DNA from: Leptospirales bacterium | Lineage (GTDB): Bacteria > Spirochaetota > Leptospiria > Leptospirales > Leptospiraceae | Direction: 5' to 3' | Assembly: GCA_013297885.1 (NCBI GenBank) | Contig: JAAFIR010000021.1 | Location: 1 to 64,000 of the forward strand | Length of the DNA stretch: 64,000 nucleotides | Part shown: positions 1-64,000 of the stretch, piece after piece | How positions within the stretch are numbered: position 1 is the first letter of the stretch | Layout of the letters: every line of letters begins with the position of its first letter | The notes under the pieces: model-generated | What the model was told of the DNA's origin: nothing | The model's database searches: none | What the model saw: only the letters and a program-made list of their open reading frames with translations | Program-made: the position numbers and the translations under genes

Positions 1-124
1 AGCCCGGTTTTTCCCTTTTGAATTAAAAATGTTGAACTAAGAATTAAAAATGTAAAATTTTTTAATTTACTTAGAGCATTCTTAATTCAACATTCCATAA
101 CCGAGCTGTGGGAAAAATTCGCCC
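1..124 (-). repeat. Dispersed palindromic repeat, copy 1 (cut by window edge)
   Basis: Read on the minus strand, this stretch runs from GGGCG (complement of 120-124) through a hairpin to CGGGCT (complement of 1-6). The outer stem pairs 8-15 with 110-117. An inner imperfect stem pairs roughly 28-45 with 78-95. The ends match the other copies of the family in this window. The second half of the element would lie to the left of base 1. Confidence 0.6.
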
Positions 125-188
125 AAAAAAAAATAGAATATAGTCAAAATCAATATCAGAGTTTTATTTTTTTTGGTTAAAAAAAAAA

Positions 189-259
189 GGCTCTCAACTT
201 CTTCAAAGACTTTAGAATTAAGCAACCCAAAGTCTTTGAAACGTCTCGATCCTTTTCGC
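189..259 (+). repeat. Dispersed palindromic repeat, copy 2 (right half only)
   Basis: The copy starts with GGCTCTCA, the central anchor of the family. A perfect 12-bp stem follows (202-213 with 229-240), and it ends with CTCGATCCTTTTCGC. The left hairpin is missing, so this is a half element. It lies just beyond the 3' end of the minus-strand NHL lipoprotein gene and could also act as a transcript end, although no T-run follows the stem. Confidence 0.6.
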
Positions 260-278
260 ACTGGTTTGAAAAACTTTT

Positions 279-1259
279 TTACTGAATTCTTCTAATAGTA
301 TGATTGGTGGAATCAGGAATAAAAATACTTGTTCCATCAGTACAAGAACTCATTGGGTTATTGAATCTAGCCACACCTAAACTCCCATCAGTTGTTCCAC
401 TAGTACCACTAAGTCCAGCAAAAGTAGTTACCGCTCCAGTGGAAATAACAAATCTTCTTATAGAGTGATTAAATCTATCTGAAATATAAAGGTTTGCCCC
501 GTCTAGAAAAACACCTTGTGGTGAGTTAAATCTAGCAGCTGCTCCAGTTCCATCAGTAGTTCCTGAAACACCAGCTGTGCCAGCAAGAGTTGTTACCACT
601 CCTGATGAAATTACTACTCTTCTTAAAATATGATTTCCAAATTCAGTAACGTAAAAGTTAGTCCCATCTGTAACAATTCCTGATGGTTGATTAAATCTAG
701 CAGCAGTTCCAGTCCCATCTGTTGTTCCGGGAGTTCCACTTTGTCCAGCAAATGTAGTTACCACTCCTGTTGAAATTACTAATCTTCGAATTGAATGGTT
801 GTTATAATCAGATATGTACAAATTTGGTCCATCAGTAGCAATTCCATTTGGTCCGTTAAATCTGGCGGCAGCTCCAGTTCCATCAGTTGTTCCTGTTGAA
901 CCAGATGTTCCAGCAATTGTAGTTACAACTCCTGTCGAAATAACAATTCTACGTATTGAACTATTATTTGTATCAGCAATAAATAGATTAGTCCCATCAG
1001 AAATTATACCTTGAATATTTGCAAAACGTGCTGCAGTTCCAGTTCCGTCAGTAGTTCCAGCAGAGCCACAAGTACCTGCAAAAGTGCTAACAGCAGCAGT
1101 TGAAATATTGATTCTTCTCAAACAATTACCCCCTCCTTCACCAACAAATAAATTACCCACTCCATCAGGTACTACTACAAATGGAGAGTTAAATCTTGCT
1201 ACTGCCCCTGTTCCATCAGCTGTTCCTGCTGAACCTGCTGTTCCTGCAAATGTAGTTAC
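279..1259. repeat. Six tandem ~165-bp coding repeats (NHL blades)
   Basis: The six blades of the lipoprotein gene are recognisable as DNA repeats of about 165 bp with recurring words for TTDGTG and ARFN. The unit facing the C-terminus is the most divergent. Such in-frame tandem units can change number by recombination, which would alter propeller closure. Confidence 0.8.
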
Positions 1260-1763
1260 GTTACCAGTAATCGCCAAAGATTTTGCAACACAAGCAATTG
1301 TGACATTAGTCACAGCAGCAGATGCAGTTCCAGTTCCGTTTGTAACTGTACAAGTTAAATTTGAAGGAGAAGTTTTAATTGCAACATTAAATGCTGAAAC
1401 ACTATTTACAAAAGCGAATGTAGTTGCTCCAAAAGAAATTGTCAATTCCTCAACTGTATTATTAGTTGTTGTATTTTGTAAAACTAAACCTGTTCCAACT
1501 AGACCAGTAATCGTTCCACCAACACTAAAAGTAGGAGTAGTAGTAGGAGCCGGTGTGGGAGAAGGAGTTGGTGTGGGAGTTACTACAACTGGTGAAGAAC
1601 TTCTAGATGATACAGCCACGACTGTTGCAATTTGATTTCTTGGTTGCTCAAAAAAGCCCAATTCTTTTTTACAACCAAATGCTTTTGTATATTTACAATC
1701 CTTATCTTGGTTGCAATTCATAAGTAACATAAATATTGTAATAATTGGTAAAATTATTTTCAT
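279..1763 (-). CDS. NHL-repeat lipoprotein, six-bladed propeller
   Basis: This is a secreted lipoprotein of 494 residues. A short charged N-terminus and hydrophobic stretch end in a Cys (MLLMNC, residue 17), a loose lipobox of the spirochaete kind. A Pro/Thr-rich linker (about 62-78) follows, then a beta-rich domain (about 80-160), then six near-identical units of about 55 residues from residue 169 to the end. Each unit carries TTDGTG, ARFN, a GI/DG turn, NLYISD and SIRR, typical of NHL repeats, so a closed six-bladed beta-propeller is likely. Ligand and function are unknown. The start is supported by AGGAG just upstream of the ATG. It stands alone, with its own 3' repeat element. Confidence 0.85.
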   Translation of the reverse strand: MKIILPIITIFMLLMNCNQDKDCKYTKAFGCKKELGFFEQPRNQIATVVAVSSRSSSPVVVTPTPTPSPTPAPTTTPTFSVGGTITGLVGTGLVLQNTTTNNTVEELTISFGATTFAFVNSVSAFNVAIKTSPSNLTCTVTNGTGTASAAVTNVTIACVAKSLAITGNVTTFAGTAGSAGTADGTGAVARFNSPFVVVPDGVGNLFVGEGGGNCLRRINISTAAVSTFAGTCGSAGTTDGTGTAARFANIQGIISDGTNLFIADTNNSSIRRIVISTGVVTTIAGTSGSTGTTDGTGAAARFNGPNGIATDGPNLYISDYNNHSIRRLVISTGVVTTFAGQSGTPGTTDGTGTAARFNQPSGIVTDGTNFYVTEFGNHILRRVVISSGVVTTLAGTAGVSGTTDGTGAAARFNSPQGVFLDGANLYISDRFNHSIRRFVISTGAVTTFAGLSGTSGTTDGSLGVARFNNPMSSCTDGTSIFIPDSTNHTIRRIQ

Positions 1764-1908
1764 ATTTTCTCCTAAAAAAAATATTATTTTTGTTTAACAA
1801 AACTAATTTTATTTTAGGGTCAATGAATTTAGAATGAAAATATAAAAAAGCTCACCTAGGCAATGCTACGTAGGTATTTAGCAAATCAGCTAATTGATGT
1901 TAAGCGAA

Positions 1909-2514
1909 TTAAATTTTCCAATATTGTATTAGGTTATTCATTTTTACTTTGGAAATTTTTCCAAGTTTAGCATCAATATTTCTTTTGTGTGCTTCAACAG
2001 TTCTAACTGATATATCAAATTTTTTTGCAATTTCTTTATTTGAATAACCTTTTGAAATCAATTTTACAAATTCAATTTCTTTGGTAGTTAATTTTATAAA
2101 TGGGTTTTCAATTGGTGAAAAATCAAAACTAGTTAAATTGGAAAAATAGTTTTGACCGTCTAAAATTTTTCTGATTGCTAATTCAATACTTTTTGTACTC
2201 TCGGATTTTAAAATATAACCTTGTACATTCAATTCTATTAACTTAGATTTTATTTGCTCATCATTTAAAGATGTAATTACAGCTATTTTAACATTCAGAA
2301 ATTTTTCTTTTAATTCATGGATCAAACATAGTGGATTTATATTTGGAACAATATAATCCATTAAAATTAAATCATAACTGTCTTTTGAGATTTTTTGATT
2401 TAGATTCTCTAGATTTGTTACTAAATCTGCTGATAAATTTGGTATTTTTTGAATAATTGATTTTAAACCATCAAGAAAAACTTCATGATCATCTAAAATT
2501 AAAATTTTTTTCAT
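1909..2514 (-). CDS. NarL/FixJ-type response regulator
   Basis: This 201-residue two-component regulator has an N-terminal receiver domain with the acidic pair D8/D9, phospho-acceptor D53 in LILMD, T81 and K103. The C-terminal LuxR-type helix-turn-helix covers about 138-195, with LTTKEIEFVKLISKGYSNKEIA and VRTVEAHKRNI as its marks. It should bind DNA as a phosphorylated dimer. It lies 117 bp downstream of the kinase half at 2632-3234 on the same strand, so the split kinase is its probable partner. Its targets cannot be read from the window. Confidence 0.93.
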   Translation of the reverse strand: MKKILILDDHEVFLDGLKSIIQKIPNLSADLVTNLENLNQKISKDSYDLILMDYIVPNINPLCLIHELKEKFLNVKIAVITSLNDEQIKSKLIELNVQGYILKSESTKSIELAIRKILDGQNYFSNLTSFDFSPIENPFIKLTTKEIEFVKLISKGYSNKEIAKKFDISVRTVEAHKRNIDAKLGKISKVKMNNLIQYWKI

Positions 2515-2631
2515 ATTCTCTAATTTTTAATTTTCCTTTTTTACTTAACTATTTATTTAAAACTAAGAAAGTTTTATCCAATACAATTTAATTTGTCAAG
2601 AAGTATAAAATTTTGAATTCTTAAATATATA

Positions 2632-3234
2632 TCATTTTTTTAAATAAAAAGAAAATTTACTTCCTTGATTTAAATTACTTTCTATTACCAAATTTGAATT
2701 GAGTTTTTGTAAAACCTCGTTACAAATTAATAATCCAATACCTGAACCAGTTTCATTTGCAGTTCCTTTTTTTGACTCTATGGGTTTTAAGTTTTTTAAT
2801 AAATTTATTTCTTCTTCTGTTAATCCTATTCCTGAATCTTTGAAATAAATTTTATAATCATTTTCTAGTTCTTCAAAACCAATTTCTATTTTTCCATTAG
2901 GTGGAGTAAATTTGATAGCATTATTAAATAAATTTCGAATCACAATTCTAATAAAATTTTTATCAAATTGACAAATTAATTCTTTTTGGAAATTATTTAC
3001 AATATTGATTTTTTTTTGTTCTACATTTTCATCAAAAAATAAAATTGTTTCTAAAACTATATGACTTAAATCCATTGTTTTCATTTCGATTGCTTGTTCC
3101 AAAAGGCTAGAACGAGACCAATTTAATAGATTTTCTAATAAAAATCTATTTTTTTTTAGATTTAAAGATACATCAGAAAAATAAACTTTCATTTTTTTTT
3201 GTGAAATGGATTTTTGTTCAAATAAATCTATCAC
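2632..3234 (-). CDS. Histidine kinase C-terminal half (frameshifted)
   Basis: This is the catalytic half of a sensor kinase. The N-box (NLFNNAIKF), G1 (DSGIGL) and G2 (GSGIGLLIC) of the HATPase domain are all present. The open frame continues upstream of the listed ATG: codons spelling LFSILSHDLISPLQVL lie between it and about 3285, with the phospho-acceptor His at 3268-3270. The upstream sensor half ends in another frame at 3261. One extra base near 3284-3290 would join both into a single gene of about 660 residues. As read here the kinase is broken, unless this is an assembly error or translation shifts frame. Confidence 0.8.
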   Translation of the reverse strand: MIDLFEQKSISQKKMKVYFSDVSLNLKKNRFLLENLLNWSRSSLLEQAIEMKTMDLSHIVLETILFFDENVEQKKINIVNNFQKELICQFDKNFIRIVIRNLFNNAIKFTPPNGKIEIGFEELENDYKIYFKDSGIGLTEEEINLLKNLKPIESKKGTANETGSGIGLLICNEVLQKLNSNLVIESNLNQGSKFSFYLKK

Positions 3235-3260
3235 ATTATTTAAAACTTGAAGTGGACTTA

Positions 3261-4613
3261 TTAAATCATGTGATAAAATTGAAAATAGTTATCTTTTAAG
3301 TTATTTGATTTTTCTAAAGTTTTATTCATCAAAGCGAGTTCTTCAGTTTTAATTCCAACTTCATTTTCTAATTCTAAAGAATAGTTAGCTTCTCGTTGGA
3401 TTATTTTTTCTTGGGATATTCTAAATTTTACAGCCATAGCAATTGCAATTGAAAAAATAAAAACAAAAAAAGATTCAATAACATAAATATTTTTAACCCC
3501 TAAATCAAAAAACTTAAAAAGATAAAGTAACAAAGAAAATGCAAGTGAAGTTGAACCAAAAGAAATAATTTTTGCTTCAATTTGTTTTCTTTTAAAAGCG
3601 AACAAAGATTTTCTAAAGATTTCAATTGATATAAAAAATAACATAAATGTTATATTTATAAAAACGATATAACTTCTATAATAAAATTTCATTTCATCAT
3701 AAAAAACACTTATTATAGAAAACAATAAAATGATTAAATAAAATTTTGTTAATAATTTAGAAAAAAAATCCATTTTTGTTTCAAATAGTTTGTTAATAAA
3801 AACTGGTATAAATAAATTCATCAAGTTCATTGAAACATGTTGGCAAAAAAAATGAAAATCATAATTATCATAAACCCAATAGGTAAGTTTATAATAAGCA
3901 AATATATAAATTGAATTAAAAAAACAAATCAAACTAAAATATAAATATGACTTATCTGTTTTATTCGGAATAAAAAGTGCAATATGGTAAAGAGCAAGAA
4001 AAAGTAAAATAAAACAGAATGCAAAATTTTTTCCAATTCCTAGATAGAAATCTTTTTCTAGAAGTTCCCAATTTCCAATTTTTGGCTCTTCTAGAAATCC
4101 TACACTTTTAGATGAGTCTGCTACACGTATTGAAATTAAGTTATCATTTAATTTTAAAATTTTTTTTTCTATTTTATATAAATATGGTCTTGAATTAGGT
4201 GAAATCAACTTTCCATCATCAGAAATAATTCCTTGCCCACCGATTTTTTTTTCATTGATGAATATTTCATGAGCATTTATTATATTTGATAATTTAATAC
4301 CAATATCATTTATTTTATCATGAAACTTAAAATTCAATCTACACCAAATAACTTGTTTTTTTGAAAGGTCATTTATAGCAAAAAAAGTTGGTAATATAAC
4401 TTTTTTCCAATTAGATTCATCTATTCCAATATAACTAAATTTTTTTTCATCTTCATTGATACATAACCAACCCTCTTGAAGAATTATAATCTCATTCTTA
4501 ATTTCAAGAATTTTTGATTGGGAAAAAATTGGTGTTAAGAATTGTAAAAATAAAATTAAAAAAAAAATTTTTATCACTTTATACAATAAATTTCCAAAAG
4601 TAATTATTTGCAT
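3261..4613 (-). CDS. 7TMR-DISM sensor half of split histidine kinase
   Basis: This part has 450 residues. A signal-peptide-like start is followed by a periplasmic beta-sandwich (about 40-185) like 7TMR-DISM extracellular domains, with WKKVILP and IWCRLNF strands and an ISIRV region. Seven hydrophobic helices (about 190-395) and a coiled coil (about 400-440, LELENEVGIKTEELALMNKTLEK cut short here) lead to the kinase core. The frame ends in KDNYFQFYHMI, which is the H-box region read one base out of register. It would sense an envelope ligand and signal to the regulator at 1909-2514. Confidence 0.8.
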   Translation of the reverse strand: MQIITFGNLLYKVIKIFFLILFLQFLTPIFSQSKILEIKNEIIILQEGWLCINEDEKKFSYIGIDESNWKKVILPTFFAINDLSKKQVIWCRLNFKFHDKINDIGIKLSNIINAHEIFINEKKIGGQGIISDDGKLISPNSRPYLYKIEKKILKLNDNLISIRVADSSKSVGFLEEPKIGNWELLEKDFYLGIGKNFAFCFILLFLALYHIALFIPNKTDKSYLYFSLICFFNSIYIFAYYKLTYWVYDNYDFHFFCQHVSMNLMNLFIPVFINKLFETKMDFFSKLLTKFYLIILLFSIISVFYDEMKFYYRSYIVFINITFMLFFISIEIFRKSLFAFKRKQIEAKIISFGSTSLAFSLLLYLFKFFDLGVKNIYVIESFFVFIFSIAIAMAVKFRISQEKIIQREANYSLELENEVGIKTEELALMNKTLEKSNNLKDNYFQFYHMI

Positions 4614-4622
4614 TGATTTTAT

Positions 4623-4642
4623 AATTTACCATACAAAATTTT
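4623..4642 (-). promoter_or_regulatory. 20-bp motif shared with 29420-29439
   Basis: A 20-bp sequence immediately upstream of the split kinase gene matches 19 of 20 positions with 29420-29439, which lies immediately upstream of the radical SAM gene. On the coding strand it reads AAAATTTTGTATGGTAAATT. Both sites end about 10 bp before the start codon. It could be a -10 region or an operator. AT-rich context makes chance similarity possible. Confidence 0.25.
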
Positions 4643-4792
4643 TATTTTGATTAATAATAAGTAAATTCTTATTAAATAAAAAAAACCCGTACGTGTGTTT
4701 TTTTTCTAGAACGAATACAAAACTCAGATTAATTCTTGTTTTAAATTGATTTAATAAAATACATAGCTCTAATTTGTGAATTGGATTTGGTA

Positions 4793-5914
4793 ATGAAAAT
4801 TTTAATTTTTGTGTTAGGTATATTGACTTTTAAATGTAATTCTGCTACTCAGTCTTCAGCATTTGAAAAATTATTTTTAATCAATTATATAGAACCAAAA
4901 AAATCTTCAGTGAGTTCTACACCTATTTTGCCACCCCCACTTATAAAATTAAAATCAATTAATGATTACAAAGTTATAGAACTAGCTTCTATTTCAATTA
5001 TATTAGCAAAATCTAATATAACAGAAACCATTCCAATTGAAATTTATTTATCTAAAAATTCAATATTAGATAGCTCTGATACATTATTAAAAAAACATTC
5101 AATAATTGCTAATAATGAAAATGAAACAATCGCTTTAACTATTCCTCAAAGTATCTTAAACAATACACCTATAGTAAAAAATTATATTTTAATCAAATCT
5201 GAAAAAGCAAACACCGAAAATTTACAAACCACTTTTGTAATTTTTCCGTTTGGCTCAATTATTCTAAATTATACAATTAATGGTGGTGCAGTTAATAACC
5301 AAGCACTAAGTCAAACTGGAATCAAAGAAAGATATTATGAATTTACTGTTCCAGAAAATTCTAGCAAATTGATTTTTTCAGCTTTTAAAATGACACCCGG
5401 GGCATCAAATGAAGGAGTAAGTCTATTGGATTTTACAGAATCAATATCACCAGCTTCACTTGTGAACCTTACTTCAGTTGGTGCAAGTAGTAACTTATAT
5501 GAAATCAAAAAAATTGACAATCCCAAAGCAGAAAAATTTTGGGTGAGAGTCGGTTTGGAAACAAGTTCTGTTGCACTAACCCACTCTTTTATCGCATCAA
5601 CTGAAACATACGCAACTTCAAATTCTTTAAATTTTGTTGCAAGTTGTTTTGGAGGAATTGGATTTACAAATATTTGTAGAGACTATGAAAGTAATTTTAG
5701 AATAATACCTTCAGATAATATTACTTGTGAAGCTGGTGGTGCAACTGGAAGTGTTTATAGTGCTTTACCATGTACTAGTCTAAATCGAGTTACAAGACTT
5801 CTATGCACAGTAAACCAAAATGAAGGAATACTAATTTATAATTATTATTCTCCAACACATTCTTCAAGTGCCACAACTACTGCTAGTCTCGACAGATGTT
5901 TTAGACTTCCCTAA
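4793..5914 (+). CDS. Putative lipoprotein, unknown function
   Basis: This protein of about 373 residues begins MKILIFVLGILTFKC, a signal peptide with a loose lipobox, so the ATG at 4793 is preferred over an upstream TTG at 4781. The mature part is beta-rich and Ser/Thr/Asn-rich, and Cys residues recur towards the C-terminus (SCFGG, NICRD, ITCEAGG, ALPCTS, LLCTV, DRCF), suggesting disulfides. I recognise no domain. Its TAA overlaps the ATG of the next lipoprotein gene by one base, so the two are translationally coupled and probably act together at the envelope. Confidence 0.75.
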   Translation: MKILIFVLGILTFKCNSATQSSAFEKLFLINYIEPKKSSVSSTPILPPPLIKLKSINDYKVIELASISIILAKSNITETIPIEIYLSKNSILDSSDTLLKKHSIIANNENETIALTIPQSILNNTPIVKNYILIKSEKANTENLQTTFVIFPFGSIILNYTINGGAVNNQALSQTGIKERYYEFTVPENSSKLIFSAFKMTPGASNEGVSLLDFTESISPASLVNLTSVGASSNLYEIKKIDNPKAEKFWVRVGLETSSVALTHSFIASTETYATSNSLNFVASCFGGIGFTNICRDYESNFRIIPSDNITCEAGGATGSVYSALPCTSLNRVTRLLCTVNQNEGILIYNYYSPTHSSSATTTASLDRCFRLP

Positions 5915-7386
5915 TGAACATCCATTATTTTTTCTTCATAACTTTGTTGCTAATGTTTAACTGTTCTAAACAAGATGTTAGTTTACTTCCAAGTTTATTA
6001 TTATTAAAAAATATAAATATAGATAGAAGAATTCCAAGTATTAGTTATAATTATAACACAGTTCGATATTATAATTATTTTGATAAAGATATCAAGTTTG
6101 TTCCAGTGATAAATGGATCTGAGCCTTTTAGAATTAGTTTACAAACTCCTTTACCTGATGGATTTGTTATGGATTCAAAAACAGGAGTCATTTCAGGAAG
6201 TCCAACTTCTACAAAATTGATTAAAGAGCAAACTTATAAAATTTCTATTTCTAATTCTTATGGATCTGCTTTTTCAGAAATCAAATTTCAAATTGGTCAG
6301 CCTGATTATTATAATGAATCTAGGTTAGATTTATGTTATAATAATACAGTAGAAATTCCTTGTGGCTCTGATCCAAATTTTCCAAGACAAGATGCAGAAT
6401 TTCTAAAATCAGATAAAGCAAATGACTTCCATAAAAATTATACACTTGAAGATTTCCCAAATGATTTTATTTTTGTGGATAAAAATAGAGCGATTAGTTG
6501 GTCTTGTGCAATTGGACAAAAAGGAAAAGATTGTGCAGATTCCTCAGAAGTACCACTACTTTCAGGAAACTTTTCTTCAACATATGAAGAAGCTGTAAAT
6601 TCATGTAATGCTTTAAATTCAAAAAATCTTGTAAAAGGTTATGCAGGAAAAAAAAATTGGAGGCTTCCTGAAATATATGAACTTCAAACTTTATTACAAT
6701 ACAATAAAAGTCCTGCTTTAAATAATGAATTTATTTCAACAAGTTTACCTGCTTCTACATGTGATAAATTCTGGTCAAATACTTCTGTGAATTCTAATCC
6801 TAGTTTAGCATGGGTGCTTGATAGTATTGCCACTGCTAGTTCCATAGCTGGCTCAGGTGTATCTAGGACAGTGAATAAAACTAATGACATTTCCAAAAGT
6901 TGTTATTATTGCATTTCTGGTCAAACTTTTTTTAAACCAAATTATACTGATAATGCTGATGGAACAATTTTAGATAATAGAACAAATCTAGTTTGGCAAA
7001 AATGCCCTTCTGGATTTAACAATGACCAAAGCTGTAGTGGTTCTGCTATTGGGTTAAACTGGTCAAATGCTTTAAAATATTGTGCAAGTTTAACTTTGGC
7101 AAATAAAAGTTGGAGATTACCTGGTGTAAATGAATTGCTTTCGATTGTGGATTATACTAAAAATGTTCCAAGTATCGACCCAATCTTTCCAATTACTACT
7201 TTTCCAACTACAAATCCATTATTGTTTTTTTTTACTTCAACCACTCAAATCAGTGGAACTTCTAAAGCTAGAGCTTATTTAACCAGTTTTCAAAATTTGG
7301 GTGGTATATTTGGAGGTACGAATCAAACTACTATATTGATTAAATCTAACTCTCTGCGTTCTGTTCGTTGTGTCAGTGATAAATAG
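5914..7386 (+). CDS. Lipoprotein with putative-Ig and two DUF1566 (Lcl) domains
   Basis: This 490-residue protein has an N-terminal lipoprotein signal (TLLLMFNC). A short putative-Ig module (about 60-130) carries PLPDGFVMDSKTGVISGSP, the hallmark of He_PIG domains. Two Lcl_C/DUF1566 units follow (about 190-330 and 345-488), each with a NWRLPE/SWRLPG motif, a Trp-rich core and paired Cys residues, the second ending SLRSVRCVSD. DUF1566 proteins are common spirochaete surface lipoproteins and often adopt a C-type-lectin-like fold; the ligand here is unknown. It is coupled to the lipoprotein just upstream, with the adenylate cyclase gene 21 bp downstream. Confidence 0.85.
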   Translation: MNIHYFFFITLLLMFNCSKQDVSLLPSLLLLKNINIDRRIPSISYNYNTVRYYNYFDKDIKFVPVINGSEPFRISLQTPLPDGFVMDSKTGVISGSPTSTKLIKEQTYKISISNSYGSAFSEIKFQIGQPDYYNESRLDLCYNNTVEIPCGSDPNFPRQDAEFLKSDKANDFHKNYTLEDFPNDFIFVDKNRAISWSCAIGQKGKDCADSSEVPLLSGNFSSTYEEAVNSCNALNSKNLVKGYAGKKNWRLPEIYELQTLLQYNKSPALNNEFISTSLPASTCDKFWSNTSVNSNPSLAWVLDSIATASSIAGSGVSRTVNKTNDISKSCYYCISGQTFFKPNYTDNADGTILDNRTNLVWQKCPSGFNNDQSCSGSAIGLNWSNALKYCASLTLANKSWRLPGVNELLSIVDYTKNVPSIDPIFPITTFPTTNPLLFFFTSTTQISGTSKARAYLTSFQNLGGIFGGTNQTTILIKSNSLRSVRCVSDK

Positions 7387-7407
7387 AATCAGTTGTAAAA
7401 AATTTAA

Positions 7408-9315
7408 ATGTTTGGATTGTTAAATTCTATGGCTGAATCTAAAGAAAACAAATTACTTGAAAAATACTATGAAGATAAATATACCCGTAATTCCAAATGG
7501 GCAAATATTTTAAATCCAGAACTCACAGATGAAGAAATTTTAACTCCTAGATTTAATTTACAACTCAAATTAGTTGCAATCACTTCTGCAATCCTTTTTA
7601 TTGTATCAGTTGTAATTATTAGTATTGCAACTTATTTTTTTAAAAAAGATACTGAAATTCGTTTAAAAGAAAATGAACTAAAATTAATTGATATTTTATC
7701 TTCTTCTATTTCTCTTCAGTTTTCTGCGAATATTCAATATTTAACCGAAAACTATGACCAATTTAAAAAACAAAATTTAAAGGAGCTTAAAGAGAAAAAA
7801 GAAAATTTAATTTATTTTGTAATTTTAGAAAAAAAATTAGACACTTATAATATAAAAAATCAATTCAAACAAAAAGACTTTTTTGAAGCAAATGAAATTG
7901 ATGAAAAAGTTTTAGAAGAAAACATTTTAACTCACACAAAAAAAAATACAATTGTTCCAGATTATGTTTTAATTAAGAACGCTAGTCTAGGGCAAAAAAA
8001 TATTTTATATTTAATTGATACTCAATTTAATAATAAAAATGAAAGAGTGATAGGAGTTTTTAGTACCAAATCTTTAAGTAAATTATTTGAAAGAAAAAGT
8101 ATAAACAAATTAGCTTTAGTTAGTGAAGATGGAAAAATTATTTTTCATCCTGATCCAGAAAAAATTTTCCTACAAACAGATATTTCGAATACTGAAATTT
8201 TTACTCAAGCAATCCAAAGTAAACTTGGAAATGGACAAATTCATTATAAAGAAAATAATGAAAAATCTATCGGAACATTTAAATCCATTTCAATTAGTAA
8301 TTTATTTTTAATTTCAACAGTTTCTGAAGAAATTTTATTTGAAGAAGTATATAGAATTAGAAATAGAAATATTTTAATCTTAATAATTTGTATCTCTGTT
8401 TCAATTGGTCTTATTTTTTTATTTGCAAAAACTATTTCTAAACCTGTATTAACTCTTCTTAGAGCAACTTCCAGAATAGCAAAAGGAGATTTTAAAATTT
8501 TAATTGAACCTGAATATGAAGATGAAATTGGACTACTAACAGAAAATTTTATAACTATGTCAAAAGGTTTAGAAGAAAGAGAAAAAATAAAAGATGCTTT
8601 TGGTAGATTTGTGAATCCGGTTATTGTTGAAAGAATTGCTTCTGGAACAATGGATTTAGATGGAGAAGAAAAATCAGTTGCAATTTTATTTTGTGATATC
8701 AGAGGTTTTACTCCACTTTCTGAAAATTTAGAACCTCATGAGTTGGTAGAATTTTTAAATGAATACCTAACAATAATGGTTGAGTGTGTTGAGATGACAT
8801 TTGGCATTGTAGATAAATTTATTGGTGATGCGATAATGGCTACTTGGGGTGCTTTACCAAGTATAGGAAATCCAGCAGAAAATGCAATTAATACAGCTCT
8901 ACTTATGAGATTTGTATTGGAAGATTATAATCTAAAAAGAGAAAAAGCAGGTAAAAAAAGAATTCGAAACGGTTGTGGTTTAAATTTTGGACCAGTAGTT
9001 GCAGGTCAAATTGGTTCTGTAAACAAGATGGAATTTACGGTAATTGGTGATGCTGTGAATTTAGCTTCAAGAGTAGAAAGTTTAACTAAAGAATTTAGAA
9101 CAGATATTTTGATTACAGAAAGTTTGTTTAACGAAGTAAAAGAAATTTATCTAGTTGAAAAAATGGAAGAAATTTATGTAAAAGGGAAATCAAAACCACA
9201 AACCGTATACGCAGTAATTTCAAGAAAAGATTCACCAGATAAAGATTATCCAAAAACTTTAAATGAATTAAGAACAGTTTTAAAAATCCCGTCAAAGGAA
9301 ATAAATAATGTTTAG
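7408..9315 (+). CDS. Membrane class III adenylate cyclase with HAMP
   Basis: This 635-residue protein makes cAMP from ATP. It has a cytoplasmic N-terminus, TM1 (about 56-80), a Cache-like periplasmic sensor (about 83-330), TM2 (about 332-352), HAMP (about 353-405) and a cyclase domain (about 420-600). Metal-binding D430 (FCDIRGFT) and D474 (FIGDAIMA), the adenine-side Lys in DKFIGD, Thr in FTVIGD, and the Asn/Arg of AVNLASR are all present, so it should be active and ATP-specific. The last 8 bp overlap the FecR-domain gene, which suggests a shared pathway. The sensed signal is unknown. Confidence 0.92.
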   Translation: MFGLLNSMAESKENKLLEKYYEDKYTRNSKWANILNPELTDEEILTPRFNLQLKLVAITSAILFIVSVVIISIATYFFKKDTEIRLKENELKLIDILSSSISLQFSANIQYLTENYDQFKKQNLKELKEKKENLIYFVILEKKLDTYNIKNQFKQKDFFEANEIDEKVLEENILTHTKKNTIVPDYVLIKNASLGQKNILYLIDTQFNNKNERVIGVFSTKSLSKLFERKSINKLALVSEDGKIIFHPDPEKIFLQTDISNTEIFTQAIQSKLGNGQIHYKENNEKSIGTFKSISISNLFLISTVSEEILFEEVYRIRNRNILILIICISVSIGLIFLFAKTISKPVLTLLRATSRIAKGDFKILIEPEYEDEIGLLTENFITMSKGLEEREKIKDAFGRFVNPVIVERIASGTMDLDGEEKSVAILFCDIRGFTPLSENLEPHELVEFLNEYLTIMVECVEMTFGIVDKFIGDAIMATWGALPSIGNPAENAINTALLMRFVLEDYNLKREKAGKKRIRNGCGLNFGPVVAGQIGSVNKMEFTVIGDAVNLASRVESLTKEFRTDILITESLFNEVKEIYLVEKMEEIYVKGKSKPQTVYAVISRKDSPDKDYPKTLNELRTVLKIPSKEINNV

Positions 9316-11134
9316 AATTTTATTAATATTTTTAAATAGAGGAAAATTTGTTTTTTCAATTTTAGGAATTATTATTCTTATTTGTACATTTTTTTTATTT
9401 CATTTAAAAAAAAATTTAGTTTTAGATTTCAATTTAGCAATTGGAAAAGTTTCTTATATTGAAAATACTGCTGAAAGAAAACCTAATACAAAACAAGTTT
9501 GGTATGAACTTTTAAAAAACGACTTAGTAATGAAAAATGATACGATCAAAACTGACGAAAATTCAACAATTCAAATTGAACTAAATAACCAAAATAAATT
9601 TACTTTTTTTGAAAATACAATGGTAATCTTAGATCTAAAAGATGAAGAAACTGAAATCCAATTTAAAAAAGGTAAAGCTAAAATTTTTGCTAACAAAAAA
9701 ACAAAACTAAAACTAAAAGAAAATTTGAATATTGAAATTCCAAGAGGTCATGCTGAATTTGGAATGAAGAATGATTCGTTTTTTATATTGAATCAAAAAG
9801 AATCTACAAAAATTATTTTAAATTCCGAAGAAAAATTAATTCCTCCAAATCAATTTGTAGAAATTGAAGATGATAAAATTACTACAAAAACTATTTATGA
9901 TAAAATTATTTCCCCAAATGATGACATTATCAGATATACAGATTCAGAAGATTCTGTAATTGATTGGGAATTTGAAAAAATTTTAGATGATAAAGTGATT
10001 ATTTTAATGAGTAAAGACTCCAACTTTAATTCTATTTTTTTTAAAGATTTAATTTTAAAAGATGAATACAAAAAAAAATTACCACTTGGAATTTATTATT
10101 GGAAATTAGTTTCAACTTCCAAAGAAAAAGATTTTTTTTATCCCACAAAAAAAATTTCTATTTTAAAAATAAACCCTGTTCAATTTTTAAAACCAAATTT
10201 ATCTAAAGAGTTAAGTTATTTTTCTTACCCTAAAGATGTTTTTTTCCAGTGGAAGCCATTAGAATTATTTAATGAATATGAACTTCAATTTTCAGATAAA
10301 GAAGATTTTTCAAATTTAAAAATGAGTTTTAAAACAAGTCAAACAATTCTCAAAGTTCCAATTTTAGAAGAAGGGAAAATTTATTTTAGGCTAAAAGCAA
10401 AATCAAATCGTGAAGAAGTTCTTGAATTTATTAGTAAAATTTTTTTTATTCAGTTTTTAAAAAAAGAAAAAGTTCCAGAAGTTTCAGTATTTATTCCACT
10501 AGAAAATGGGAAAGTTTCAGTAGCAAAAAATTCAAATGATAAAATTTATTTTTATTGGGAAAAAGATTACGATTTTAAAGAATACAATTTTCAACTCTCA
10601 TACAATGAAGATTTTAAAAACATTGCTTTAGAACAAAAAATTAATGATTCTTCGATTTCCATATCTGGAATAAATGAAAATCAAACTTATTATTGGAGAG
10701 TGAGAGGAATCGTAAATAACGAGGTAAAAAGCAATTATTCTAATATAAGAAAATTGCAAGTTGTAATGAATGATCCAACTATTATAAATATTTTATTTCC
10801 TTATTCGGGAAAAATTTTAGAATTAAATGAAAAAAATAAAATTCTATTTCGATGGAAAACTGTTGATAAAACTGATAGATTTTTTTTTGAATTAGCTTCT
10901 GATAATGATTTTAAAAATAAAATTTTAACAAAAGAATTATCTAATACCGAATTAGAACTAAAAGATTTAAAAGAAGGAACTTATTTTTGGAAAGTTACTT
11001 CTCCTTCAAACTCTCTACGAAGAGAAGCAACTTCGGAAAAAGTATCTTTTCAAATTTTATATTCAAATTCAGCAGATGAAATTTTAGTCCCGGATATTGG
11101 TAATGAACAAAAAACTTATTTTATTGATAAATAA
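9308..11134 (+). CDS. FecR-domain envelope protein with FN3-like repeats
   Basis: This 608-residue protein has one N-terminal TM segment (about 12-32). A FecR-type domain (about 42-150) shows GKVSYIENTAERK, LLKNDLVMKNDTIKTDENS and RGHAEFG. Three or four beta-sandwich units follow, each with a FxWK/FYWEKDYDF-type strand and a YYW(R/K) strand, resembling fibronectin-III-like modules. The protein should lie in the periplasm anchored to the inner membrane. FecR domains usually relay signals or bind peptidoglycan-like ligands; no ECF sigma factor is nearby. Overlap with the cyclase gene upstream and 32-bp overlap with the next gene mark a tight three-gene unit. Confidence 0.82.
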   Translation: MFRILLIFLNRGKFVFSILGIIILICTFFLFHLKKNLVLDFNLAIGKVSYIENTAERKPNTKQVWYELLKNDLVMKNDTIKTDENSTIQIELNNQNKFTFFENTMVILDLKDEETEIQFKKGKAKIFANKKTKLKLKENLNIEIPRGHAEFGMKNDSFFILNQKESTKIILNSEEKLIPPNQFVEIEDDKITTKTIYDKIISPNDDIIRYTDSEDSVIDWEFEKILDDKVIILMSKDSNFNSIFFKDLILKDEYKKKLPLGIYYWKLVSTSKEKDFFYPTKKISILKINPVQFLKPNLSKELSYFSYPKDVFFQWKPLELFNEYELQFSDKEDFSNLKMSFKTSQTILKVPILEEGKIYFRLKAKSNREEVLEFISKIFFIQFLKKEKVPEVSVFIPLENGKVSVAKNSNDKIYFYWEKDYDFKEYNFQLSYNEDFKNIALEQKINDSSISISGINENQTYYWRVRGIVNNEVKSNYSNIRKLQVVMNDPTIINILFPYSGKILELNEKNKILFRWKTVDKTDRFFFELASDNDFKNKILTKELSNTELELKDLKEGTYFWKVTSPSNSLRREATSEKVSFQILYSNSADEILVPDIGNEQKTYFIDK

Positions 11135-12197
11135 AATATTTATCCTATTTTTTTTTACACTCAACTTAAAATCTAATCCCACAAAAGAAATTAAAGTAGA
11201 TTGGAATTCTGTTAATGGAGCATTCAATTACTCATTTCAACTAAAAGACAAAAATGAAAAAATTTTAGTGAATCAAAAAATTTTAGAAAATTCAATTTTG
11301 CTAAATCTCGCCAATGGTACTTACCTTTATCGAGTTGGAGCAATAAATAGAAAAGGAAAAATATTTTATTCAAAATGGATTCCATTAGAGATTAAATTTT
11401 CATTTTTACCAGAAGTAATTGAACCACTTGAAATTAATGAAGTGAACACTAAAGCAAAGCGAATGAGTATCAAATTTAAAGGAAATAATTTTCAAGAAGA
11501 ATCTAAAGTTCATATTCTAAATTTAAACGATAAACTTCCTACGAAAATTTTAAACTGGTCCAAAGAAGAAATTGAAGTTGAAATTGATTTAAAAAATAGA
11601 AGTAAAGAAAATTATTCTTTAATCTTAGAAAATCCTAATAATCGAAAATTTATAAAAGAGAATTTTTTAGAATTTAAAGATGTAGTTAGTAGATGGGAAG
11701 TGACTAAACGTTCTGCAATTTTTCCCGGTTGGGGACAAAAGTATAGAAAAGATAAAATTTGGCATTATTCATTTTTTCCAATGGCTTTAATAGGGCTCAC
11801 GATTTCTTATTATTTAAATTATAATGAGAATTTAAATTTAAATGATAAATTTATATCAGAAAGAAACAATTTATTATTTTTAAGTTCAATTTCTCAAGAA
11901 CAAGCAGGAAATAATTTTAAGAATTTGAATACTTTTGCTATTTTAAATTCATATGAATTAATTTATTCACAAAAAAATTTAAATGGTTCATTCCAAATAA
12001 GCAATACAGTTTTAAATGGTATAGCTGGAATTTACTTATTTAATTTGATAGATGCACTATTTTTTCATAAATATTCTCTCAAAAATTACAATGAAGATCG
12101 AGTAAAAATTTATTTATCATTGTATCAAAACAATTCAATTCAAAATTTGGAGGTAAAAGAAAATACCTATCAATTTGGTTTAAATTTTAAATATTAA
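11103..12197 (+). CDS. DUF5683-like membrane protein
   Basis: This is a 364-residue secreted or membrane protein. The start at 11103 gives MNKKLILLINKIFILFFF, a signal peptide or anchor. The N-terminal half is FN3-like (VDWNSVNGAFNYSFQL, GTYLYRVGAINRKG), echoing the FecR protein before it. The region about 120-190 looks like an IPT fold. From about 198, RSAIFPGWGQKYRKDK starts the DUF5683 signature, with a TM segment and a second hydrophobic stretch near 300. It ends on a beta strand with aromatic residues. It completes the cyclase-FecR operon, and its 3' end overlaps the convergent gene by 4 bp. Confidence 0.72.
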   Translation: MNKKLILLINKIFILFFFTLNLKSNPTKEIKVDWNSVNGAFNYSFQLKDKNEKILVNQKILENSILLNLANGTYLYRVGAINRKGKIFYSKWIPLEIKFSFLPEVIEPLEINEVNTKAKRMSIKFKGNNFQEESKVHILNLNDKLPTKILNWSKEEIEVEIDLKNRSKENYSLILENPNNRKFIKENFLEFKDVVSRWEVTKRSAIFPGWGQKYRKDKIWHYSFFPMALIGLTISYYLNYNENLNLNDKFISERNNLLFLSSISQEQAGNNFKNLNTFAILNSYELIYSQKNLNGSFQISNTVLNGIAGIYLFNLIDALFFHKYSLKNYNEDRVKIYLSLYQNNSIQNLEVKENTYQFGLNFKY

Positions 12198-13246
12198 CCA
12201 CCAATAAAAAATTTTACTATAAATGGAGGTTTTTCCCATTTTGATTTTAAAATTGAAATTAGTTTTGAAAATATCAAACTAATAATAATTATAAAAATAT
12301 AAGAATAAATAAATTTATCAAAACTTATTTTATGGGAATTTTCTTTTCCAAAATAAGGCGAGATCACAAAAGCAATTAAAGCAAAATGAAGTAAGTAAAA
12401 GAACATTGGACTTTTGCCAATTACTTTTAAAGGAGTATAAATTAGAAGTTCTGAATTTTCATTTACAAACATAAATAAAATTAACGCAAAACTTAAAAAT
12501 AAAAAGTAATAGGAAATTGTTGGTGGATAAAAAACTTCCGTGTAAAAACCTCTATCGGAGTATCTTTGTTCAAGACCAACAAGTAAAGAACCAATAATTG
12601 CAAGTGATAAACTAAAAAAAATAATTTCAAGATAGTTTTTTGTTTTCATTTCTGAAATTTTATTTTTCCAATCAAAAAAACAAGCTCCACTAAAAGCCAT
12701 TCCTACCCAACCAAAAATTGGAAACCAACCATCTTTAAGCCATTGGCTAAGAACTACTTTATAACTCATATCAAATGGAATTAATTTTCCATCTTTGAAT
12801 AAATCTCTTATTTCAGGAACTTCAGCATAACCAAATTCTTTTCTAATAAAATACCCTGAAATAAAAATTAAGAAAGTTAAAACTATCCTAAAATTAAAAT
12901 TTAATTTAAGGAAAAAATAAGTTAGTATCATTGAAAACCCAGTTAAATATAAAACATCCACACCAGTAAATGGATACCAATGCCAAAAAGCTGAATCGAT
13001 AAATGCTGCAGTTAAAAGTGTTAAAATTCCTCTTATAAAAAAATAACCAAAGTTATAATTTTTTAATCTAAAACCCATTGCTACCAAGTAGCCAGCTAAA
13101 AACACAAAAATGGGTGCAGCCATTGAACCAAATATAGTTAAAGCAAGCGGATGAGTTGGAGCAAGCATTTCTCCAGCTAAATTGGAAGCAATCATAGTGT
13201 AGATGGCGAATCCACGAACAATATCAATAGTATAATTTCTTTGCAT
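12194..13246 (-). CDS. DUF1624/HGSNAT-like polytopic membrane protein
   Basis: This 350-residue protein has about ten TM helices. The start NYTIDIVRGFAIYTMIASN matches the R-x-x-x-IDxxRG(F/L)AI opening of the DUF1624/heparan-alpha-glucosaminide N-acetyltransferase-like family. HPLALTIFGSMAAPIFVFLAGY and the FWHWYPFTGVDVLYLTG region are also typical. The family is thought to move acyl groups across the membrane onto sugars, but the substrate here is unknown. It is a lone gene convergent with the DUF5683-like gene. The acyltransferase-3 family is an alternative label with the same general role. Confidence 0.75.
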   Translation of the reverse strand: MQRNYTIDIVRGFAIYTMIASNLAGEMLAPTHPLALTIFGSMAAPIFVFLAGYLVAMGFRLKNYNFGYFFIRGILTLLTAAFIDSAFWHWYPFTGVDVLYLTGFSMILTYFFLKLNFNFRIVLTFLIFISGYFIRKEFGYAEVPEIRDLFKDGKLIPFDMSYKVVLSQWLKDGWFPIFGWVGMAFSGACFFDWKNKISEMKTKNYLEIIFFSLSLAIIGSLLVGLEQRYSDRGFYTEVFYPPTISYYFLFLSFALILFMFVNENSELLIYTPLKVIGKSPMFFYLLHFALIAFVISPYFGKENSHKISFDKFIYSYIFIIIISLIFSKLISILKSKWEKPPFIVKFFIGG

Positions 13247-13299
13247 AATTTTCTTTCAAGTTTAACTTAGAATCTACCAGATTTTTGGGAATAAATATT

Positions 13300-14595
13300 T
13301 TATTCTTTATAATTAATATCTAAAAATAAAATCAATTTATTCAAAAAAGTTTTGGAAAAGGTTCTAAGTAAAATGTCTTTTTCAATATCGTGATATGGTT
13401 GACTGAAAATCCAAGAATTTGACTTACTTGATTCATATATATGATTTAAGAAATAAGGTCTCCAAGTCCAATTGGAACGATTTTTTTTCTCTTCATTTAT
13501 AAAAATTTGGTCATATTCTTTTATATAATTAGGAGAAACTTGATTTCCTTTTAAATCAGTAACATAAAATCGTAAAATATCTTTATCTATATCAAAAATT
13601 TTTGAATTAGATTCTAAATTTCCATTTTCATCTAGTGAAATTTCTTTAATTAATTCTGTTAATTTAGTTTTAATGTTTTCTTCCCAAATTACTTTTTGTC
13701 TAATCTCATATTGTTTTAAATCGTGAAATTTTTCTAAATATAGTTCTAATTTTTCTTTAAACTCATTTTTTTCTGATAAACTTTCTTTTGCTTTTGAAAA
13801 TAAAAATCCTTGAACATACCTTGCACCAAAACTCATTGCTTGGTTTAATTCTTCACCAGTTTCTACTCCTTCAAATAAAATTGAAATCCCCAAACTTTCA
13901 CTAAGTTTCGAAATTGTATATAAAATTTCTTTATAACTTCTTTCAAACATAGACATTCTCAGAAGTTGCATATCTACTTTTATAATATCTGGTTTAAAAA
14001 TACCTATTCGGTCCAAATTAGATGCTTTTGAACCAAGATCATCAACCGCAATTAAAAATCCAAAATCTTTATACATTTCGATTAATGGTCTTAAGTATTC
14101 TAAATTTTTATGTATATATGCTTCAGTAATTTCAATTACAATACGGTTAGGTTCTATTCCCAATTCTTTCACTCTAACTATTGTATGTGGGATTGGAAGT
14201 TTACCGTCTTTGATTTGTTCGATATAAGACATCATAATTGCTGGGGAAATATTTAAAAATATTTTTGAGTTTGGATTTTTATCTGTTGTTAGTGAATCAA
14301 TTGCACTAATTCTCAATTTTCTATCTATATCTTTTTGCAGTTCATTAAATTCGTGTTCTTTAATTGACTCTTGTAAAAAAAAATTACCTAAAGAATAAAC
14401 TTGTGCATTATTGTATCTGATTCTTCCAAGTGCTTCATGTCCGAATACTTCTTTTTTTTCTAAAGATAAAATTGGTTGGTAAAAAGGGAGAATTTCCCCA
14501 TAACTTAAATCTTTTTGCCATTCCTCAATTAATTTATCAATTTTTTCGGATTCCATTAAGTTTTTATTTCTAAAAGGTCTAATTTTTGCAAGCAT
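13300..14595 (-). CDS. EAL-domain c-di-GMP phosphodiesterase with YkuI_C-like domain
   Basis: This is a 431-residue soluble protein. The EAL domain (about 33-275) has E54-A55-L56, NIS in IFLNISP, EITE, DDLGS, KPDIIKVD and FEGVET, so the metal-binding and catalytic residues of an active phosphodiesterase are present. The C-terminal part (about 285-425) resembles the PAS-like YkuI_C domain, with VTDLKGNQVSPN and NWTWRPYF. It would hydrolyse c-di-GMP to pGpG under control of the C-terminal sensor. The start lacks a clear Shine-Dalgarno; Met14 (14556) is an alternative. The gene stands alone, with a repeat element upstream. Confidence 0.9.
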   Translation of the reverse strand: MLAKIRPFRNKNLMESEKIDKLIEEWQKDLSYGEILPFYQPILSLEKKEVFGHEALGRIRYNNAQVYSLGNFFLQESIKEHEFNELQKDIDRKLRISAIDSLTTDKNPNSKIFLNISPAIMMSYIEQIKDGKLPIPHTIVRVKELGIEPNRIVIEITEAYIHKNLEYLRPLIEMYKDFGFLIAVDDLGSKASNLDRIGIFKPDIIKVDMQLLRMSMFERSYKEILYTISKLSESLGISILFEGVETGEELNQAMSFGARYVQGFLFSKAKESLSEKNEFKEKLELYLEKFHDLKQYEIRQKVIWEENIKTKLTELIKEISLDENGNLESNSKIFDIDKDILRFYVTDLKGNQVSPNYIKEYDQIFINEEKKNRSNWTWRPYFLNHIYESSKSNSWIFSQPYHDIEKDILLRTFSKTFLNKLILFLDINYKE

Positions 14596-14638
14596 TATTC
14601 ATAAAGCTAAACCCAGTGTTGTTAAAGGTGGGCTAAAA

Positions 14639-14765
14639 GCGATAGTGATTGAAACGGTGTCAAAAAATTTCTTCTAATTTTTTGTTCAAATTTAATTAAA
14701 TGAATTTGAGAAATTTTTTGACAAGAGTTGAAAGCACGGTCTTGGTCTGTGACCAAGAATCGCCC
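14639..14765 (-). repeat. Dispersed palindromic repeat, copy 3
   Basis: On the minus strand this reads GGGCG, a 7-bp stem (14741-14747 with 14751-14757), a GTGCTTTC centre, a perfect 13-bp stem (14658-14670 with 14711-14723) and the end TTTCAATCACTATCGC. It fills much of the 309-bp gap between the divergent EAL and ATP-grasp genes. The rest of that gap (14766-14904) is AT-rich leader sequence with no other structure I can name. Confidence 0.8.
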
Positions 14766-14904
14766 AAAGAAAAGCTAAGTAGCATTAAGATAAATCTTGA
14801 TGAGTAAAAAAATCAGTTTTTAAAAGCTGATTTAAATAGAAAAGACTTGTTTTTTAAATAAATAAAAATGGAGTAAAATCCAAATTTAGTAAAAGGAGTA
14901 ATTT

Positions 14905-16344
14905 ATGTCAATTGTAGTGGACTATCCAGAATATGCAAAAGCATTTGATGAAATGTTTAGCGGATTTGAAAAACCAAGGGAACATTATAAAGAAGTATTT
15001 GAAACTTTACAGAACATGGAAAAAACTCAATTCAAAGAAAAAGAGTTGCTTGCAAAATTAGTTTCTATGAACCAAGGAATTACTTTTACAGTATATAGTG
15101 ATGGGAAAGGTATCGAAAGAATTTTTCCATTTGATCTAATCCCAAGAATTATTTTAAAACAAGAATGGGATACTATTAATCTTGGAATTCAACAAAGAAT
15201 TAAAGCGTTAAATTTATTTTTGTATGATATATACCATGATGGAAATATTTTAAAAGATAATTTGATTCCATCTGATTTGGTGTACAGTTGTCCTGATTAT
15301 ATTCCTGAAATGAAAGGTGTAAATGTTCCTCATGGAATTTATACTCATATTTCTGGAATAGATATTATTAGAGATGCTGATGGTGAATATTATGTTCTTG
15401 AAGATAATCTTCGCACCCCATCAGGAATTTCATATGTATTAGAAAATCGAATTATTATGAAAAGAATTTTTCCAGAAATATTTAAAGAAAATTCTGTTTT
15501 GAGAGTTGATTCTTATCCATCACTTCTTCATGATATGCTTGCTAGCATTTCTCCAAGTGGAAAAGAAAAACAAAATATAGTTTTACTCACTCCAGGTGTG
15601 TACAATTCAGCATATTATGAACATGTATTTCTAGCTTCTCAAATGGGAATTCAACTAGTTGAAAATTATGATTTAATTGTATCCGATTATAAAGTGTACA
15701 TGAAAACCATTGATGGATTAAAACAAGTTGATGTAATTTATAAAAGAGTTGATGATTCCTTTATTGATCCACAAGTTTTTAAGAAAGATTCATTACTTGG
15801 ATTACCCGGACTTTTTGAATGTTATAAAAGAGGAAATGTAACCTTGGTAAATGCAATTGGAAATGGAGTTGCAGATGATAAAGCAATTTACACTTATGTG
15901 CCTGATATGATTCGATATTATCTAAATGAAACTCCAATTCTAAAAAATATTCCCACTTTTCGAATGGGTATTGAAGAAGAAAGAGAAGAAGCATTTAAAA
16001 AAATGGACCAACTTGTGGTCAAAGCAACTAATCAATCTGGTGGTTACGGGATGTTAATTGGAATTGATGCAACTAAAGAAGAGATTGAAAATTATAAGAA
16101 AAAAATTCTTGAAAATCCAAGAAATTATATTGCTCAACCTACTATTCAACTTTCGACTTCACCTTGTTTTTTTAATGGGAGTTTGGAACCACGTCATATA
16201 GACTTTAGACCGTTTGCAATTTATTCGCCAAAAGGAATTAATTTGATTCCAGGTGGACTCACTAGAGTTGCTCTCAAAAAAGGATCACTTGTTGTGAACT
16301 CTTCCCAAGGTGGTGGAAGCAAAGATACATGGGTGGTGAGCTGA
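14905..16344 (+). CDS. Circularly permuted ATP-grasp protein (DUF404/DUF407)
   Basis: This 479-residue member of the circularly permuted ATP-grasp type 2 family has an N-terminal region with GITFTVY and IFPFDLIPRII, then YYVLEDNLRTPSGISYVLENR, VLLTPGVYNSAYYEH, VDVIYKRVDDSF and VVKATNQSGGYGMLIG, all family marks. The family is predicted to form peptide-like amide bonds; its product is unknown. The start has a strong AAAGGAG site. Its TGA overlaps the ATG of the alpha-E gene by one base, the usual pairing for this family. The transglutaminase-like partner often seen next to such pairs is absent here. Confidence 0.92.
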   Translation: MSIVVDYPEYAKAFDEMFSGFEKPREHYKEVFETLQNMEKTQFKEKELLAKLVSMNQGITFTVYSDGKGIERIFPFDLIPRIILKQEWDTINLGIQQRIKALNLFLYDIYHDGNILKDNLIPSDLVYSCPDYIPEMKGVNVPHGIYTHISGIDIIRDADGEYYVLEDNLRTPSGISYVLENRIIMKRIFPEIFKENSVLRVDSYPSLLHDMLASISPSGKEKQNIVLLTPGVYNSAYYEHVFLASQMGIQLVENYDLIVSDYKVYMKTIDGLKQVDVIYKRVDDSFIDPQVFKKDSLLGLPGLFECYKRGNVTLVNAIGNGVADDKAIYTYVPDMIRYYLNETPILKNIPTFRMGIEEEREEAFKKMDQLVVKATNQSGGYGMLIGIDATKEEIENYKKKILENPRNYIAQPTIQLSTSPCFFNGSLEPRHIDFRPFAIYSPKGINLIPGGLTRVALKKGSLVVNSSQGGGSKDTWVVS

Positions 16345-17288
16345 TGTTAAGTAGATTAGCAGAATCATTATTTTGGTTAGGAAGATTTGTAGAAAGAGCA
16401 GAAGGAATTGCAATTAGCCTTGAAGTGCAACACACAACTTCCCTTGAATCAGATATTTATAATCCAGGTTGGATGCCAGTTCTAAATGCTGTTGGTCAGT
16501 TAAGTGATTTTTCAGAACTTTATAAATTTGTAAATTCAGATAATGTGATTGAATATTTAGTTTTCTCTCCTGAAAATTCTAATTCAATTCTAGAATGTAT
16601 CAATCGTGCAAGAGAAAATGCTCGTGGAGTTAGAGATTTAATTTCAAGAGAGTCATGGGAAATCTTAAATGTCACTTACCACGAAATGAAAAATTTTAAC
16701 ATGGACACTGTTCGCAGTGAAGGTCCAGATAAATTATTTAGATTTATTAGGGAAAGAAGTTATTTGTTTGAAGGTGCTGCTGAGATAACAATGTTTCGTG
16801 GAAAAGGTTATCATTTTATGAGAGCTGGAAAATACATTGAACGTGCTGATCAAATTGCCAGAATTTTAGATGTAAAATATCATATTCCTCTTCCAAGAGT
16901 AGAAGATGTTGGAAATCCTCTGGACATTTACCAATGGAAAACTCTTCTTGATTCAACTAGTTCTTACGAAGCTTATCTTCAACATTATAATATCAAAATT
17001 GATCCTTTACAAATTGTGGAACTTCTTATTCTCAATCGAAATTTACCTAGATCATTAGTATTTTGTTTAGATAGAATGCTTCAGTCTATAAAAGAAATTA
17101 GTCCATCTAAAGAAAAATTATTTTCAAACAAAACTGAACAAAGAGTTGCAAGACTTTATCATAATATTGCTTATACAAATGTTGAAGAAATATTTTATTC
17201 TGGATTACACGAATATTTAACAAATTTTATAAATGAGTTACTTCAGATTGGAAAAGAAATAAATCACACTTATTTTGGATATGTTTGA
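16344..17288 (+). CDS. Alpha-E domain protein (DUF403)
   Basis: This is a 314-residue, mostly helical protein of the alpha-E family. The start at 16344 gives MLSRLAESLFWLGRFVERAEG, the family's signature N-terminus, and overlaps the stop of the ATP-grasp gene. SRESWEILNVTYHEM, FRGKGYHFMRAGKYIERADQIARILD and LLILNRNLPRSLVFCLDRM are typical family blocks. It probably works with the ATP-grasp protein in a predicted peptide-ligating step; the exact reaction is not established. An in-frame upstream start at 16329 would only add a few residues and lacks family support. Confidence 0.92.
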   Translation: MLSRLAESLFWLGRFVERAEGIAISLEVQHTTSLESDIYNPGWMPVLNAVGQLSDFSELYKFVNSDNVIEYLVFSPENSNSILECINRARENARGVRDLISRESWEILNVTYHEMKNFNMDTVRSEGPDKLFRFIRERSYLFEGAAEITMFRGKGYHFMRAGKYIERADQIARILDVKYHIPLPRVEDVGNPLDIYQWKTLLDSTSSYEAYLQHYNIKIDPLQIVELLILNRNLPRSLVFCLDRMLQSIKEISPSKEKLFSNKTEQRVARLYHNIAYTNVEEIFYSGLHEYLTNFINELLQIGKEINHTYFGYV

Positions 17289-17329
17289 TTGTTTTTAATT
17301 ATCTTTTTAACTGAGAGTGAGGGAATCTT

Positions 17330-17920
17330 ATGAAAAAATTTAATGCTTTAATCAGCAGTATTATAATTTTTTTTCTATTCAATTGTGAAGATAAAGTATT
17401 GAATAAAGAGTTAAAAGTTAATGAAGACAAAGAGATTGGTTATGTGTCATTTTGAAATAAGCTGAATGATTCAATAAAAGAAAATAAGTTTACCAGGTTT
17501 ATAAATGAATTTAAACATTTTGGTTCGAGAAGAATAAGTGTTCTAATTGAAGATAATGGAATTATAATAGAAACTTTTAATGAGAGTTGTAATACTATTC
17601 ATTCTGAAGATAAAAATGGTAACATTATCGGTGCAAAAGAACATTGTAATCGTGAACCAGATCGTAAAACGAAACAGTTTATTAATAAAGGAGGAGAGTT
17701 GTACTTAAAAGAGTTTAATATGACAAAAAAAATTACAATTTTACTTTGCGATGTTAAATTTATTCCAGATGGGCAAAATTATATTTATTTTAGCTTTAAT
17801 AATATTTTTAGCATTTCTCATCATTTTTCAGGTTTAGCAGCAACTTATATAGATGAATCAGTTTTTATAAAAAATAACCAAATAGTAAAAAATGATAAAC
17901 GAGATGATATTCCATACTAA
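17330..17920 (+). pseudogene. Lipoprotein gene interrupted by one in-frame TGA
   Basis: The ATG at 17330 is preceded by GAGGG at good spacing and starts MKKFNALISSIIIFFLFNC, a lipoprotein signal. Codon 42 is TGA (17453-17455). The same frame then stays open for 155 more codons to TAA at 17918-17920, so the full gene would encode about 197 residues. Reading the stop as Trp gives a smooth YVSFWNKLND, suggesting a single TGG to TGA change. I do not recognise the family. An internal restart near 17699 (TTG after a GGAGGAG run) could make a 73-residue fragment without a signal peptide. Confidence 0.65.
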
Positions 17921-17938
17921 TAAAAAAGGAGAACAATA

Positions 17939-17998
17939 ATGGAAACTTGCCAACTGGGAAGTGATGACTACTCAAATCTAGAATTAGAAAGCTGTTAA
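17939..17998 (+). CDS. Possible 19-residue ORF after the lipoprotein pseudogene
   Basis: An ATG at 17939 follows AAAAAAGGAG with good spacing. The ORF is only 19 codons (starts METCQLGSDDY, ends ESC) and a hairpin follows directly. It could be the remnant of a degraded gene or a leader peptide. Only the ribosome-binding site supports it. Confidence 0.2.
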   Translation: METCQLGSDDYSNLELESC

Positions 17999-18009
17999 AA
18001 AAGAGTCCC

Positions 18010-18044
18010 AGATTTAGAATTTCTCTTTACTAAATTCTAAATCT
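18010..18044 (+). terminator. 13-bp hairpin downstream of lipoprotein pseudogene
   Basis: AGATTTAGAATTT (18010-18022) pairs perfectly with AAATTCTAAATCT (18032-18044) across a 9-base loop. It sits 11 bp after the small ORF stop and in front of the next gene's leader. The stem is AT-rich and lacks a clear T-run, so terminator function is only plausible. Confidence 0.4.
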
Positions 18045-18143
18045 CAATGATAAATTTGAATATTTTTTATTTTATTAAAAAAATCTCTTGCTTTTTTTAC
18101 GAAACAAATGATAATTTATTTGTTATCAACAAAGAGGTTTTAA

Positions 18144-18317
18144 ATGAATTTTTTTATTTTAAGTATGTTTGTAATTGGTTTTAGTGCCTCAATTTATATA
18201 CTTGTTTCTGCAATGAGTAGATTAATAGCTAGAAATTCAAATTTGGAAATTGAAAAAAAATTAGATACCTTAAATAACAAAATTGACCAATTAACAAAAA
18301 TAGGAGTGAATAGATAA
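18144..18317 (+). CDS. Small single-TM protein (57 aa)
   Basis: The ATG at 18144 follows AAAGAGG at proper spacing. The product starts with a hydrophobic helix (MNFFILSMFVIGFSASIYIL) and continues into a charged, heptad-like tail (LEIEKKLDTLNNKIDQLTK) suited to a coiled coil. It would be an inner-membrane protein with a cytoplasmic coiled coil. The TAA directly abuts a second small membrane gene at 18318, so the two look like a coupled pair. I do not recognise a family; the size and pairing could suit a small membrane modulator, but that is a guess. Confidence 0.5.
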   Translation: MNFFILSMFVIGFSASIYILVSAMSRLIARNSNLEIEKKLDTLNNKIDQLTKIGVNR

Positions 18318-18494
18318 TTGGACAAAATTGATAAATTACTAATTTTTCTATCTTCTGTTTTTATCTCATTATTATTAATTTTGTTTTCAACTTTTGAAAC
18401 CTACAAAACTATTTCTGATATATTGGTAACTACAATAAGCACTACGGCTTCAGTAATTGCTTTATATGATTTTTTCTTTTTAAGAAAGAAATAA
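18318..18494 (+). CDS. Small two-TM protein (58 aa), TTG start
   Basis: The frame starts at TTG directly after the stop of the preceding small gene, with AGGAG 11 bp upstream inside that gene. It encodes MDKIDKLLIFLSSVFISLLLILF, a first TM helix, a short loop (STFETYKTISDI), then a second helix (ATTIASVIALYDFFF-like) and a basic tail LRKK. The gene ends 4 bp before the convergent DoxX-like gene. The family is not recognised. Confidence 0.45.
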   Translation: MDKIDKLLIFLSSVFISLLLILFSTFETYKTISDILVTTISTTASVIALYDFFFLRKK

Positions 18495-18498
18495 TATT

Positions 18499-18879
18499 CT
18501 AAAAAATTTCTTCTCTATTCTTCAAATTTTTATAAACCCAAAATAAAAGTATTGGATGAATGATGATTAATCTCAAATATCCAACCCATTCTGGAGTGCA
18601 AAGTTTTGCAGTGCAAGAACCAATTTGAATAAAATGAACATGAGCTGGAATAAAACAAATTAACATTAACAAAATGAAATAGGTTGAAAGTTTTCTAGTT
18701 TTTAAAAAATAACTTCCAAGACCCAAAAAAATTTCTGCAATGCCTGCCAAAATATTGATTTCAAATTTAAAACCAAAATAATCTGGAATCAATGGATAAT
18801 AAAATTCTGGCATCACAAAATGTAAAATTCCTGCAAGTGTAAAAAAAACAACTTGAAGAGTGATTGAAATTTTTCTCAT
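18499..18879 (-). CDS. DoxX-like four-TM membrane protein
   Basis: This 126-residue inner-membrane protein has four hydrophobic helices. LAGILHFVMPEFYYPLIPDYFGF and ILAGIAEIFLGLGSYFLKTRKLSTYFIL match the usual DoxX-like layout (GxxHF.p..Y.....P and a second-helix GxxEI.lG). The start at 18879 gives MRKISITLQVVFF and an ATGA overlap with the methyltransferase gene, better than the in-frame start 48 bp further upstream. Family function is loosely defined. Coupling to the methyltransferase suggests a shared small-molecule pathway. Confidence 0.72.
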   Translation of the reverse strand: MRKISITLQVVFFTLAGILHFVMPEFYYPLIPDYFGFKFEINILAGIAEIFLGLGSYFLKTRKLSTYFILLMLICFIPAHVHFIQIGSCTAKLCTPEWVGYLRLIIIHPILLFWVYKNLKNREEIF

Positions 18880-19721
18880 GATTCTTTTTGAAAAAGGAAC
18901 ATATAATAACCTTTGTACTTCACCCAATTTTCTGAGCCTTGCATTTTATATTTGTTCACTTTGTCTAAAATTTTATCTTTAAAAAAATAACTAAGTATGG
19001 AATAAATTTTTGGATAACGCCTTAAAACAAATTCATGTACAGCCTCAGCCAAAGGAAAAACTTGTGAATTGATTACTTCTTGGTAAATATCCATTGTGGG
19101 TGCAACTTCTTTAGTAATATCAATTTCTTTGATCAATTTAAAATTTGCATTTTTTGCTCTTTCCATAAAATTATCAAGAGGTTGACCAGACTTGCTTATG
19201 TATTTGTTATCAATTGGTTTTGTTTTAAAAAAATCTGCTACTAAAAGATAACCACCTTTTTTTAAAACTTTTTTATTTTGTTCCCAACCAGGATCTGGTT
19301 TTATGTATTGGCAAGATTCAGACATCAATATTAAATCAAATGATTCTGGTTCAAAATCAGTAATGTTTTCATACATGTCTGTATAAGTTTTAACTTTGTT
19401 TTTTGTACGTTCCAAAGTTTTTTCAATCAAATATGGATCTGGTGCAATACAAGTTACATCATATTTTTTCAAAACTAATTTTTCAGCCATTCCACCTGTT
19501 CCACAACCCACATCTAAAATTTTTTTTACACCTTTTGGAATGAGACCTGCTAATTTTTCAGCATAAGCATTTTGAGCTTTGCTTAAATTTTCTAGGTTTG
19601 GTTTTTCTTTTCCAGAAAAAAAACCATAATGTAAATGCTCTAAACCAAATAGTTTATGTCCAAGTTTTAAAGCAATATCGTTGTAATAAGTTTTTTTGTG
19701 AGTATAATTTGAATCAGCCAT
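18876..19721 (-). CDS. Class I SAM-dependent methyltransferase
   Basis: This 281-residue cytosolic methyltransferase has motif I KKILDVGCGTGGMAEKL (about 60-76) for SAM binding, an acidic loop after strand 2 (IAPDPYL), FDLILMSESCQYI (motif IV region) and LKKGGYLLVADFF. The N-terminus (HKLFGLEHLHYGFFSG) resembles cyclopropane-synthase/coclaurine-type small-molecule methyltransferases, so a small lipid-like or quinone-like substrate is more likely than protein or RNA. The substrate cannot be told. The gene is first of a two-gene operon with the DoxX-like gene. Confidence 0.82.
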   Translation of the reverse strand: MADSNYTHKKTYYNDIALKLGHKLFGLEHLHYGFFSGKEKPNLENLSKAQNAYAEKLAGLIPKGVKKILDVGCGTGGMAEKLVLKKYDVTCIAPDPYLIEKTLERTKNKVKTYTDMYENITDFEPESFDLILMSESCQYIKPDPGWEQNKKVLKKGGYLLVADFFKTKPIDNKYISKSGQPLDNFMERAKNANFKLIKEIDITKEVAPTMDIYQEVINSQVFPLAEAVHEFVLRRYPKIYSILSYFFKDKILDKVNKYKMQGSENWVKYKGYYMFLFQKES

Positions 19722-19812
19722 ATGAATTTAAGTTTTTCTAAAGCCCAAAATCCACAAGCAATTTAGATTTGAAAATTGATTTTGAAATGTTCAATCATCT
19801 TATCTAATTTTT

Positions 19813-19967
19813 GGGCGAGTCCTTTCATTTGAATTTTTATATTTAAAAATTTGATTTATTTACAAATGAAAGGTCAGGCTCTTAGCTACTTCTTTCATAA
19901 AAAATATTTTGGTTCAAGTTTCAATATTCAGCCAAGTCTATGAAAGAAACGCTTCGATCCTTCTCGC
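19813..19967 (+). repeat. Dispersed palindromic repeat, copy 4 (complete)
   Basis: GGGCG at 19813 starts the element. Stem 1 is a perfect 11-bp pair (19821-19831 with 19863-19873). The centre is AGGCTCTTAGCT. Stem 2 is a perfect 10-bp pair (19890-19899 with 19939-19948). The end is CTTCGATCCTTCTCGC. It occupies the gap between the divergent methyltransferase gene and the operon at 20105. The rest of this 383-bp gap (19968-20104) is plain AT-rich leader. Confidence 0.85.
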
Positions 19968-20104
19968 ATGAATTTGAGCTGTAGAATCAAAATTTTTTTA
20001 AATTCTGATTCAATTCTGGAATCGATTTTGAAAATTATCTTAGCACTTGAAATCTCTTGACGTAGAGGGTTTGTTTAAAATTATTGATTGGTTAGGTAGG
20101 TTTT

Positions 20105-20383
20105 ATGAGCGAGAAAGTATATTGTGCAAATTGTTTACACTGTGTTGTTGTAAGAAATTTTGAAGCAGAACAAGATAAATACATATTAAGAGTAAAATGC
20201 TCCAAGAAAAAATGGTCAAAAAGATCAGGTGAAGAGAAATTATACAAGTATTTTACTGTTGCTAGAAGAATGCAAGCTGATTGTGAGTTTTATGAAGAAA
20301 TGGGAGAAATTCTTCCTTATATCAAAAACCTAAAGAAAGAACTTCCAATTAAAGATGAAATTTATTTGCTTAAATCAAATTAA
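20105..20383 (+). CDS. Small Cys-rich protein, putative metal-binding
   Basis: This 92-residue soluble protein starts MSEKVYCANCLHC, with further Cys at KCSKKKW and ADCEFYEEMGE. The CxxCxxC plus two later Cys would suit a zinc ribbon or other metal site. I do not recognise a named family, though conserved short spirochaete proteins of this look exist. It is the first gene of the long operon reaching 27747; the RnfC-like gene starts 17 bp later. A redox or RNA-binding role is conceivable but not shown. Confidence 0.7.
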   Translation: MSEKVYCANCLHCVVVRNFEAEQDKYILRVKCSKKKWSKRSGEEKLYKYFTVARRMQADCEFYEEMGEILPYIKNLKKELPIKDEIYLLKSN

Positions 20384-20400
20384 TATAACTGGAGAAGTTT

Positions 20401-21510
20401 TTGAAAACGGATAAAGCTTCTCCATTTTACATTCCAACCTTAAGCGAATTTAAACTTTCAAATAAAATATTCCAAACCCCAATAGCGTTATACGGAGAAT
20501 ATCCAAGAAGAGTATCAATTGGAGATACAATATTTGAAGACGAAAATGGAAAAATACTATCTTCTGTAAATGGAATTGCTAGCATAGATTTAACTGACCA
20601 AATCAATTTAGTTCAAGATGGAAATTTAAAATTTCAATCAAAAAAAGAATTATCCCAATTTGGTAAATCTGAATTTTTAAATAAATTAAATAAATATGCT
20701 CTGATTTCTTTAGATTTTAAAAATAAAAGCATATTTGAATTGTTTAAAATTTTTAAACCTGATGGTAAAATTGTTTTTAGTCCATTTACTCGTGAAAATT
20801 TTTTTTCTTACAAAGATTTAATTCTTGAAAATTTTAAAGAAGAATTTGAATTTTTTAAAGTTCATTTAGAAAAACTATTCCCAGATGCTTCCCTATTGGA
20901 TTTTTTTAATGACAAAACTTTAAACAAAGAATATCCAATTGGAATTCCTGAATATTTTATCAATAAAAAATTGTTTATAAACGAAACTAAATTCCCTCAC
21001 GAAAATATTTTATATTTTGGGGGAGAAACAATTTTTCATTTAATTAGAACTTTATATTATAATATTCCATTCCATGAAAGATTAATTCAGTTTTTATTTA
21101 TTGAAAAAAAAGGTAAAATTAAAAAAGAATCAAAATGGTTAAAAAATGGAACAAAACTTGATTTTACTGAATTCGAAGATGAATTTCCTTTTTTTAGTTT
21201 AAATTGTTTTTATAAATCAGATAAAATATTTAATTCAAAAGAAAGTTTTAATTTAGATATTTATTCAACTTATGGTTTTATTTTTTCTACAAAAAGTTCT
21301 GCTGAAAATTTAGAACAAGAATGTTCAGATTGTAATGATTGTAATTATTTCTGTCCAACAAATGCAATTCCAAGAAACTTATTATATCGAGAAACTTCAA
21401 AATTTTTAGTAAATCAATGTATTGAATGTGGAATTTGCTCTTTAATTTGTCCGTCTAAAATTGATCTTCATTCCAAAATCAAAACTGAGAAACAAAAAAA
21501 TGAAAATTAA
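20401..21510 (+). CDS. RnfC-like protein with two [4Fe-4S] motifs
   Basis: This 369-residue protein has a C-terminal 2[4Fe-4S] ferredoxin module: CSDCNDCNYFCP and CIECGICSLICP, each CxxCxxCxxxCP (about 308-355). The N-terminal part (TPIALYGEYPRRVSIGDTI...) resembles the barrel-sandwich start of RnfC. The Gly-rich NADH/FMN loop of true RnfC is not evident, so it is a divergent relative. The start is TTG at 20401, supported by GGAG six bases upstream. It overlaps the next membrane protein gene, a possible RnfD-type partner. An electron-transfer role is inferred. Confidence 0.7.
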   Translation: MKTDKASPFYIPTLSEFKLSNKIFQTPIALYGEYPRRVSIGDTIFEDENGKILSSVNGIASIDLTDQINLVQDGNLKFQSKKELSQFGKSEFLNKLNKYALISLDFKNKSIFELFKIFKPDGKIVFSPFTRENFFSYKDLILENFKEEFEFFKVHLEKLFPDASLLDFFNDKTLNKEYPIGIPEYFINKKLFINETKFPHENILYFGGETIFHLIRTLYYNIPFHERLIQFLFIEKKGKIKKESKWLKNGTKLDFTEFEDEFPFFSLNCFYKSDKIFNSKESFNLDIYSTYGFIFSTKSSAENLEQECSDCNDCNYFCPTNAIPRNLLYRETSKFLVNQCIECGICSLICPSKIDLHSKIKTEKQKNEN

Positions 21511-22420
21511 TTCTTTAATACTAACCAATTCAGGTTTTAAAACATATTTTGATAATCGTTTTATTCACTTTATTCAATTAGGAATTTTATTAATTATTGG
21601 AATTTATTTTTCAGATTTTAAACTTCCAAAAATTCTTACTATAATTTCTTTTTCCGTTTATTCCATTCTATTCTATTTGATTTATAAATTAAAAATTGGT
21701 CAAATTTATTCACTTGGTTTTTTTTATCAAATTTTACTTTTTTTCTTTTTATTACCAACTCAGTTTTTTAACCCAATTACTTTTTTTTTAACGTTCACTA
21801 TTTATTTTATTGTACTATTTAAAGAAAATGTTTTTTTATATTTTCCTTTTCCTGTTTCATTATTTTTAGTTTTATTAAATTTGTTTTTTATTTTTGCTTT
21901 TTCAAAACTTGGGGTTTTAGATTTTTTTTATCTCTATAAAGAATCAGAAGAGTTAAATATGGGTTTAAAGCTTGTTCCAATTTTTTTTCAGAACAATCCA
22001 ATTGATTTTCAAATTAATCAATTTTCAACTATTGAAAAATCAGGAATTTTAATATTTATTTCAGTATTTGTTTTAATATTAAAAAACAAAGATTATTTTT
22101 ATGAAATTCTAAGCATATTATGTTTTGGAATGATTTTATTTTTATATTATAAATCTTTTTTTATTCCACAATTTTTAACATCTATTGGAATTTGGTATAT
22201 TTTTCATTTTTCACTTGGAAAAAATAATTCGGTGCTTAAAATTTTCACTTTTACTTCAATTTTATTTATTTTCTTAGTTCTTTTAACTATTACAACAATA
22301 AAATTCAGTTTATTGGAAATTATTGCAATATATTATACAATTTATTCACTTCAATTTTTGTTAGTCAAAAAATTTCATTTTCAAAAAAACCTATTCCTAA
22401 AAATTGAAAATAAATTATGA
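21500..22420 (+). CDS. Polytopic membrane protein, possibly RnfD-like
   Basis: This protein of about 306 residues has eight or more hydrophobic helices and is very rich in Phe, Leu and Ile. The start MKINSLILTNSGFKTYFDNRF at 21500 lies inside the end of the RnfC-like gene and is preferred over the in-frame one at 21461. Position after an RnfC-like gene suggests the RnfD/NqrB family, but the flavin-attachment SGAT motif is not visible, so the assignment rests on context alone. It overlaps the PtsN-like gene by 4 bp. Confidence 0.5.
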   Translation: MKINSLILTNSGFKTYFDNRFIHFIQLGILLIIGIYFSDFKLPKILTIISFSVYSILFYLIYKLKIGQIYSLGFFYQILLFFFLLPTQFFNPITFFLTFTIYFIVLFKENVFLYFPFPVSLFLVLLNLFFIFAFSKLGVLDFFYLYKESEELNMGLKLVPIFFQNNPIDFQINQFSTIEKSGILIFISVFVLILKNKDYFYEILSILCFGMILFLYYKSFFIPQFLTSIGIWYIFHFSLGKNNSVLKIFTFTSILFIFLVLLTITTIKFSLLEIIAIYYTIYSLQFLLVKKFHFQKNLFLKIENKL

Positions 22421-22869
22421 ATCATTTAATTGAACTAATTACTCCTGAAAATGTATTTTATGATTTAAAAGCCAATTCTAAAGAAGATGTGATTTCTCAA
22501 TTAGTTTCACATGGCATTAAAATTGGAATTATTAATGAAGAAAATAAAGATGAAATTGAAATTTCTCTTTTAAGTAGAGAAAAATCTATGTCCACTGGAA
22601 TTGGTTCAGGTGTTGCAATTCCTCATTGTTCAGTTTCATTAGTACAAGAGTTAAAAGTTGTTATTGGAATTTCAGAATCGGGAATTGAATTTGATGCAAT
22701 TGATAAACTTCCTGTTTATATTTTTATTTTGTTAATAGTTCCAAAAAATAAATTCCAAGAACATATTAAAACTCTTGCTTTAATTGCAAAAACTTTGAAT
22801 TTAAAAGAAGAAAGAGAAAAATTAATTCATTCAAAAAGTTATGAAGAAATTAAAAAATCTTTTACTTGA
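22417..22869 (+). CDS. ptsN: PtsN-like PTS EIIA domain protein
   Basis: This is a 150-residue EIIA of the fructose/nitrogen-regulatory type. The phosphorylated His lies in SGVAIPHCS, preceded by LLSREKSMSTGIG, the family's classic block. EFDAIDKLPVYIFILLIVPKN and HIKTLALIAKTL complete the fold. No sugar permease (EIIB/EIIC) is near, so it is probably regulatory, taking phosphate from HPr/NPr and influencing partner proteins. In this operon it lies between the RnfC-like and ABC permease genes, overlapping both neighbours. The symbol is given by family; the exact target is unknown. Confidence 0.88.
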   Translation: MNHLIELITPENVFYDLKANSKEDVISQLVSHGIKIGIINEENKDEIEISLLSREKSMSTGIGSGVAIPHCSVSLVQELKVVIGISESGIEFDAIDKLPVYIFILLIVPKNKFQEHIKTLALIAKTLNLKEEREKLIHSKSYEEIKKSFT

Positions 22870-23755
22870 TTCTACTTTAATAAAAGAGATTAATATTTTT
22901 TTTCTTTTTTTTTTAATTTTATTAACTTTAATAAGTTTTATTTTTTATATTCAATCCGAATCCAAAGCTTTTCAATTTGCTGATGGGTCAATTTCTAATG
23001 AAGATTTTATAAGTATAAAAATAGAAAAAAATTTTTTTAAAGAATTTTCAGAACTAGTGATAAAAGTAATCAGTTTTAATTTTGGCAAAACTGAATTTGG
23101 AGAAAATGTAATTTCTCATATCTTTCAAAAATTAATTCCTACCTTACAAATTTCTATCATAAGCACGATATTTGGTTTTTTTATAGGAGTTATTTCTTCA
23201 GTAATATCTATTTATTATTCTAATACTGAAAAGTTTTTTTCATTTTTGTATAAAGTTATTTTATCTACTCCAATTTTTGTTGTATGTATTTTTCTTTTTT
23301 TATTTTTTTTTTATTATTTAGCTATTTTACCACCTGGAGGTTATAAACATTTTAATTTAGAATATCTAATTCTACCAAGCATTGCTTTAGGATCTAGAAT
23401 TGGTTCAAGATTGTATTTTTTTTCTTTGGAAGAATTAAAAAAAGAGTTAAACTCTGATTTTGTTTTTTTTTTTAGAGCTATGGGTTTTACAAAATTAAAA
23501 ATTTATTTTTATTATTTACCAAGAAAAATTTTTCCTTTAATTTTTGTTTTATTAATTTTAGATTTTTGTTCTTTATTATCTGGTTCAATCATAGTTGAAG
23601 AGTTTTTTTATTTCCCTGGAATTGGAAAATCGATGTTTTATTCAGCTAAAACTTTTGATAAAAATTTACTTCAAGGAATTTTAGTTTATACCGGAATTAT
23701 TTTTTATAGCTTTACAAGAATTGCAAAACATATTCAATCTAGGATTTATTCTTGA
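22841..23755 (+). CDS. Dpp/Opp-type ABC permease (DppB-like)
   Basis: This 304-residue inner-membrane permease has six hydrophobic helices. SKIISTIFGFFIGVISSV-like and ISTPIFVVCIFLFLFFFYYLAILPPGGY regions and the LPSIALGSRIGSRLYFF stretch fit DppB-type permeases of peptide/nickel importers. An EAA-like loop, FFRAMGFTKLKIYFYYLPR, should contact an ATPase. The start overlaps the PtsN-like gene by 29 bp. The partner permease follows with a 4-bp overlap. No ATPase or solute-binding gene is present in the window, so the pair depends on subunits elsewhere or has another role. Confidence 0.85.
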   Translation: MKKLKNLLLDSTLIKEINIFFLFFLILLTLISFIFYIQSESKAFQFADGSISNEDFISIKIEKNFFKEFSELVIKVISFNFGKTEFGENVISHIFQKLIPTLQISIISTIFGFFIGVISSVISIYYSNTEKFFSFLYKVILSTPIFVVCIFLFLFFFYYLAILPPGGYKHFNLEYLILPSIALGSRIGSRLYFFSLEELKKELNSDFVFFFRAMGFTKLKIYFYYLPRKIFPLIFVLLILDFCSLLSGSIIVEEFFYFPGIGKSMFYSAKTFDKNLLQGILVYTGIIFYSFTRIAKHIQSRIYS

Positions 23756-24495
23756 AAAAGTATTTTGTAGTCATTTATATTTTATTTCTTTTATTTGGAA
23801 TAATTTATACAAAACCACAAAAAGATGTAAATTTAGCTAAATCTAATTGTAAGATTAGTTTAGAAAACTTATTAGGGTGTAATAAACTTGGAAAAGATAT
23901 TTTGGCTTTGAATATTTATGGAAGTTTAAATGCGATTTTATTTTCGATTCCTGCAAGAATTTTGACTTTGACAATTTTAATGTTTACTATTTTATCTGTT
24001 TATACTCTTGGGAATTTTTGTTTAATCATTATGGATTCCATCTCTTCTGTTTTTTTATCAATCCCTTCATTTTTATTAGGTTTAATTATTTTATTTACTT
24101 TTGGAAAATCAATTTTTATATTTTTTGTAGCAATTTTTTTGATGGACTGGGCTAACGCTTACCAAACATATATAGCAAAACTAAATGAAGTTAAATCAAG
24201 TAATTATGTTAAAGCAAGTTTAATACTCGGCGGAAGTAAATTTTTTATCTTCAAAAAACATATTTTATTGGAATTATTGTCTATTAGTAAAATTTTATTT
24301 TTAACAGGGATACCATCAGTAATTATGACTTTGTCTATTTTAAGTTTTTTGGGAATTGATTTTGGAACTGATTATTTTGGAGAGGGTTTAGGAGAACAAA
24401 TTTCTTTTTCAAAAGATTATTTTTATTCTTCACCATTCTCTTTACTTTCACCAATTTTAGGAATTTTATTTTTGGTATTGATTTTTAGCTTATGA
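23752..24495 (+). CDS. Dpp/Opp-type ABC permease (DppC-like)
   Basis: This 247-residue permease has five or six TM helices. LLGCNKLGKDILALNIYGSLNA is the DppC-type LGTDxxGRDxxSRxxYGxR block. The EAA-like loop NYVKASLILGGSKFFIFKKHILLELL matches the ATPase-contact site. The start is TTG at 23752, with AGGA seven bases upstream inside the DppB-like gene. At 247 residues it is somewhat shorter than usual DppC (about 280-300). It forms a heterodimer with the preceding permease. Its stop overlaps the PEGA protein gene by 4 bp. Confidence 0.83.
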   Translation: MKKYFVVIYILFLLFGIIYTKPQKDVNLAKSNCKISLENLLGCNKLGKDILALNIYGSLNAILFSIPARILTLTILMFTILSVYTLGNFCLIIMDSISSVFLSIPSFLLGLIILFTFGKSIFIFFVAIFLMDWANAYQTYIAKLNEVKSSNYVKASLILGGSKFFIFKKHILLELLSISKILFLTGIPSVIMTLSILSFLGIDFGTDYFGEGLGEQISFSKDYFYSSPFSLLSPILGILFLVLIFSL

Positions 24496-25997
24496 AATTT
24501 TTTTTAATTTTACTAATTCCATTCTTTTTGATTTCAAATGATGATTATTTTAAATTTGATGAAGAATATTTACCAGAGGAAGTTATTATCGAAAAAGAAA
24601 GAAAATTATGCTTTTTCCATTTTAGGAATTTAGAAGAAAATGAAAAATTTATTTATTTATCAAAAGGTTTACCAAATGTTTTGCTTTCATCCTTAAATGG
24701 TTTTGAGTATATATATGAAGAAGATTTACTAATTAATTCTATTCAATATGAATATGGTAATATCAAAAATAAAAGAAAAAATTTGAAAATACAAAATAGA
24801 AATTCTTTAAAAACCATCAATGATGATAAAAAAATTCCAATTGAACAAAACCCTTTTTATTTAAAATTGAAAATGCAAGTTATTAGCACTGAACAAGCTC
24901 CTTATAGAGAAACAATATTGGATTTAGGTAGAACTCATTCTTGTTTTTATATGATTACGGGTGAGTATAAAGTTTTAAATGAAGAAAGTTTAGAAATTAA
25001 AGTAGAACTCACAAATAGAAAAAATCGAGAATTAACAGAATTTAAAGACAATGCAACTTTGATTCGTTCCTATCAAGAAATAGGAAGTTTATCTTCTCAA
25101 ATTAAAAGAAAATTATTCACAAAAGAAATGGCTTCAATTGAAGTTATTACAAAAGAAATTTCAGATGCGTTAGTTTTTTTAGATACAGTTTATTTAGGAA
25201 AAACTCCACTTTCAAAAAATGAACTTCCTTCTGGTAAACACAATCTTATAATTCAAAAAGATGGTTTTGAAACTTTAGAAAGAAAAATAGAGCTTCAAAA
25301 AGAAAAAAAAACCTCTTTTGAATTTGAATTAAAATTAGTTTCAAAAAAATCTTTTTTGACAATTACTTCAACTCCTACTAATGCAAATGTTTATTATGGT
25401 AATACTTATTTAGGGAAAACACCTTTAAAAAAAGTAGAAGTAAGTTCAGGACAAAATAGACTAAGAGTAGAAAAAAAAGATTATGTCGAAATTTTTAAAG
25501 GACTAGAACTTTCAAATGGGGAAGAACAGAAATTTAACTTTAATTTAGTTGAAGGAAACTCAGAAGAATACCACAAAACAAGACTCAAAGTTTTTGGGGA
25601 TTATACTTATTTTGATTTTGCAAGTTATTCCTTATATTCTGTGATTTTATTTTATGTAAATTATAGATATTATGATTATATGGTTGGGGTTCAAAGAGAT
25701 TCAAAAAGAGAAATTATTCCTACTTTTTTAACTTTAAATACTTTAGCTACAAATAATTCCAATGAATCAATTACACGTTTTTATTCTTATTATTCAATCT
25801 TAGTTAAAAATGAAAAAATTGTGAATGAATTCCAAAATTATAAGCTGTATTCTATTTATGGAGCAGCAACAATGCTTAGTTTATCAGGATTGTTTTATTA
25901 TTTAGGAATCAATAATGAAGCATTTGAATTTGCTTATACTCCAGCATTTCAAAATCAACAGGCTGAATCTTTTGTGAAATTCAATTATAGATTTTAA
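24492..25997 (+). CDS. Secreted PEGA-domain protein
   Basis: This 501-residue protein has a signal peptide (MKFFLILLIPFFLIS). A region like CsgG/FlgO-type families (about 35-200) is followed by two PEGA domains (about 215-285 and 288-355), each with a YLGKTPL motif and a KDGFE/KKDYVE beta turn. A hydrophobic segment near 460-480 precedes a short C-terminal tail ending FVKFNYRF. PEGA domains occur on envelope surface proteins and may bind cell-wall polymers. It is coupled to the permease upstream, with the TIG-domain gene 25 bp later. The role in this operon is unknown. Confidence 0.8.
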   Translation: MKFFLILLIPFFLISNDDYFKFDEEYLPEEVIIEKERKLCFFHFRNLEENEKFIYLSKGLPNVLLSSLNGFEYIYEEDLLINSIQYEYGNIKNKRKNLKIQNRNSLKTINDDKKIPIEQNPFYLKLKMQVISTEQAPYRETILDLGRTHSCFYMITGEYKVLNEESLEIKVELTNRKNRELTEFKDNATLIRSYQEIGSLSSQIKRKLFTKEMASIEVITKEISDALVFLDTVYLGKTPLSKNELPSGKHNLIIQKDGFETLERKIELQKEKKTSFEFELKLVSKKSFLTITSTPTNANVYYGNTYLGKTPLKKVEVSSGQNRLRVEKKDYVEIFKGLELSNGEEQKFNFNLVEGNSEEYHKTRLKVFGDYTYFDFASYSLYSVILFYVNYRYYDYMVGVQRDSKREIIPTFLTLNTLATNNSNESITRFYSYYSILVKNEKIVNEFQNYKLYSIYGAATMLSLSGLFYYLGINNEAFEFAYTPAFQNQQAESFVKFNYRF

Positions 25998-26022
25998 GTT
26001 TTTTTTTTCCGATAATTTAAAT

Positions 26023-27747
26023 ATGAGAATCCTATTTTTACTATTTTTTACAATCAATCTTTTTTCTGAGGAATTTCAAAAAATCACTGAAACTCCAAAA
26101 CAAATAGAATATTTTTATTTTAAAGATTTATCACATGATATGTATACTATTTCAGTTACTTCCACAAAACCAGAAGAGTTTATTGAGGAATTAAATGGTA
26201 AAAAAGAAAAAAAAATCAGAATCGAGATTGGGGATATAAAGTCTGACGTAGTCAAAGATACTGCTATAAATGATGTTGATAATATGAATATGATAAATTT
26301 TACTATAGTTTCTTATTACAAAATTCCTTCTGGAAAAAATTTAGTAAAATTATATTCAAAAAATCCTGATGGAACAGAAATTTTAGAATCACAAAAAGAA
26401 TTTGATTTACCTGCAAATAATGAGCTGCAAGGAAAACAGCCATTAATTTTAAGTATAACTCCTGAAGGTGGTATTAGAGGTGATACTATCACTGTAAAAG
26501 GAAATAATTTTGGAAGAGATATTGATGAAATTAATGTAATTTTTTATGATTTATTAAAAAAAGAAAATAGTGATGATACTTATATTGAAATTGCAAATAA
26601 TAAACCGTTTTTTTTGAGTCCACCAATCGCTGAAGAACAAGATTTAAAATTTAATATTCCACTAAGGCATGATATTTTAAAAGGAAGTCAATTTAGAAAA
26701 TCTCTTATGGTAAGAATTTTTGTTTCAGGTCGTCCTTCTAATTATGTGAAACTTGCTGTACTTCCAACAACTTGGAAATTTGTAGCAGGGTTTGTGGGGC
26801 TCTTCGTTGTTATTTTATTAATACTTTTTATTTATTTTATTTTAAGAAGTCAAATTAAACAAGCTCAAGAAAAGGAAATGGCTGGATTTGATGGAAGAGG
26901 TGGAGGAGTTAAAAGACCATCTATTGTTCACTTTATTGAATCTATTTTAGCAGATAAATCAACTAATACATTTTCACTTTCAAGATTTCAAGCATTTGCT
27001 TGGACAGTTACTTCAATTGGAAGTTATATTTATGTTGCACTGAGTCAGGCAATTCTATTAAGGAATGGAAAAATTCCTGATTTTAATCCATCACTTGTAG
27101 TTCTTATGTCAATTTCTTATGGAGGTTTACTTGCTGCAAATGGTTTGGGATCAAAAAAACCAAAAAATGAAATTAAAGCAAAACCTGCTGAATTGAGTAA
27201 TTTATTTTGTGAAGGTGGATCAGTTGACTTGTCAAGACTACAGCTTTTTGGTTTTACTGTTGTGTCTATATTAATATATATATTTAATTTAATTTATGGA
27301 AATCCGCTAAGTGGACTTCCTGATATTCCTTCTACTTTGTTAGGGCTAATGGGTGTTAGCCAGTCAGGGTATTTAGGTGGTAAAGCTATTGGCAAAGAAG
27401 TAGCTATTAATACAGTGAGTCCAGATTGGATTCAAGTGAGTCAAGATGGTGTAAAAGTTTCAATTCTTGGTTCAGGGTTTACTACTGGTTCAAAAGTTTT
27501 ATTGACCGGTTTGACACCAGTTGACACAATTTATATTTCTCCCTCTGAATTACAGTTTATTTTACCTAGAATAGATCATCCTTCTAAATTATTTTTTGAA
27601 TTGATTCCGCCAAATGCCAGTCCAATTCATTGTGATGCAGGAATTACAATAGTTGAAGTTGGACAATCAGGTTATATTGTAAATTTTGTTCCTGATGTTA
27701 ATATAGCATCAGAGCAAAACCAAACTCAAAGCAATGAAGAAAAATAA
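26023..27747 (+). CDS. TIG-domain polytopic membrane protein
   Basis: This 574-residue protein starts with a signal-like MRILFLLFFTINLFS. A beta region (about 20-130) leads to an IPT/TIG domain (about 140-235, LSITPEGGIRGDTITVKGNNFG). Hydrophobic helices near 250-275, 320-345, 350-370 and 405-425 follow. A second TIG-like region lies at the C-terminus (about 470-560). SRFQAFAWTV, GKIPDFNPSLVVLMSISY and LSGLPDIPSTLLGLMGVSQSGYLGGKA are repeated in the paralogue at 34194-35768. I do not recognise a named family. It closes the operon starting at 20105. Confidence 0.75.
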   Translation: MRILFLLFFTINLFSEEFQKITETPKQIEYFYFKDLSHDMYTISVTSTKPEEFIEELNGKKEKKIRIEIGDIKSDVVKDTAINDVDNMNMINFTIVSYYKIPSGKNLVKLYSKNPDGTEILESQKEFDLPANNELQGKQPLILSITPEGGIRGDTITVKGNNFGRDIDEINVIFYDLLKKENSDDTYIEIANNKPFFLSPPIAEEQDLKFNIPLRHDILKGSQFRKSLMVRIFVSGRPSNYVKLAVLPTTWKFVAGFVGLFVVILLILFIYFILRSQIKQAQEKEMAGFDGRGGGVKRPSIVHFIESILADKSTNTFSLSRFQAFAWTVTSIGSYIYVALSQAILLRNGKIPDFNPSLVVLMSISYGGLLAANGLGSKKPKNEIKAKPAELSNLFCEGGSVDLSRLQLFGFTVVSILIYIFNLIYGNPLSGLPDIPSTLLGLMGVSQSGYLGGKAIGKEVAINTVSPDWIQVSQDGVKVSILGSGFTTGSKVLLTGLTPVDTIYISPSELQFILPRIDHPSKLFFELIPPNASPIHCDAGITIVEVGQSGYIVNFVPDVNIASEQNQTQSNEEK

Positions 27748-27773
27748 AAATCTCCAAAACTAGATCTTTTTTT

Positions 27774-27926
27774 GGGCGTTTCTTTAAATACTATCATTTA
27801 TCGATACTACTGATAAATGATAGTATTTAAAGTCGGGCTTTTACAGACTTCGCTGTCGCTTCGGTCTTTATTGCTTCGCAATTAAGACTGAACTGTTTCA
27901 CAGTTCATCTTTCAAATCCTTAACGC
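27774..27926 (+). repeat. Dispersed palindromic repeat, copy 5
   Basis: GGGCG at 27774 is followed by a perfect 21-bp stem (27782-27802 with 27812-27832) and CGGGCT at 27834-27839. A second, nested hairpin region includes GTCTT/AAGAC and ATTGC/GCAAT pairs. The end is TTTCAAATCCTTAACGC. It follows the long operon by 26 bp; stem 1 could act as its transcription terminator. Confidence 0.85.
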
Positions 27927-28334
27927 TTGCTTTGAAAAACTTTACTGTTTTCATCATTCAACTTCTATACAGATTGAGAATAATAATTACCTATTTTAAA
28001 CAACAAAATTCAATCGGGACATACAACTAAGCTAAAAGTAATGGGTAATTACTTTTGGAAGCTAATATAACTTTTATTTGAGTCTATAGAATAATTCAAA
28101 TAGTAAATAAAATTATTACTGTGTAAAATCATACTACTGCAACATTTCTGGATTCATTTTGAAACACAAGAGCAATAAGAATCTATCATTCTCAGTGGTT
28201 TTTTTATTATTTATAGTTAAATCTATTAGTGTGCTATTTAAACAGCAATGGGATTTTGTCGAACTAGTTTTGCAGTGCAGTTTTTTAGAAAAATAAAAAG
28301 TATTTACATTTGTAAAAAAAATATAAAAGTTTAA
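27927..28334. other. Non-coding stretch between operon end and radical SAM gene
   Basis: About 400 bp of AT-rich DNA without a convincing gene. The one visible structure is a perfect 9-bp hairpin with a 5-base loop (28034-28042 with 28048-28056). The neighbouring genes converge here, so it is probably a shared 3' region. I found no gene, RNA or promoter to support. Confidence 0.4.
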
Positions 28335-29411
28335 TTAAAATAGACTCATCTGTTTTTCAAAATTAGTTTGGAAAGGTTTTTGAAACAAGTTTAATTCCAA
28401 CGAAGGAATTCGCTGCTCTAAATTAAATCTTTTTCTTGCTAGTTGATGTCTTTTTCTAATGAGTTCTGCATAACTCCCTGAACCAACCATCCTTGTTCCA
28501 AATTCTGCATTGTATAATTTTCCATTTCTTGTTGAACGGATCAAATTTAAGACATGATCTGCTTTGAGGGGAAAATGTTTGTATAGCCATTCGGAAAATA
28601 AATCTTTTACTTCATGAGGTAACCGAATCAATACATAACCTGCAGTTTTTGCTCCAACATCTGAAACTTTTTCCAAAATAGATTCTATTTCAAAATCGTT
28701 TAAAAATGGAATAATGGGAGCAGTCATGACACCAACTGGAATTTGATTTTTTGCAAGTAACTCAATAGCTTCAAGTCGCTTGGATGGACTTGCTGCTCTT
28801 GGCTCCAATAAATTGATTAAATCTTTTTGAAGGGAAGTAACTGAAACAAATACTTTTACTAAATTGAGTGAAGCTAATTCAGATAAAATATCTATATCTC
28901 TAGTAACTAAAAAAGATTTTGTGATTAATGAAATTGGGTGTTTAAATTTTAAAAAAACTTTGAGTAAACTTCTTGTAATTTCGTATTTTCTTTCTGCTGG
29001 CTGGTAAGGGTCTGTGTTTGCACCAATTGTGATATAACTTGGCTTATAGTTTTTGTTTGAAAATTCTTTTTCTAAAAGTTCAGCTCCATTTGGCTTGTAA
29101 AAAATTTTGGTTTCAAAATCTATTCCAGAAGATAGATCATTATATGCGTGAGTGGGTCTTGCATAACAATATATACAACCATGTTCACAACCTTTGTATG
29201 GATTAATTGTGACAGGATGTGGGATGTCCGGAGAATTATTTTTTGTTAAAATCTTGTTTGAAGTTTCAATTTTGTAAACAGTTTGAACAGAAAATGACTC
29301 TTCCGGAATATCCCACCCATCATTATGAGATTCGAGATTAGTTTTTGCAAATCTACCCTCAGGGTTAGAAAGGCTACCACGCCTATTAAGTGAAACTAAA
29401 TCTAATCTCAT
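28335..29411 (-). CDS. Radical SAM protein, PA0069/SplB-like family
   Basis: This is a 358-residue radical SAM enzyme. The cluster motif CxxxCxxC is in YKGCEHGCIYCYARPTHAY (about 94-110). ITIGANTDPYQPAERKYEITRSLL and ITKSFLVTRDIDIL are the next conserved blocks of the PA0069 family, which is related to spore photoproduct lyase. SVTSLQKDLINLLEPRAASPSKRLEAIELL and GSYAELI also fit. The chemical substrate of this family is not established. The gene is isolated, with AT-rich flanks; a 20-bp motif directly before the ATG also occurs upstream of the kinase gene at 4613. Confidence 0.9.
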   Translation of the reverse strand: MRLDLVSLNRRGSLSNPEGRFAKTNLESHNDGWDIPEESFSVQTVYKIETSNKILTKNNSPDIPHPVTINPYKGCEHGCIYCYARPTHAYNDLSSGIDFETKIFYKPNGAELLEKEFSNKNYKPSYITIGANTDPYQPAERKYEITRSLLKVFLKFKHPISLITKSFLVTRDIDILSELASLNLVKVFVSVTSLQKDLINLLEPRAASPSKRLEAIELLAKNQIPVGVMTAPIIPFLNDFEIESILEKVSDVGAKTAGYVLIRLPHEVKDLFSEWLYKHFPLKADHVLNLIRSTRNGKLYNAEFGTRMVGSGSYAELIRKRHQLARKRFNLEQRIPSLELNLFQKPFQTNFEKQMSLF

Positions 29412-29419
29412 AAATATAC

Positions 29420-29439
29420 AATTTACTATACAAAATTTT
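29420..29439 (-). promoter_or_regulatory. 20-bp motif shared with 4623-4642
   Basis: On the coding strand it reads AAAATTTTGTATAGTAAATT, ending 8 bp before the radical SAM start codon, with TTGACT a few bases further upstream. Nineteen of 20 bases match the site in front of the split kinase gene. TATAGT could be a -10 element, but the gap to TTGACT is too short for a standard promoter. Confidence 0.25.
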
Positions 29440-29655
29440 AGTCAACATAAATTTACATTTTTTATTAAAATAAATAAAAAATAATTTTGATTCAATTAAA
29501 TTTAACTATTTTTATTTTATTAAGAAAAAAAAATATATTTTTAATTTAATTTTTATATATCTATTCTATAAAAAAAATTATTTTATAAAAATCATTTGAA
29601 ACCAACTATTTTATTCTTTAGGTTTTTAGAAAAACAAAAGATTCTTCAACACAAA

Positions 29656-29811
29656 GCGAAAAAGGATTGAAATGGAAATCCTTTTGCTTGATTAAATAAA
29701 ATTCTTAAAAAAAGTTTATTTGCAAAAGATTGGAATGGAAAGCCTGGTTTTTTTTCACTTTAACAAAACTAATGAATTGTTAACTAAATCTTAAGTGAAA
29801 AAAAATTCGCC
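29656..29811 (-). repeat. Dispersed palindromic repeat, copy 6 (complete)
   Basis: On the minus strand this reads GGCG, a perfect 12-bp stem (29749-29760 with 29793-29804), the centre CCAGGCTTTCC, a second weaker hairpin, and the end TTTCAATCCTTTTTCGC. It sits in a long intergenic gap, away from coding sequence. Confidence 0.8.
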
Positions 29812-30098
29812 ATTCAATACTCTAAAATGGGAAATTCATAATTTATTTTTTTCTAATAAATCAAAACTGCTTGAGTTGCTTTTAATCAATAACTAAGATA
29901 TCAGTTTTTAAAATCTTTTTTATTATAATCAATTAATTCAACAAAAATTGAATGTTGAGCTTTTTGTTTTTTCTACTTGAATGAGATGAAGTATATTTTT
30001 AAAATATTTAAGTAAATTTTTTAATTTAGAGTGATTTATATTCTAAAATAAATTCATTATATTACTGAAAAATGAATTAAAATTCTTTTAGATTTAAT

Positions 30099-30542
30099 TC
30101 ATCTTAATTCTTTGAAAAAATTTTTTACAAACTTTTCTAATTTTTCTGAATATTGAAATTCTAATTTGGGAAAATGATTTTTTTGGTAAATGGATTCAAA
30201 ACTTAAAGAACTAATTCCGGGAATTTTTTTTGATTCAAGCAAATAAATTACTTTTGAAATTCTAGCTTGAATAATTGCACCTGCACACATTGTACAAGGT
30301 TCAATCAAAGTAATCATGGTTGTATTGAATAAAAATTTTTGATCTAAAATCTTTTCAGAATTTTCAATACATATTATTTCAGAGTGCTTAGTTCTATTTT
30401 GTTTTTCTTCAACTTGATTTAGTGAGCTTGAAATTATTTTATCTTTAAAATAAATTTCTGAATAAGAAGGTATCTCAATTTTAGATTTAAATTTAGTTTC
30501 AAAATTAGTTATGAAGTTTGAAACTAAGTTTAAGTTACCCAT
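30099..30542 (-). CDS. TadA/CDA-type nucleoside deaminase
   Basis: This is a 147-residue zinc deaminase. H53-S-E55 gives the zinc ligand and catalytic Glu, and P82-C83-T-M-C86 the other zinc ligands, as in tRNA adenosine deaminase TadA. Weakly conserved TadA features surround them (IEIPSYSEIYFKDKII, NQVEEKQNRTKHSEI, GAIIQARISKVIYLL). TadA makes inosine at the wobble position of tRNA-Arg, but the divergent N-terminus leaves another nucleoside or base as a possible substrate. It overlaps the adenylate cyclase gene by 13 bp and is the last gene of that operon. Confidence 0.75.
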   Translation of the reverse strand: MGNLNLVSNFITNFETKFKSKIEIPSYSEIYFKDKIISSSLNQVEEKQNRTKHSEIICIENSEKILDQKFLFNTTMITLIEPCTMCAGAIIQARISKVIYLLESKKIPGISSLSFESIYQKNHFPKLEFQYSEKLEKFVKNFFKELR

Positions 30543-32611
30543 TCAGGAGGTAGCCCATGTATTGCATAATGTTCAGATCTTTCCAAATAGAGCCTCGCTG
30601 CTTTATCAAAAGGATTCTGTTCTAAAACTTTTATAAAACCCTCTTTAGCTTCATTAAAATTTTCTTGCATATACAGTCTTAAAGAATTTTCAAATAAAGA
30701 TTTTGTTTTAACATATAATTCTAAAACTGTTTCAGAATAACCATTTAAAATTTCAACAACTGAAATATGTTTCTTTTTACCTTTAATTTTAACTCTATCT
30801 AAAATTCGAAATGAATAATTTTCAGGCTCATCTAAAAGTAAAAAAGTTTCAAAACTAATAAGAATTTTTGAACCATATACTTTAGTTAAGTTTTCAATTC
30901 TAGATGCAATATTCACTGAATCAGATACAACAGTACTTTCCATTCTATCATTTGAACCTATCGTTCCAAGAATCAATTTACCAGTGTGGATTCCAATTCC
31001 AATCCTAACTGGTTGTAAACCTGATCTTGAAATTAATTTATTATATTGACTCAAAGAAATTTGCATTTGAATTGCAGACCGAACTGCATCTTCAGGGTCT
31101 TGACTAAACAATGCCATAATTGCATCACCAATATATTTATCTATAAATCCATTATTGTGCTGAATTATAGGAGTCATCACTTGAAGATATGAATTTAAAA
31201 ATAAAAAATTTTCTTCAGGTGTCATTTCCTCAGAATATTCTGTGTAGGAACGGATATCAGAAAATAGAATTGTCATTTCTTTTTGGATTTGGTCTCCAAG
31301 ACGAATTTCAGTTATATCAGTTTTATTTAAGAGTTGAATAAATTCATAAGGAACAAATCTAGAATACATAAAATTAGTTAGTTTTAAAGTTTTTGTTAGT
31401 TCGACATTTTGAACAAATGATTCAGAATATTTCATTAATATGGAAAGTGCTTGTGAAAAACTTAACATCATCGCACCATAAGGCATTGCAAATCTTGAAG
31501 GAGGGATATATTGATTTAAGATTAAATAATCATAAAAATTAGTTAATAAAATTATTACTCCTCCAATTATCATTAGATATGCATAATCTCTTTTTTTAAT
31601 AAGAGCTTTGATGATATAATAATTTAATAATAAAGGAGTTAAAACTAATATGATTTGATAATATAGAATAGTGTGTGAAAAATAATAAATTGGAGTTATT
31701 AAAAAGCAAATTGATAAAATTGCGATTGAGTATAAAGATTTAACTAATAACTTAGGTACTTCTTTTGGGAAAATTGAATATAGAAAATGCATCGCAAAAG
31801 CAGGAGCTAAATAAGAACCAAAATATTCTAATCTTATTATTATATCATAATTCATAAAAAAAGGAATATCTGTTAAAATTTTATCTTCAGTAGTTATTGA
31901 TCTAAGAAGTACAGACAGTGAAAATAATGCATAAATTATTGTCGTTTTTTCAGTTCTTCTATAATAATAAAATCCTAGATGATAAATAATTACAAAGAAA
32001 AAAAATCCTGCAAAAAAATAATCAGTATTTCGAGCTATATTCATTTGTCGATTGATTTGAAAATGAGTACCAAGATAAATATTTGCCCAAGTTCCACCTT
32101 TTCTATGTGTAAAATTTGAAACTTGTAAAATTAAATTTTTTTCTAAATTTACAGATCGTTGGTAATAATGTATTTGTGGGATTGTTATTGGTAAGGATTC
32201 TTCTTTAGATTTAGCAACTACTCCTGCACCAAATTTTTCATTTTGAAACTCAATTAAAAAACTTGTAGCTTGTTGTTGAGCCCTAATAGCAAGTGGAGGT
32301 GTATTTAATGGCAACAAAATTTTAACTTTATAAGTAGCATAACCAAAACTACCAACTTTTTTTCCATTAAATTCATAATCATTCCAAATTTTTGGAAATG
32401 CAAAATAGTATATTTTTTTTCTTGGAACTTCAAAATCTTTTTCATTTAATAATTCGTTATAATAAAATTCAAAATCACCAGATAATTTAATTTCTCCATC
32501 TTCTTCAAAATTCCAATTTCTCAAATCTAAAACTCCTTTTTCTATTTTTGGAAATTGTTTTTGAGGAGAACAAGAAATTAAAATGAATAAAAAACAAAAA
32601 TATCTAAACAA
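30530..32611 (-). CDS. 7TM-sensor adenylate cyclase lipoprotein-like
   Basis: This 693-residue protein begins MFRYFCFLFILISC, a lipoprotein-like signal. A jelly-roll 7TMR-DISM-type sensor (about 30-185) precedes seven TM helices (about 195-400). The class III cyclase domain (about 450-610) has FSDIRSYT, DKYIGDAIMALF and STVVSDSVNIASR, keeping both metal Asp residues, the substrate Lys, Thr, Asn and Arg, so ATP cyclisation is expected. The C-terminus (about 630-690) is helical and TPR-like. It belongs to an operon with a STAS protein and a receiver-domain protein directly upstream. Confidence 0.9.
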   Translation of the reverse strand: MFRYFCFLFILISCSPQKQFPKIEKGVLDLRNWNFEEDGEIKLSGDFEFYYNELLNEKDFEVPRKKIYYFAFPKIWNDYEFNGKKVGSFGYATYKVKILLPLNTPPLAIRAQQQATSFLIEFQNEKFGAGVVAKSKEESLPITIPQIHYYQRSVNLEKNLILQVSNFTHRKGGTWANIYLGTHFQINRQMNIARNTDYFFAGFFFFVIIYHLGFYYYRRTEKTTIIYALFSLSVLLRSITTEDKILTDIPFFMNYDIIIRLEYFGSYLAPAFAMHFLYSIFPKEVPKLLVKSLYSIAILSICFLITPIYYFSHTILYYQIILVLTPLLLNYYIIKALIKKRDYAYLMIIGGVIILLTNFYDYLILNQYIPPSRFAMPYGAMMLSFSQALSILMKYSESFVQNVELTKTLKLTNFMYSRFVPYEFIQLLNKTDITEIRLGDQIQKEMTILFSDIRSYTEYSEEMTPEENFLFLNSYLQVMTPIIQHNNGFIDKYIGDAIMALFSQDPEDAVRSAIQMQISLSQYNKLISRSGLQPVRIGIGIHTGKLILGTIGSNDRMESTVVSDSVNIASRIENLTKVYGSKILISFETFLLLDEPENYSFRILDRVKIKGKKKHISVVEILNGYSETVLELYVKTKSLFENSLRLYMQENFNEAKEGFIKVLEQNPFDKAARLYLERSEHYAIHGLPPEWVT

Positions 32612-32962
32612 CTAACTTCTACTCCAAATTGAATAAATTGCTTCTTCAAGGGATTCAAAAACTCTAAATTCTTCTGATAAACCTGAAACATGAAAAATAT
32701 GTTGAAAGTTATCATTAATATTTATAAATTTGATTATTAAATTTTCTTTTTTTAACTGAATATTTGTTTGAATTAAAAAACCCAAACAAGTTGAATCTAT
32801 AAATTCTACATCTTTAAAATCAAAAATATATTTTTTCCGATTTTGAGATTCTAATTTTTGAATTAAACTTTTTAAATTATGAATTATGTATAAATTTAAA
32901 TTTCTTGGAGGTTTTATCAAATCTAATTCTTGAATACTAGTATGATAAATTTCTTCAGACAT
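32612..32962 (-). CDS. STAS-domain protein (anti-sigma antagonist type)
   Basis: This 116-residue single STAS domain has DFKDVEFIDSTCLGFLIQTN, where DS(T) is the usual phosphorylation region (Ser/Thr after the Asp). The N-terminus is slightly long. Such domains switch partners upon Ser phosphorylation. The start overlaps the stop of the upstream receiver protein by one base, and the cyclase gene follows without a gap, so it may relay the signal between these two proteins. No anti-sigma kinase (RsbW-type) is in the window. Confidence 0.88.
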   Translation of the reverse strand: MSEEIYHTSIQELDLIKPPRNLNLYIIHNLKSLIQKLESQNRKKYIFDFKDVEFIDSTCLGFLIQTNIQLKKENLIIKFININDNFQHIFHVSGLSEEFRVFESLEEAIYSIWSRS

Positions 32963-34194
32963 TAATCTAACCTTGGAATATTTTCGGCTGTGAGAGGTTT
33001 AGTCAAATAACCTTTAACTGATTTGAATGTTTTTGATTTTTGAATATCTAGATAATCAATAGATGAACTTAAAATATATACATGACAAGATAAATTTTGG
33101 GATTCTAACTCATTTAAAAATTCCCAACCATTCATTTCAGGCATTTGAATGTCTAAGAGAATTGTTGGAATTTTTGTTTTATCTTCAATTTTTGAAAGAT
33201 ATTTTAAAGCTTCTTTAGGAAAATTAAAAACTGTAATTTTGAGATTTGGTATTTTAGTTAAAATAATTTTTTTTGTTAAAATTGAAGTTAATTGGTCATC
33301 ATCTACTAAAAGTAAATCAACTTTCTGTAATTTTATTTTATCATTATAAACAAGTGATTTAACATTTGGAAGAAGTTTATTATATTTTGTATTTAATTCT
33401 AAAACTTCTTTATCTAAGTTTTTTAAAGAAGACTTAATTTCATTTATATAGACTAACCCTTGTTCTTTATTTTCTATATTAAAATCAGAAAAAATAGTTG
33501 AGGTTTTTGAAATATGATATCTTAGTTTATGTGATAAAAAATTTGAAATTTCCTCAAAATGATTTTTTTGCTTTTCGAGTGATTCTTTACTTGCTGTTAA
33601 TTCATTAAACATTGGTCGATATAAAAATAATATTTCAATAAGTATAACTAAAATAGTTAATAATGCAAGTAATAATTCTACTATTTGTAACGTTTCTATT
33701 TTTTGAATTGAAATTTGATTTAACTTAAAAACAATTTTATCCATTAGAATTAGAAATTCTTTTTCAGATTTAAGAACTTCATCTAATTTTTCAGATTCTA
33801 TTTTATTTATACTTAAAGTCGTTTTCAGATTAGATTCTAATTTTATATAATAAGGTTGTATTTCATTAAATAAATTTAATACTTCTTCTGATTCAATTTT
33901 ATCTAAATTTAAACTTTTATCCCCAGTTTGTAATTTTTTATGAGTTGTTGTAAATTTTAAAAAATTCTCTTCAAATTTTTTTAAATCAATGTCAAATCCT
34001 GAATTTAATTTTAATAAGTCTTTAGTTAAATTTTGACTAAGCATTCTTTGTCTACCAGATAAATTGATTCTTGAAGAATCATATTTATTAATTTCAATTT
34101 GGTATTGAATTAAAATTTGAGAGCAAATTACTAAGACTAAAATTGTAATAATTAAAAGTTTAAAAATGTTTTTATATTCTTTAAGTGTAGGCAT
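32962..34194 (-). CDS. Membrane H-box/receiver protein lacking a kinase ATPase domain
   Basis: This 410-residue protein has TM1 (about 11-31), a PilJ-type periplasmic four-helix domain (SRINLSGRQRMLSQNLTKDL, about 40-165), TM2 (about 168-190), and a coiled coil with FLSHKLRYHIS (about 215), which looks like a histidine-kinase H-box. No HATPase domain follows. It goes directly to a receiver (about 283-405) with DLLLVDDDQ, LLDIQMPEMNGW as the Asp site, and a K in YLTKPL. It may pass phosphate or work as an allosteric receiver for the STAS protein and cyclase downstream. A kinase partner is not identified. Confidence 0.82.
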   Translation of the reverse strand: MPTLKEYKNIFKLLIITILVLVICSQILIQYQIEINKYDSSRINLSGRQRMLSQNLTKDLLKLNSGFDIDLKKFEENFLKFTTTHKKLQTGDKSLNLDKIESEEVLNLFNEIQPYYIKLESNLKTTLSINKIESEKLDEVLKSEKEFLILMDKIVFKLNQISIQKIETLQIVELLLALLTILVILIEILFLYRPMFNELTASKESLEKQKNHFEEISNFLSHKLRYHISKTSTIFSDFNIENKEQGLVYINEIKSSLKNLDKEVLELNTKYNKLLPNVKSLVYNDKIKLQKVDLLLVDDDQLTSILTKKIILTKIPNLKITVFNFPKEALKYLSKIEDKTKIPTILLDIQMPEMNGWEFLNELESQNLSCHVYILSSSIDYLDIQKSKTFKSVKGYLTKPLTAENIPRLD

Positions 34195-35768
34195 TAACTT
34201 TCAACCTGAATTATTTCTATTGAATTTGCAATTACTTGGCTTGAACCTGTTGGTGGAATAAAAATTAAATTCCTTTTACCTATTATTCCATCTATTGGTA
34301 AATCACAAGTTAAGTAGGTGCTAGAAGAAAAAACTAAATCAACAGGATCATTTTCCGAATCTTCAATCATAATTTTCATTCCATTTACAAAACCAGACCC
34401 TAAAATTACTAAACTCGAATTTTTTTCAGTAGAAGAAATTTCGAATGGAGTAATTCTATTTACCGAGAATTTATCTCCCAAAATTTTTCCACCAATATAA
34501 CCTGTTTGGCTTGAAATTAATAATCCGTGTAATGTTGGAGGAATATCTGGCAATCCATTTAAGACATTACATAAAGCTAAATTGTATAAATAAATAATAA
34601 CTGCAACTACTGTGAAAACTAAAAGTTGAAATCTTGTAATATTTATAATTCCATTTTCCATAAACAAATCTTTTAACTGAGGTGGATGATGAGAAATTTC
34701 ATTTTTAGTTTTTTTGCGACTTAAAAAATTTGTAGTGATCAAAGCTGAATAAGAAATACTCATTAGTCCAATTAGTGATGGATTAAAATCAGGAATTTTT
34801 CCGTTTTGTAAAAGAATTCCAAATGCAATAGCAATATAAAAATAACTTCCAGTTAAAACAACTGTCCATACAAACGCTTGAAACCGAGATAAGGAATATG
34901 TGTTAGTTTCTTTATCAATTAAAATATAAGTTATAAAATTCCATTTTTGCATCATCAAAGCAAAAATCCCAAGTCCTAAAAATGTAGTTACCAAACTTAA
35001 AAGAATAACTTTTAAATTCCAGTCTTTTGGGAGAATAGTTACTTTATGGTAAGCAGTTGGCCTACCTCTAACATAAACTCTGAGCTGTATACTTTTTCTA
35101 AAAAAAGCTTCATCAGCCAAACCTTTTAAATAAGGTGAAGTTGGAATTGAAAAATGAATATTTTGTGTTCCATCCAAGTCAGCAGTTATAGAAAATGGAT
35201 TTGTTTTTGCTCTCATTTGAATATAATCTATCGGTTGTTCTTCAGAGGGTTCCAAATCTGAAGGAGTATAATCTTTATCAAAAAAATAAATATCAATATT
35301 GTCTAAATCATTTCCAAAATTTTTTCCATGAATTGTAACTGTTCCACCTATTACTCCACCCATAGGTGAAAGTCTAGCGATCATAGGTTGTTTGTTTTCA
35401 TTATAATTATCTTCTATTATAAAATTTTTTTCATCTAGAAAAATTTCATAATCGTTTTGAGTAATAGACAATTTTACAGAATTTTCACCTGCTGGAATTC
35501 TTCGATATGCATTACAAAAAAACTCTACCAAGTCTTTTCTTTCTTGAAATGCAGAACCTGGGTATATTTCAGTGTAAGTATTATTAATTTTAATTGAGAT
35601 TTTTTTTTCAGAGGCTCCTTTTAAAATTTCAACTAGTTCTGATGGATTATTAGTTTTTATGGAAACTAAAAAATCATTTCGATTTAAATCTAGAGGTTCA
35701 AAATACTCAATTTTAAAATCTTCAACAGAAAAAATAGATAGAGAAATAAAAAATAAAAATAATTTCAT
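34194..35768 (-). CDS. TIG-domain polytopic membrane protein (paralogue of 26023-27747)
   Basis: This 524-residue protein has the same layout as the product of 26023-27747: signal (MKLFLFFISLSIFS), beta domain, IPT/TIG domain (LSPMGGVIGGTVTIHGKNFG, about 135-230), TM helix near 250-270, and membrane blocks SRFQAFVWTVVL, GKIPDFNPSLIGLMSISY and LNGLPDIPPTLHGLLISSQTGYIGGK, ending in a second beta region. The shared membrane core suggests one family used in two operons. Here it heads the receiver-STAS-cyclase operon. Its role is unknown; a structural or sensing partner is possible. Confidence 0.75.
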   Translation of the reverse strand: MKLFLFFISLSIFSVEDFKIEYFEPLDLNRNDFLVSIKTNNPSELVEILKGASEKKISIKINNTYTEIYPGSAFQERKDLVEFFCNAYRRIPAGENSVKLSITQNDYEIFLDEKNFIIEDNYNENKQPMIARLSPMGGVIGGTVTIHGKNFGNDLDNIDIYFFDKDYTPSDLEPSEEQPIDYIQMRAKTNPFSITADLDGTQNIHFSIPTSPYLKGLADEAFFRKSIQLRVYVRGRPTAYHKVTILPKDWNLKVILLSLVTTFLGLGIFALMMQKWNFITYILIDKETNTYSLSRFQAFVWTVVLTGSYFYIAIAFGILLQNGKIPDFNPSLIGLMSISYSALITTNFLSRKKTKNEISHHPPQLKDLFMENGIINITRFQLLVFTVVAVIIYLYNLALCNVLNGLPDIPPTLHGLLISSQTGYIGGKILGDKFSVNRITPFEISSTEKNSSLVILGSGFVNGMKIMIEDSENDPVDLVFSSSTYLTCDLPIDGIIGKRNLIFIPPTGSSQVIANSIEIIQVES

Positions 35769-35989
35769 TAAAACCTCTTATCTCCAAAACGCCCTAATTC
35801 TCTTTTTTTTAAAGACTCCCTAATTTTGTCTCTTAATTCTTGTTTTGATTCTTTTGTATCAACTTGAGTTTCAGTTTGTTTAGCTTGCTCAGGTTTTGTT
35901 GGAGAAACTTTAGCAGGTAAGGATTTAGTTTTTTGATTTTGCGAATAAATCAGATTACTTGAAAACAAAATTATATAAAAAAATTTCAA
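35768..35989 (-). CDS. Small secreted Lys/Gln-rich protein (73 aa), TTG start
   Basis: The TTG at 35989 is preceded by GGAG with a 7-base gap and opens a clean signal peptide, (M)KFFYIILFSSNLIYS, so I prefer it to an in-frame ATG 84 bp upstream that would make a poorly fitting cytoplasmic start. The mature part is about 55 residues, charged, with Lys, Gln and Pro, and ends KKRELGRFGDKRF. I recognise no family. Its stop abuts the TIG protein's start, so it is the first gene of the signalling operon running to 30099. Confidence 0.55.
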   Translation of the reverse strand: MKFFYIILFSSNLIYSQNQKTKSLPAKVSPTKPEQAKQTETQVDTKESKQELRDKIRESLKKRELGRFGDKRF

Positions 35990-36167
35990 AATGTGACTCC
36001 AAATATAAAATTGGGATTTTGGGTTTATACTTAAACTTAATCTTAATTGAATTAATCTTATTATAATTTTCAACTCATTTTTAATTTATGAGTTTTTTTT
36101 AAAACACTAATTACTATCTAATTTTCCTAGTTTTAAAGTTTTTTGTAGTTAAAAATCAAAAAATTCA

Positions 36168-37352
36168 TTAAAAATTTACTCCCAATCCGAAATAAAAATG
36201 TTTAATAGTATTTGTTCTTGCAAGTTTATCTAAATTTGATTCTCCGAATCCTAAAAAATTACCTTCGCGTTGACTATTAATTAAAGCAAATTTAAAAATT
36301 TCTGCATTATAATTTTCTGTGGAAGTTAGAATTGGAATTTTATCATTTAAAGAAACTGTTTTGAAATATTCAGTTAAAGTATATCCTAAAAATATATTTA
36401 TTTTACTTATAGAATAATTGATTTCTCCTTCCAGTTCATATCCTGCATAATTAACTTCATTTGTTCTGTAATTAATGTTTGAATAAACATTTCTTACTCC
36501 GTTGAAAGAATAATCACTTCTGCTATAGGTTAAACGATTTACTCCAGGTAATGGCTGAAAAAGTTTTGTAGTTAAACGAAATCTAAAATCACTGAATTTA
36601 GTTAAAAAGCTTAAACCAGACTGCATCGAGTAAGCTCTTGTAATTTCTTTAATTTCTGACATTCGATCTAAAATTTTAGGAATTGTGATGGGATCTGAAT
36701 TTCGATAGTATTCTTCATTAAATTCTCTGATAGCTAAAGCTGGTTGAACTACGAAATATTTATTTAAACCAGCATTTTTAAAAACAATGTATTGTGTTTC
36801 TTTATAAATATGTTTAAAAGTTCCTGGATTGTATTGAAAAGGTATATTTAGTCCAGTAGAATATTCACCAGAATAAAATTTAGATCTATTTATAATTTGA
36901 AATCCATATTCACCAGTTTTACTTGTATATGAAATTGTACTACGGCTCATTGGGGTTAAAATATTTGATGGTTGATTGTAAAAAGTAGAATTTGGTTCAA
37001 AATTGGTTCCTGTAAAATTATCTTTTGGAACATCTCCACTGTGAGTTATGATGTTATAATTAGTTGGCAGACTTCTAAATAAATCATTCAGAAAAGGAAC
37101 TATCCACTTGTCACTTGAATCCCCTCCACTTGAACTAGTATGTCCTGAATTTCCACCAGCTACAGAAAATGCAAAACCAGTTTGAACAATGCTATTTGGT
37201 GGAAAGTAAAATTGTTTTTTTACTCTTAAGTCAACTTCTTCAGTAGTATTTTGTTTTGGATCAGAAACTTCATTTTGTGTAATTTTTTTTGCCTGAGAAA
37301 AAACTGATGAACTGATAAAGAAAATTATTATAACAAATATTTTTAAAATCAT
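36168..37352 (-). CDS. Outer-membrane beta-barrel protein, unknown function
   Basis: This 394-residue protein starts at 37352 (MILKIFVIIIFFISSSVFSQA), where GGAG sits six bases before the ATG. An Asn/Thr/Ser-rich region follows the signal peptide and amphipathic strands alternate to the end, which finishes YFGLGVNF, typical of barrel proteins with a C-terminal Phe. Strands with Tyr/Thr (e.g. YNPGTFKHIYKETQYIV) fit an outer-membrane barrel. The family was not recognised. It follows the TRL-like lipoprotein cluster by one base, and its ribosome-binding site lies in the final codons of that cluster, so all four genes form one operon. Confidence 0.72.
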   Translation of the reverse strand: MILKIFVIIIFFISSSVFSQAKKITQNEVSDPKQNTTEEVDLRVKKQFYFPPNSIVQTGFAFSVAGGNSGHTSSSGGDSSDKWIVPFLNDLFRSLPTNYNIITHSGDVPKDNFTGTNFEPNSTFYNQPSNILTPMSRSTISYTSKTGEYGFQIINRSKFYSGEYSTGLNIPFQYNPGTFKHIYKETQYIVFKNAGLNKYFVVQPALAIREFNEEYYRNSDPITIPKILDRMSEIKEITRAYSMQSGLSFLTKFSDFRFRLTTKLFQPLPGVNRLTYSRSDYSFNGVRNVYSNINYRTNEVNYAGYELEGEINYSISKINIFLGYTLTEYFKTVSLNDKIPILTSTENYNAEIFKFALINSQREGNFLGFGESNLDKLARTNTIKHFYFGLGVNF

Positions 37353-37353
37353 T

Positions 37354-37674
37354 TTATTCTCCATAAACAATTACACATTCTTCATAATAAAAAGGAAAAA
37401 TAGATGTAGACTTTCTATCAATAACAGCAATTTTTGTGATTCCAGCTTTGTCTCTAGCTTCATCTATACTTCCACCAATTCCATAATACAAATATAATAA
37501 ATTACCAAAATAACTTCCAAATGCACAAGACTCACCTTTTTTGAGAATTAAGTTTGAAGCAATTGAGCTTTGTTTATTTGAAAGATGATGTTTTGTTCTT
37601 CCAAATAAAGCTACCACAGGATTAGAAGTGCAATTCGTAAAAATGAGTAATGAAAGTAAAATTATTTTTTTCAT
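37354..37674 (-). CDS. TRL-like family lipoprotein (third of three)
   Basis: This 106-residue lipoprotein starts at 37674 (MKKIILLSLLIFTNC). The mature part carries KGESCAFGS..., then GIGGSIDEARDKAGITKIAVIDRKS and ends ECVIVYGE. The (G)(D/G)(A/S)S(I/G)DxA...GITKIxxID block and the terminal (V/T)xGE are shared with the two genes upstream, as in TRL-like proteins of unknown function. The GGAGAATAA at its end supplies the ribosome-binding site of the following outer-membrane gene. It probably arose by tandem duplication. Confidence 0.8.
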   Translation of the reverse strand: MKKIILLSLLIFTNCTSNPVVALFGRTKHHLSNKQSSIASNLILKKGESCAFGSYFGNLLYLYYGIGGSIDEARDKAGITKIAVIDRKSTSIFPFYYEECVIVYGE

Positions 37675-37675
37675 T

Positions 37676-38026
37676 TTATTCTCCATAAACAATAGTGCAG
37701 TATCTACTAAAAGTTCCTAAACCAGCGTTCAAAGTTCTATGATCAATATGTGAAATTCTTTTAATTCCATTTTCCATTGCAACTCCACCAGCAGAAGCAT
37801 CACCCCACATCGCTAAGAACAAAACTTGAGTGATGCAACCTTCTCCTTTTTTGTCAGATTTGACATCATTGGCTTGATTAAATTCTCCAGGGAAAAGATT
37901 TTCTGTAAAAAGAAGTCCGTTAACAGGACCATTGGGCTTCTGAATTACAACTGTTGCAAGGAATTGAACAGGAGTTTGACAATTTGAGAAAATCAAAAAT
38001 AGTAGAATTATTAATATTTTTTTCAT
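37676..38026 (-). CDS. TRL-like family lipoprotein (second of three)
   Basis: This 116-residue lipoprotein has the signal MKKILIILLFLIFSNC. The shared domain shows KGEGCITQVLFLAMWGDASAGGVAMENGIKRISHIDHRT and ends CTIVYGE. It is flanked by close paralogues on both sides, with one or two bases between the genes, so all are read from one transcript. The family has no established function; surface location is expected from the lipobox. Confidence 0.82.
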   Translation of the reverse strand: MKKILIILLFLIFSNCQTPVQFLATVVIQKPNGPVNGLLFTENLFPGEFNQANDVKSDKKGEGCITQVLFLAMWGDASAGGVAMENGIKRISHIDHRTLNAGLGTFSRYCTIVYGE

Positions 38027-38028
38027 AA

Positions 38029-38409
38029 TTACTCACCAGTAACTGTTGTACAAAATCTATGATAAAATAAAAAAACTCCAAACTGTTCATGAGACACAGA
38101 AGCAATTTTTTTTAAATGTCCATTCTTTAAAGCTTTATCTATTGATGAATCCCCAAATGCAACTAAATTCAGAATGGAATGAGAGCATGATTCACCAGAA
38201 TAAATTGCTTGAACATTATTTCCAACTTGTCCAGGAGAATGATTCAAATGAAATAAATACCCACCTTTGAATATAATATGATAGGGGTTGCTATATTCTT
38301 TAGTGGGATTTGTGTCGTTTGCTGAGGTATAAATTGACCAATAATTTACTGCAGAACAATTATTTATAAAACAAGTTAATAGGAATATTGATATCACAAC
38401 TCTTTTCAT
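38029..38409 (-). CDS. TRL-like family lipoprotein (first of three)
   Basis: This 126-residue lipoprotein starts MKRVVISIFLLTCFINNC. The domain has YSGESCSHSILNLVAFGDSSIDKALKNGHLKKIASVSHE, the clearest family motif in the trio, and ends CTTVTGE. It is the first gene of the four-gene TRL/outer-membrane operon. The upstream gap of 49 bp to the next minus-strand gene is short, so a promoter could lie within that gap or in the peptidase gene. Confidence 0.83.
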   Translation of the reverse strand: MKRVVISIFLLTCFINNCSAVNYWSIYTSANDTNPTKEYSNPYHIIFKGGYLFHLNHSPGQVGNNVQAIYSGESCSHSILNLVAFGDSSIDKALKNGHLKKIASVSHEQFGVFLFYHRFCTTVTGE

Positions 38410-38458
38410 TTAACCACTGTTAAACTATCAAAAAACTTTGTAAAGTGAATTTTTTTAT

Positions 38459-39406
38459 TTACTCTTGTTTTAATTTGACTGTGCCAGAATACTTATTGAT
38501 AAACTCTTCTAATTTTACTTGAATTTCGTCAATTTTCATTTCAAGACTTTCCTCTAAGTACAAAATTACTTTTTTTCCAAGACTTTTTCCTTTATCATTT
38601 TGGCTTAATTCAAAAAGATATTTTTTTACAAAAGGGATCATTTTCTTTTTAGTCCAGAGATAACAGAAAAAAATTCTAGCATATGAATATCCGTATTCTT
38701 GTTTCATATCTGAGTCTAATAAAAATTCTTTTAATGGAACTAATTTTTTTTTACGTAAAACTTCTTTTACTTCTGGAAGCCTCCAATTAGTATAACCTTC
38801 TAAAAAAGAATTTCCAGAAGTAGCACCCATTTCATAAAAAGAAGCAAATCCTTCAGTGAACCAATCCTGAGTGTTATCATAGTTCGCATAAAAATCTGAA
38901 AATGCGTGAATCATTTCATGCCAAGCAGTTCCTGGACCAGAACCACAATAGGAAAAAAATGTTTTTGCAGTTGGAGTCCATTTTTCTTGTTTTGGATAAT
39001 ATACTCCGTAAGAATCAAAACCCATTTCTTTTTTAAATTTATATTTATTTGGAAACATAACAACTCTAACTGCATATTTTGGTTCAGAAGGAAAATATTT
39101 TGGATATGTATCTTTAAAAAAAATCAACATCTTAGATTCTAATTTTTGATACTCAACTTCTGAACATGAATGAGCGATGTTAAAATATTTTGTATAATTG
39201 TATTTGAACTTCGTATCTGAATAAAGACTAGGATAAAGAGATTTCATTGGTTCTAACTCTTTAGCTTTTTTAGATTTAAAATCTAAATAAGAAATTTTTT
39301 CATTTAAATAAATAAATTCTTTGTCTGATTCTTTTGGCTCTTTTAAAAAAGAAAAATCTGAATCTGAAAATAGATTTAGTCCAATAAAAAATAAAATGAA
39401 TTTCAT
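38459..39406 (-). CDS. Secreted gluzincin-type metallopeptidase (MA-like)
   Basis: This 315-residue exported protein has a short signal (MKFILFFIGLNLFS). TAWHEMIHAFSD gives an HExxH zinc-binding site (about 165-170), followed some 20 residues later by DWFTEGFASFYEMG, whose Glu would be the third zinc ligand as in gluzincins of the peptidase MA clan. The GYSYARIFFCYLWTKK region and helical C-terminus fit that family. Its substrate is unknown and it should act in the periplasm or on the surface. A GAGGT site precedes the ATG. It lies upstream of the TRL cluster on the same strand. Confidence 0.82.
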   Translation of the reverse strand: MKFILFFIGLNLFSDSDFSFLKEPKESDKEFIYLNEKISYLDFKSKKAKELEPMKSLYPSLYSDTKFKYNYTKYFNIAHSCSEVEYQKLESKMLIFFKDTYPKYFPSEPKYAVRVVMFPNKYKFKKEMGFDSYGVYYPKQEKWTPTAKTFFSYCGSGPGTAWHEMIHAFSDFYANYDNTQDWFTEGFASFYEMGATSGNSFLEGYTNWRLPEVKEVLRKKKLVPLKEFLLDSDMKQEYGYSYARIFFCYLWTKKKMIPFVKKYLFELSQNDKGKSLGKKVILYLEESLEMKIDEIQVKLEEFINKYSGTVKLKQE

Positions 39407-39557
39407 ATTTACCTCAAAAGTTATTTATAAATAATCTTTCTAAGTGATTATCGTTTAATAAATGTTGAACTGGTCAATAATCTTTTAGATGGATTTTTTT
39501 GTTATCGATAAATGTTCAATAGCAAACAAACTTGTGCAATCTAAATTATAGAAAAAA

Positions 39558-40391
39558 TTATTCCAAAGCTTTTAATAATTTTACTGTTTCAGTTTGTTTA
39601 AATCGGTCTGCCCATTCAAGAGCTGTAAACCCATCTTTATCTTTGATGTCTGAATCTGCACCTTTGTCTAAAAGCAAGGAAGTGATTTCAGTGTTTCCTC
39701 TTCTTGCAGAATAAATCAACGCTGTTTTTCCAGAGTTATCTTTTAAGTTTAATTTTGCAGTTTTTTGAAGTAAAATTTTTGTGATAAATTTATTTCCGTT
39801 TCTTGCAGCATACATTAATGGAGTTAAACCTTGGATATCTGCAAAATTTAAATCAGGTTTAAAATTATTTGAATATATAAATCTTGAATTATCATTTAAT
39901 TTAGCAGCATGTAAAATTTCTCTGGAAGCTTGATTTTTATCAAAAAAAATTTCTTCATTTGCACCATTATTTTTTAAAAGTTTTGCAAGTTCAAGATGAC
40001 CGTTGATACGAGCAAGTAAATAAGGCGAAAGTCCATCTTTTGTTTTTAAATTGATATTTGCACAAGCAGAAATCAAATTTTCAACAATTTCAAAATGTCT
40101 TCCAATTCCTAAAGAAGATGCTTTTGCAATAGCTGTATAACCTTGTTTGTCTTGTGCATTGATGTTTGCACCTTTTTTTAATATAATGTCCACTATCTCA
40201 GGAGATCCATACCAAGATGCTAAAATTAAAGCTGTTTCGCCTTCTTCATTTTTATTTTCGAGATCAGCTTTATTTTCTAAAGACAATTTTACAAGTGCTA
40301 GATTTCCTGTTTTGGCTCCAATTATTAAATCATCATTTGGGCTTGAGAATAAATTAAAAATAAAAATTAAACTTAAAAATAAAAAATTCAT
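39558..40391 (-). CDS. Secreted ankyrin-repeat protein
   Basis: This 277-residue protein has a signal peptide (MNFLFLSLIFIFNLFS) and seven or so ankyrin repeats (e.g. EGETALILASWYGSPEIVDIILKKGANINAQDK, cut here in reading; also GLTPLMYAARNGNKF and GKTALIYSARRGN). Most units end in GA(N/D). The repeats should form a binding scaffold in the periplasm or outside. Its start overlaps the stop of the ankyrin lipoprotein gene upstream by 4 bp, so the two are expressed together and probably derive from one another. Confidence 0.88.
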   Translation of the reverse strand: MNFLFLSLIFIFNLFSSPNDDLIIGAKTGNLALVKLSLENKADLENKNEEGETALILASWYGSPEIVDIILKKGANINAQDKQGYTAIAKASSLGIGRHFEIVENLISACANINLKTKDGLSPYLLARINGHLELAKLLKNNGANEEIFFDKNQASREILHAAKLNDNSRFIYSNNFKPDLNFADIQGLTPLMYAARNGNKFITKILLQKTAKLNLKDNSGKTALIYSARRGNTEITSLLLDKGADSDIKDKDGFTALEWADRFKQTETVKLLKALE

Positions 40392-41116
40392 TTTTCTGTT
40401 CCTTTTGAAATCTCTTTGAGAATATGAATATGATTATTTTCTTCTGCATGTGAAGAAATTGTCAAACCGAAATTTGAGAGATTTGTTTTAATAGCACCGT
40501 TTTTTACAAGTAACCTGAACATTTCCAAATTACCATTTGATGAAGCATAAGAAAGTGCAGTTTCACCTTCATTATTTTTATGATTTATATTTGCTTTTGC
40601 ATCAATTAAAAGTTTTGCGATTTCGAATTGGTTTTCTTTTACAGCAAGAATTAGGGCTGTATTTTCATCAATTATTGGGATTTTAATTGTATTCGGATTT
40701 ACACCTTTTTCTAAAAGTAATTTTACAATTTGTATATTTCCTCGAAGACATGCTTTCATCAAAGGAGTTTCACCTGATTTATCTTTAATATTTGGATTTG
40801 CACCTTGTTCTAAAAGTAATTTTAGGATGTCAAAATGATTATTTGAAGCAGCTCTATAGATTGCAGTATCACCTAAATTTGTTCTAATATCTAAAAATGG
40901 TTTTTGTTTTAACAAGGTATTAACTACTTCAATTTTTCCATTGCTTGAAGAAGCTATTAAAGGTGTCCAACCTCTTTCTTCTTTAGAATTGATATCTAAA
41001 TTTTGATTTAAAAAAAATCTTACTTTTTCTAAATTTCCTTCAGCTGAAGCTTCTACAAATTTTTCTTGGACAGAACTACAATTTAAAACCAATAAATATA
41101 AAATAAATAATTTCAA
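40388..41116 (-). CDS. Ankyrin-repeat lipoprotein
   Basis: This 242-residue protein starts MKLFILYLLVLNC, a lipoprotein signal ending in Cys13. About six ankyrin repeats follow (e.g. GWTPLIASSSNGKIEVV, GDTAIYRAASNNHFDIL, GETPLMKACLRGNIQIV). Ankyrin repeats bind proteins; membrane attachment would place the scaffold at the envelope, with the secreted ankyrin partner encoded directly downstream. The partner protein is not identifiable from the sequence. Confidence 0.88.
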   Translation of the reverse strand: MKLFILYLLVLNCSSVQEKFVEASAEGNLEKVRFFLNQNLDINSKEERGWTPLIASSSNGKIEVVNTLLKQKPFLDIRTNLGDTAIYRAASNNHFDILKLLLEQGANPNIKDKSGETPLMKACLRGNIQIVKLLLEKGVNPNTIKIPIIDENTALILAVKENQFEIAKLLIDAKANINHKNNEGETALSYASSNGNLEMFRLLVKNGAIKTNLSNFGLTISSHAEENNHIHILKEISKGTEK

Positions 41117-41490
41117 AAACTTACTCCTAACTAAAACTAAAAAATAAAAAATCCTTTTTTATAAAAGAAGTTTTTAATTTTAATTTAAGGTTAATGATTA
41201 AAAAAAAATTTTATTACTTTGAAACCAATTCAGTAATGATTTAATTATTAACTCAGCTTACGCTCCGAGAGCCGCACTCTGTCTCAAGTGTGATTTTTCG
41301 GTACTCATCGCCGAGGGTGTGATGCTTGCAGGCATCTTAAATTTATTCGTTTCTTTAATTCTCTTTAATAAACAAAAATATTCTAGAAATTAATTTTTTC
41401 GTAACATAAGTTATTAAACATTTTATCATTTTTAATTTAGATTAAATGAACTAGTTTACAAAAACAAATTTGATTGAATCGTGAATTTAG
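41117..41490. other. Non-coding gap before cysE with a GC-rich island
   Basis: This 374-bp divergent gap holds the promoters of the ankyrin pair (left) and cysE (right). The part 41252-41338 is about half G+C by eye, against the very AT-rich surroundings, and has small hairpins such as GCTC-TCG-GAGC and CACT/AGTG on the minus strand. It may be a worn repeat element. No known riboswitch consensus was visible. The remainder is AT-rich. Confidence 0.4.
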
Positions 41491-42192
41491 ATGTTTGAAA
41501 ATATCAAAAAAATTAGAGAAAATGATCCTGCTGCAAAATCTTATTTAGAAGTTATTCTATGTTATCCTGGACTTCATGCACTTTGGTTTCATGGCATTGC
41601 ACATTTTTTGTATAAATGTAAAATTATTTTACTTGCACGTTATATTAATTATCTCACACGTTTTTTAACTGGAATTGATATTCATCCAGGAGCAAAAATT
41701 TCTTCAGGAATAATGATTGATCATGGAATGGGAATTGTGATTGGTGAAACTGCTGAAATTGGAAAAGGGTGTTTGATTTACCAAGGTGTCACTCTTGGAG
41801 GCACTGGAAAAGAATCTGGGAAACGTCATCCCACTCTCAAAGAAAATGTTGTTATTGGATCCGGAGCAAAAGTTTTAGGAAATATCACAATTGGGGCAAA
41901 TGTTAGAATTGGAGCAGGTTCAGTTGTGATGAGAGATGTTCCGGATAATTGTACTGTTGTTGGAATTCCAGGAAGGGTTGTAAAAACGAATATTCAAAAT
42001 TCAGATCACATGCTCGATCATGGTGAAATGCCAGATCCAGTTGCAAAAGTATTTTCAATATTACACGAAAAAATTGAAAGTTTACAAATCGAAATAGCAA
42101 ATATGTCTAAAGAAAAAATAAAAAAAGATATGTTTAAAAAAGAAGAAAAAGAATTTCTTCAGGAATTTTTTATCGATGGAGATGGAATTTAA
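41491..42192 (+). CDS. cysE: Serine O-acetyltransferase
   Basis: This 233-residue enzyme transfers acetyl from acetyl-CoA to L-serine, the first step of cysteine synthesis. [16 protein letters not shown] begins the helical N-terminal domain. [49 protein letters not shown] and [13 protein letters not shown] form the left-handed hexapeptide-repeat domain, with the catalytic His and Asp in IHPG and MIDHG contexts. The C-terminal tail is lengthened by a charged helix ([17 protein letters not shown]). Its TAA overlaps the riboflavin synthase ATG by one base, an unusual pairing that suggests a shared operon without a common pathway. Confidence 0.95.
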
Positions 42193-42791
42193 TGTTTACA
42201 GGACTTGTTGAACTCACTGGAAAAATTTTAGATATAAAAAAAACTTCCGATGGGAGAGAATTTTTAGTATCTGCAAATTTTTTTGAAAATGATTTAAAAC
42301 TTGGAGATTCTATCTCAATTAATGGAGCTTGCCAAACTATTACAAAATTAAATTTTGATAAAACAGAATTTCATTTTTATTCTTCTTATAAAACTTTAGA
42401 GCTTACCAATTTTTCTGATTTAGTAATTGGTGATGAAATCAATTTAGAACGCTCTATGAAATTATCTGATCGACTTGGTGGGCATTTGGTTTCTGGGCAT
42501 GTAGATGGAATGGGTGTTGTAAAAGAAAGAAATGTTCGTGATAATGGAAATGTAGAAATTTTTTTTATTGAATTAAATTCTATTGAATCAAAATACGTTG
42601 TAGAAAGAGGAAGTATCACAGTTGATGGAATTTCTCTAACAGTTGTTTCGATAAAAGAAAATTTATTGGAACTAGTTTTAATACCAGAAACAATCAAAAA
42701 AACAAATGCAAAATTTTGGAATCCAAAAGTAAAAGTCAATATTGAAATTGATCTGGTCGCTCGTTATATAGAGAAATTTTTAGGAAACTAA
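42192..42791 (+). CDS. ribE: Riboflavin synthase, alpha subunit
   Basis: This 199-residue enzyme condenses two 6,7-dimethyl-8-ribityllumazines into riboflavin. It starts [12 protein letters not shown], the family signature, and has SISINGACQTI with the catalytic Cys, SDRLGGHLVSGHVDG, and in the second lumazine-binding half GSITVDGISLTVV. The length is normal for the family (about 200). The rest of the riboflavin pathway is not in this window. The gene is called ribE in Bacillus and ribC in E. coli. No FMN riboswitch is visible; the leader is the end of cysE. Confidence 0.96.
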   Translation: MFTGLVELTGKILDIKKTSDGREFLVSANFFENDLKLGDSISINGACQTITKLNFDKTEFHFYSSYKTLELTNFSDLVIGDEINLERSMKLSDRLGGHLVSGHVDGMGVVKERNVRDNGNVEIFFIELNSIESKYVVERGSITVDGISLTVVSIKENLLELVLIPETIKKTNAKFWNPKVKVNIEIDLVARYIEKFLGN

Positions 42792-42793
42792 TT

Positions 42794-43432
42794 ATGAATA
42801 TAGAAACTTTTCCTGTTTATCCACTTGGTTGTAATTGTTCGATTTTGTCGGAGGAAAATTCAAATGAAGCAATAATTGTGGATCCCGGTGGAGATGAAAA
42901 AAGAATTATTGCTTATCTACATAAAAAAAATCTCAAGCCAAAATATATCATTCATACACATGCTCATTTTGATCATTGTCTTGGAACAAAACCTGTTTCG
43001 GATGAATTTGAAGGGAGCAAAATCGCTCTTCATAAAGACGATTTAGATTTATATCAAAATATTCATTCACAATGTAAATTATTTGGTATAAAATTTACAG
43101 GTGAAATAAAAGAGCTTGATTTTTATTTGGAAGATAACCAAATTTTAGAATTTGGGAAATCTAAATTGGAAGTTATACATACTCCAGGTCATAGTCCAGG
43201 TTCAGTTTGTTTTCACTTGCACACTCCAGAAAAACCAATTTTATTTTCTGGTGATACTTTATTTGCAGGTGGGATTGGTAGAACTGACCTTTGGGGTGGA
43301 AATTATGAAACGATAATGAAATCGATCAAAAATCGTCTTTTAAATTTGGAAGATGAAACAGTTGTGATTCCTGGTCATGGTGGAAATTCAATTATTTATA
43401 ATGAGAAAAATTATAATCCATTTCTAGTTTGA
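42794..43432 (+). CDS. Metallo-beta-lactamase fold hydrolase (glyoxalase II-like)
   Basis: This 212-residue soluble hydrolase has HTHAHFDH (HxHxDH zinc motif), HTPGHSPGSVCF, SGDTLF and IPGHGG, the standard MBL metal ligands for a two-metal centre. Size and motifs fit the glyoxalase II-like short branch, which hydrolyses thioesters. It follows riboflavin synthase by two bases and probably shares its operon. The physiological substrate is unknown. Confidence 0.92.
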   Translation: MNIETFPVYPLGCNCSILSEENSNEAIIVDPGGDEKRIIAYLHKKNLKPKYIIHTHAHFDHCLGTKPVSDEFEGSKIALHKDDLDLYQNIHSQCKLFGIKFTGEIKELDFYLEDNQILEFGKSKLEVIHTPGHSPGSVCFHLHTPEKPILFSGDTLFAGGIGRTDLWGGNYETIMKSIKNRLLNLEDETVVIPGHGGNSIIYNEKNYNPFLV

Positions 43433-43463
43433 ATTTTTTTTGACCGATATTATTATTGTTTAT

Positions 43464-44477
43464 ATGATAGTTCTTAGGCTAATTTCTTATTTTTTAATTT
43501 TATTTCTATTCACTTCTGTTTTGTCAATAAGTTCTGTAACTTGGTCGTTTATAGAATCTGTTAAGTCATCATACAATTTGATCACTTATACTTCTGATAA
43601 CAAAGCTAGAGACATTTTAGCAACTGTTGCAAAAGTGGCTGAACATAAAATGAACCTTGATGGATACAACCAATTAAACGAAATTTTCCTAAGATTAATA
43701 AAACAATCCGAAAAAGATTTGGATAAATTTGTAATTAAAGAAATTTTTTTAATTTCAACTAGCGGAGATTTATTATCTCATTCGAATGCTGAAGAATTAA
43801 ACTCAGATACAAAACAAAAATACGATAAACCTTATTTTACAAGAGCTTTAAGGATGAGAAAAGGACAACTACCCTCTCCACAAGTTTATGGAACTGAAGA
43901 ATACAAAGGTGATAATTCTTATTTTAGTAATCAAATTTTAAAACTATTTCCAGATTTAAAAAATCAAGAAACTCTTTTATCTGCACCTATTTATACTTTA
44001 GAAAATTTGAATACTGTTGGCACAATCCATTTGATTTATTCAAGGGGAAATATTTTAAACTTCATCGAAACCCAAAGGAAATTATTTTTTTGGATGTTAT
44101 GGAATTATATTGGAATATCTTTTTTAGTTTCTCTTGTTTTATTTGGGATTTATGCAATATTTTTATTTGGAACTTATAAACAAGCAGCTCGAAAAACTGC
44201 AAAACAACCAGAACCTGAATACAATGAAATAGTAACAAAAGTATTAAATTATGTAAGCAAACAAGAAGAGCGAATAACTGAATACTTAACCCCAATCCCA
44301 ATGAAACTTTCAGATATAGGTAATATTTCTGAACTAATTGATAATTCTTTACATCCCGAAAATATTACAACTTCCAATTTCCAAAAAATTGATTTAAATA
44401 TAACAAAAACTGATATACCAGTTGTTGAAACTAATAAAAAAGATACTGAAGTTGTAGATGCAATTTATTTAGACTAA
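43464..44477 (+). CDS. Two-TM sensor-like membrane protein (Cache-type)
   Basis: This protein of about 337 residues has an N-terminal TM helix (MIVLRLISYFLILFLFTSVL), a periplasmic region (about 30-200) that resembles a Cache/PAS-like sensor (FLISTSGDLLSHS, PYFTRALRMRKGQL, LLSAPIYTLENLNTVGTIHLIYS), a second TM helix (about 210-235) and a 100-residue cytoplasmic tail without a known output domain. The start at 43464 is preferred; an in-frame TTG at 43440 would add a hydrophobic extension. The STAS/zinc-ribbon gene overlaps its stop, so the tail may contact that protein. Confidence 0.65.
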   Translation: MIVLRLISYFLILFLFTSVLSISSVTWSFIESVKSSYNLITYTSDNKARDILATVAKVAEHKMNLDGYNQLNEIFLRLIKQSEKDLDKFVIKEIFLISTSGDLLSHSNAEELNSDTKQKYDKPYFTRALRMRKGQLPSPQVYGTEEYKGDNSYFSNQILKLFPDLKNQETLLSAPIYTLENLNTVGTIHLIYSRGNILNFIETQRKLFFWMLWNYIGISFLVSLVLFGIYAIFLFGTYKQAARKTAKQPEPEYNEIVTKVLNYVSKQEERITEYLTPIPMKLSDIGNISELIDNSLHPENITTSNFQKIDLNITKTDIPVVETNKKDTEVVDAIYLD

Positions 44478-45367
44478 TGTTAGAAATTACTTTAGAAGAA
44501 GAAAATATAAACGAATTTGAAGTTGCTAAAATTAAGTTAATTGGTGTCCTTAATTCTGAAACTGCTTTTGAATATTATTCCTTAATTCAAAAAGAGTTAG
44601 TTAAAGGTTATAGATATTTTCTTATACTAGCAAATGAATTGGAATATATTTCTTCATCTGGTATTGGAATTTTAGTAAAAGTACAAAATCAAATAAAAGA
44701 AAAACAAGCTAGATTAGTTTATTCAGGATTTAATTCTGAAATCAAATTGGTTCTAAATTTTACAAATCTAAATTATGAAATTTTAAGTTTTGATTCTTTT
44801 GATAAAACCATAGATATTTTATTTAAAGAAAAAGAAGAATTTATTGAAGAAAAAATTTATTCAATAAATGCAGATGGTGAAGTAACAGAAAGCATCTCAC
44901 CAGATTTGGAATACGAAGCTATTTCAATTGATTATGATAAAAATACAACTATAACAAAAATTGAAACAAATAGATTAAGCCTTGCTGATGAAGAAGAATT
45001 TACTTTAGAAGAAATTGCAACTTCTGAAGTAGAGGCAATTCAAGCTGAATTAAAAAAAGAAGAGGATCCAAAACAATCTGGTGAACTAAAAATAAAAATA
45101 CCATTTGTAAATAAAACTCCAGCAGATCCAAATATAACAACGGTTTTAGATAGTATTACTGATTTTGAATCAGATAAAGATGATGAATTTCATATTCAAA
45201 ATTTATCCAACAAAAAAGACACAAACTTCACTGTTCTAATTGTTAACTGTGGAAACTGTGGAGCAAAAATTAGAATTACTAAACAAGGAAAACAAAAATG
45301 TCCTTCTTGTGGTTACAAATTTATTTTAAGACAATCTGGTTCGATTTCTACAATTGAGAAGATTTAG
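44477..45367 (+). CDS. STAS-domain protein with C-terminal zinc ribbon
   Basis: This 296-residue cytosolic protein has an N-terminal STAS domain (about 1-110), with LEYISSSGIGILVKVQN holding the likely phosphorylated Ser. An acidic linker (about 115-245) leads to a zinc ribbon at the end (about 255-285): NCGNCGAKIRITKQGKQKCPSCGYKF, a CxxC-x-CxxC ribbon of the MJ0042 type. Ribbon-plus-STAS is an unusual combination. It overlaps the stop of the sensor-like membrane gene by one base, so the two are a coupled pair. Ribbon binding partner is unknown. Confidence 0.85.
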   Translation: MLEITLEEENINEFEVAKIKLIGVLNSETAFEYYSLIQKELVKGYRYFLILANELEYISSSGIGILVKVQNQIKEKQARLVYSGFNSEIKLVLNFTNLNYEILSFDSFDKTIDILFKEKEEFIEEKIYSINADGEVTESISPDLEYEAISIDYDKNTTITKIETNRLSLADEEEFTLEEIATSEVEAIQAELKKEEDPKQSGELKIKIPFVNKTPADPNITTVLDSITDFESDKDDEFHIQNLSNKKDTNFTVLIVNCGNCGAKIRITKQGKQKCPSCGYKFILRQSGSISTIEKI

Positions 45368-46049
45368 ATTTATTTATAAAATAAAATGGTGAATATAATA
45401 TATAAAACATCATTAAACCAATTACTTCCAAACTTATTAAATAAAATGGCCATTCACCAAGATAGTCAAGAGCTGAACCTGCTAGTGGTTTTCTCATTGT
45501 GTAACCATAATTACTTTTTAAAAGAATATTTGTTATATGAGCAGCTACAAAAAAAATTTGTGTATAAAAAAAAGTTTTGATCACTGAATATTTTTTGGGA
45601 TAAATTTTTAAACCAAATATTAAATATAGTGAAGCAATTACAAGTCCTGAATGAGCAATAAAAAATATAAAAAAATAAATATGTGGAAAACTTACTTGTA
45701 AATCAGGAGTAATCACACCTTGAATTGATCCAGCAAATACCCAAAAATAAGACAACTCAGAAAAAGTTTGATTCTTTGTAAAAAGAGCAATTGAAGTTAC
45801 TATCATAGACCAATTACAAAACTCCATTGGTAAATCGTATCTAATTTCCCAAAATCCTGAATGAACTCGATAAATATTGTAAGCGATAAAATTTAAAATT
45901 AAAATAATACTTAGTGAGAAAGCAATTTTTTTTGGTGTAGAATTATGATTATTCTTTGTTGCTATAGCGATAAAAATAAAAGTAAGAAAAATTGTTAATA
46001 TTAAAATAAATAAATGAAGAAAAGACCAATGAACAAATCTTTCCTCCAT
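45348..46049 (-). CDS. TIGR02206-type membrane protein
   Basis: This 233-residue protein has six hydrophobic helices. DLPMEFCNWSMIVTSIAL, FAGSIQGVITPDLQ and FPHIYFFIFFIAHSGLV match the conserved helices of the TIGR02206/YwaF family, where His and Trp residues recur in the membrane. LKSNYGYTMRKPLAGSALDYLGEWPFYLI and the basic C-terminus are also typical. No biochemical role is known for this family. The gene converges with the STAS/zinc-ribbon gene, overlapping by 20 bp, and lies 6 bp after the chemoreceptor gene on the same strand. Confidence 0.8.
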   Translation of the reverse strand: MEERFVHWSFLHLFILILTIFLTFIFIAIATKNNHNSTPKKIAFSLSIILILNFIAYNIYRVHSGFWEIRYDLPMEFCNWSMIVTSIALFTKNQTFSELSYFWVFAGSIQGVITPDLQVSFPHIYFFIFFIAHSGLVIASLYLIFGLKIYPKKYSVIKTFFYTQIFFVAAHITNILLKSNYGYTMRKPLAGSALDYLGEWPFYLISLEVIGLMMFYILYSPFYFINKSKSSQL

Positions 46050-46055
46050 TCTAAA

Positions 46056-47849
46056 TTATACTTTAAATACTCCAATTAGTTGGCTTAATTTTTCAGATTG
46101 AGAAGCAAGCTCTGAAGTGGAAGCAGCCATTTCTTCTGAAGAAGAAGCAGTGTTTTGTGCAACAGAATTTACTTGTTCAATTGCATTTGAAATTTCTTTA
46201 GAAGAAACTTTCATTTCATTTGTTGCTCTCGAAATGGATTGAGCCATTTGTGCTAGAGTTGTAACTGATTTTAAAACTTTTTGACTTCCAGTACTTTGAG
46301 ATTTTGTTGCATTGGAAATTGAATCAGATAATTGAGCTGCCTCATTTGATTTGTTTAAAATTTTATTTAATGACTCAACTACTTGACCCACAATTGCTTT
46401 TCCATCATTTACTTTTGAAATGCTGTCAGTAATGAGTTCAGCGATTTCTCTAGTAGCTTTTTGTGATCTAGCAGCTAGTTTAGAAATTTCTTCAGCAACC
46501 ACTGCAAAACCTCTACCTGATTCACCAGCACGGGCAGCTTCAATAGCAGCATTTAGTGCAAGTAAATTTGTTTGTTCAGAAATATCATTAATAACATTGA
46601 TGATGTCTGAAATTTGTTCAGAACTTTCTTCTATCGCAGCCATTCTTTTAACTGTTTCATTAACTTTAGTTTGACCTTCTTTTGCTTCTTCTAATGCAGA
46701 TTGAGAACCTTCATTAACGGATTTTGCAGTTTCAGTAATTTGAGTTATTGATTTTGAAAGTTCATTCATTGATTTATTTGTTTCGATAACTTCTTTTTCT
46801 TGGTCACGAGCAGAATCTGAAACATAAGAAATAGATTCAGAAATTTCTGTCACAGCTGAAGCAGTTTCTTCAAGTGAAGAAGCTTGGTTTGTTGCTCCAT
46901 CAGCTAAATTTCTTGAAGTTGCAGAAAGCTCTTCAGCTGAAGATGCCAAATGATCTGAAGTGTTTCCGATTTGTAGAACAATGTCTTTTAAATTTTTTGA
47001 TGCACGATTGAGAGCTGTAACCAAGCGGCCTATTTCATCTTTAGAGTTATTTTCATATGTTGCTGTTAAATCACCATCAGCAAATTTGTTTGCAACTTCT
47101 TCTGCATGAATAATTGGAATTGCAATTCTTCTAATCATCATATAAGTTACCAAAATCATAATTATGAGTGAAATTATATAACCACCCCATAAAACTAATT
47201 TTACTTGATTGGAAGTAGCTATGATTGTATTTTTGCTATCACCAACACCCATTGCTATAATTTCAAAAAATTTCTGCGATTTGATTAAAAAGTTTTTATA
47301 TTTTTTACCCATTTCTGCAAATTTATCTTTTATTTCATTTTCTAATTGGTATTTTTTATAGTCAGGTGTATCGTATATAAAAAACTCAGTGTAATTTTTT
47401 TCATATAGTAAAGTAGCTAATTGAAACTCTTTCATATCAGTATCAAAATTATTTAATAGTTCATTAATCTCTTTTTCAGTTGTGTTATCTGTAATACCTT
47501 TTTCTTTATACTTTTCACCAATTTCAGCAATGCTCTTTTTTAAATTATCAAAATCAGTATTCGAAAGTTTTTCCAAGTCTTTGACTTCGTCTAATTTGCT
47601 AAAAATTTCAGTTTTAACTTTTGTGGACATCATCTCTTGAATGGAAACTCTTCTTAAATTTAAATGATATTTGAGACTATTCAAATTTGTTTCTATATTT
47701 AGAAACATAGAATTTGTAAGAACTGCTTCTGATTCCATTTTAAATAAACCAGAAGTGCCAAGTAAGGCTATTGCCAAAGATAAAACTTGGAAAATACTCA
47801 CGGATAAAATAATCTTTAATTTGATACTTAAATCTTTGATTCTTGGCAT
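46056..47849 (-). CDS. Methyl-accepting chemotaxis protein
   Basis: This is a 597-residue receptor with TM1 (about 12-32), a helical periplasmic sensor (about 35-210), TM2 (about 220-242), HAMP (about 243-297) and a long signalling domain. The hairpin tip reads [22 protein letters not shown], with [11 protein letters not shown] next to it, as needed for CheA/CheW contact. Several EE/QA sites flank it for methylation. It ends VFKV without the NWxxF CheR tether. The ligand is unknown; the 4-helix-bundle sensor is not one I can name. Confidence 0.93.
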
Positions 47850-47956
47850 ATAATTAATATCGAACCTTATATAATTAAAATTGAAACTAAATGTTCTAAT
47901 TCAATTTAGATTTGAGGACTTAATTGTAAAGTAGGATTTAGATAGATTTAGAAAAT

Positions 47957-50284
47957 TTAAGTTCTTCTAAAAACAGCAATTTTTTGCCAAATTGGTAATT
48001 TTTCTTTTAACTCAATTAAGTTAATTGGTTTAAGAATCAAGTCTGTAAATCCATTTTTTAGTATCTTTTCTTTTGAAGTATCAACTAAATCTGCAGTAAA
48101 AGCTACAATAACAGGTTTTCTATTGATCATTCTATCAGAAAGAATTTTTTCAGTTACTTTATACCCATCTATATTTGGCATATGTAAATCCATCAAAATT
48201 AAATCATATACTTTAAGCTTTAATAAATCTAAGGCGATATAACCATTTTCAGCTAAATTAATTTTATAACCTAATTTTTTAAAAACTCCTTTAGCAACTT
48301 CTAAATTGATTTGGTTATCATCAACAACCAAAATATTCATTGGAAATTCTATCGCAAAATCTGAGTTTAATTCAATATTCCTTGCTTTTTCTAAAATCTC
48401 TATGGAGATTTTCATTTGTAATTGAACAGTAATTTTTGTTCCAAAATTTAACTTACTTTCAAGAGTGATGTTTCCATTCATCAATTCTATTAGTCTTTTA
48501 GTGATATTTAAACCAAGTCCAGAACCACCAAATTGTCTAGTAATGCTTGTATCAACTTGTGAAAATGGCTGAAACAAAGTAGCTATTTTATCTTCAGGAA
48601 TTCCAATTCCACTATCTTCAATAATAATTTTAATAAACTGAAAATCATGAGCAAGAGCAGTTTGTTGAAGTTTTAATTTGACAGAGCCCTTTTTAGTAAA
48701 TTTAATAGCATTACCTACTAAATTAAATAAAATTTGTTTAAGCCTTGTTTCATCAAAATAAACAATTGGATTTATATTTTCATCAAATTCTAAATCTAAT
48801 TCTATGAATTTTGCTTTAGCTTTGGGTTTTAATAATTCTACTACTTCATCAAAAATTTTTTTTAAATCAATTGTGATAGTTTCGAATTCCATTTTACCTG
48901 AATCAATTTTGGAAATATCTAAAACATCGTTGATAATTCCAAGTAAAGAATTTGCTGAACTTCCAATTATTTCAGAATATTTTTTTTGTTCTTGGTTCAA
49001 TTCTGTTGTGAGAAGAAGATTTGACATACCAACAATTCCATTCATTGGTGTTCTAATTTCATGACTCATTGTTGCGATAAAACTACTTTTTGCTTTATTG
49101 ATTTCTTCTTGTTCCAAATAATCTTTTGTTAAATTTTTTATAGTTTCAATTAAACTAAGAGAAGAAAAAACTAAAAATAAAGTTGAAGTAAAATTTACGA
49201 TTATCAAAGTAAATAAATTTGTTTCAATAATTCCTTTAACTCTTAACAAAAAAATTAATATTCCAAAAATTGTAAAAAACAGACTCACTGAAAAATAAAT
49301 ATATTTCATTTCGTATTTGAAAGAGATGTAAAGAGAAAGTACAAAGCCATAAACAAGAAGAAAAGGAGCGAAGATTTGAGCAAGAATCACTAGTTCTTGG
49401 TAATAAGTTTTTTCAAAAAAAGAGTAACTTCCTATAACTAAAAGAAAAATAGAAATGTATTTAATAAAGTGGAAATTGAATTTAGAATATTTTTTAAATT
49501 TCAAATATCGGTTGAAATAAATTGCTAAAAATCCATAAGAAAAAAAACCAGATAATTGATTTAAAGCTAGATTTAGTTCAGGATATTCAGGCCAGATAAA
49601 TTGGAATCCAATTCCAGTTTGAACAACTTGAAATAAACAAAATAAAAAAATTACTATTGTTAATATCAAAAAATTTAATTCTTTTAATGAAAAAAAATAA
49701 AATAAATTGTATAAAATGAATAATAATGAAATTCCAAATGAAGCAAAAAAAAGAGAATATTCTAAATAATCATTTTCATGAAATTTTTCTCTCTCATACA
49801 AACATATTGGAAGATTCATTGTTGTTTTAGTTCTGACTTTGAAAAAAATTTGAACTTTTTCATTTTTGTTTATCATTATTGGAAAAACTAATTTACGATT
49901 CATAATTTTTCTTTCAGAAAAATTTTTATAAATTCCAAGGTTTTCAGTTTCAATTTTTGTATTTTCTCGAATTAAATAAAAATCGATTCTTTCAATTAAA
50001 GGGAATTGAAATTCTAAAAACCAACCATTAAATTCTGTATTATTTTCAATATTAGCTTTAAACCAAAAAGAATTTTTTTGTAATCCAAAATTGATTTTTT
50101 TTCCACTATTTTTTTTCCATAACTCAGGACTAATTTTTTGAATAGAAGATATGTCTTTTTGATTAGTTTCATCTTCAATAAAATATATATGCGAATTTAT
50201 TTCATGATTTTCAAGTTTGTTTAAAATAAAAAAATCATTTGCACTTAAATTAAAACTGATAAATAAAAAAAATAACCTTAGCAT
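47957..50284 (-). CDS. 7TMR-DISM hybrid histidine kinase (copy A)
   Basis: This is a 775-residue hybrid kinase from the ATG at 50284 ([19 protein letters not shown] seven bases upstream). Domains: signal peptide, 7TMR-DISMED2 sensor (about 30-160), seven TM helices (about 170-370), HisKA with H408 in [11 protein letters not shown], HATPase with N-box [17 protein letters not shown] and GSGLGL, and a receiver with D699 in LILMDLHMP. Phosphate would pass from H408 to D699. Its output is not clear, since no HPt or DNA-binding domain follows. It is about as long as copy B, to which it is closely similar. Confidence 0.93.
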
Positions 50285-50471
50285 AAATTCCCGATTTAAA
50301 TATTTACTAATTTTAACAAATACTGTCAATTGGAATTAATCTAATAAAACTAAATCTTTTAGGCAAATAGTATTTATTAAAGTAAAAAAAGAAACAAATT
50401 TTAATTTTGTATTTCTTAATCCTGCAATAAAATCTTTAAGTTAAAATTGATTTCACTTACTATTAATTTTT

Positions 50472-52799
50472 TTAAATATTTTTGTTTGCTTTTTTATGCC
50501 AAATTGGTAATTTTTCTTTTAGCTCATTTAAATTTATAGGTTTCAAAATTAAATCTTCAAAACCTACTTTTAATAAATTATCTTTTGAAGCATCAACTAA
50601 ATCAGCAGTAAAAGCGATTATAACTGGCTTTTTTTTGAGAATTGGATTTCTCATAATTTTTTCTGTAGCTTCATACCCATCCATTTCAGGCATATGTAAA
50701 TCCATTAAAATTAAATCATAAACTTTAAGTTTTAAAAGTTCTAGAACGATTAAACCAGTATCTGCAGTATGAATTTGAAATCCGAGTTTATGAAATATTC
50801 CTTTTGCAACTTCTAAATTAATTTGGTTATCATCAACTACCAAAATGCTCATAGGGAACTCTTTTGCAAAATCTGAATTTAGCATTAAGACTTTTTCACT
50901 GTCAATTTTTTCTTTTGAAATTTTCATTTGCAAAAGAATAGTAATCTTTGTCCCAAAATTTAATTCACTACTGAGTTCAATACTTCCTTTCATTAATTTA
51001 ATAATTTTTTTTGTAATAGCTAAACCAAGTCCTGAACCACCAAAATTTCTAGTTATACTTGAATCAACTTGTGAAAAAGGTTGGAACAAACTGTCTATTT
51101 TATCTTCAGGAATTCCAATACCAGTATCTTCAATTAAAATTTTTATATATTGAAAATCATTTATTTGGTCTAATAATTCTATTTTTAATTTTACAAAACC
51201 TTTTTTTGTAAATTTGATAGAATTTCCAACTAGATTAAATAAAATTTGTTTGAGTCTTGTTTCATCAAAATAAACACTTGGATTTATTTTTTCATCAAAC
51301 TCTAATTTTAAATCTAAAAATTTTTGATAAGTTCTGGGTTTTAATAATTCAATTACTTCAAGAAAAATTTTTTTTAAATCAATAGTTCTTGATTCAAATT
51401 CCATTTTACCAGAATCAATTTTAGAAATATCTAAAACATCATTGATAATTCCTAATAATGAATTTGCAGAACTTCCAATTATTTCTGAATACTTTTTTTG
51501 TTCAGGATTTAATTCTGTTGTTAACAGTAAATTTGACATTCCAATAATACCATTCATTGGAGTTCTTATTTCATGACTCATCATCGCAATAAAACTACTT
51601 TTTGATTTATTGACTTCTTCTTGTTCGGAATTTTGTTTTTCTAAAGTTTTAATAGTTTCAATTAAACTAAGTGAAGAAAAAATTAAAAATAAAATTGAGG
51701 CAAAATTTACAAGAGTCAGTGTATAAAGGCTTGATTCAATGATCCCTTTTGTTCTAAGTAAAAAAATAATAAGTCCAATCATTGTAAAAAAAAGACTAGC
51801 TGAGAAATAAATATATTTAATTTCAAATTTGAATGAAACATAAATTGAAACTGTTAATAAATAAGTTAAGAAACTTGCCGCAATAATTTGTGCTCCAAAA
51901 GCTAATTCTTGGTAGAATATTTTATCAAAAAAAGAATAAAATCCAATAATTAAAAGAATGTGAATTATAAACTTAATAATTCGAAAATTTAAAATTGAAT
52001 AGCTTTTAATATTCAAATATTGATTCACATACAAACCTAAAAATCCATAAGAATAAAAAATTGAAAATAGATTCAGGCTTAGATTCATTTCTGGGTGATC
52101 CATCCAGATAAACTGAAAACCAATACCTGTTTGAATAATTTGAAATAAAATAAAGAAAAAAACGACTAAAACTAAAATTAGAAAACTCAATCTTTTTAAT
52201 AAGATAAAATAAAATAAATTATAAAAAATAAATAAAAATGCTACACTAAATAAAGAAAAAAGGAGTGAATATTCTAAATAATCATTTTCATGAAAGAATT
52301 CCTTTTCAACTAAATGAATAGGAATATTCATAATCGTTTTAGTTTTAACTTTAAAAAAGATTTGAACTTTTTCGTTTTGGTGAAGATGGAATAAATAAAT
52401 CAATTTTCTATTTTTAACTTTTCTTTCTGAAAATTTTTTAAAAGTTCCCATACTTTCAGTTTCAATTTTAGAATTTTCTCGAATCAAATAAATATCGATT
52501 CTTTCTAATAAAGGAAACTGAAATTCCAAAAGCCAATCTTTAAATTCTGTATAATTTTGAATTTCAGTTTTAAACCAAAAAGAATTTTTTTGTAATCCAA
52601 AATTTATTTTTTTTCCATTATTTTTAATCCACAGTTCTTGGTCTATTTTTTGCATTTCAAGAATAGTTTTTTCATTTGTTGAATCTTCTAAATAATAGAT
52701 ATATGAATTGATTTCAGAATTTTCTAGTTTGTTAAGATAAAATAAATCACTTCCCTGAATTGAAAAACTAACTAATAAAAAAAATAATATCTGAAGCAT
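50472..52799 (-). CDS. 7TMR-DISM hybrid histidine kinase (copy B)
   Basis: This 775-residue paralogue lies 187 bp upstream of copy A on the same strand, with identical domain order: signal peptide ([16 protein letters not shown]), DISMED2 sensor, seven TM helices, HisKA with H409 in [11 protein letters not shown], HATPase ([23 protein letters not shown]) and receiver with D700 in [13 protein letters not shown]. Kinase and receiver cores are nearly the same as copy A, while membrane helices differ more. Tandem duplication is the likely origin, with the sensors possibly diverging in ligand. Confidence 0.93.
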
Positions 52800-52902
52800 T
52801 TAAATCCTTATAAAAAAATTAAAATATTGACTAATCCTGAAAGAAGAAATAATTTTGTAAAGAGCAATTTCTTTTATTTTGCTTATTTAATCAATCTAGA
52901 AT

Positions 52903-52916
52903 ATGATATATATCAT
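52903..52916. promoter_or_regulatory. 14-bp perfect palindrome upstream of hybrid kinase B
   Basis: ATGATATATATCAT is a perfect inverted repeat about 105 bp before the kinase B start codon. It is a possible operator site, but such runs are common in AT-rich DNA, so support is weak. Confidence 0.15.
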
Positions 52917-53011
52917 TATCATTTTTTTTACTATGGTAAATAAAAAGAAATCTCTGAACTTAGAAAAATTTTTTAAAACAGTTATAGTTACTAAAATAAA
53001 TTACCAAATTA

Positions 53012-53539
53012 CTAATTTTTAAATCTGTTTGTTTTTTTATAAAACCTTGATAGTTCTAATAATTCTTTTTCTTTTTTGTTCCATATATTATTTTTTTCAT
53101 CTTCATCTTTACCTATCCAATGAATTAGTTTTTCATTTTTAAAATAGTATCTATCTTCATCTGTCTTAATTTCTCTTTTACATGAAACCCAATTATAGGA
53201 ATAAATAAAAATTAGTTTTTGATTTTTATATGTTAATTCATTTACTAAACCAGCACAATCACCAACCAAATCTCCTGTAATTTGAATAATTTGATTTTTA
53301 TAAGTATAATAATAAATATCTTCTTCAAAGAAATCTTGATTTTCTTTTTCAGAATTATGTTTGTATCTAATTTTAGTTTGTTTATACTTGTTTAAATTTT
53401 TCTGAACAAAATTATATTCGTTTCTAATTTCAGTTATAATTTTTGGATCAAATATTTTAGTTTTTTCTTCAGGAATAATATTTGTAAAAATTAAAATATA
53501 AATAAAATAAATCAATGGCATTTTTTTAAATTTAATCAT
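53012..53539 (-). CDS. Secreted protein of unknown family
   Basis: This 175-residue protein has a hydrophobic start (MPLIYFIYILIFTNIIP after a basic MIKFKK) that fits a signal peptide; the inner Met at 53521 is also possible. The mature part is rich in Tyr, Lys, Asp and Glu, with YYYTYKNQIIQITGDLVGDCAGLVNELTY and YSYNWVSCKREIKTDEDRYYFKNEKLIHWIG. Two Cys may form a disulfide. I do not recognise a domain. It is a lone gene with AT-rich flanks. Confidence 0.6.
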   Translation of the reverse strand: MIKFKKMPLIYFIYILIFTNIIPEEKTKIFDPKIITEIRNEYNFVQKNLNKYKQTKIRYKHNSEKENQDFFEEDIYYYTYKNQIIQITGDLVGDCAGLVNELTYKNQKLIFIYSYNWVSCKREIKTDEDRYYFKNEKLIHWIGKDEDEKNNIWNKKEKELLELSRFYKKTNRFKN

Positions 53540-53806
53540 CTTATATAATCAAAAAAATCTGAGTCAATAAGGATAGGAGTTTTTGTTTTATATAAAATTT
53601 TAATTTTTTTTGAATTATTTACTTTTTTTACTAATTGAATATATTTACAATTTCCATAAAACTGGAAAATTTTTAAAAAAAAATAATGCAGTTATAATTC
53701 ATAATTTAAAGATTTATTAAAAAGTAATTTTCTTATTCCTGCTTGAACATTTTACTAGATAAAATAATTTATACAAATACCAGATTGAGTAGAGGTTAAT
53801 CAAACG

Positions 53807-54073
53807 ATGAAAGAAATAATAGAATTCAGAATATTTGAAGATTATTATCATTTGTTATCAAAACCGAACAATGCACTATTTAATGGGGCTGTCTATGTTA
53901 TCAAAGTTGAAAAGGGAGACCGAATATTTGAAGAAATAAAACAGCTAAGTTTAGATGTCAAACTAGGGTTGTTACGACCAGAGCCAATTTACTTTTGTTC
54001 ACAGGCTTTTAGAAAAATGGTAGAAGATGAAAAGTTATGCGGATTTGAATTTGAAATTGCAAATATTGAATGA
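53807..54073 (+). CDS. Small soluble protein of unknown function (88 aa)
   Basis: This 88-residue protein has no signal and a mix of helices and short strands. It is acidic at both ends (KEIIEFRIFEDYYHLL; FEFEIANIE), with two Cys (YFCSQAF, KLCGFEFE). An AGAGG-like site lies 12 bases before the ATG. I do not recognise a family; size alone would suit an antitoxin- or immunity-type protein, but nothing in the sequence shows it. It stands apart from both neighbours. Confidence 0.55.
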   Translation: MKEIIEFRIFEDYYHLLSKPNNALFNGAVYVIKVEKGDRIFEEIKQLSLDVKLGLLRPEPIYFCSQAFRKMVEDEKLCGFEFEIANIE

Positions 54074-54199
54074 TTACTTAACATATTATTTTACATTTAT
54101 TAACTAAGTTTCATAACTCAAAAAAATTAAATCACTATGAAAAATTGAATCTAAATTTGGATTGAAAGACTAAGAAAGCTAAAAACTATATTTTTTAGA

Positions 54200-54697
54200 A
54201 TGAAATTTGATGAAATTTTTACTAAACAAAAAAATTTTTTTTTGGTTTGCTTTATTTTATTTTATTGTAATTCAAATCAAAAAAAAACAGAAGTTCTTGA
54301 AAATCCGATTGAGAAAATTGCAATCAGCTTTTCAAAAAAAATTGATAAAGAAAATGAAAGACTAATTGTTTTAAACTTCACTGATTCAAATGGAAAAAGC
54401 CAAGATGTTGGAAATATTTTTTCAGAAAAATTAACTACTGAACTGGTTAAAAAAGGAAAATTTACTATTTTAGATAGATTTACTTACCAAAAAAAATTAA
54501 AAGAGATCGATTTAAATTTAAGTCCCACTTCAGATTTAGGAGAACTTAGAAAAGTGTCAGATGTTTTAAATTTAAAATATGTAGTCACAGGAATTTTAAC
54601 TCGTTACCAATCTGGTTATGGAATAAACGCTAGATTAATTGATCCAAAAACTGGATTAATTATTTCAGCTGAAGAGGCTTTTTATGCGTCTGAATAA
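54200..54697 (+). CDS. FlgO/CsgG-like lipoprotein
   Basis: This 165-residue protein has a lipoprotein start that reaches Cys through an A7T9 tract (54228-54243), ending FILFYCNSNQ. The mature domain matches the FlgO type: IVLNFTDSNGKSQDVGNIFSEKLTTELVKKGKFTILDR, LGELRKVSDVLNLKYVVTGILTRYQSGYGINARLID. Such proteins are periplasmic or outer-membrane components. A second ATG at 54209 opens a different reading frame giving MKFLLNKKIFF, so a one-base change in the tract would yield a more typical signal peptide. It precedes the Bat-like TPR gene, whose original start overlaps its end by 14 bp. Confidence 0.75.
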   Translation: MKFDEIFTKQKNFFLVCFILFYCNSNQKKTEVLENPIEKIAISFSKKIDKENERLIVLNFTDSNGKSQDVGNIFSEKLTTELVKKGKFTILDRFTYQKKLKEIDLNLSPTSDLGELRKVSDVLNLKYVVTGILTRYQSGYGINARLIDPKTGLIISAEEAFYASE

Positions 54698-55727
54698 GTT
54701 TTTAATTTGCAAACTAAATTATTTTAAGTTATTTTTATGTGCGAGTTTTTGCAAAGCAAAAATCAGGCTCTCAGCTCTTGTCAAAAATTTGCTTTTGCAA
54801 ATTTTTGACACCGCCTCGATCCTTCTCGCTAGTATATCAAAAATCAAATTCTTAACTATAAGTTTTTACTCTAAACAGTTTTCTGATTACTCTGTAATCA
54901 GTCCTCTGCAAGCGTTAGTGATTGAAGAGATGCGTCAGCAGTCGTTTAGTAGCGTGGGATTTCAATCCCACGAAGATAAACGACCGAAGCAGCGTAATCG
55001 CTGCGAAGTCTCGGAAAGCACGACTTTCTTTTGCAAAAAGAAAGGAACGCCCATATTTTTATGCTTATTATTTTCGTTTAACACTGCTTATGCGATTGAT
55101 TTAGATCCAGATGGAAAACCAATCAAAGAAGGTATCGAAAGATATTCATATAACGACTTTCAAGGTGCATTAGAAAATTTTTCTGAAGCTGAAAAAAATT
55201 TTAAAGAGGATGCAAGGATTAATTTTAACAAAGGAACAGCTTATTATAAATTAAACGATTTTGAAAATGCAAAAAAATCATTTGAAAAATCTATATCAAC
55301 TGAAGATAAAAATTTAAAAGCAAATTCATTTTACAATTTAGGTAACACATACTCAAAGTTAAACGATAAAAAAAATGCAATTAAATCTTATATGAATGCA
55401 CTAAATGAAAATCCTAATTTAAGTGAAGCTAGAAAAAACATTGAATTACTAAATAAAGAAGAAGACAAAGACAAAAAAAAAGATAAACAAGACGATAAAG
55501 ACCAAGAACAGAATAAAGACAAAAACCAAAATGAAAAAAGTAAAGACCAAAAGAAAAAACAAAATAAAAATGGAGAAGACGACAAGTCAGATAAAAATCA
55601 AACTCCTGAAAATAAAGGTCTAACAAAAGAAGAAGCTGAAAAAATTTTAGAACAATTAGGTAAAGATAAAATCAACAGAAAAAAAACAGACCAGGGAAGA
55701 AATGAAAGTAGTGAAATTTTTTGGTAG
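54684..55727 (+). CDS. Bat-like TPR protein with in-frame repeat insertion in its signal peptide
   Basis: The native N-terminus appears to start at ATG 54684 (MRLNKFLICKLNYFKLFLC). Then 108 codons of two repeat elements interrupt it before FLCLLFSFNTAYA completes a signal peptide with an AYA cleavage site. The mature part has two or three TPR units (about 165-250: ERYSYNDFQGALENFSEAEKN, AYYKLNDFENAKKSFEKS, GNTYSKLNDKKNAIKSYMNAL), then a highly charged K/D/E/Q-rich region and a helix (TKEEAEKILEQLG). It resembles BatC/BatE-type proteins because BatD follows, overlapping by 26 bp. BatA and BatB genes are absent here. Whether the long N-terminus still exports the protein is unclear; later starts (ATG 54930) also fall in the repeat. 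Confidence 0.72.
   Translation: MRLNKFLICKLNYFKLFLCASFCKAKIRLSALVKNLLLQIFDTASILLASISKIKFLTISFYSKQFSDYSVISPLQALVIEEMRQQSFSSVGFQSHEDKRPKQRNRCEVSESTTFFCKKKGTPIFLCLLFSFNTAYAIDLDPDGKPIKEGIERYSYNDFQGALENFSEAEKNFKEDARINFNKGTAYYKLNDFENAKKSFEKSISTEDKNLKANSFYNLGNTYSKLNDKKNAIKSYMNALNENPNLSEARKNIELLNKEEDKDKKKDKQDDKDQEQNKDKNQNEKSKDQKKKQNKNGEDDKSDKNQTPENKGLTKEEAEKILEQLGKDKINRKKTDQGRNESSEIFW
54741..54829 (+). repeat. Dispersed palindromic repeat, copy 7 (in TPR gene)
   Basis: This copy begins GCGAG (a worn GGGCG) directly after TATTTTTATG. Stem 1 is TTTTTGC/GCAAAAA (54746-54752 with 54756-54762). The centre is AGGCTCTCAGCT. Stem 2 is a perfect 13-bp pair (54780-54792 with 54797-54809). The end is CTCGATCCTTCTCGC. 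It lies inside the open reading frame of the Bat-like TPR gene and has no stop in that frame. Confidence 0.85.
54912..55052 (-). repeat. Dispersed palindromic repeat, copy 8 (in TPR gene)
   Basis: The minus strand reads GGGCG, stem 1 (CTTTC/GAAAG type, 55024-55044), GTGCTTTCC centre, a three-part stem 2 (54941-54948 with 54977-54984, 54953-54961 with 54964-54972, 54989-54994 with 54999-55004) and the end CTTCAATCACTAACGC. It faces copy 7 tail to tail across an 82-bp spacer that holds an 8-bp palindromic hairpin (54883-54890 with 54894-54901). Its GGGCG end abuts a second TATTTTTATG at 55054-55063. Confidence 0.85.
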
Positions 55728-57360
55728 TATATTTTTAATTTCAATTAGTATTTTTGGTTCTCCAAAAGTAAGTCTCACAAAAAAAGAAGTTTTAAAAGGA
55801 GAACCACTTAATTTAGAAATTGAATATCGTGAAGAAGGTGAAATTGAATTTAAACAAAATTCATTTTCTGCTTCAGGTGTTGTGGCTGAATTTATTGGAC
55901 AAGAAGATTCAATTAGCAATATCAATGGTCGGGTAACTCGAAAAAAAGTTTTTCGATTTAGAATTTTAACAAATAAAACTGGAACATTAAACACCCCAAG
56001 TATTACTTTTGAACAAGATGGTAATACCGAAACAATTGCACCAATTCCATTTAATGTTAAAAACGAAAAATACAAACCTAAACAAGAAAGTTTTACAGGG
56101 GATCCATTTTTTGATAAATTTTTTAGTGGAAATGGTATGGGAAATTTTACTGAAAATTTTCATACTGCTCCCACATCTGATGATTTTCAAATTCATTTTT
56201 TTCCAATGAAATCGAATCTATTTGTGGGTGAGTCCATTATTTCTTCTTTTAAAATTTATTATAAAAATTTACCTTCCCCTCCTTCAGTGCAAAGAAATAT
56301 GGTGAAAGGAATTGAATTTCCTTTTTTTACCTTTGAACTTTTAGGAAATATGGAAATTAAAATTTCTCCAATTGAATATTTAGATGGTGTAGAATACAAT
56401 ACAATACCATACAACCAAGAAATTTATATCATAACTCCACTTCGTAAAGGTAAATTCCAGTTAGGTGAATCTGATTTTGTAATTCAAGGAGGGCTCGGAA
56501 CTTATTTTCAACCAATTGAAAAAAAATCTCGAAAAAAAACTATCATCGTTCGTGAACTTCCTCCAGCTCCTGAAAATTTTTCAGGCCAAATTGGAGAATA
56601 CAAAGCAAGTGTAAATTTTACAAAAACAAATTCAAAAGAAGGTGAAGCAATTCCATTTGAACTAAAAATTTCTGGATATGGTGGACTTGGAAATTGGAAA
56701 GACCCCTTAAAAAAACTTTGTGAACAAAATTTATGTGCTGGTAAAATTATTTATATTTCTGAATCAAAAACAAAACAAATTGCAAAACTAGATTATGGCG
56801 GATATGGTTACCAAACTGAAAATACTTTTAAATATTCCTTTATCCCTGAAAAAGAAGGAGAAATAAAATTACCCAATTTAATATTAAATTATTTTAATCC
56901 TTCTTCTGAAAATTATAAAAATATTTCTCTTGAATTTCCAAATTTAAAAATTGAAAAAGGAAATCCTTTTAGTATGGAAAAAGTTCCTTCAGGATTTATT
57001 TTATTTTGGAAATCTTGGGCGATTTATTTTTTAGGTCTTGGTTTTTTTGGTTTTGCAATTTATCTTGCTAAAGAAGAACTTTATGGAAGAGCAAAAGTCT
57101 ATTTAGATAAACTCCAAATTTTTAGAGCTAAAACACCTGAAGAAATTTTAAAATTTGATTCATTTATTGGAAATAAAAAAGGAACTTTACTTCGAGTTTT
57201 TTTAACTAACAAAGGACTAGCCAAGGCTAAAATCGAAGAAATTATTTTATTAAAAGCGAAAACAGAAAATTTGGAGACTCTATATGAGAACTCCAAAATT
57301 GAAGAAAAAAAATACTTAAATCAATTAATCAAAGATGTAGTTAAGGAGATCAAACTATGA
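55702..57360 (+). CDS. batD: BatD-family protein
   Basis: This 552-residue protein has a signal peptide ([19 protein letters not shown]), several immunoglobulin-like beta units ([78 protein letters not shown]), and a C-terminal TM helix (about 445-465, [19 protein letters not shown]) followed by a helical cytoplasmic tail. This is the BatD/aerotolerance-operon layout. The start has GGGAAG upstream and overlaps the TPR gene. Bat proteins are linked to oxidative or envelope stress in related organisms; function is debated. The usual BatA and BatB partners are not here. Confidence 0.88.
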
Positions 57361-59174
57361 GTACTGAGTCTGGTAAAATTTCAGTCCAAACGGAAAATAT
57401 TTTTCCGATTATTAAAAAATGGCTCTATTCAGAAAAAGATATTTTTTTGAGAGAGTTAATTTCAAATTCCACAGATGCAATTTCTAAACTAAAAAAAATT
57501 GCATTAACAGAAAGTTTTGAAGCCACGGAAGACTACAAAATCAAAATTACATTCGACCAAGAAAAAAGAACTCTTTCCATTGAAGATAATGGAATTGGAA
57601 TGAGTGCTGATGAAATTAAAAAATACATCAACCAAATTGCTTTTTCTGGTGCAGAAGATTTTATAAAAAAATATGAGAACGCTGACAACAAAGCAGGAAT
57701 CATTGGACATTTTGGTCTTGGATTTTATTCTTCATTTATGGTTTCCACAAAAGTTGTAATCGAAACCAAATCCTATAAAAAAGACGAATCAGCTGTTAAA
57801 TGGGAATCTGAATCTGGTGTAGAATTTCAACTTTCCAAAATTGAAAAAGAAAACCGCGGAACAAAAATTACTCTTTTCTTGGATTCAGAATCTGGTGAAT
57901 ACCTAGACAAATGGAAATTAAAAGAGTTAGTAAAAAAATACTGTGACTTTTTACCAGTTCCCATTTTAGTGGAAGAAGAAGAAGCAAACAAAAAAACTCC
58001 ACTATGGTCATCAAGTCCATCTAGTCTGAAAAAAGAAGATTATAATGAATTTTATAATTATCTTTTTCCATTTTCAGGAGAACCTCATTTTTATGTTCAC
58101 TTAAATGTGGATTATCCATTTAGACTTCAAGGAATTTTGTACTTTCCAAAATTAAAACATGAACTAGATGCAGCAAAAAACGGAATCAAACTTTATTGCA
58201 ATCATGTATTTGTCAGTGATGAAGCAAATGAATTAGTTCCTCAATTTTTAACAGTATTAAAAGGAACAATTGATATTCCAGATTTACCTTTAAACGTATC
58301 TCGTTCCTATCTTCAAACAGATCCTTTGGTGAAAAAAATTTCTTCTCATATCATCAAAAAAATTGCTGATCGTTTAGTTGATGATTTTAAAAAAGACCGA
58401 GATGCTTTTGAAAAAAACTGGGATGAAATTTCTTTATTTGTAAAATATGGAATCATCTCAGATGAAAAATTTTATGATGCCGCAAAGCCTTGTATCTTAT
58501 TCAAATCTTCAAATGGAAATTTCACAACACTTGAAGAATACTTAGAGCGAAATAAAGAAAAAAATGAGAACAAAGTTTTTTATGCTCCTGAAGTTGAATC
58601 TAGTTCTTCGATGATGGAACTATTTAAATCTTCTGGTCTTGAAGCAGTTCTTGTGGACACAAGAATTGATTCTCATTTTATTCAATTCCTAGAAGGAAAA
58701 AATTCTGAAGTCAAATTCCAAAGAGTTGATTCTGAAATAACTGACCAAGTTGTCGATAAAACCGCAACAAATATTGTGGACGAAAATAACCAAACTGAGT
58801 CAGATAAGATTTTAGAATTTTTTAAAAGTTCACTAACTCGTGATGGTCTTGAAATTAAAGTTGAGTCTTTGAAGTCTGGTGAAGTTCCTTCTTTAATTAT
58901 ACTCCCTGAATACATGAGAAGGATTACAGAAATGAATCTTGGAATGAACCAAGACAAATCAGCTCTTCTAAAAAATCACACTTTGATTTTAAATGCAAAT
59001 TCTAAATTAGTTAGAAATGCTTACCAAAAATCAAAAGGTTTAAATCCAGAAAAAGCAAATCTCATTGCAGAACATATTTATGATCTAGCAAGAGTTTCTT
59101 CTAAGATGCTAAGTGATTCTGAAATGGGAATTTTTTTAAAAAGAAGCACTTCGATTTTAGAAGATTTAACCTAA
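57357..59174 (+). CDS. htpG: Hsp90-family chaperone HtpG
   Basis: This 605-residue cytosolic chaperone folds and protects proteins using ATP. The N-terminal ATPase domain shows [39 protein letters not shown] and [13 protein letters not shown]; the middle domain has NVSRSYLQ and [11 protein letters not shown]; the C-terminal dimerisation domain is present at normal length (about 610-635 usual). AAGGAG lies 8 bases before the ATG, and the start overlaps the BatD stop by 4 bp, so it shares the Bat-like operon. A repeat element follows its stop. Confidence 0.96.
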
Positions 59175-59180
59175 TATTTT

Positions 59181-59364
59181 GGCGAATTTTTTTTCACCAA
59201 ACATAGTAATAATCACAACTATGTTTGGTGAAAAAAAACGGGCTAAAACCTCCCTGCTCCTTCGGAGCACATAGCCAAGCTTTGCTTCAATCTTTTGCAA
59301 AAATACTTCATTAAAAAATCAATTTAATTCCAGCAAAAGTATTTCCGCTACAATCCCTTTTCGC
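59181..59364 (+). repeat. Dispersed palindromic repeat, copy 9 (complete)
   Basis: GGCG at 59181 leads into a perfect 20-bp stem (59187-59206 with 59219-59238) with loop TAATAATCACAA, then CGGGCT at 59239-59244. The second half contains GCTCCTTCGGAGC (7-base hairpin) and weaker pairing between CAAAAATACTT and AAGTATTT. The end is GCTACAATCCCTTTTCGC. It lies 6 bp after the htpG stop and may end that transcript. The rest of this 387-bp gap, 59365-59561, is AT-rich without visible features. Confidence 0.88.
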
Positions 59365-59561
59365 TTGAATAGAAAAATTTTATTTTTATAAAAATAATTT
59401 ATCTGATAAATAGTTTTTTTTTAGAATCCAATTTTTCAAATTTTAATGATTTCTGATTTTAACTAAAAATTATAAATTAATTCGAATGATTTATAAAAAT
59501 GACTTCAAATAATTTATAGAAATAGAATTTATGTTTTATTAAGTTTTTTAGTGAGTTTGTT

Positions 59562-60320
59562 TTGAAGTTAATTTTATTTATCTTATTTTTTGTCAATTGT
59601 AGTTCAACTCATAGAAAAGAACTCGCTACCCAATCTTCTGGAAGTTCAAATCAATTCAATAGTAAATTATCAGATGGAATTATAAATTCCAAAAATCAAT
59701 TTGAACCAAAAAAAATAAATGTAACTAGCCAAAGAAAATTAATTATTTATAATGCAGCAGTGAATATCAAAACTGATTCTGTTCAAAAAACAATTGAAAA
59801 AATTCAAGCCGAAACAGAAAAAATTGAAGGGATTATTTTAAAAATGAATTCTTATGGAAATATGATAATTAAAGTCCCATCAGAAAAATTAAAACCCTTC
59901 TTATTAAATCTAAAAAATTCTTCTAAAGAATATTCAGAAGAAATTTCTTCACAAGATGTTACAGAAGAATTTACTGATATTGGAATCCAACTAGATAATT
60001 TAAAAAAAGTTCGAGAAACTTATTTAGGAATTTTAAAAACAGCTAAAAATGTAGAAGAGATTTTAAAAGTCCAAGCTGAATTAAATCGAGTATCAGAAAG
60101 TATTGATAAGCTCGAAGGTAGAGCAAGATACTTAACAGATAAAACAGAATATTCCACAATAACAATCACAATATATTCAGAAAACAGAGCGATTGTCACA
60201 AAAGAAAAAGAATACAAACCTGGAATTTTGGGTTATCCATTTTATTATTTATACAAAGGTCTGGGACTTGCTTTTAATGGTTTAATTTGGTTATTTATAC
60301 AAGAAAAAGAAGAAAAATGA
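59562..60320 (+). CDS. DUF4349-like lipoprotein, TTG start
   Basis: This 252-residue protein starts at TTG (MKLILFILFFVNC), a lipoprotein signal with Cys13, with GTGAG upstream. The core matches DUF4349: QRKLIIYNAAVNIKTDSVQKTIEKIQ, then IKVPSEKLKPFLLNLK and a coiled-coil region (ELNRVSESIDKLEGRARYLTDKTEYSTITITIY), with a C-terminal hydrophobic stretch (about 222-245). DUF4349 proteins sit in the envelope and have unknown function. The stop overlaps the GNAT gene by 4 bp. Confidence 0.85.
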   Translation: MKLILFILFFVNCSSTHRKELATQSSGSSNQFNSKLSDGIINSKNQFEPKKINVTSQRKLIIYNAAVNIKTDSVQKTIEKIQAETEKIEGIILKMNSYGNMIIKVPSEKLKPFLLNLKNSSKEYSEEISSQDVTEEFTDIGIQLDNLKKVRETYLGILKTAKNVEEILKVQAELNRVSESIDKLEGRARYLTDKTEYSTITITIYSENRAIVTKEKEYKPGILGYPFYYLYKGLGLAFNGLIWLFIQEKEEK

Positions 60321-60892
60321 AACTTGTAACCGAGAGATTAAATATCTTAGAAATCTCAGAACAAGATTTACCTTTTATCATTGAATTAAATTCAGACAAA
60401 TTAGTAATGGAGTATTTTCCCAAAATACTATCGTCTGACGAGAGTAAAGCATATTTAGATAAATTAATTCATCATCAAAAAACATATGGATTTAGTATGT
60501 TTCCTTTATTTTTGAATTCTACAAATGAATTTGTTGGTTTAACAGGTCTTTTTAAACCAAGTTTTGAAACAGATTTCTCACATCATATCGAAATAGGTTG
60601 GAAAATTTTTCCAAAGTTTTGGGGAAAGGGTTTTGTAACTGAAGCTTCAAAAGCTTGTTTAAATTTTGCATTTAATCAATTAAACCAAGAAAAAATAATT
60701 TCATTCACTTCAAAAATAAATCTCAAATCTCAAAAAGTTATGGAAAGATTAAACATGAAATATGTAAAAAATTTTAATCATCCATTTTTAAAACCAAATT
60801 CACTTCTATCTGAACATGTTTTATTTGAACTTGAAAAAAAAGATTTTATGATACAGAATAATTTTGAAGTGAAAAAAAAATATGAGCAATGA
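60317..60892 (+). CDS. GNAT-family N-acetyltransferase (RimJ/RimL type)
   Basis: This 191-residue cytosolic acetyltransferase starts at 60317 (MKLVTERLNILEISEQDL), overlapping the lipoprotein gene stop. LTERL-type opening, FVGLTGL and EIGWKIFPKFWGKGFVTEASKACLNFAF (acetyl-CoA binding Q/RxxGxG/A region) and SQKVMERLNMKYV are hallmarks of RimJ/RimL-type enzymes. It may acetylate a protein N-terminus or small molecule; the target is unknown. A few extra residues upstream (60287) would be in frame but are not needed. Confidence 0.88.
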   Translation: MKLVTERLNILEISEQDLPFIIELNSDKLVMEYFPKILSSDESKAYLDKLIHHQKTYGFSMFPLFLNSTNEFVGLTGLFKPSFETDFSHHIEIGWKIFPKFWGKGFVTEASKACLNFAFNQLNQEKIISFTSKINLKSQKVMERLNMKYVKNFNHPFLKPNSLLSEHVLFELEKKDFMIQNNFEVKKKYEQ

Positions 60893-61008
60893 TATTGTAA
60901 AAGAATTCAATTAAATTTTTGAAAAAAAATCGAAAAAAAATTATATAAAACCCCTTTTAATCATTCAGGTTTTGATATTTCAAAAAATAAATCTTTTTTC
61001 AAAAAAAT

Positions 61009-62844
61009 TTAAACTCCAATTTTAAAACTATCTAAATCCAATTTGATTTTTGAACTTTCAGAATTTAATTCTTCTACTTGAGATTTGATTTCTTCTAAAG
61101 AATCCAATTTCATTTTCATAGACGCTGAAACTTCTTCACCTGAAGCAGCTAACTCTTGGTTTACTTTTACAATTTTAGCGGTTAGTTCATTTACATGGAT
61201 GATATTATTTTGGATTTCGTTTAATTCATTTGAAACCATGGTTGATTCTTCTTCATTTACTTTGACTAATTGGACATTGCTAGAAATCACTGATCCAATT
61301 TTATCAATAATTTTTGAAAGGCTTTTGCTTGAATTATTTGTCAGTTTAATTTGAGAAACTGAATTTGAAATTTCCAGTGTAATATCTTGTATCACTCTAG
61401 AAATTTGTTCTGTTGCTTTTACTGTTTGAATGGATAAATTTCCAACCTCATCAGCTACAACAGAAAATCCTTTTCCATGTTCACCAGCTCTTGCTGATTC
61501 AATAGCTGCATTTAATGCAAGTAAACTAGTTTGTTTTGAAATATCTTTTACTGAATTTAAAACTAATTGGATTTCTCTCGATTTTTCGGATAAAATTTCA
61601 GTAGCTTTTGCAGTTTCTTCCAATTGTTTTGTGATAATTTTTAATTCTTGGTTTGCTTTTGTTAGTTCTGATGTAGCTGAGGTAATTTCAATAAATAAAG
61701 TTTTTGAATTATTGGAATTATTTTTGGAAAGATTTGCTGAATGAATAATTTTTAATTTAGACTCATTCATCATTAAATTAATAGATTCAGTATAAGTCAT
61801 CATTCTAGTTGTCTCATCTGCAACAGAATTTGTAGCATGAGAAACTTCTGACATAGATTCTTTTGCATTTTGAATTGCTTTTTCTAAAGAAATAGAAAGA
61901 ACATTTACTTTATTTGAATTTTTTAAAAAAGATAAAAAAATTCCTTTGATATTATTTGTAAATGAATTAAATTCAGTAGCTAGACTTCTAATTTCATTAT
62001 CCACATCAGTTTCTAGAATTTTAGTTAAGTCTTTTCTTTTACTAATCTCTTTAATATCTCCCGTGAAATGTAAAATGGGAATAGTTACCATTTTGTGAAT
62101 TAAATAAAAACAATAAATCAAAATGATTACTAAAAAAGTAATTGCTCCTAAAGTGATATTTAATAATAAATTTTGTTTTGATTTATTATCTAAAACTTCT
62201 TTGTTTGTTCTGTTTTCTAAAAATATATAAAACTCATCAATTGGTTTCATAATATTAAATTTATCTGAATGGTATTTTTCATCATGTAAAATTCTTTTTG
62301 AAAATTCTGAAAGACTTTCACCTGGTTTAATTAAATCTTTTGCATCCTGTTCAATTTTGCCTTCAGTTGCACTCATTGCAATTTCTTCAGTGCGAACTAA
62401 AGCATCAGAATTTTTTTTGGCTTGTTCCAAATATTGAAATTCTTGTTCTGAAAAACCTTTTTCTTTCATTAAATCAGTTAGTTGTTTTGAAACTGAAGAA
62501 TCTGGTCTTGGTTTTTCTTTTTTTACAGTATAAAAATCCCAATAAATTCGATTGTATTTTTGAGGTCTTGGTTTTTTTCCATTACGAATATCTAATATAT
62601 CAAAAAAATATTTTTTGTATTTTTCTTCACCAGTCATCGAGTAAGTTCTCATCAGTCTAGTCAAATCATCAGAGCTTTGTCTAAGCTCATCAGCAAGAAG
62701 ATAAGATTCAAATTTTTTGTTTTGACTTTCGTACAAAGTGGACTGATTTAAAAAAAGTAAAATCACTAATACTCCCAAAACAAAAATAACTGTAGTGAGA
62801 AAAACAAAACTGATTAACATAGTTTTTCTGATAGATAGATTCAT
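61009..62844 (-). CDS. Methyl-accepting chemotaxis protein
   Basis: This 611-residue receptor has a strong AAGGAG site before the ATG. TM1 is about 9-31 and the helical periplasmic part (about 35-225) includes [27 protein letters not shown], like CHASE3/4HB sensors. TM2 (about 232-255), HAMP (about 256-310) and the signalling domain follow. The tip is [22 protein letters not shown] and [11 protein letters not shown], so CheA coupling is expected. It ends without a CheR tether. It belongs to a different branch than the receptor at 46056-47849. The porin-like gene upstream may share its transcript. Confidence 0.93.
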
Positions 62845-62853
62845 ATTCTCTCC

Positions 62854-63999
62854 TTAAAAAGTTTGCATTGCTCCAGCACGAATCAAATGTGTATGTGGTT
62901 TGTTTCCTGCATCATAATGAATTGTATCAGCAAGAGGTCTAATGTTTGAAGATGAATAATTATTTGGGAAATAAAAATAATGTCCAAATCCTTTTACATT
63001 AGGGTCATCACGATATTCAGTTTCAGTAAATTGGTAGTATACAAACAATTTAAAATTTCCTTCAAATTTACGAGCAATACTTCCACCTATTGTGCTGTTT
63101 TTATAGACAGAACCCATTTGTGAATCACCCCAAATGTTAGGAGAACCACTTTGTGAAGCTAAGCCACCGACATTCCCTGCAAAGTCATTTCCTCTTGAAC
63201 CAAATGCTGAAACATTATTATTTGTATTTCTGATTTGAGTTCTTGAAGCAAAAGAGCCACCACTAGTTATTACTTGCCCTGCTAAAAACACTGCTTCATA
63301 TTTTTCATTAACATCCCATTTTAAACTAAACCATATTCCTACTTCAGAAAAAGATTTAATATAAGTTCTATTATATATTGGAGAAAATCTTTGCGAAACA
63401 CCACTGACTTGTGCAAAATCTCCATTAGAAATAAATTCTCTTCCATCTGGCAAAGTATTTGTGACAATAGCTCTATCAGCAACTGTAAATGACCTTGCAG
63501 CAGAAGTTGCAAGCAAACTTAAATTGTCCATATTTTTTCCGAAATGAAATTCTGATTTTAATTCTAAATTGGAAGTAAATTTTCTTAACCAACCAAATGA
63601 CAAACCTTGTGAATCAAGATAAACTTTTTTTTCATTAATATTAAAACTATCGTAATTTCGATTTAAATATCTTGCACCATCATTTGGATCATAATGTAAT
63701 AAACTCGCATAAATTCCAGAAACATAAATTTTTGTTTTATCTGAAGGAAGGTATTCAAATTGAAATGCAAATGTTGGGTATTTACTTCTTTCTATATTAT
63801 TCTGAACATTTGGATTGATATTGATATTTGGATTACCAAGTGAATATCTCAAATTTAATTTTTCAGTGAGAGAATGTTTTAAACCAATTTGTTCTCTAAA
63901 CCATCCAATGTTCCCTGAACCAAGTAATCCAGAAATGATATTGTATGTGTCGGGATAAAGTGGTGAAAAAATATCCCATTTTTGTCCTGCAAATAATTC
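62854..63999 (-). CDS. Porin-like outer-membrane protein (5' end outside window)
   Basis: This partial gene has 381 codons in the window and runs off the right edge; a TTG at 63852 is internal, since the frame stays open to 63999. The N-terminal part visible (GQKWDIFSPLYPDTYNII, then GWFREQIG) and later strands with Tyr/Ala/Gly alternation (KTKIYVSGIYASLLHYD, KLFVYYQFTETEYRD) fit a trimeric porin-type barrel. It ends LIRAGAMQTF with a terminal Phe, as needed for BAM insertion. It may resemble the DcaP-like porins. Nine bases separate it from the chemoreceptor gene. Confidence 0.75.
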   Translation of the reverse strand, partial: ELFAGQKWDIFSPLYPDTYNIISGLLGSGNIGWFREQIGLKHSLTEKLNLRYSLGNPNININPNVQNNIERSKYPTFAFQFEYLPSDKTKIYVSGIYASLLHYDPNDGARYLNRNYDSFNINEKKVYLDSQGLSFGWLRKFTSNLELKSEFHFGKNMDNLSLLATSAARSFTVADRAIVTNTLPDGREFISNGDFAQVSGVSQRFSPIYNRTYIKSFSEVGIWFSLKWDVNEKYEAVFLAGQVITSGGSFASRTQIRNTNNNVSAFGSRGNDFAGNVGGLASQSGSPNIWGDSQMGSVYKNSTIGGSIARKFEGNFKLFVYYQFTETEYRDDPNVKGFGHYFYFPNNYSSSNIRPLADTIHYDAGNKPHTHLIRAGAMQTF

Positions 64000-64000
64000 T

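Follow-up and report, generated by a model that had tools for sequence, protein, structure and literature searches.

The question raised by this locus is what interrupts the signal peptide of a batC-like gene, and how the gene has remained open across the interruption. The window is the whole 64,000-nucleotide stretch analysed, from contig JAAFIR010000021.1 of a Leptospirales bacterium; it represents contig C13 of a 4.6-Mb genome assembled in 72 contigs. The genes present, among them BatC/BatD/HtpG, a FlgO-like gene and DUF1564, together with the match to the Leptospira BatC model of NCBIfam, mark the genome as that of a Leptospira-like spirochaete. In-frame MITE insertion is already known as a type of event; the element that inserted here is a new variant, in which two Flavo-1-like three-way-junction units form a mobile pair. 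Very probably a non-autonomous, MITE-like pair of units, 316 bp long, inserted in the batC signal-peptide codons with an 8-bp duplication, left the reading frame intact and was retained by selection. The features of the locus, in window coordinates, are as follows.

54684..55727, + strand: batC-like gene (TPR protein) with the insert; 347 codons, 239 without the insert (ORF list)
54684..54740, + strand: MRLNKFLICKLNYFKLFLC, the left part of the interrupted signal peptide (translation; position fits the orthologue starts)
54730..54737, + strand: left copy of the target-site duplication TATTTTTA (sequence, flank test; the 10-bp identity reaches 54739)
54738..54830, + strand: unit 1, from the head TGTGCGAG to the end of the outer stem, head facing the left duplication (R1 match, structural scan)
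54831..54911, no strand: spacer of 81 bp between both tails (structural scan)
54912..55053, − strand: unit 2, with head GGGCGTT and a long inner arm, head facing the right duplication (structural scan)
55054..55061, + strand: right copy of the target-site duplication TATTTTTA (sequence, flank test; the 10-bp identity reaches 55063)
55065..55094, + strand: LLFSFNTAYA, the right part of the interrupted signal peptide, followed by IDLD of the presumed mature protein (translation, orthologue alignment)

The Insertion in the batC Signal Peptide

The initial annotation placed the insertion in the signal peptide of a Bat-like TPR gene, and this gene is batC. Its product contains Pfam TPR domains and scores 185.2 bits against NCBIfam NF047507 (TPR_BatC_Lepto; cut-off 175), the match covering residues 124–347 only, and the genes downstream encode BatD and then HtpG. 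The comparison with orthologues that had been proposed as a check bears the insertion out: batC orthologues at seven loci in six genomes (G001, two loci of G002, and G003 of the same genus; G005, G006 and G007 of the same family) lack the 108 codons, which are therefore an insertion. All seven have a hydrophobic, signal-peptide-like start just ahead of a conserved (I/F)D(L/V)DP, this junction being more divergent in G006. The related BatC proteins are ~43–58% identical, the comparison being with other genomes of the genus and family rather than with a strain of the same species; against NF047507 the rejoined protein scores 184.7 bits, and orthologues 175.7 and 184.5 bits. In the alignment the extra residues appear as a large gap within the signal peptide, and although the aligner shifts a few residues, the join between MRLNKFLICKLNYFKLFLC and LLFSFNTAYA is settled because the DNA repeats fix its position. 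Removal of the insert rejoins these two halves into one signal peptide, just as first described.

The direct repeat on which that description was built, TATTTTTATG, is present at 54730–54739 and 55054–55063, with an offset of 324 bp or 108 codons. Its 10 bp exceed the duplication itself because the additional TG match consists of the element's own first two bases; judged from the sequence, the cleanest boundaries are best drawn as an 8-bp duplication, TATTTTTA, around a 316-bp element (54738–55053) that starts with TG and ends with CA. This is a target-site duplication, as had been supposed, and it stands well above chance, as none of 2000 cross-pairings of the flanks of the tested pairs equals the 8-bp match; from base composition, an 8-bp match has a probability of 6e-5 and a 10-bp match one of 6e-6. 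Two repeats do lie tail to tail between the duplications. The accompanying statement that their GGGCG-type ends touch the direct repeats needs correction, since the left unit starts with TGTGCGAG, and between CGCCC and the right repeat stands a single A.

The Open Frame and the Fate of BatC

The frame seen in the translation is open through the insert, with no in-frame stop across its 324 bp, and composition-shuffled inserts are open in one given frame in 0.1% of cases (p ~0.001). Such a frame argues that ribosomes pass through the insert, as frame would be of no consequence in a dead gene or in one with its start beyond the insert. The insertion could instead have killed or truncated batC, the frame being open by chance and BatC, if made, starting inside the insert, where an in-frame ATG (54930) and GTG (54954) stand upstream of the surviving hydrophobic core. 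This we consider unlikely: an open frame of that length would be unneeded in a dead gene or in one that starts near the right end of the insert, the remainder of BatC is intact and scores above the curated cut-off, and both internal start codons appear by eye to lack a well-spaced ribosome site, whereas the ATG at 54684 has AAGAGG six bases upstream.

According to the preferred reading, that of a MITE-like insertion retained by selection, two three-way-junction units arranged tail to tail entered batC within its signal-peptide codons, and 8 bp of the target were duplicated. With the element and the duplication together amounting to a multiple of three and the frame open, batC would have stayed translatable, and selection on batC would then have kept this copy of the insert. 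The pair would be moved by an enzyme that acts in trans and recognises its head ends. Translation would proceed from the ATG at 54684 through the insert, and export would depend either on the hydrophobic core IFLCLLFSFNTA, which survives downstream of the insert, or on a new cleavage site within the added segment. The repeat codons might also furnish this core with a new n-region (KKKGTP), as first suggested.

Structure and Copy Number of the Repeat Units

Alignment of 30 units, with the variable arm P2 trimmed, yields one 32-pair structure; the unit folds as a three-way junction composed of an outer stem, P1 (GCGAA/TTCGC), and the arms P2 and P3. Paired cells make up 97.1% of this structure, a fit favoured by its derivation from the same 30 sequences, and independently of that 142 cells have changed on both sides in a compensated manner. 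Two-sided changes occur in 20 pairs, a level reached by none of 500 shuffles, and when the partners are slid the paired cells drop to 44–58%.

The covariance model R1, built from the 30 aligned units, matches unit 1 at 54739–54835 (104.2 bits, E 1.8e-26) and does not find unit 2, to which the structural scan assigns a score of 20.7 at 54912–55052. In the 836 kb surrounding matches, this scanner finds 187 units at scores of at least 17 and 6 in the reversed sequence; the unit catalogue comprises these 836 kb and the genome searches, the latter as the matches listed. R1 has at least 150 matches in this genome, all those listed having E ≤ 6.5e-9, while it has 10, 13 and 20 in genomes of the same genus, 0–4 in the same family and none in the sister family. 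Searched with BLAST against its own genome, the insert gives 45 matches, and the nearest other copy of unit 2 (C44:45661–45732) is 79% identical to it. Extrapolation from the seven units in the window suggests ~500 units genome-wide. Outside the batC insert, units of the window are located at 161–265, 14633–14765, 19813–19973, 29650–29812 and 59269–59374. The window also contains a 165-bp tandem repeat in four in-register copies of 65–72% identity (354–1120) and, at 47980–52696, adjacent sensor-kinase genes 71–86% identical over long stretches at a spacing of 2512 bp, a tandem duplication.

RNA helices usually pass through G-U pairs in the course of evolution, which a DNA hairpin need not do. 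In the units G-U accounts for 8 of 927 standard pairs (0.9%), or 2 of 759 (0.3%) without P2, compared with 9 of 88 (~10%) in a small control of four tRNAs from the same genome folded by energy. The scarcity of G-U relative to the tRNAs suggests that the pairing is maintained in DNA.

Paired Units and Their Mobility

Direct repeats next to the element were looked for in 14 tail-to-tail pairs of ~250–570 bp whose heads point outward. The flanks agree at 8/8 positions in the batC pair, at 7/7 in the pairs at C4:96903 and C51:54500, and at 7/8 in that at C29:19628; cross-paired flanks give p 0.0055 for each 7/7 case, the C51 pair having entered the test after its repeat was noticed by eye, and p 0.06 for C29:19628. 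The search for duplications at other repeats, advised in the initial annotation, was thus rewarded in part: adjacent duplications of 7–8 bp occur above chance in three or four of the 14 pairs, in the other ten no duplication is clear, and at 162 single units duplications are no commoner than in cross-pairings. The elements are MITE-like in being short and multi-copy, in containing no complete gene and in having inverted ends, with target-site duplication in these 3–4 of 14 pairs. No complete long element was found in the relatives searched.

A near-identical sequence of 123–135 bp stands directly beside units, always in the same orientation, at 13 or more contig ends where the arms of the units all differ (the starts of C53, C37, C65, C70, C7, C17 and C16, and the ends of C22, C61, C68, C47, C50 and C39; L167–L179). 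As this near-identical sequence adjoins units with differing arms, a longer, recently copied element probably abuts the unit tails, repeated elements being collapsed at contig ends in this assembly. Two further contig ends, C51:2–145 and C20:30242–30385 (L165 and L164; G000), break within the same tyrosine-recombinase gene, and C51 runs from this gene into a unit, tail towards the gene.

Relation to Flavo-1

Flavo-1 originated as a computational prediction (PMC2864571). Its Rfam model, RF01705, has 75 matches in this genome, most of them above the cut-off; one at window positions 29655–29753 (45.6 bits, cut-off 42) overlaps the R1 match at 29650–29812, and two R1 units score below the cut-off (L051 with 38.5 bits, L043 with 30.4 bits). 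Within 54500–55300 neither unit 1 nor unit 2 matches RF01705 at E ≤ 5, for which reason they are called Flavo-1-like, and the insert gives only unrelated sub-threshold matches to Rfam at relaxed thresholds. The likeness lies in the core GATTGAAGCGG-hairpin-GCGGAAAGC, a further hairpin and, when copies are extended, a GCG...CGC(CC) outer stem, whereas the 76-position model of Rfam, labelled an sRNA, spans the inner arm alone. A scan with the core pattern finds it in many Bacteroidota and in termite-gut, Treponema and other spirochaetes, where extension reveals the same outer stem and a second hairpin; some matches, in Bacillus and elsewhere, differ in appearance and may have arisen by chance or convergence.

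Strong covariation and the filing of Flavo-1 as an sRNA would suit units that function as RNAs, either sRNAs or cis elements, their genomic spread being secondary. We regard this as improbable in the light of the scarcity of G-U pairs described above, the position of the units between genes of all orientations and the movement of the pair in batC with a target duplication. In addition, Flavo-1 matches in F. psychrophilum lie sense or antisense to transcribed regions, many of them outside transcribed leader regions (PMC9723704).

Location of the Units and Comparison with Other Repeats

When ~180 units are placed against ORFs, nearly all are intergenic, and the batC copy alone lies convincingly in a gene. 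Four long in-gene scanner matches (C70:44053, C51:31834, C60:62734 and C61:38911) were judged false because they span 200–440 bp, most at scores also reached in the reversed-sequence control. A role as terminators was rejected, as units sit between genes of every orientation; convergent gene pairs are mildly over-represented at them (38/148 vs 100/605). The stem-loop shape also brought to mind attC sites of integrons, an idea abandoned because the units are dispersed and in both orientations and the attC core is absent by eye.

The Rickettsia palindromic elements (RPEs), almost half of whose reported copies lie in frame in genes (PMC10969869), resemble the batC insert as short palindromic repeats in frame within a gene, and the open, in-frame insertion would fit a family adapted to life in coding sequence and supplying peptide, the habit proposed initially. 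Such a habit is very unlikely here and did not survive the comparison: in contrast to the RPEs, one unit in ~180 is convincingly in a gene, none of the 78 frames of the 13 other pairs is open, and at most 18% of single units are open in any one frame. Most simply, insertions in genes would be removed unless they preserve the frame.

A mis-join of two contigs through the dispersed repeat can be dismissed as extremely improbable, for although the genome is a draft and many contigs end at units, the best other copies of the insert are only 82–87% identical, which makes joining at an identical repeat unlikely, and the flanks rejoin into a single orthologous signal peptide with duplication and frame kept.

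ERIC, RU and other bacterial MITEs are likewise intergenic, multi-copy hairpin DNAs with occasional in-frame insertions, some of them in genes for exported proteins (PMC2759123); compared by form, the present units differ in being paired three-way junctions whose sequence diverges while pairing stays. Paired inverted hairpin units tied to a multi-copy protein gene recall the REP/BIME elements and their RAYTs, but the linked protein here is DUF1564 and not a Y1 transposase. A single Y1_Tnp gene was found in the genome (C42:66004–66300), ~0.65 kb from a unit (C42:65270–65355), a lone case that carries no weight as evidence.

DUF1564 as a Candidate Partner

In a 1.75-kb stretch of C11, two units arranged tail to tail enclose a DUF1564 gene. 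Among 15 DUF1564 genes chosen for their family score, irrespective of how near a unit lies, 11 have a unit 187–532 bp downstream, with its tail always towards the gene and never reversed; the chance of a unit near such a gene is ~3% per gene if the extrapolated ~500 units are assumed. In relatives 2 of 11 sampled genes are arranged likewise (G001, G002), the scanner having been tuned on the studied genome. DUF1564 is present in 12–49 copies in several genomes of the same spirochaete family (e.g., L305:1014–1574 on C11, L143, L343–L351). To our knowledge it has no known function, and a literature search gave no paper naming both DUF1564 and Leptospira.

In the AlphaFold2 model, whose confidence is high only for the core, DUF1564 has two strand-helix-helix motifs. 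Among PDB chains, the best alignments are with small chains from F-plasmid relaxosome entries, which we take to be TraY (Z 8.4, rmsd 2.7–3.1 over 93–95 residues; a Z near 8 is not proof), and AvtR and VirC2 appear lower in the list. Foldseek with the model gave no match at E 0.001, a PDB sequence search with the alignment none either, and no catalytic domain was recognised. From its modelled fold DUF1564 is read as a tandem ribbon-helix-helix protein, which would predict that it binds DNA rather than that it cuts strands. The motif AGTTATGCA (AATAGTTATGCA-like) is repeated 6–7 times, on either strand, around the gene of a DUF1564 variant (L117:800–2450, L305:420–1900), and these copies are possible binding sites. 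Tentatively, Flavo-1 may be viewed not as an RNA family but as the structure that forms the ends of mobile DNA, with three-way-junction hairpins in pairs that are moved or managed together with DUF1564, the evolution of the units being ruled by shape and not by sequence; we hold this to be plausible, if somewhat short of an even chance.

Implications

Taken alone, the batC case is another example of in-frame MITE insertion, which is known. The novelty lies in having caught a Flavo-1-like pair after its move into a gene that relatives carry uninterrupted. The insert offers a natural test of the tolerance of a signal peptide to 108 extra residues, and DUF1564, an orphan multi-copy family, gains a testable role. 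The finding also argues for re-reading an Rfam 'sRNA' widespread in Bacteroidota and spirochaetes as mobile DNA.
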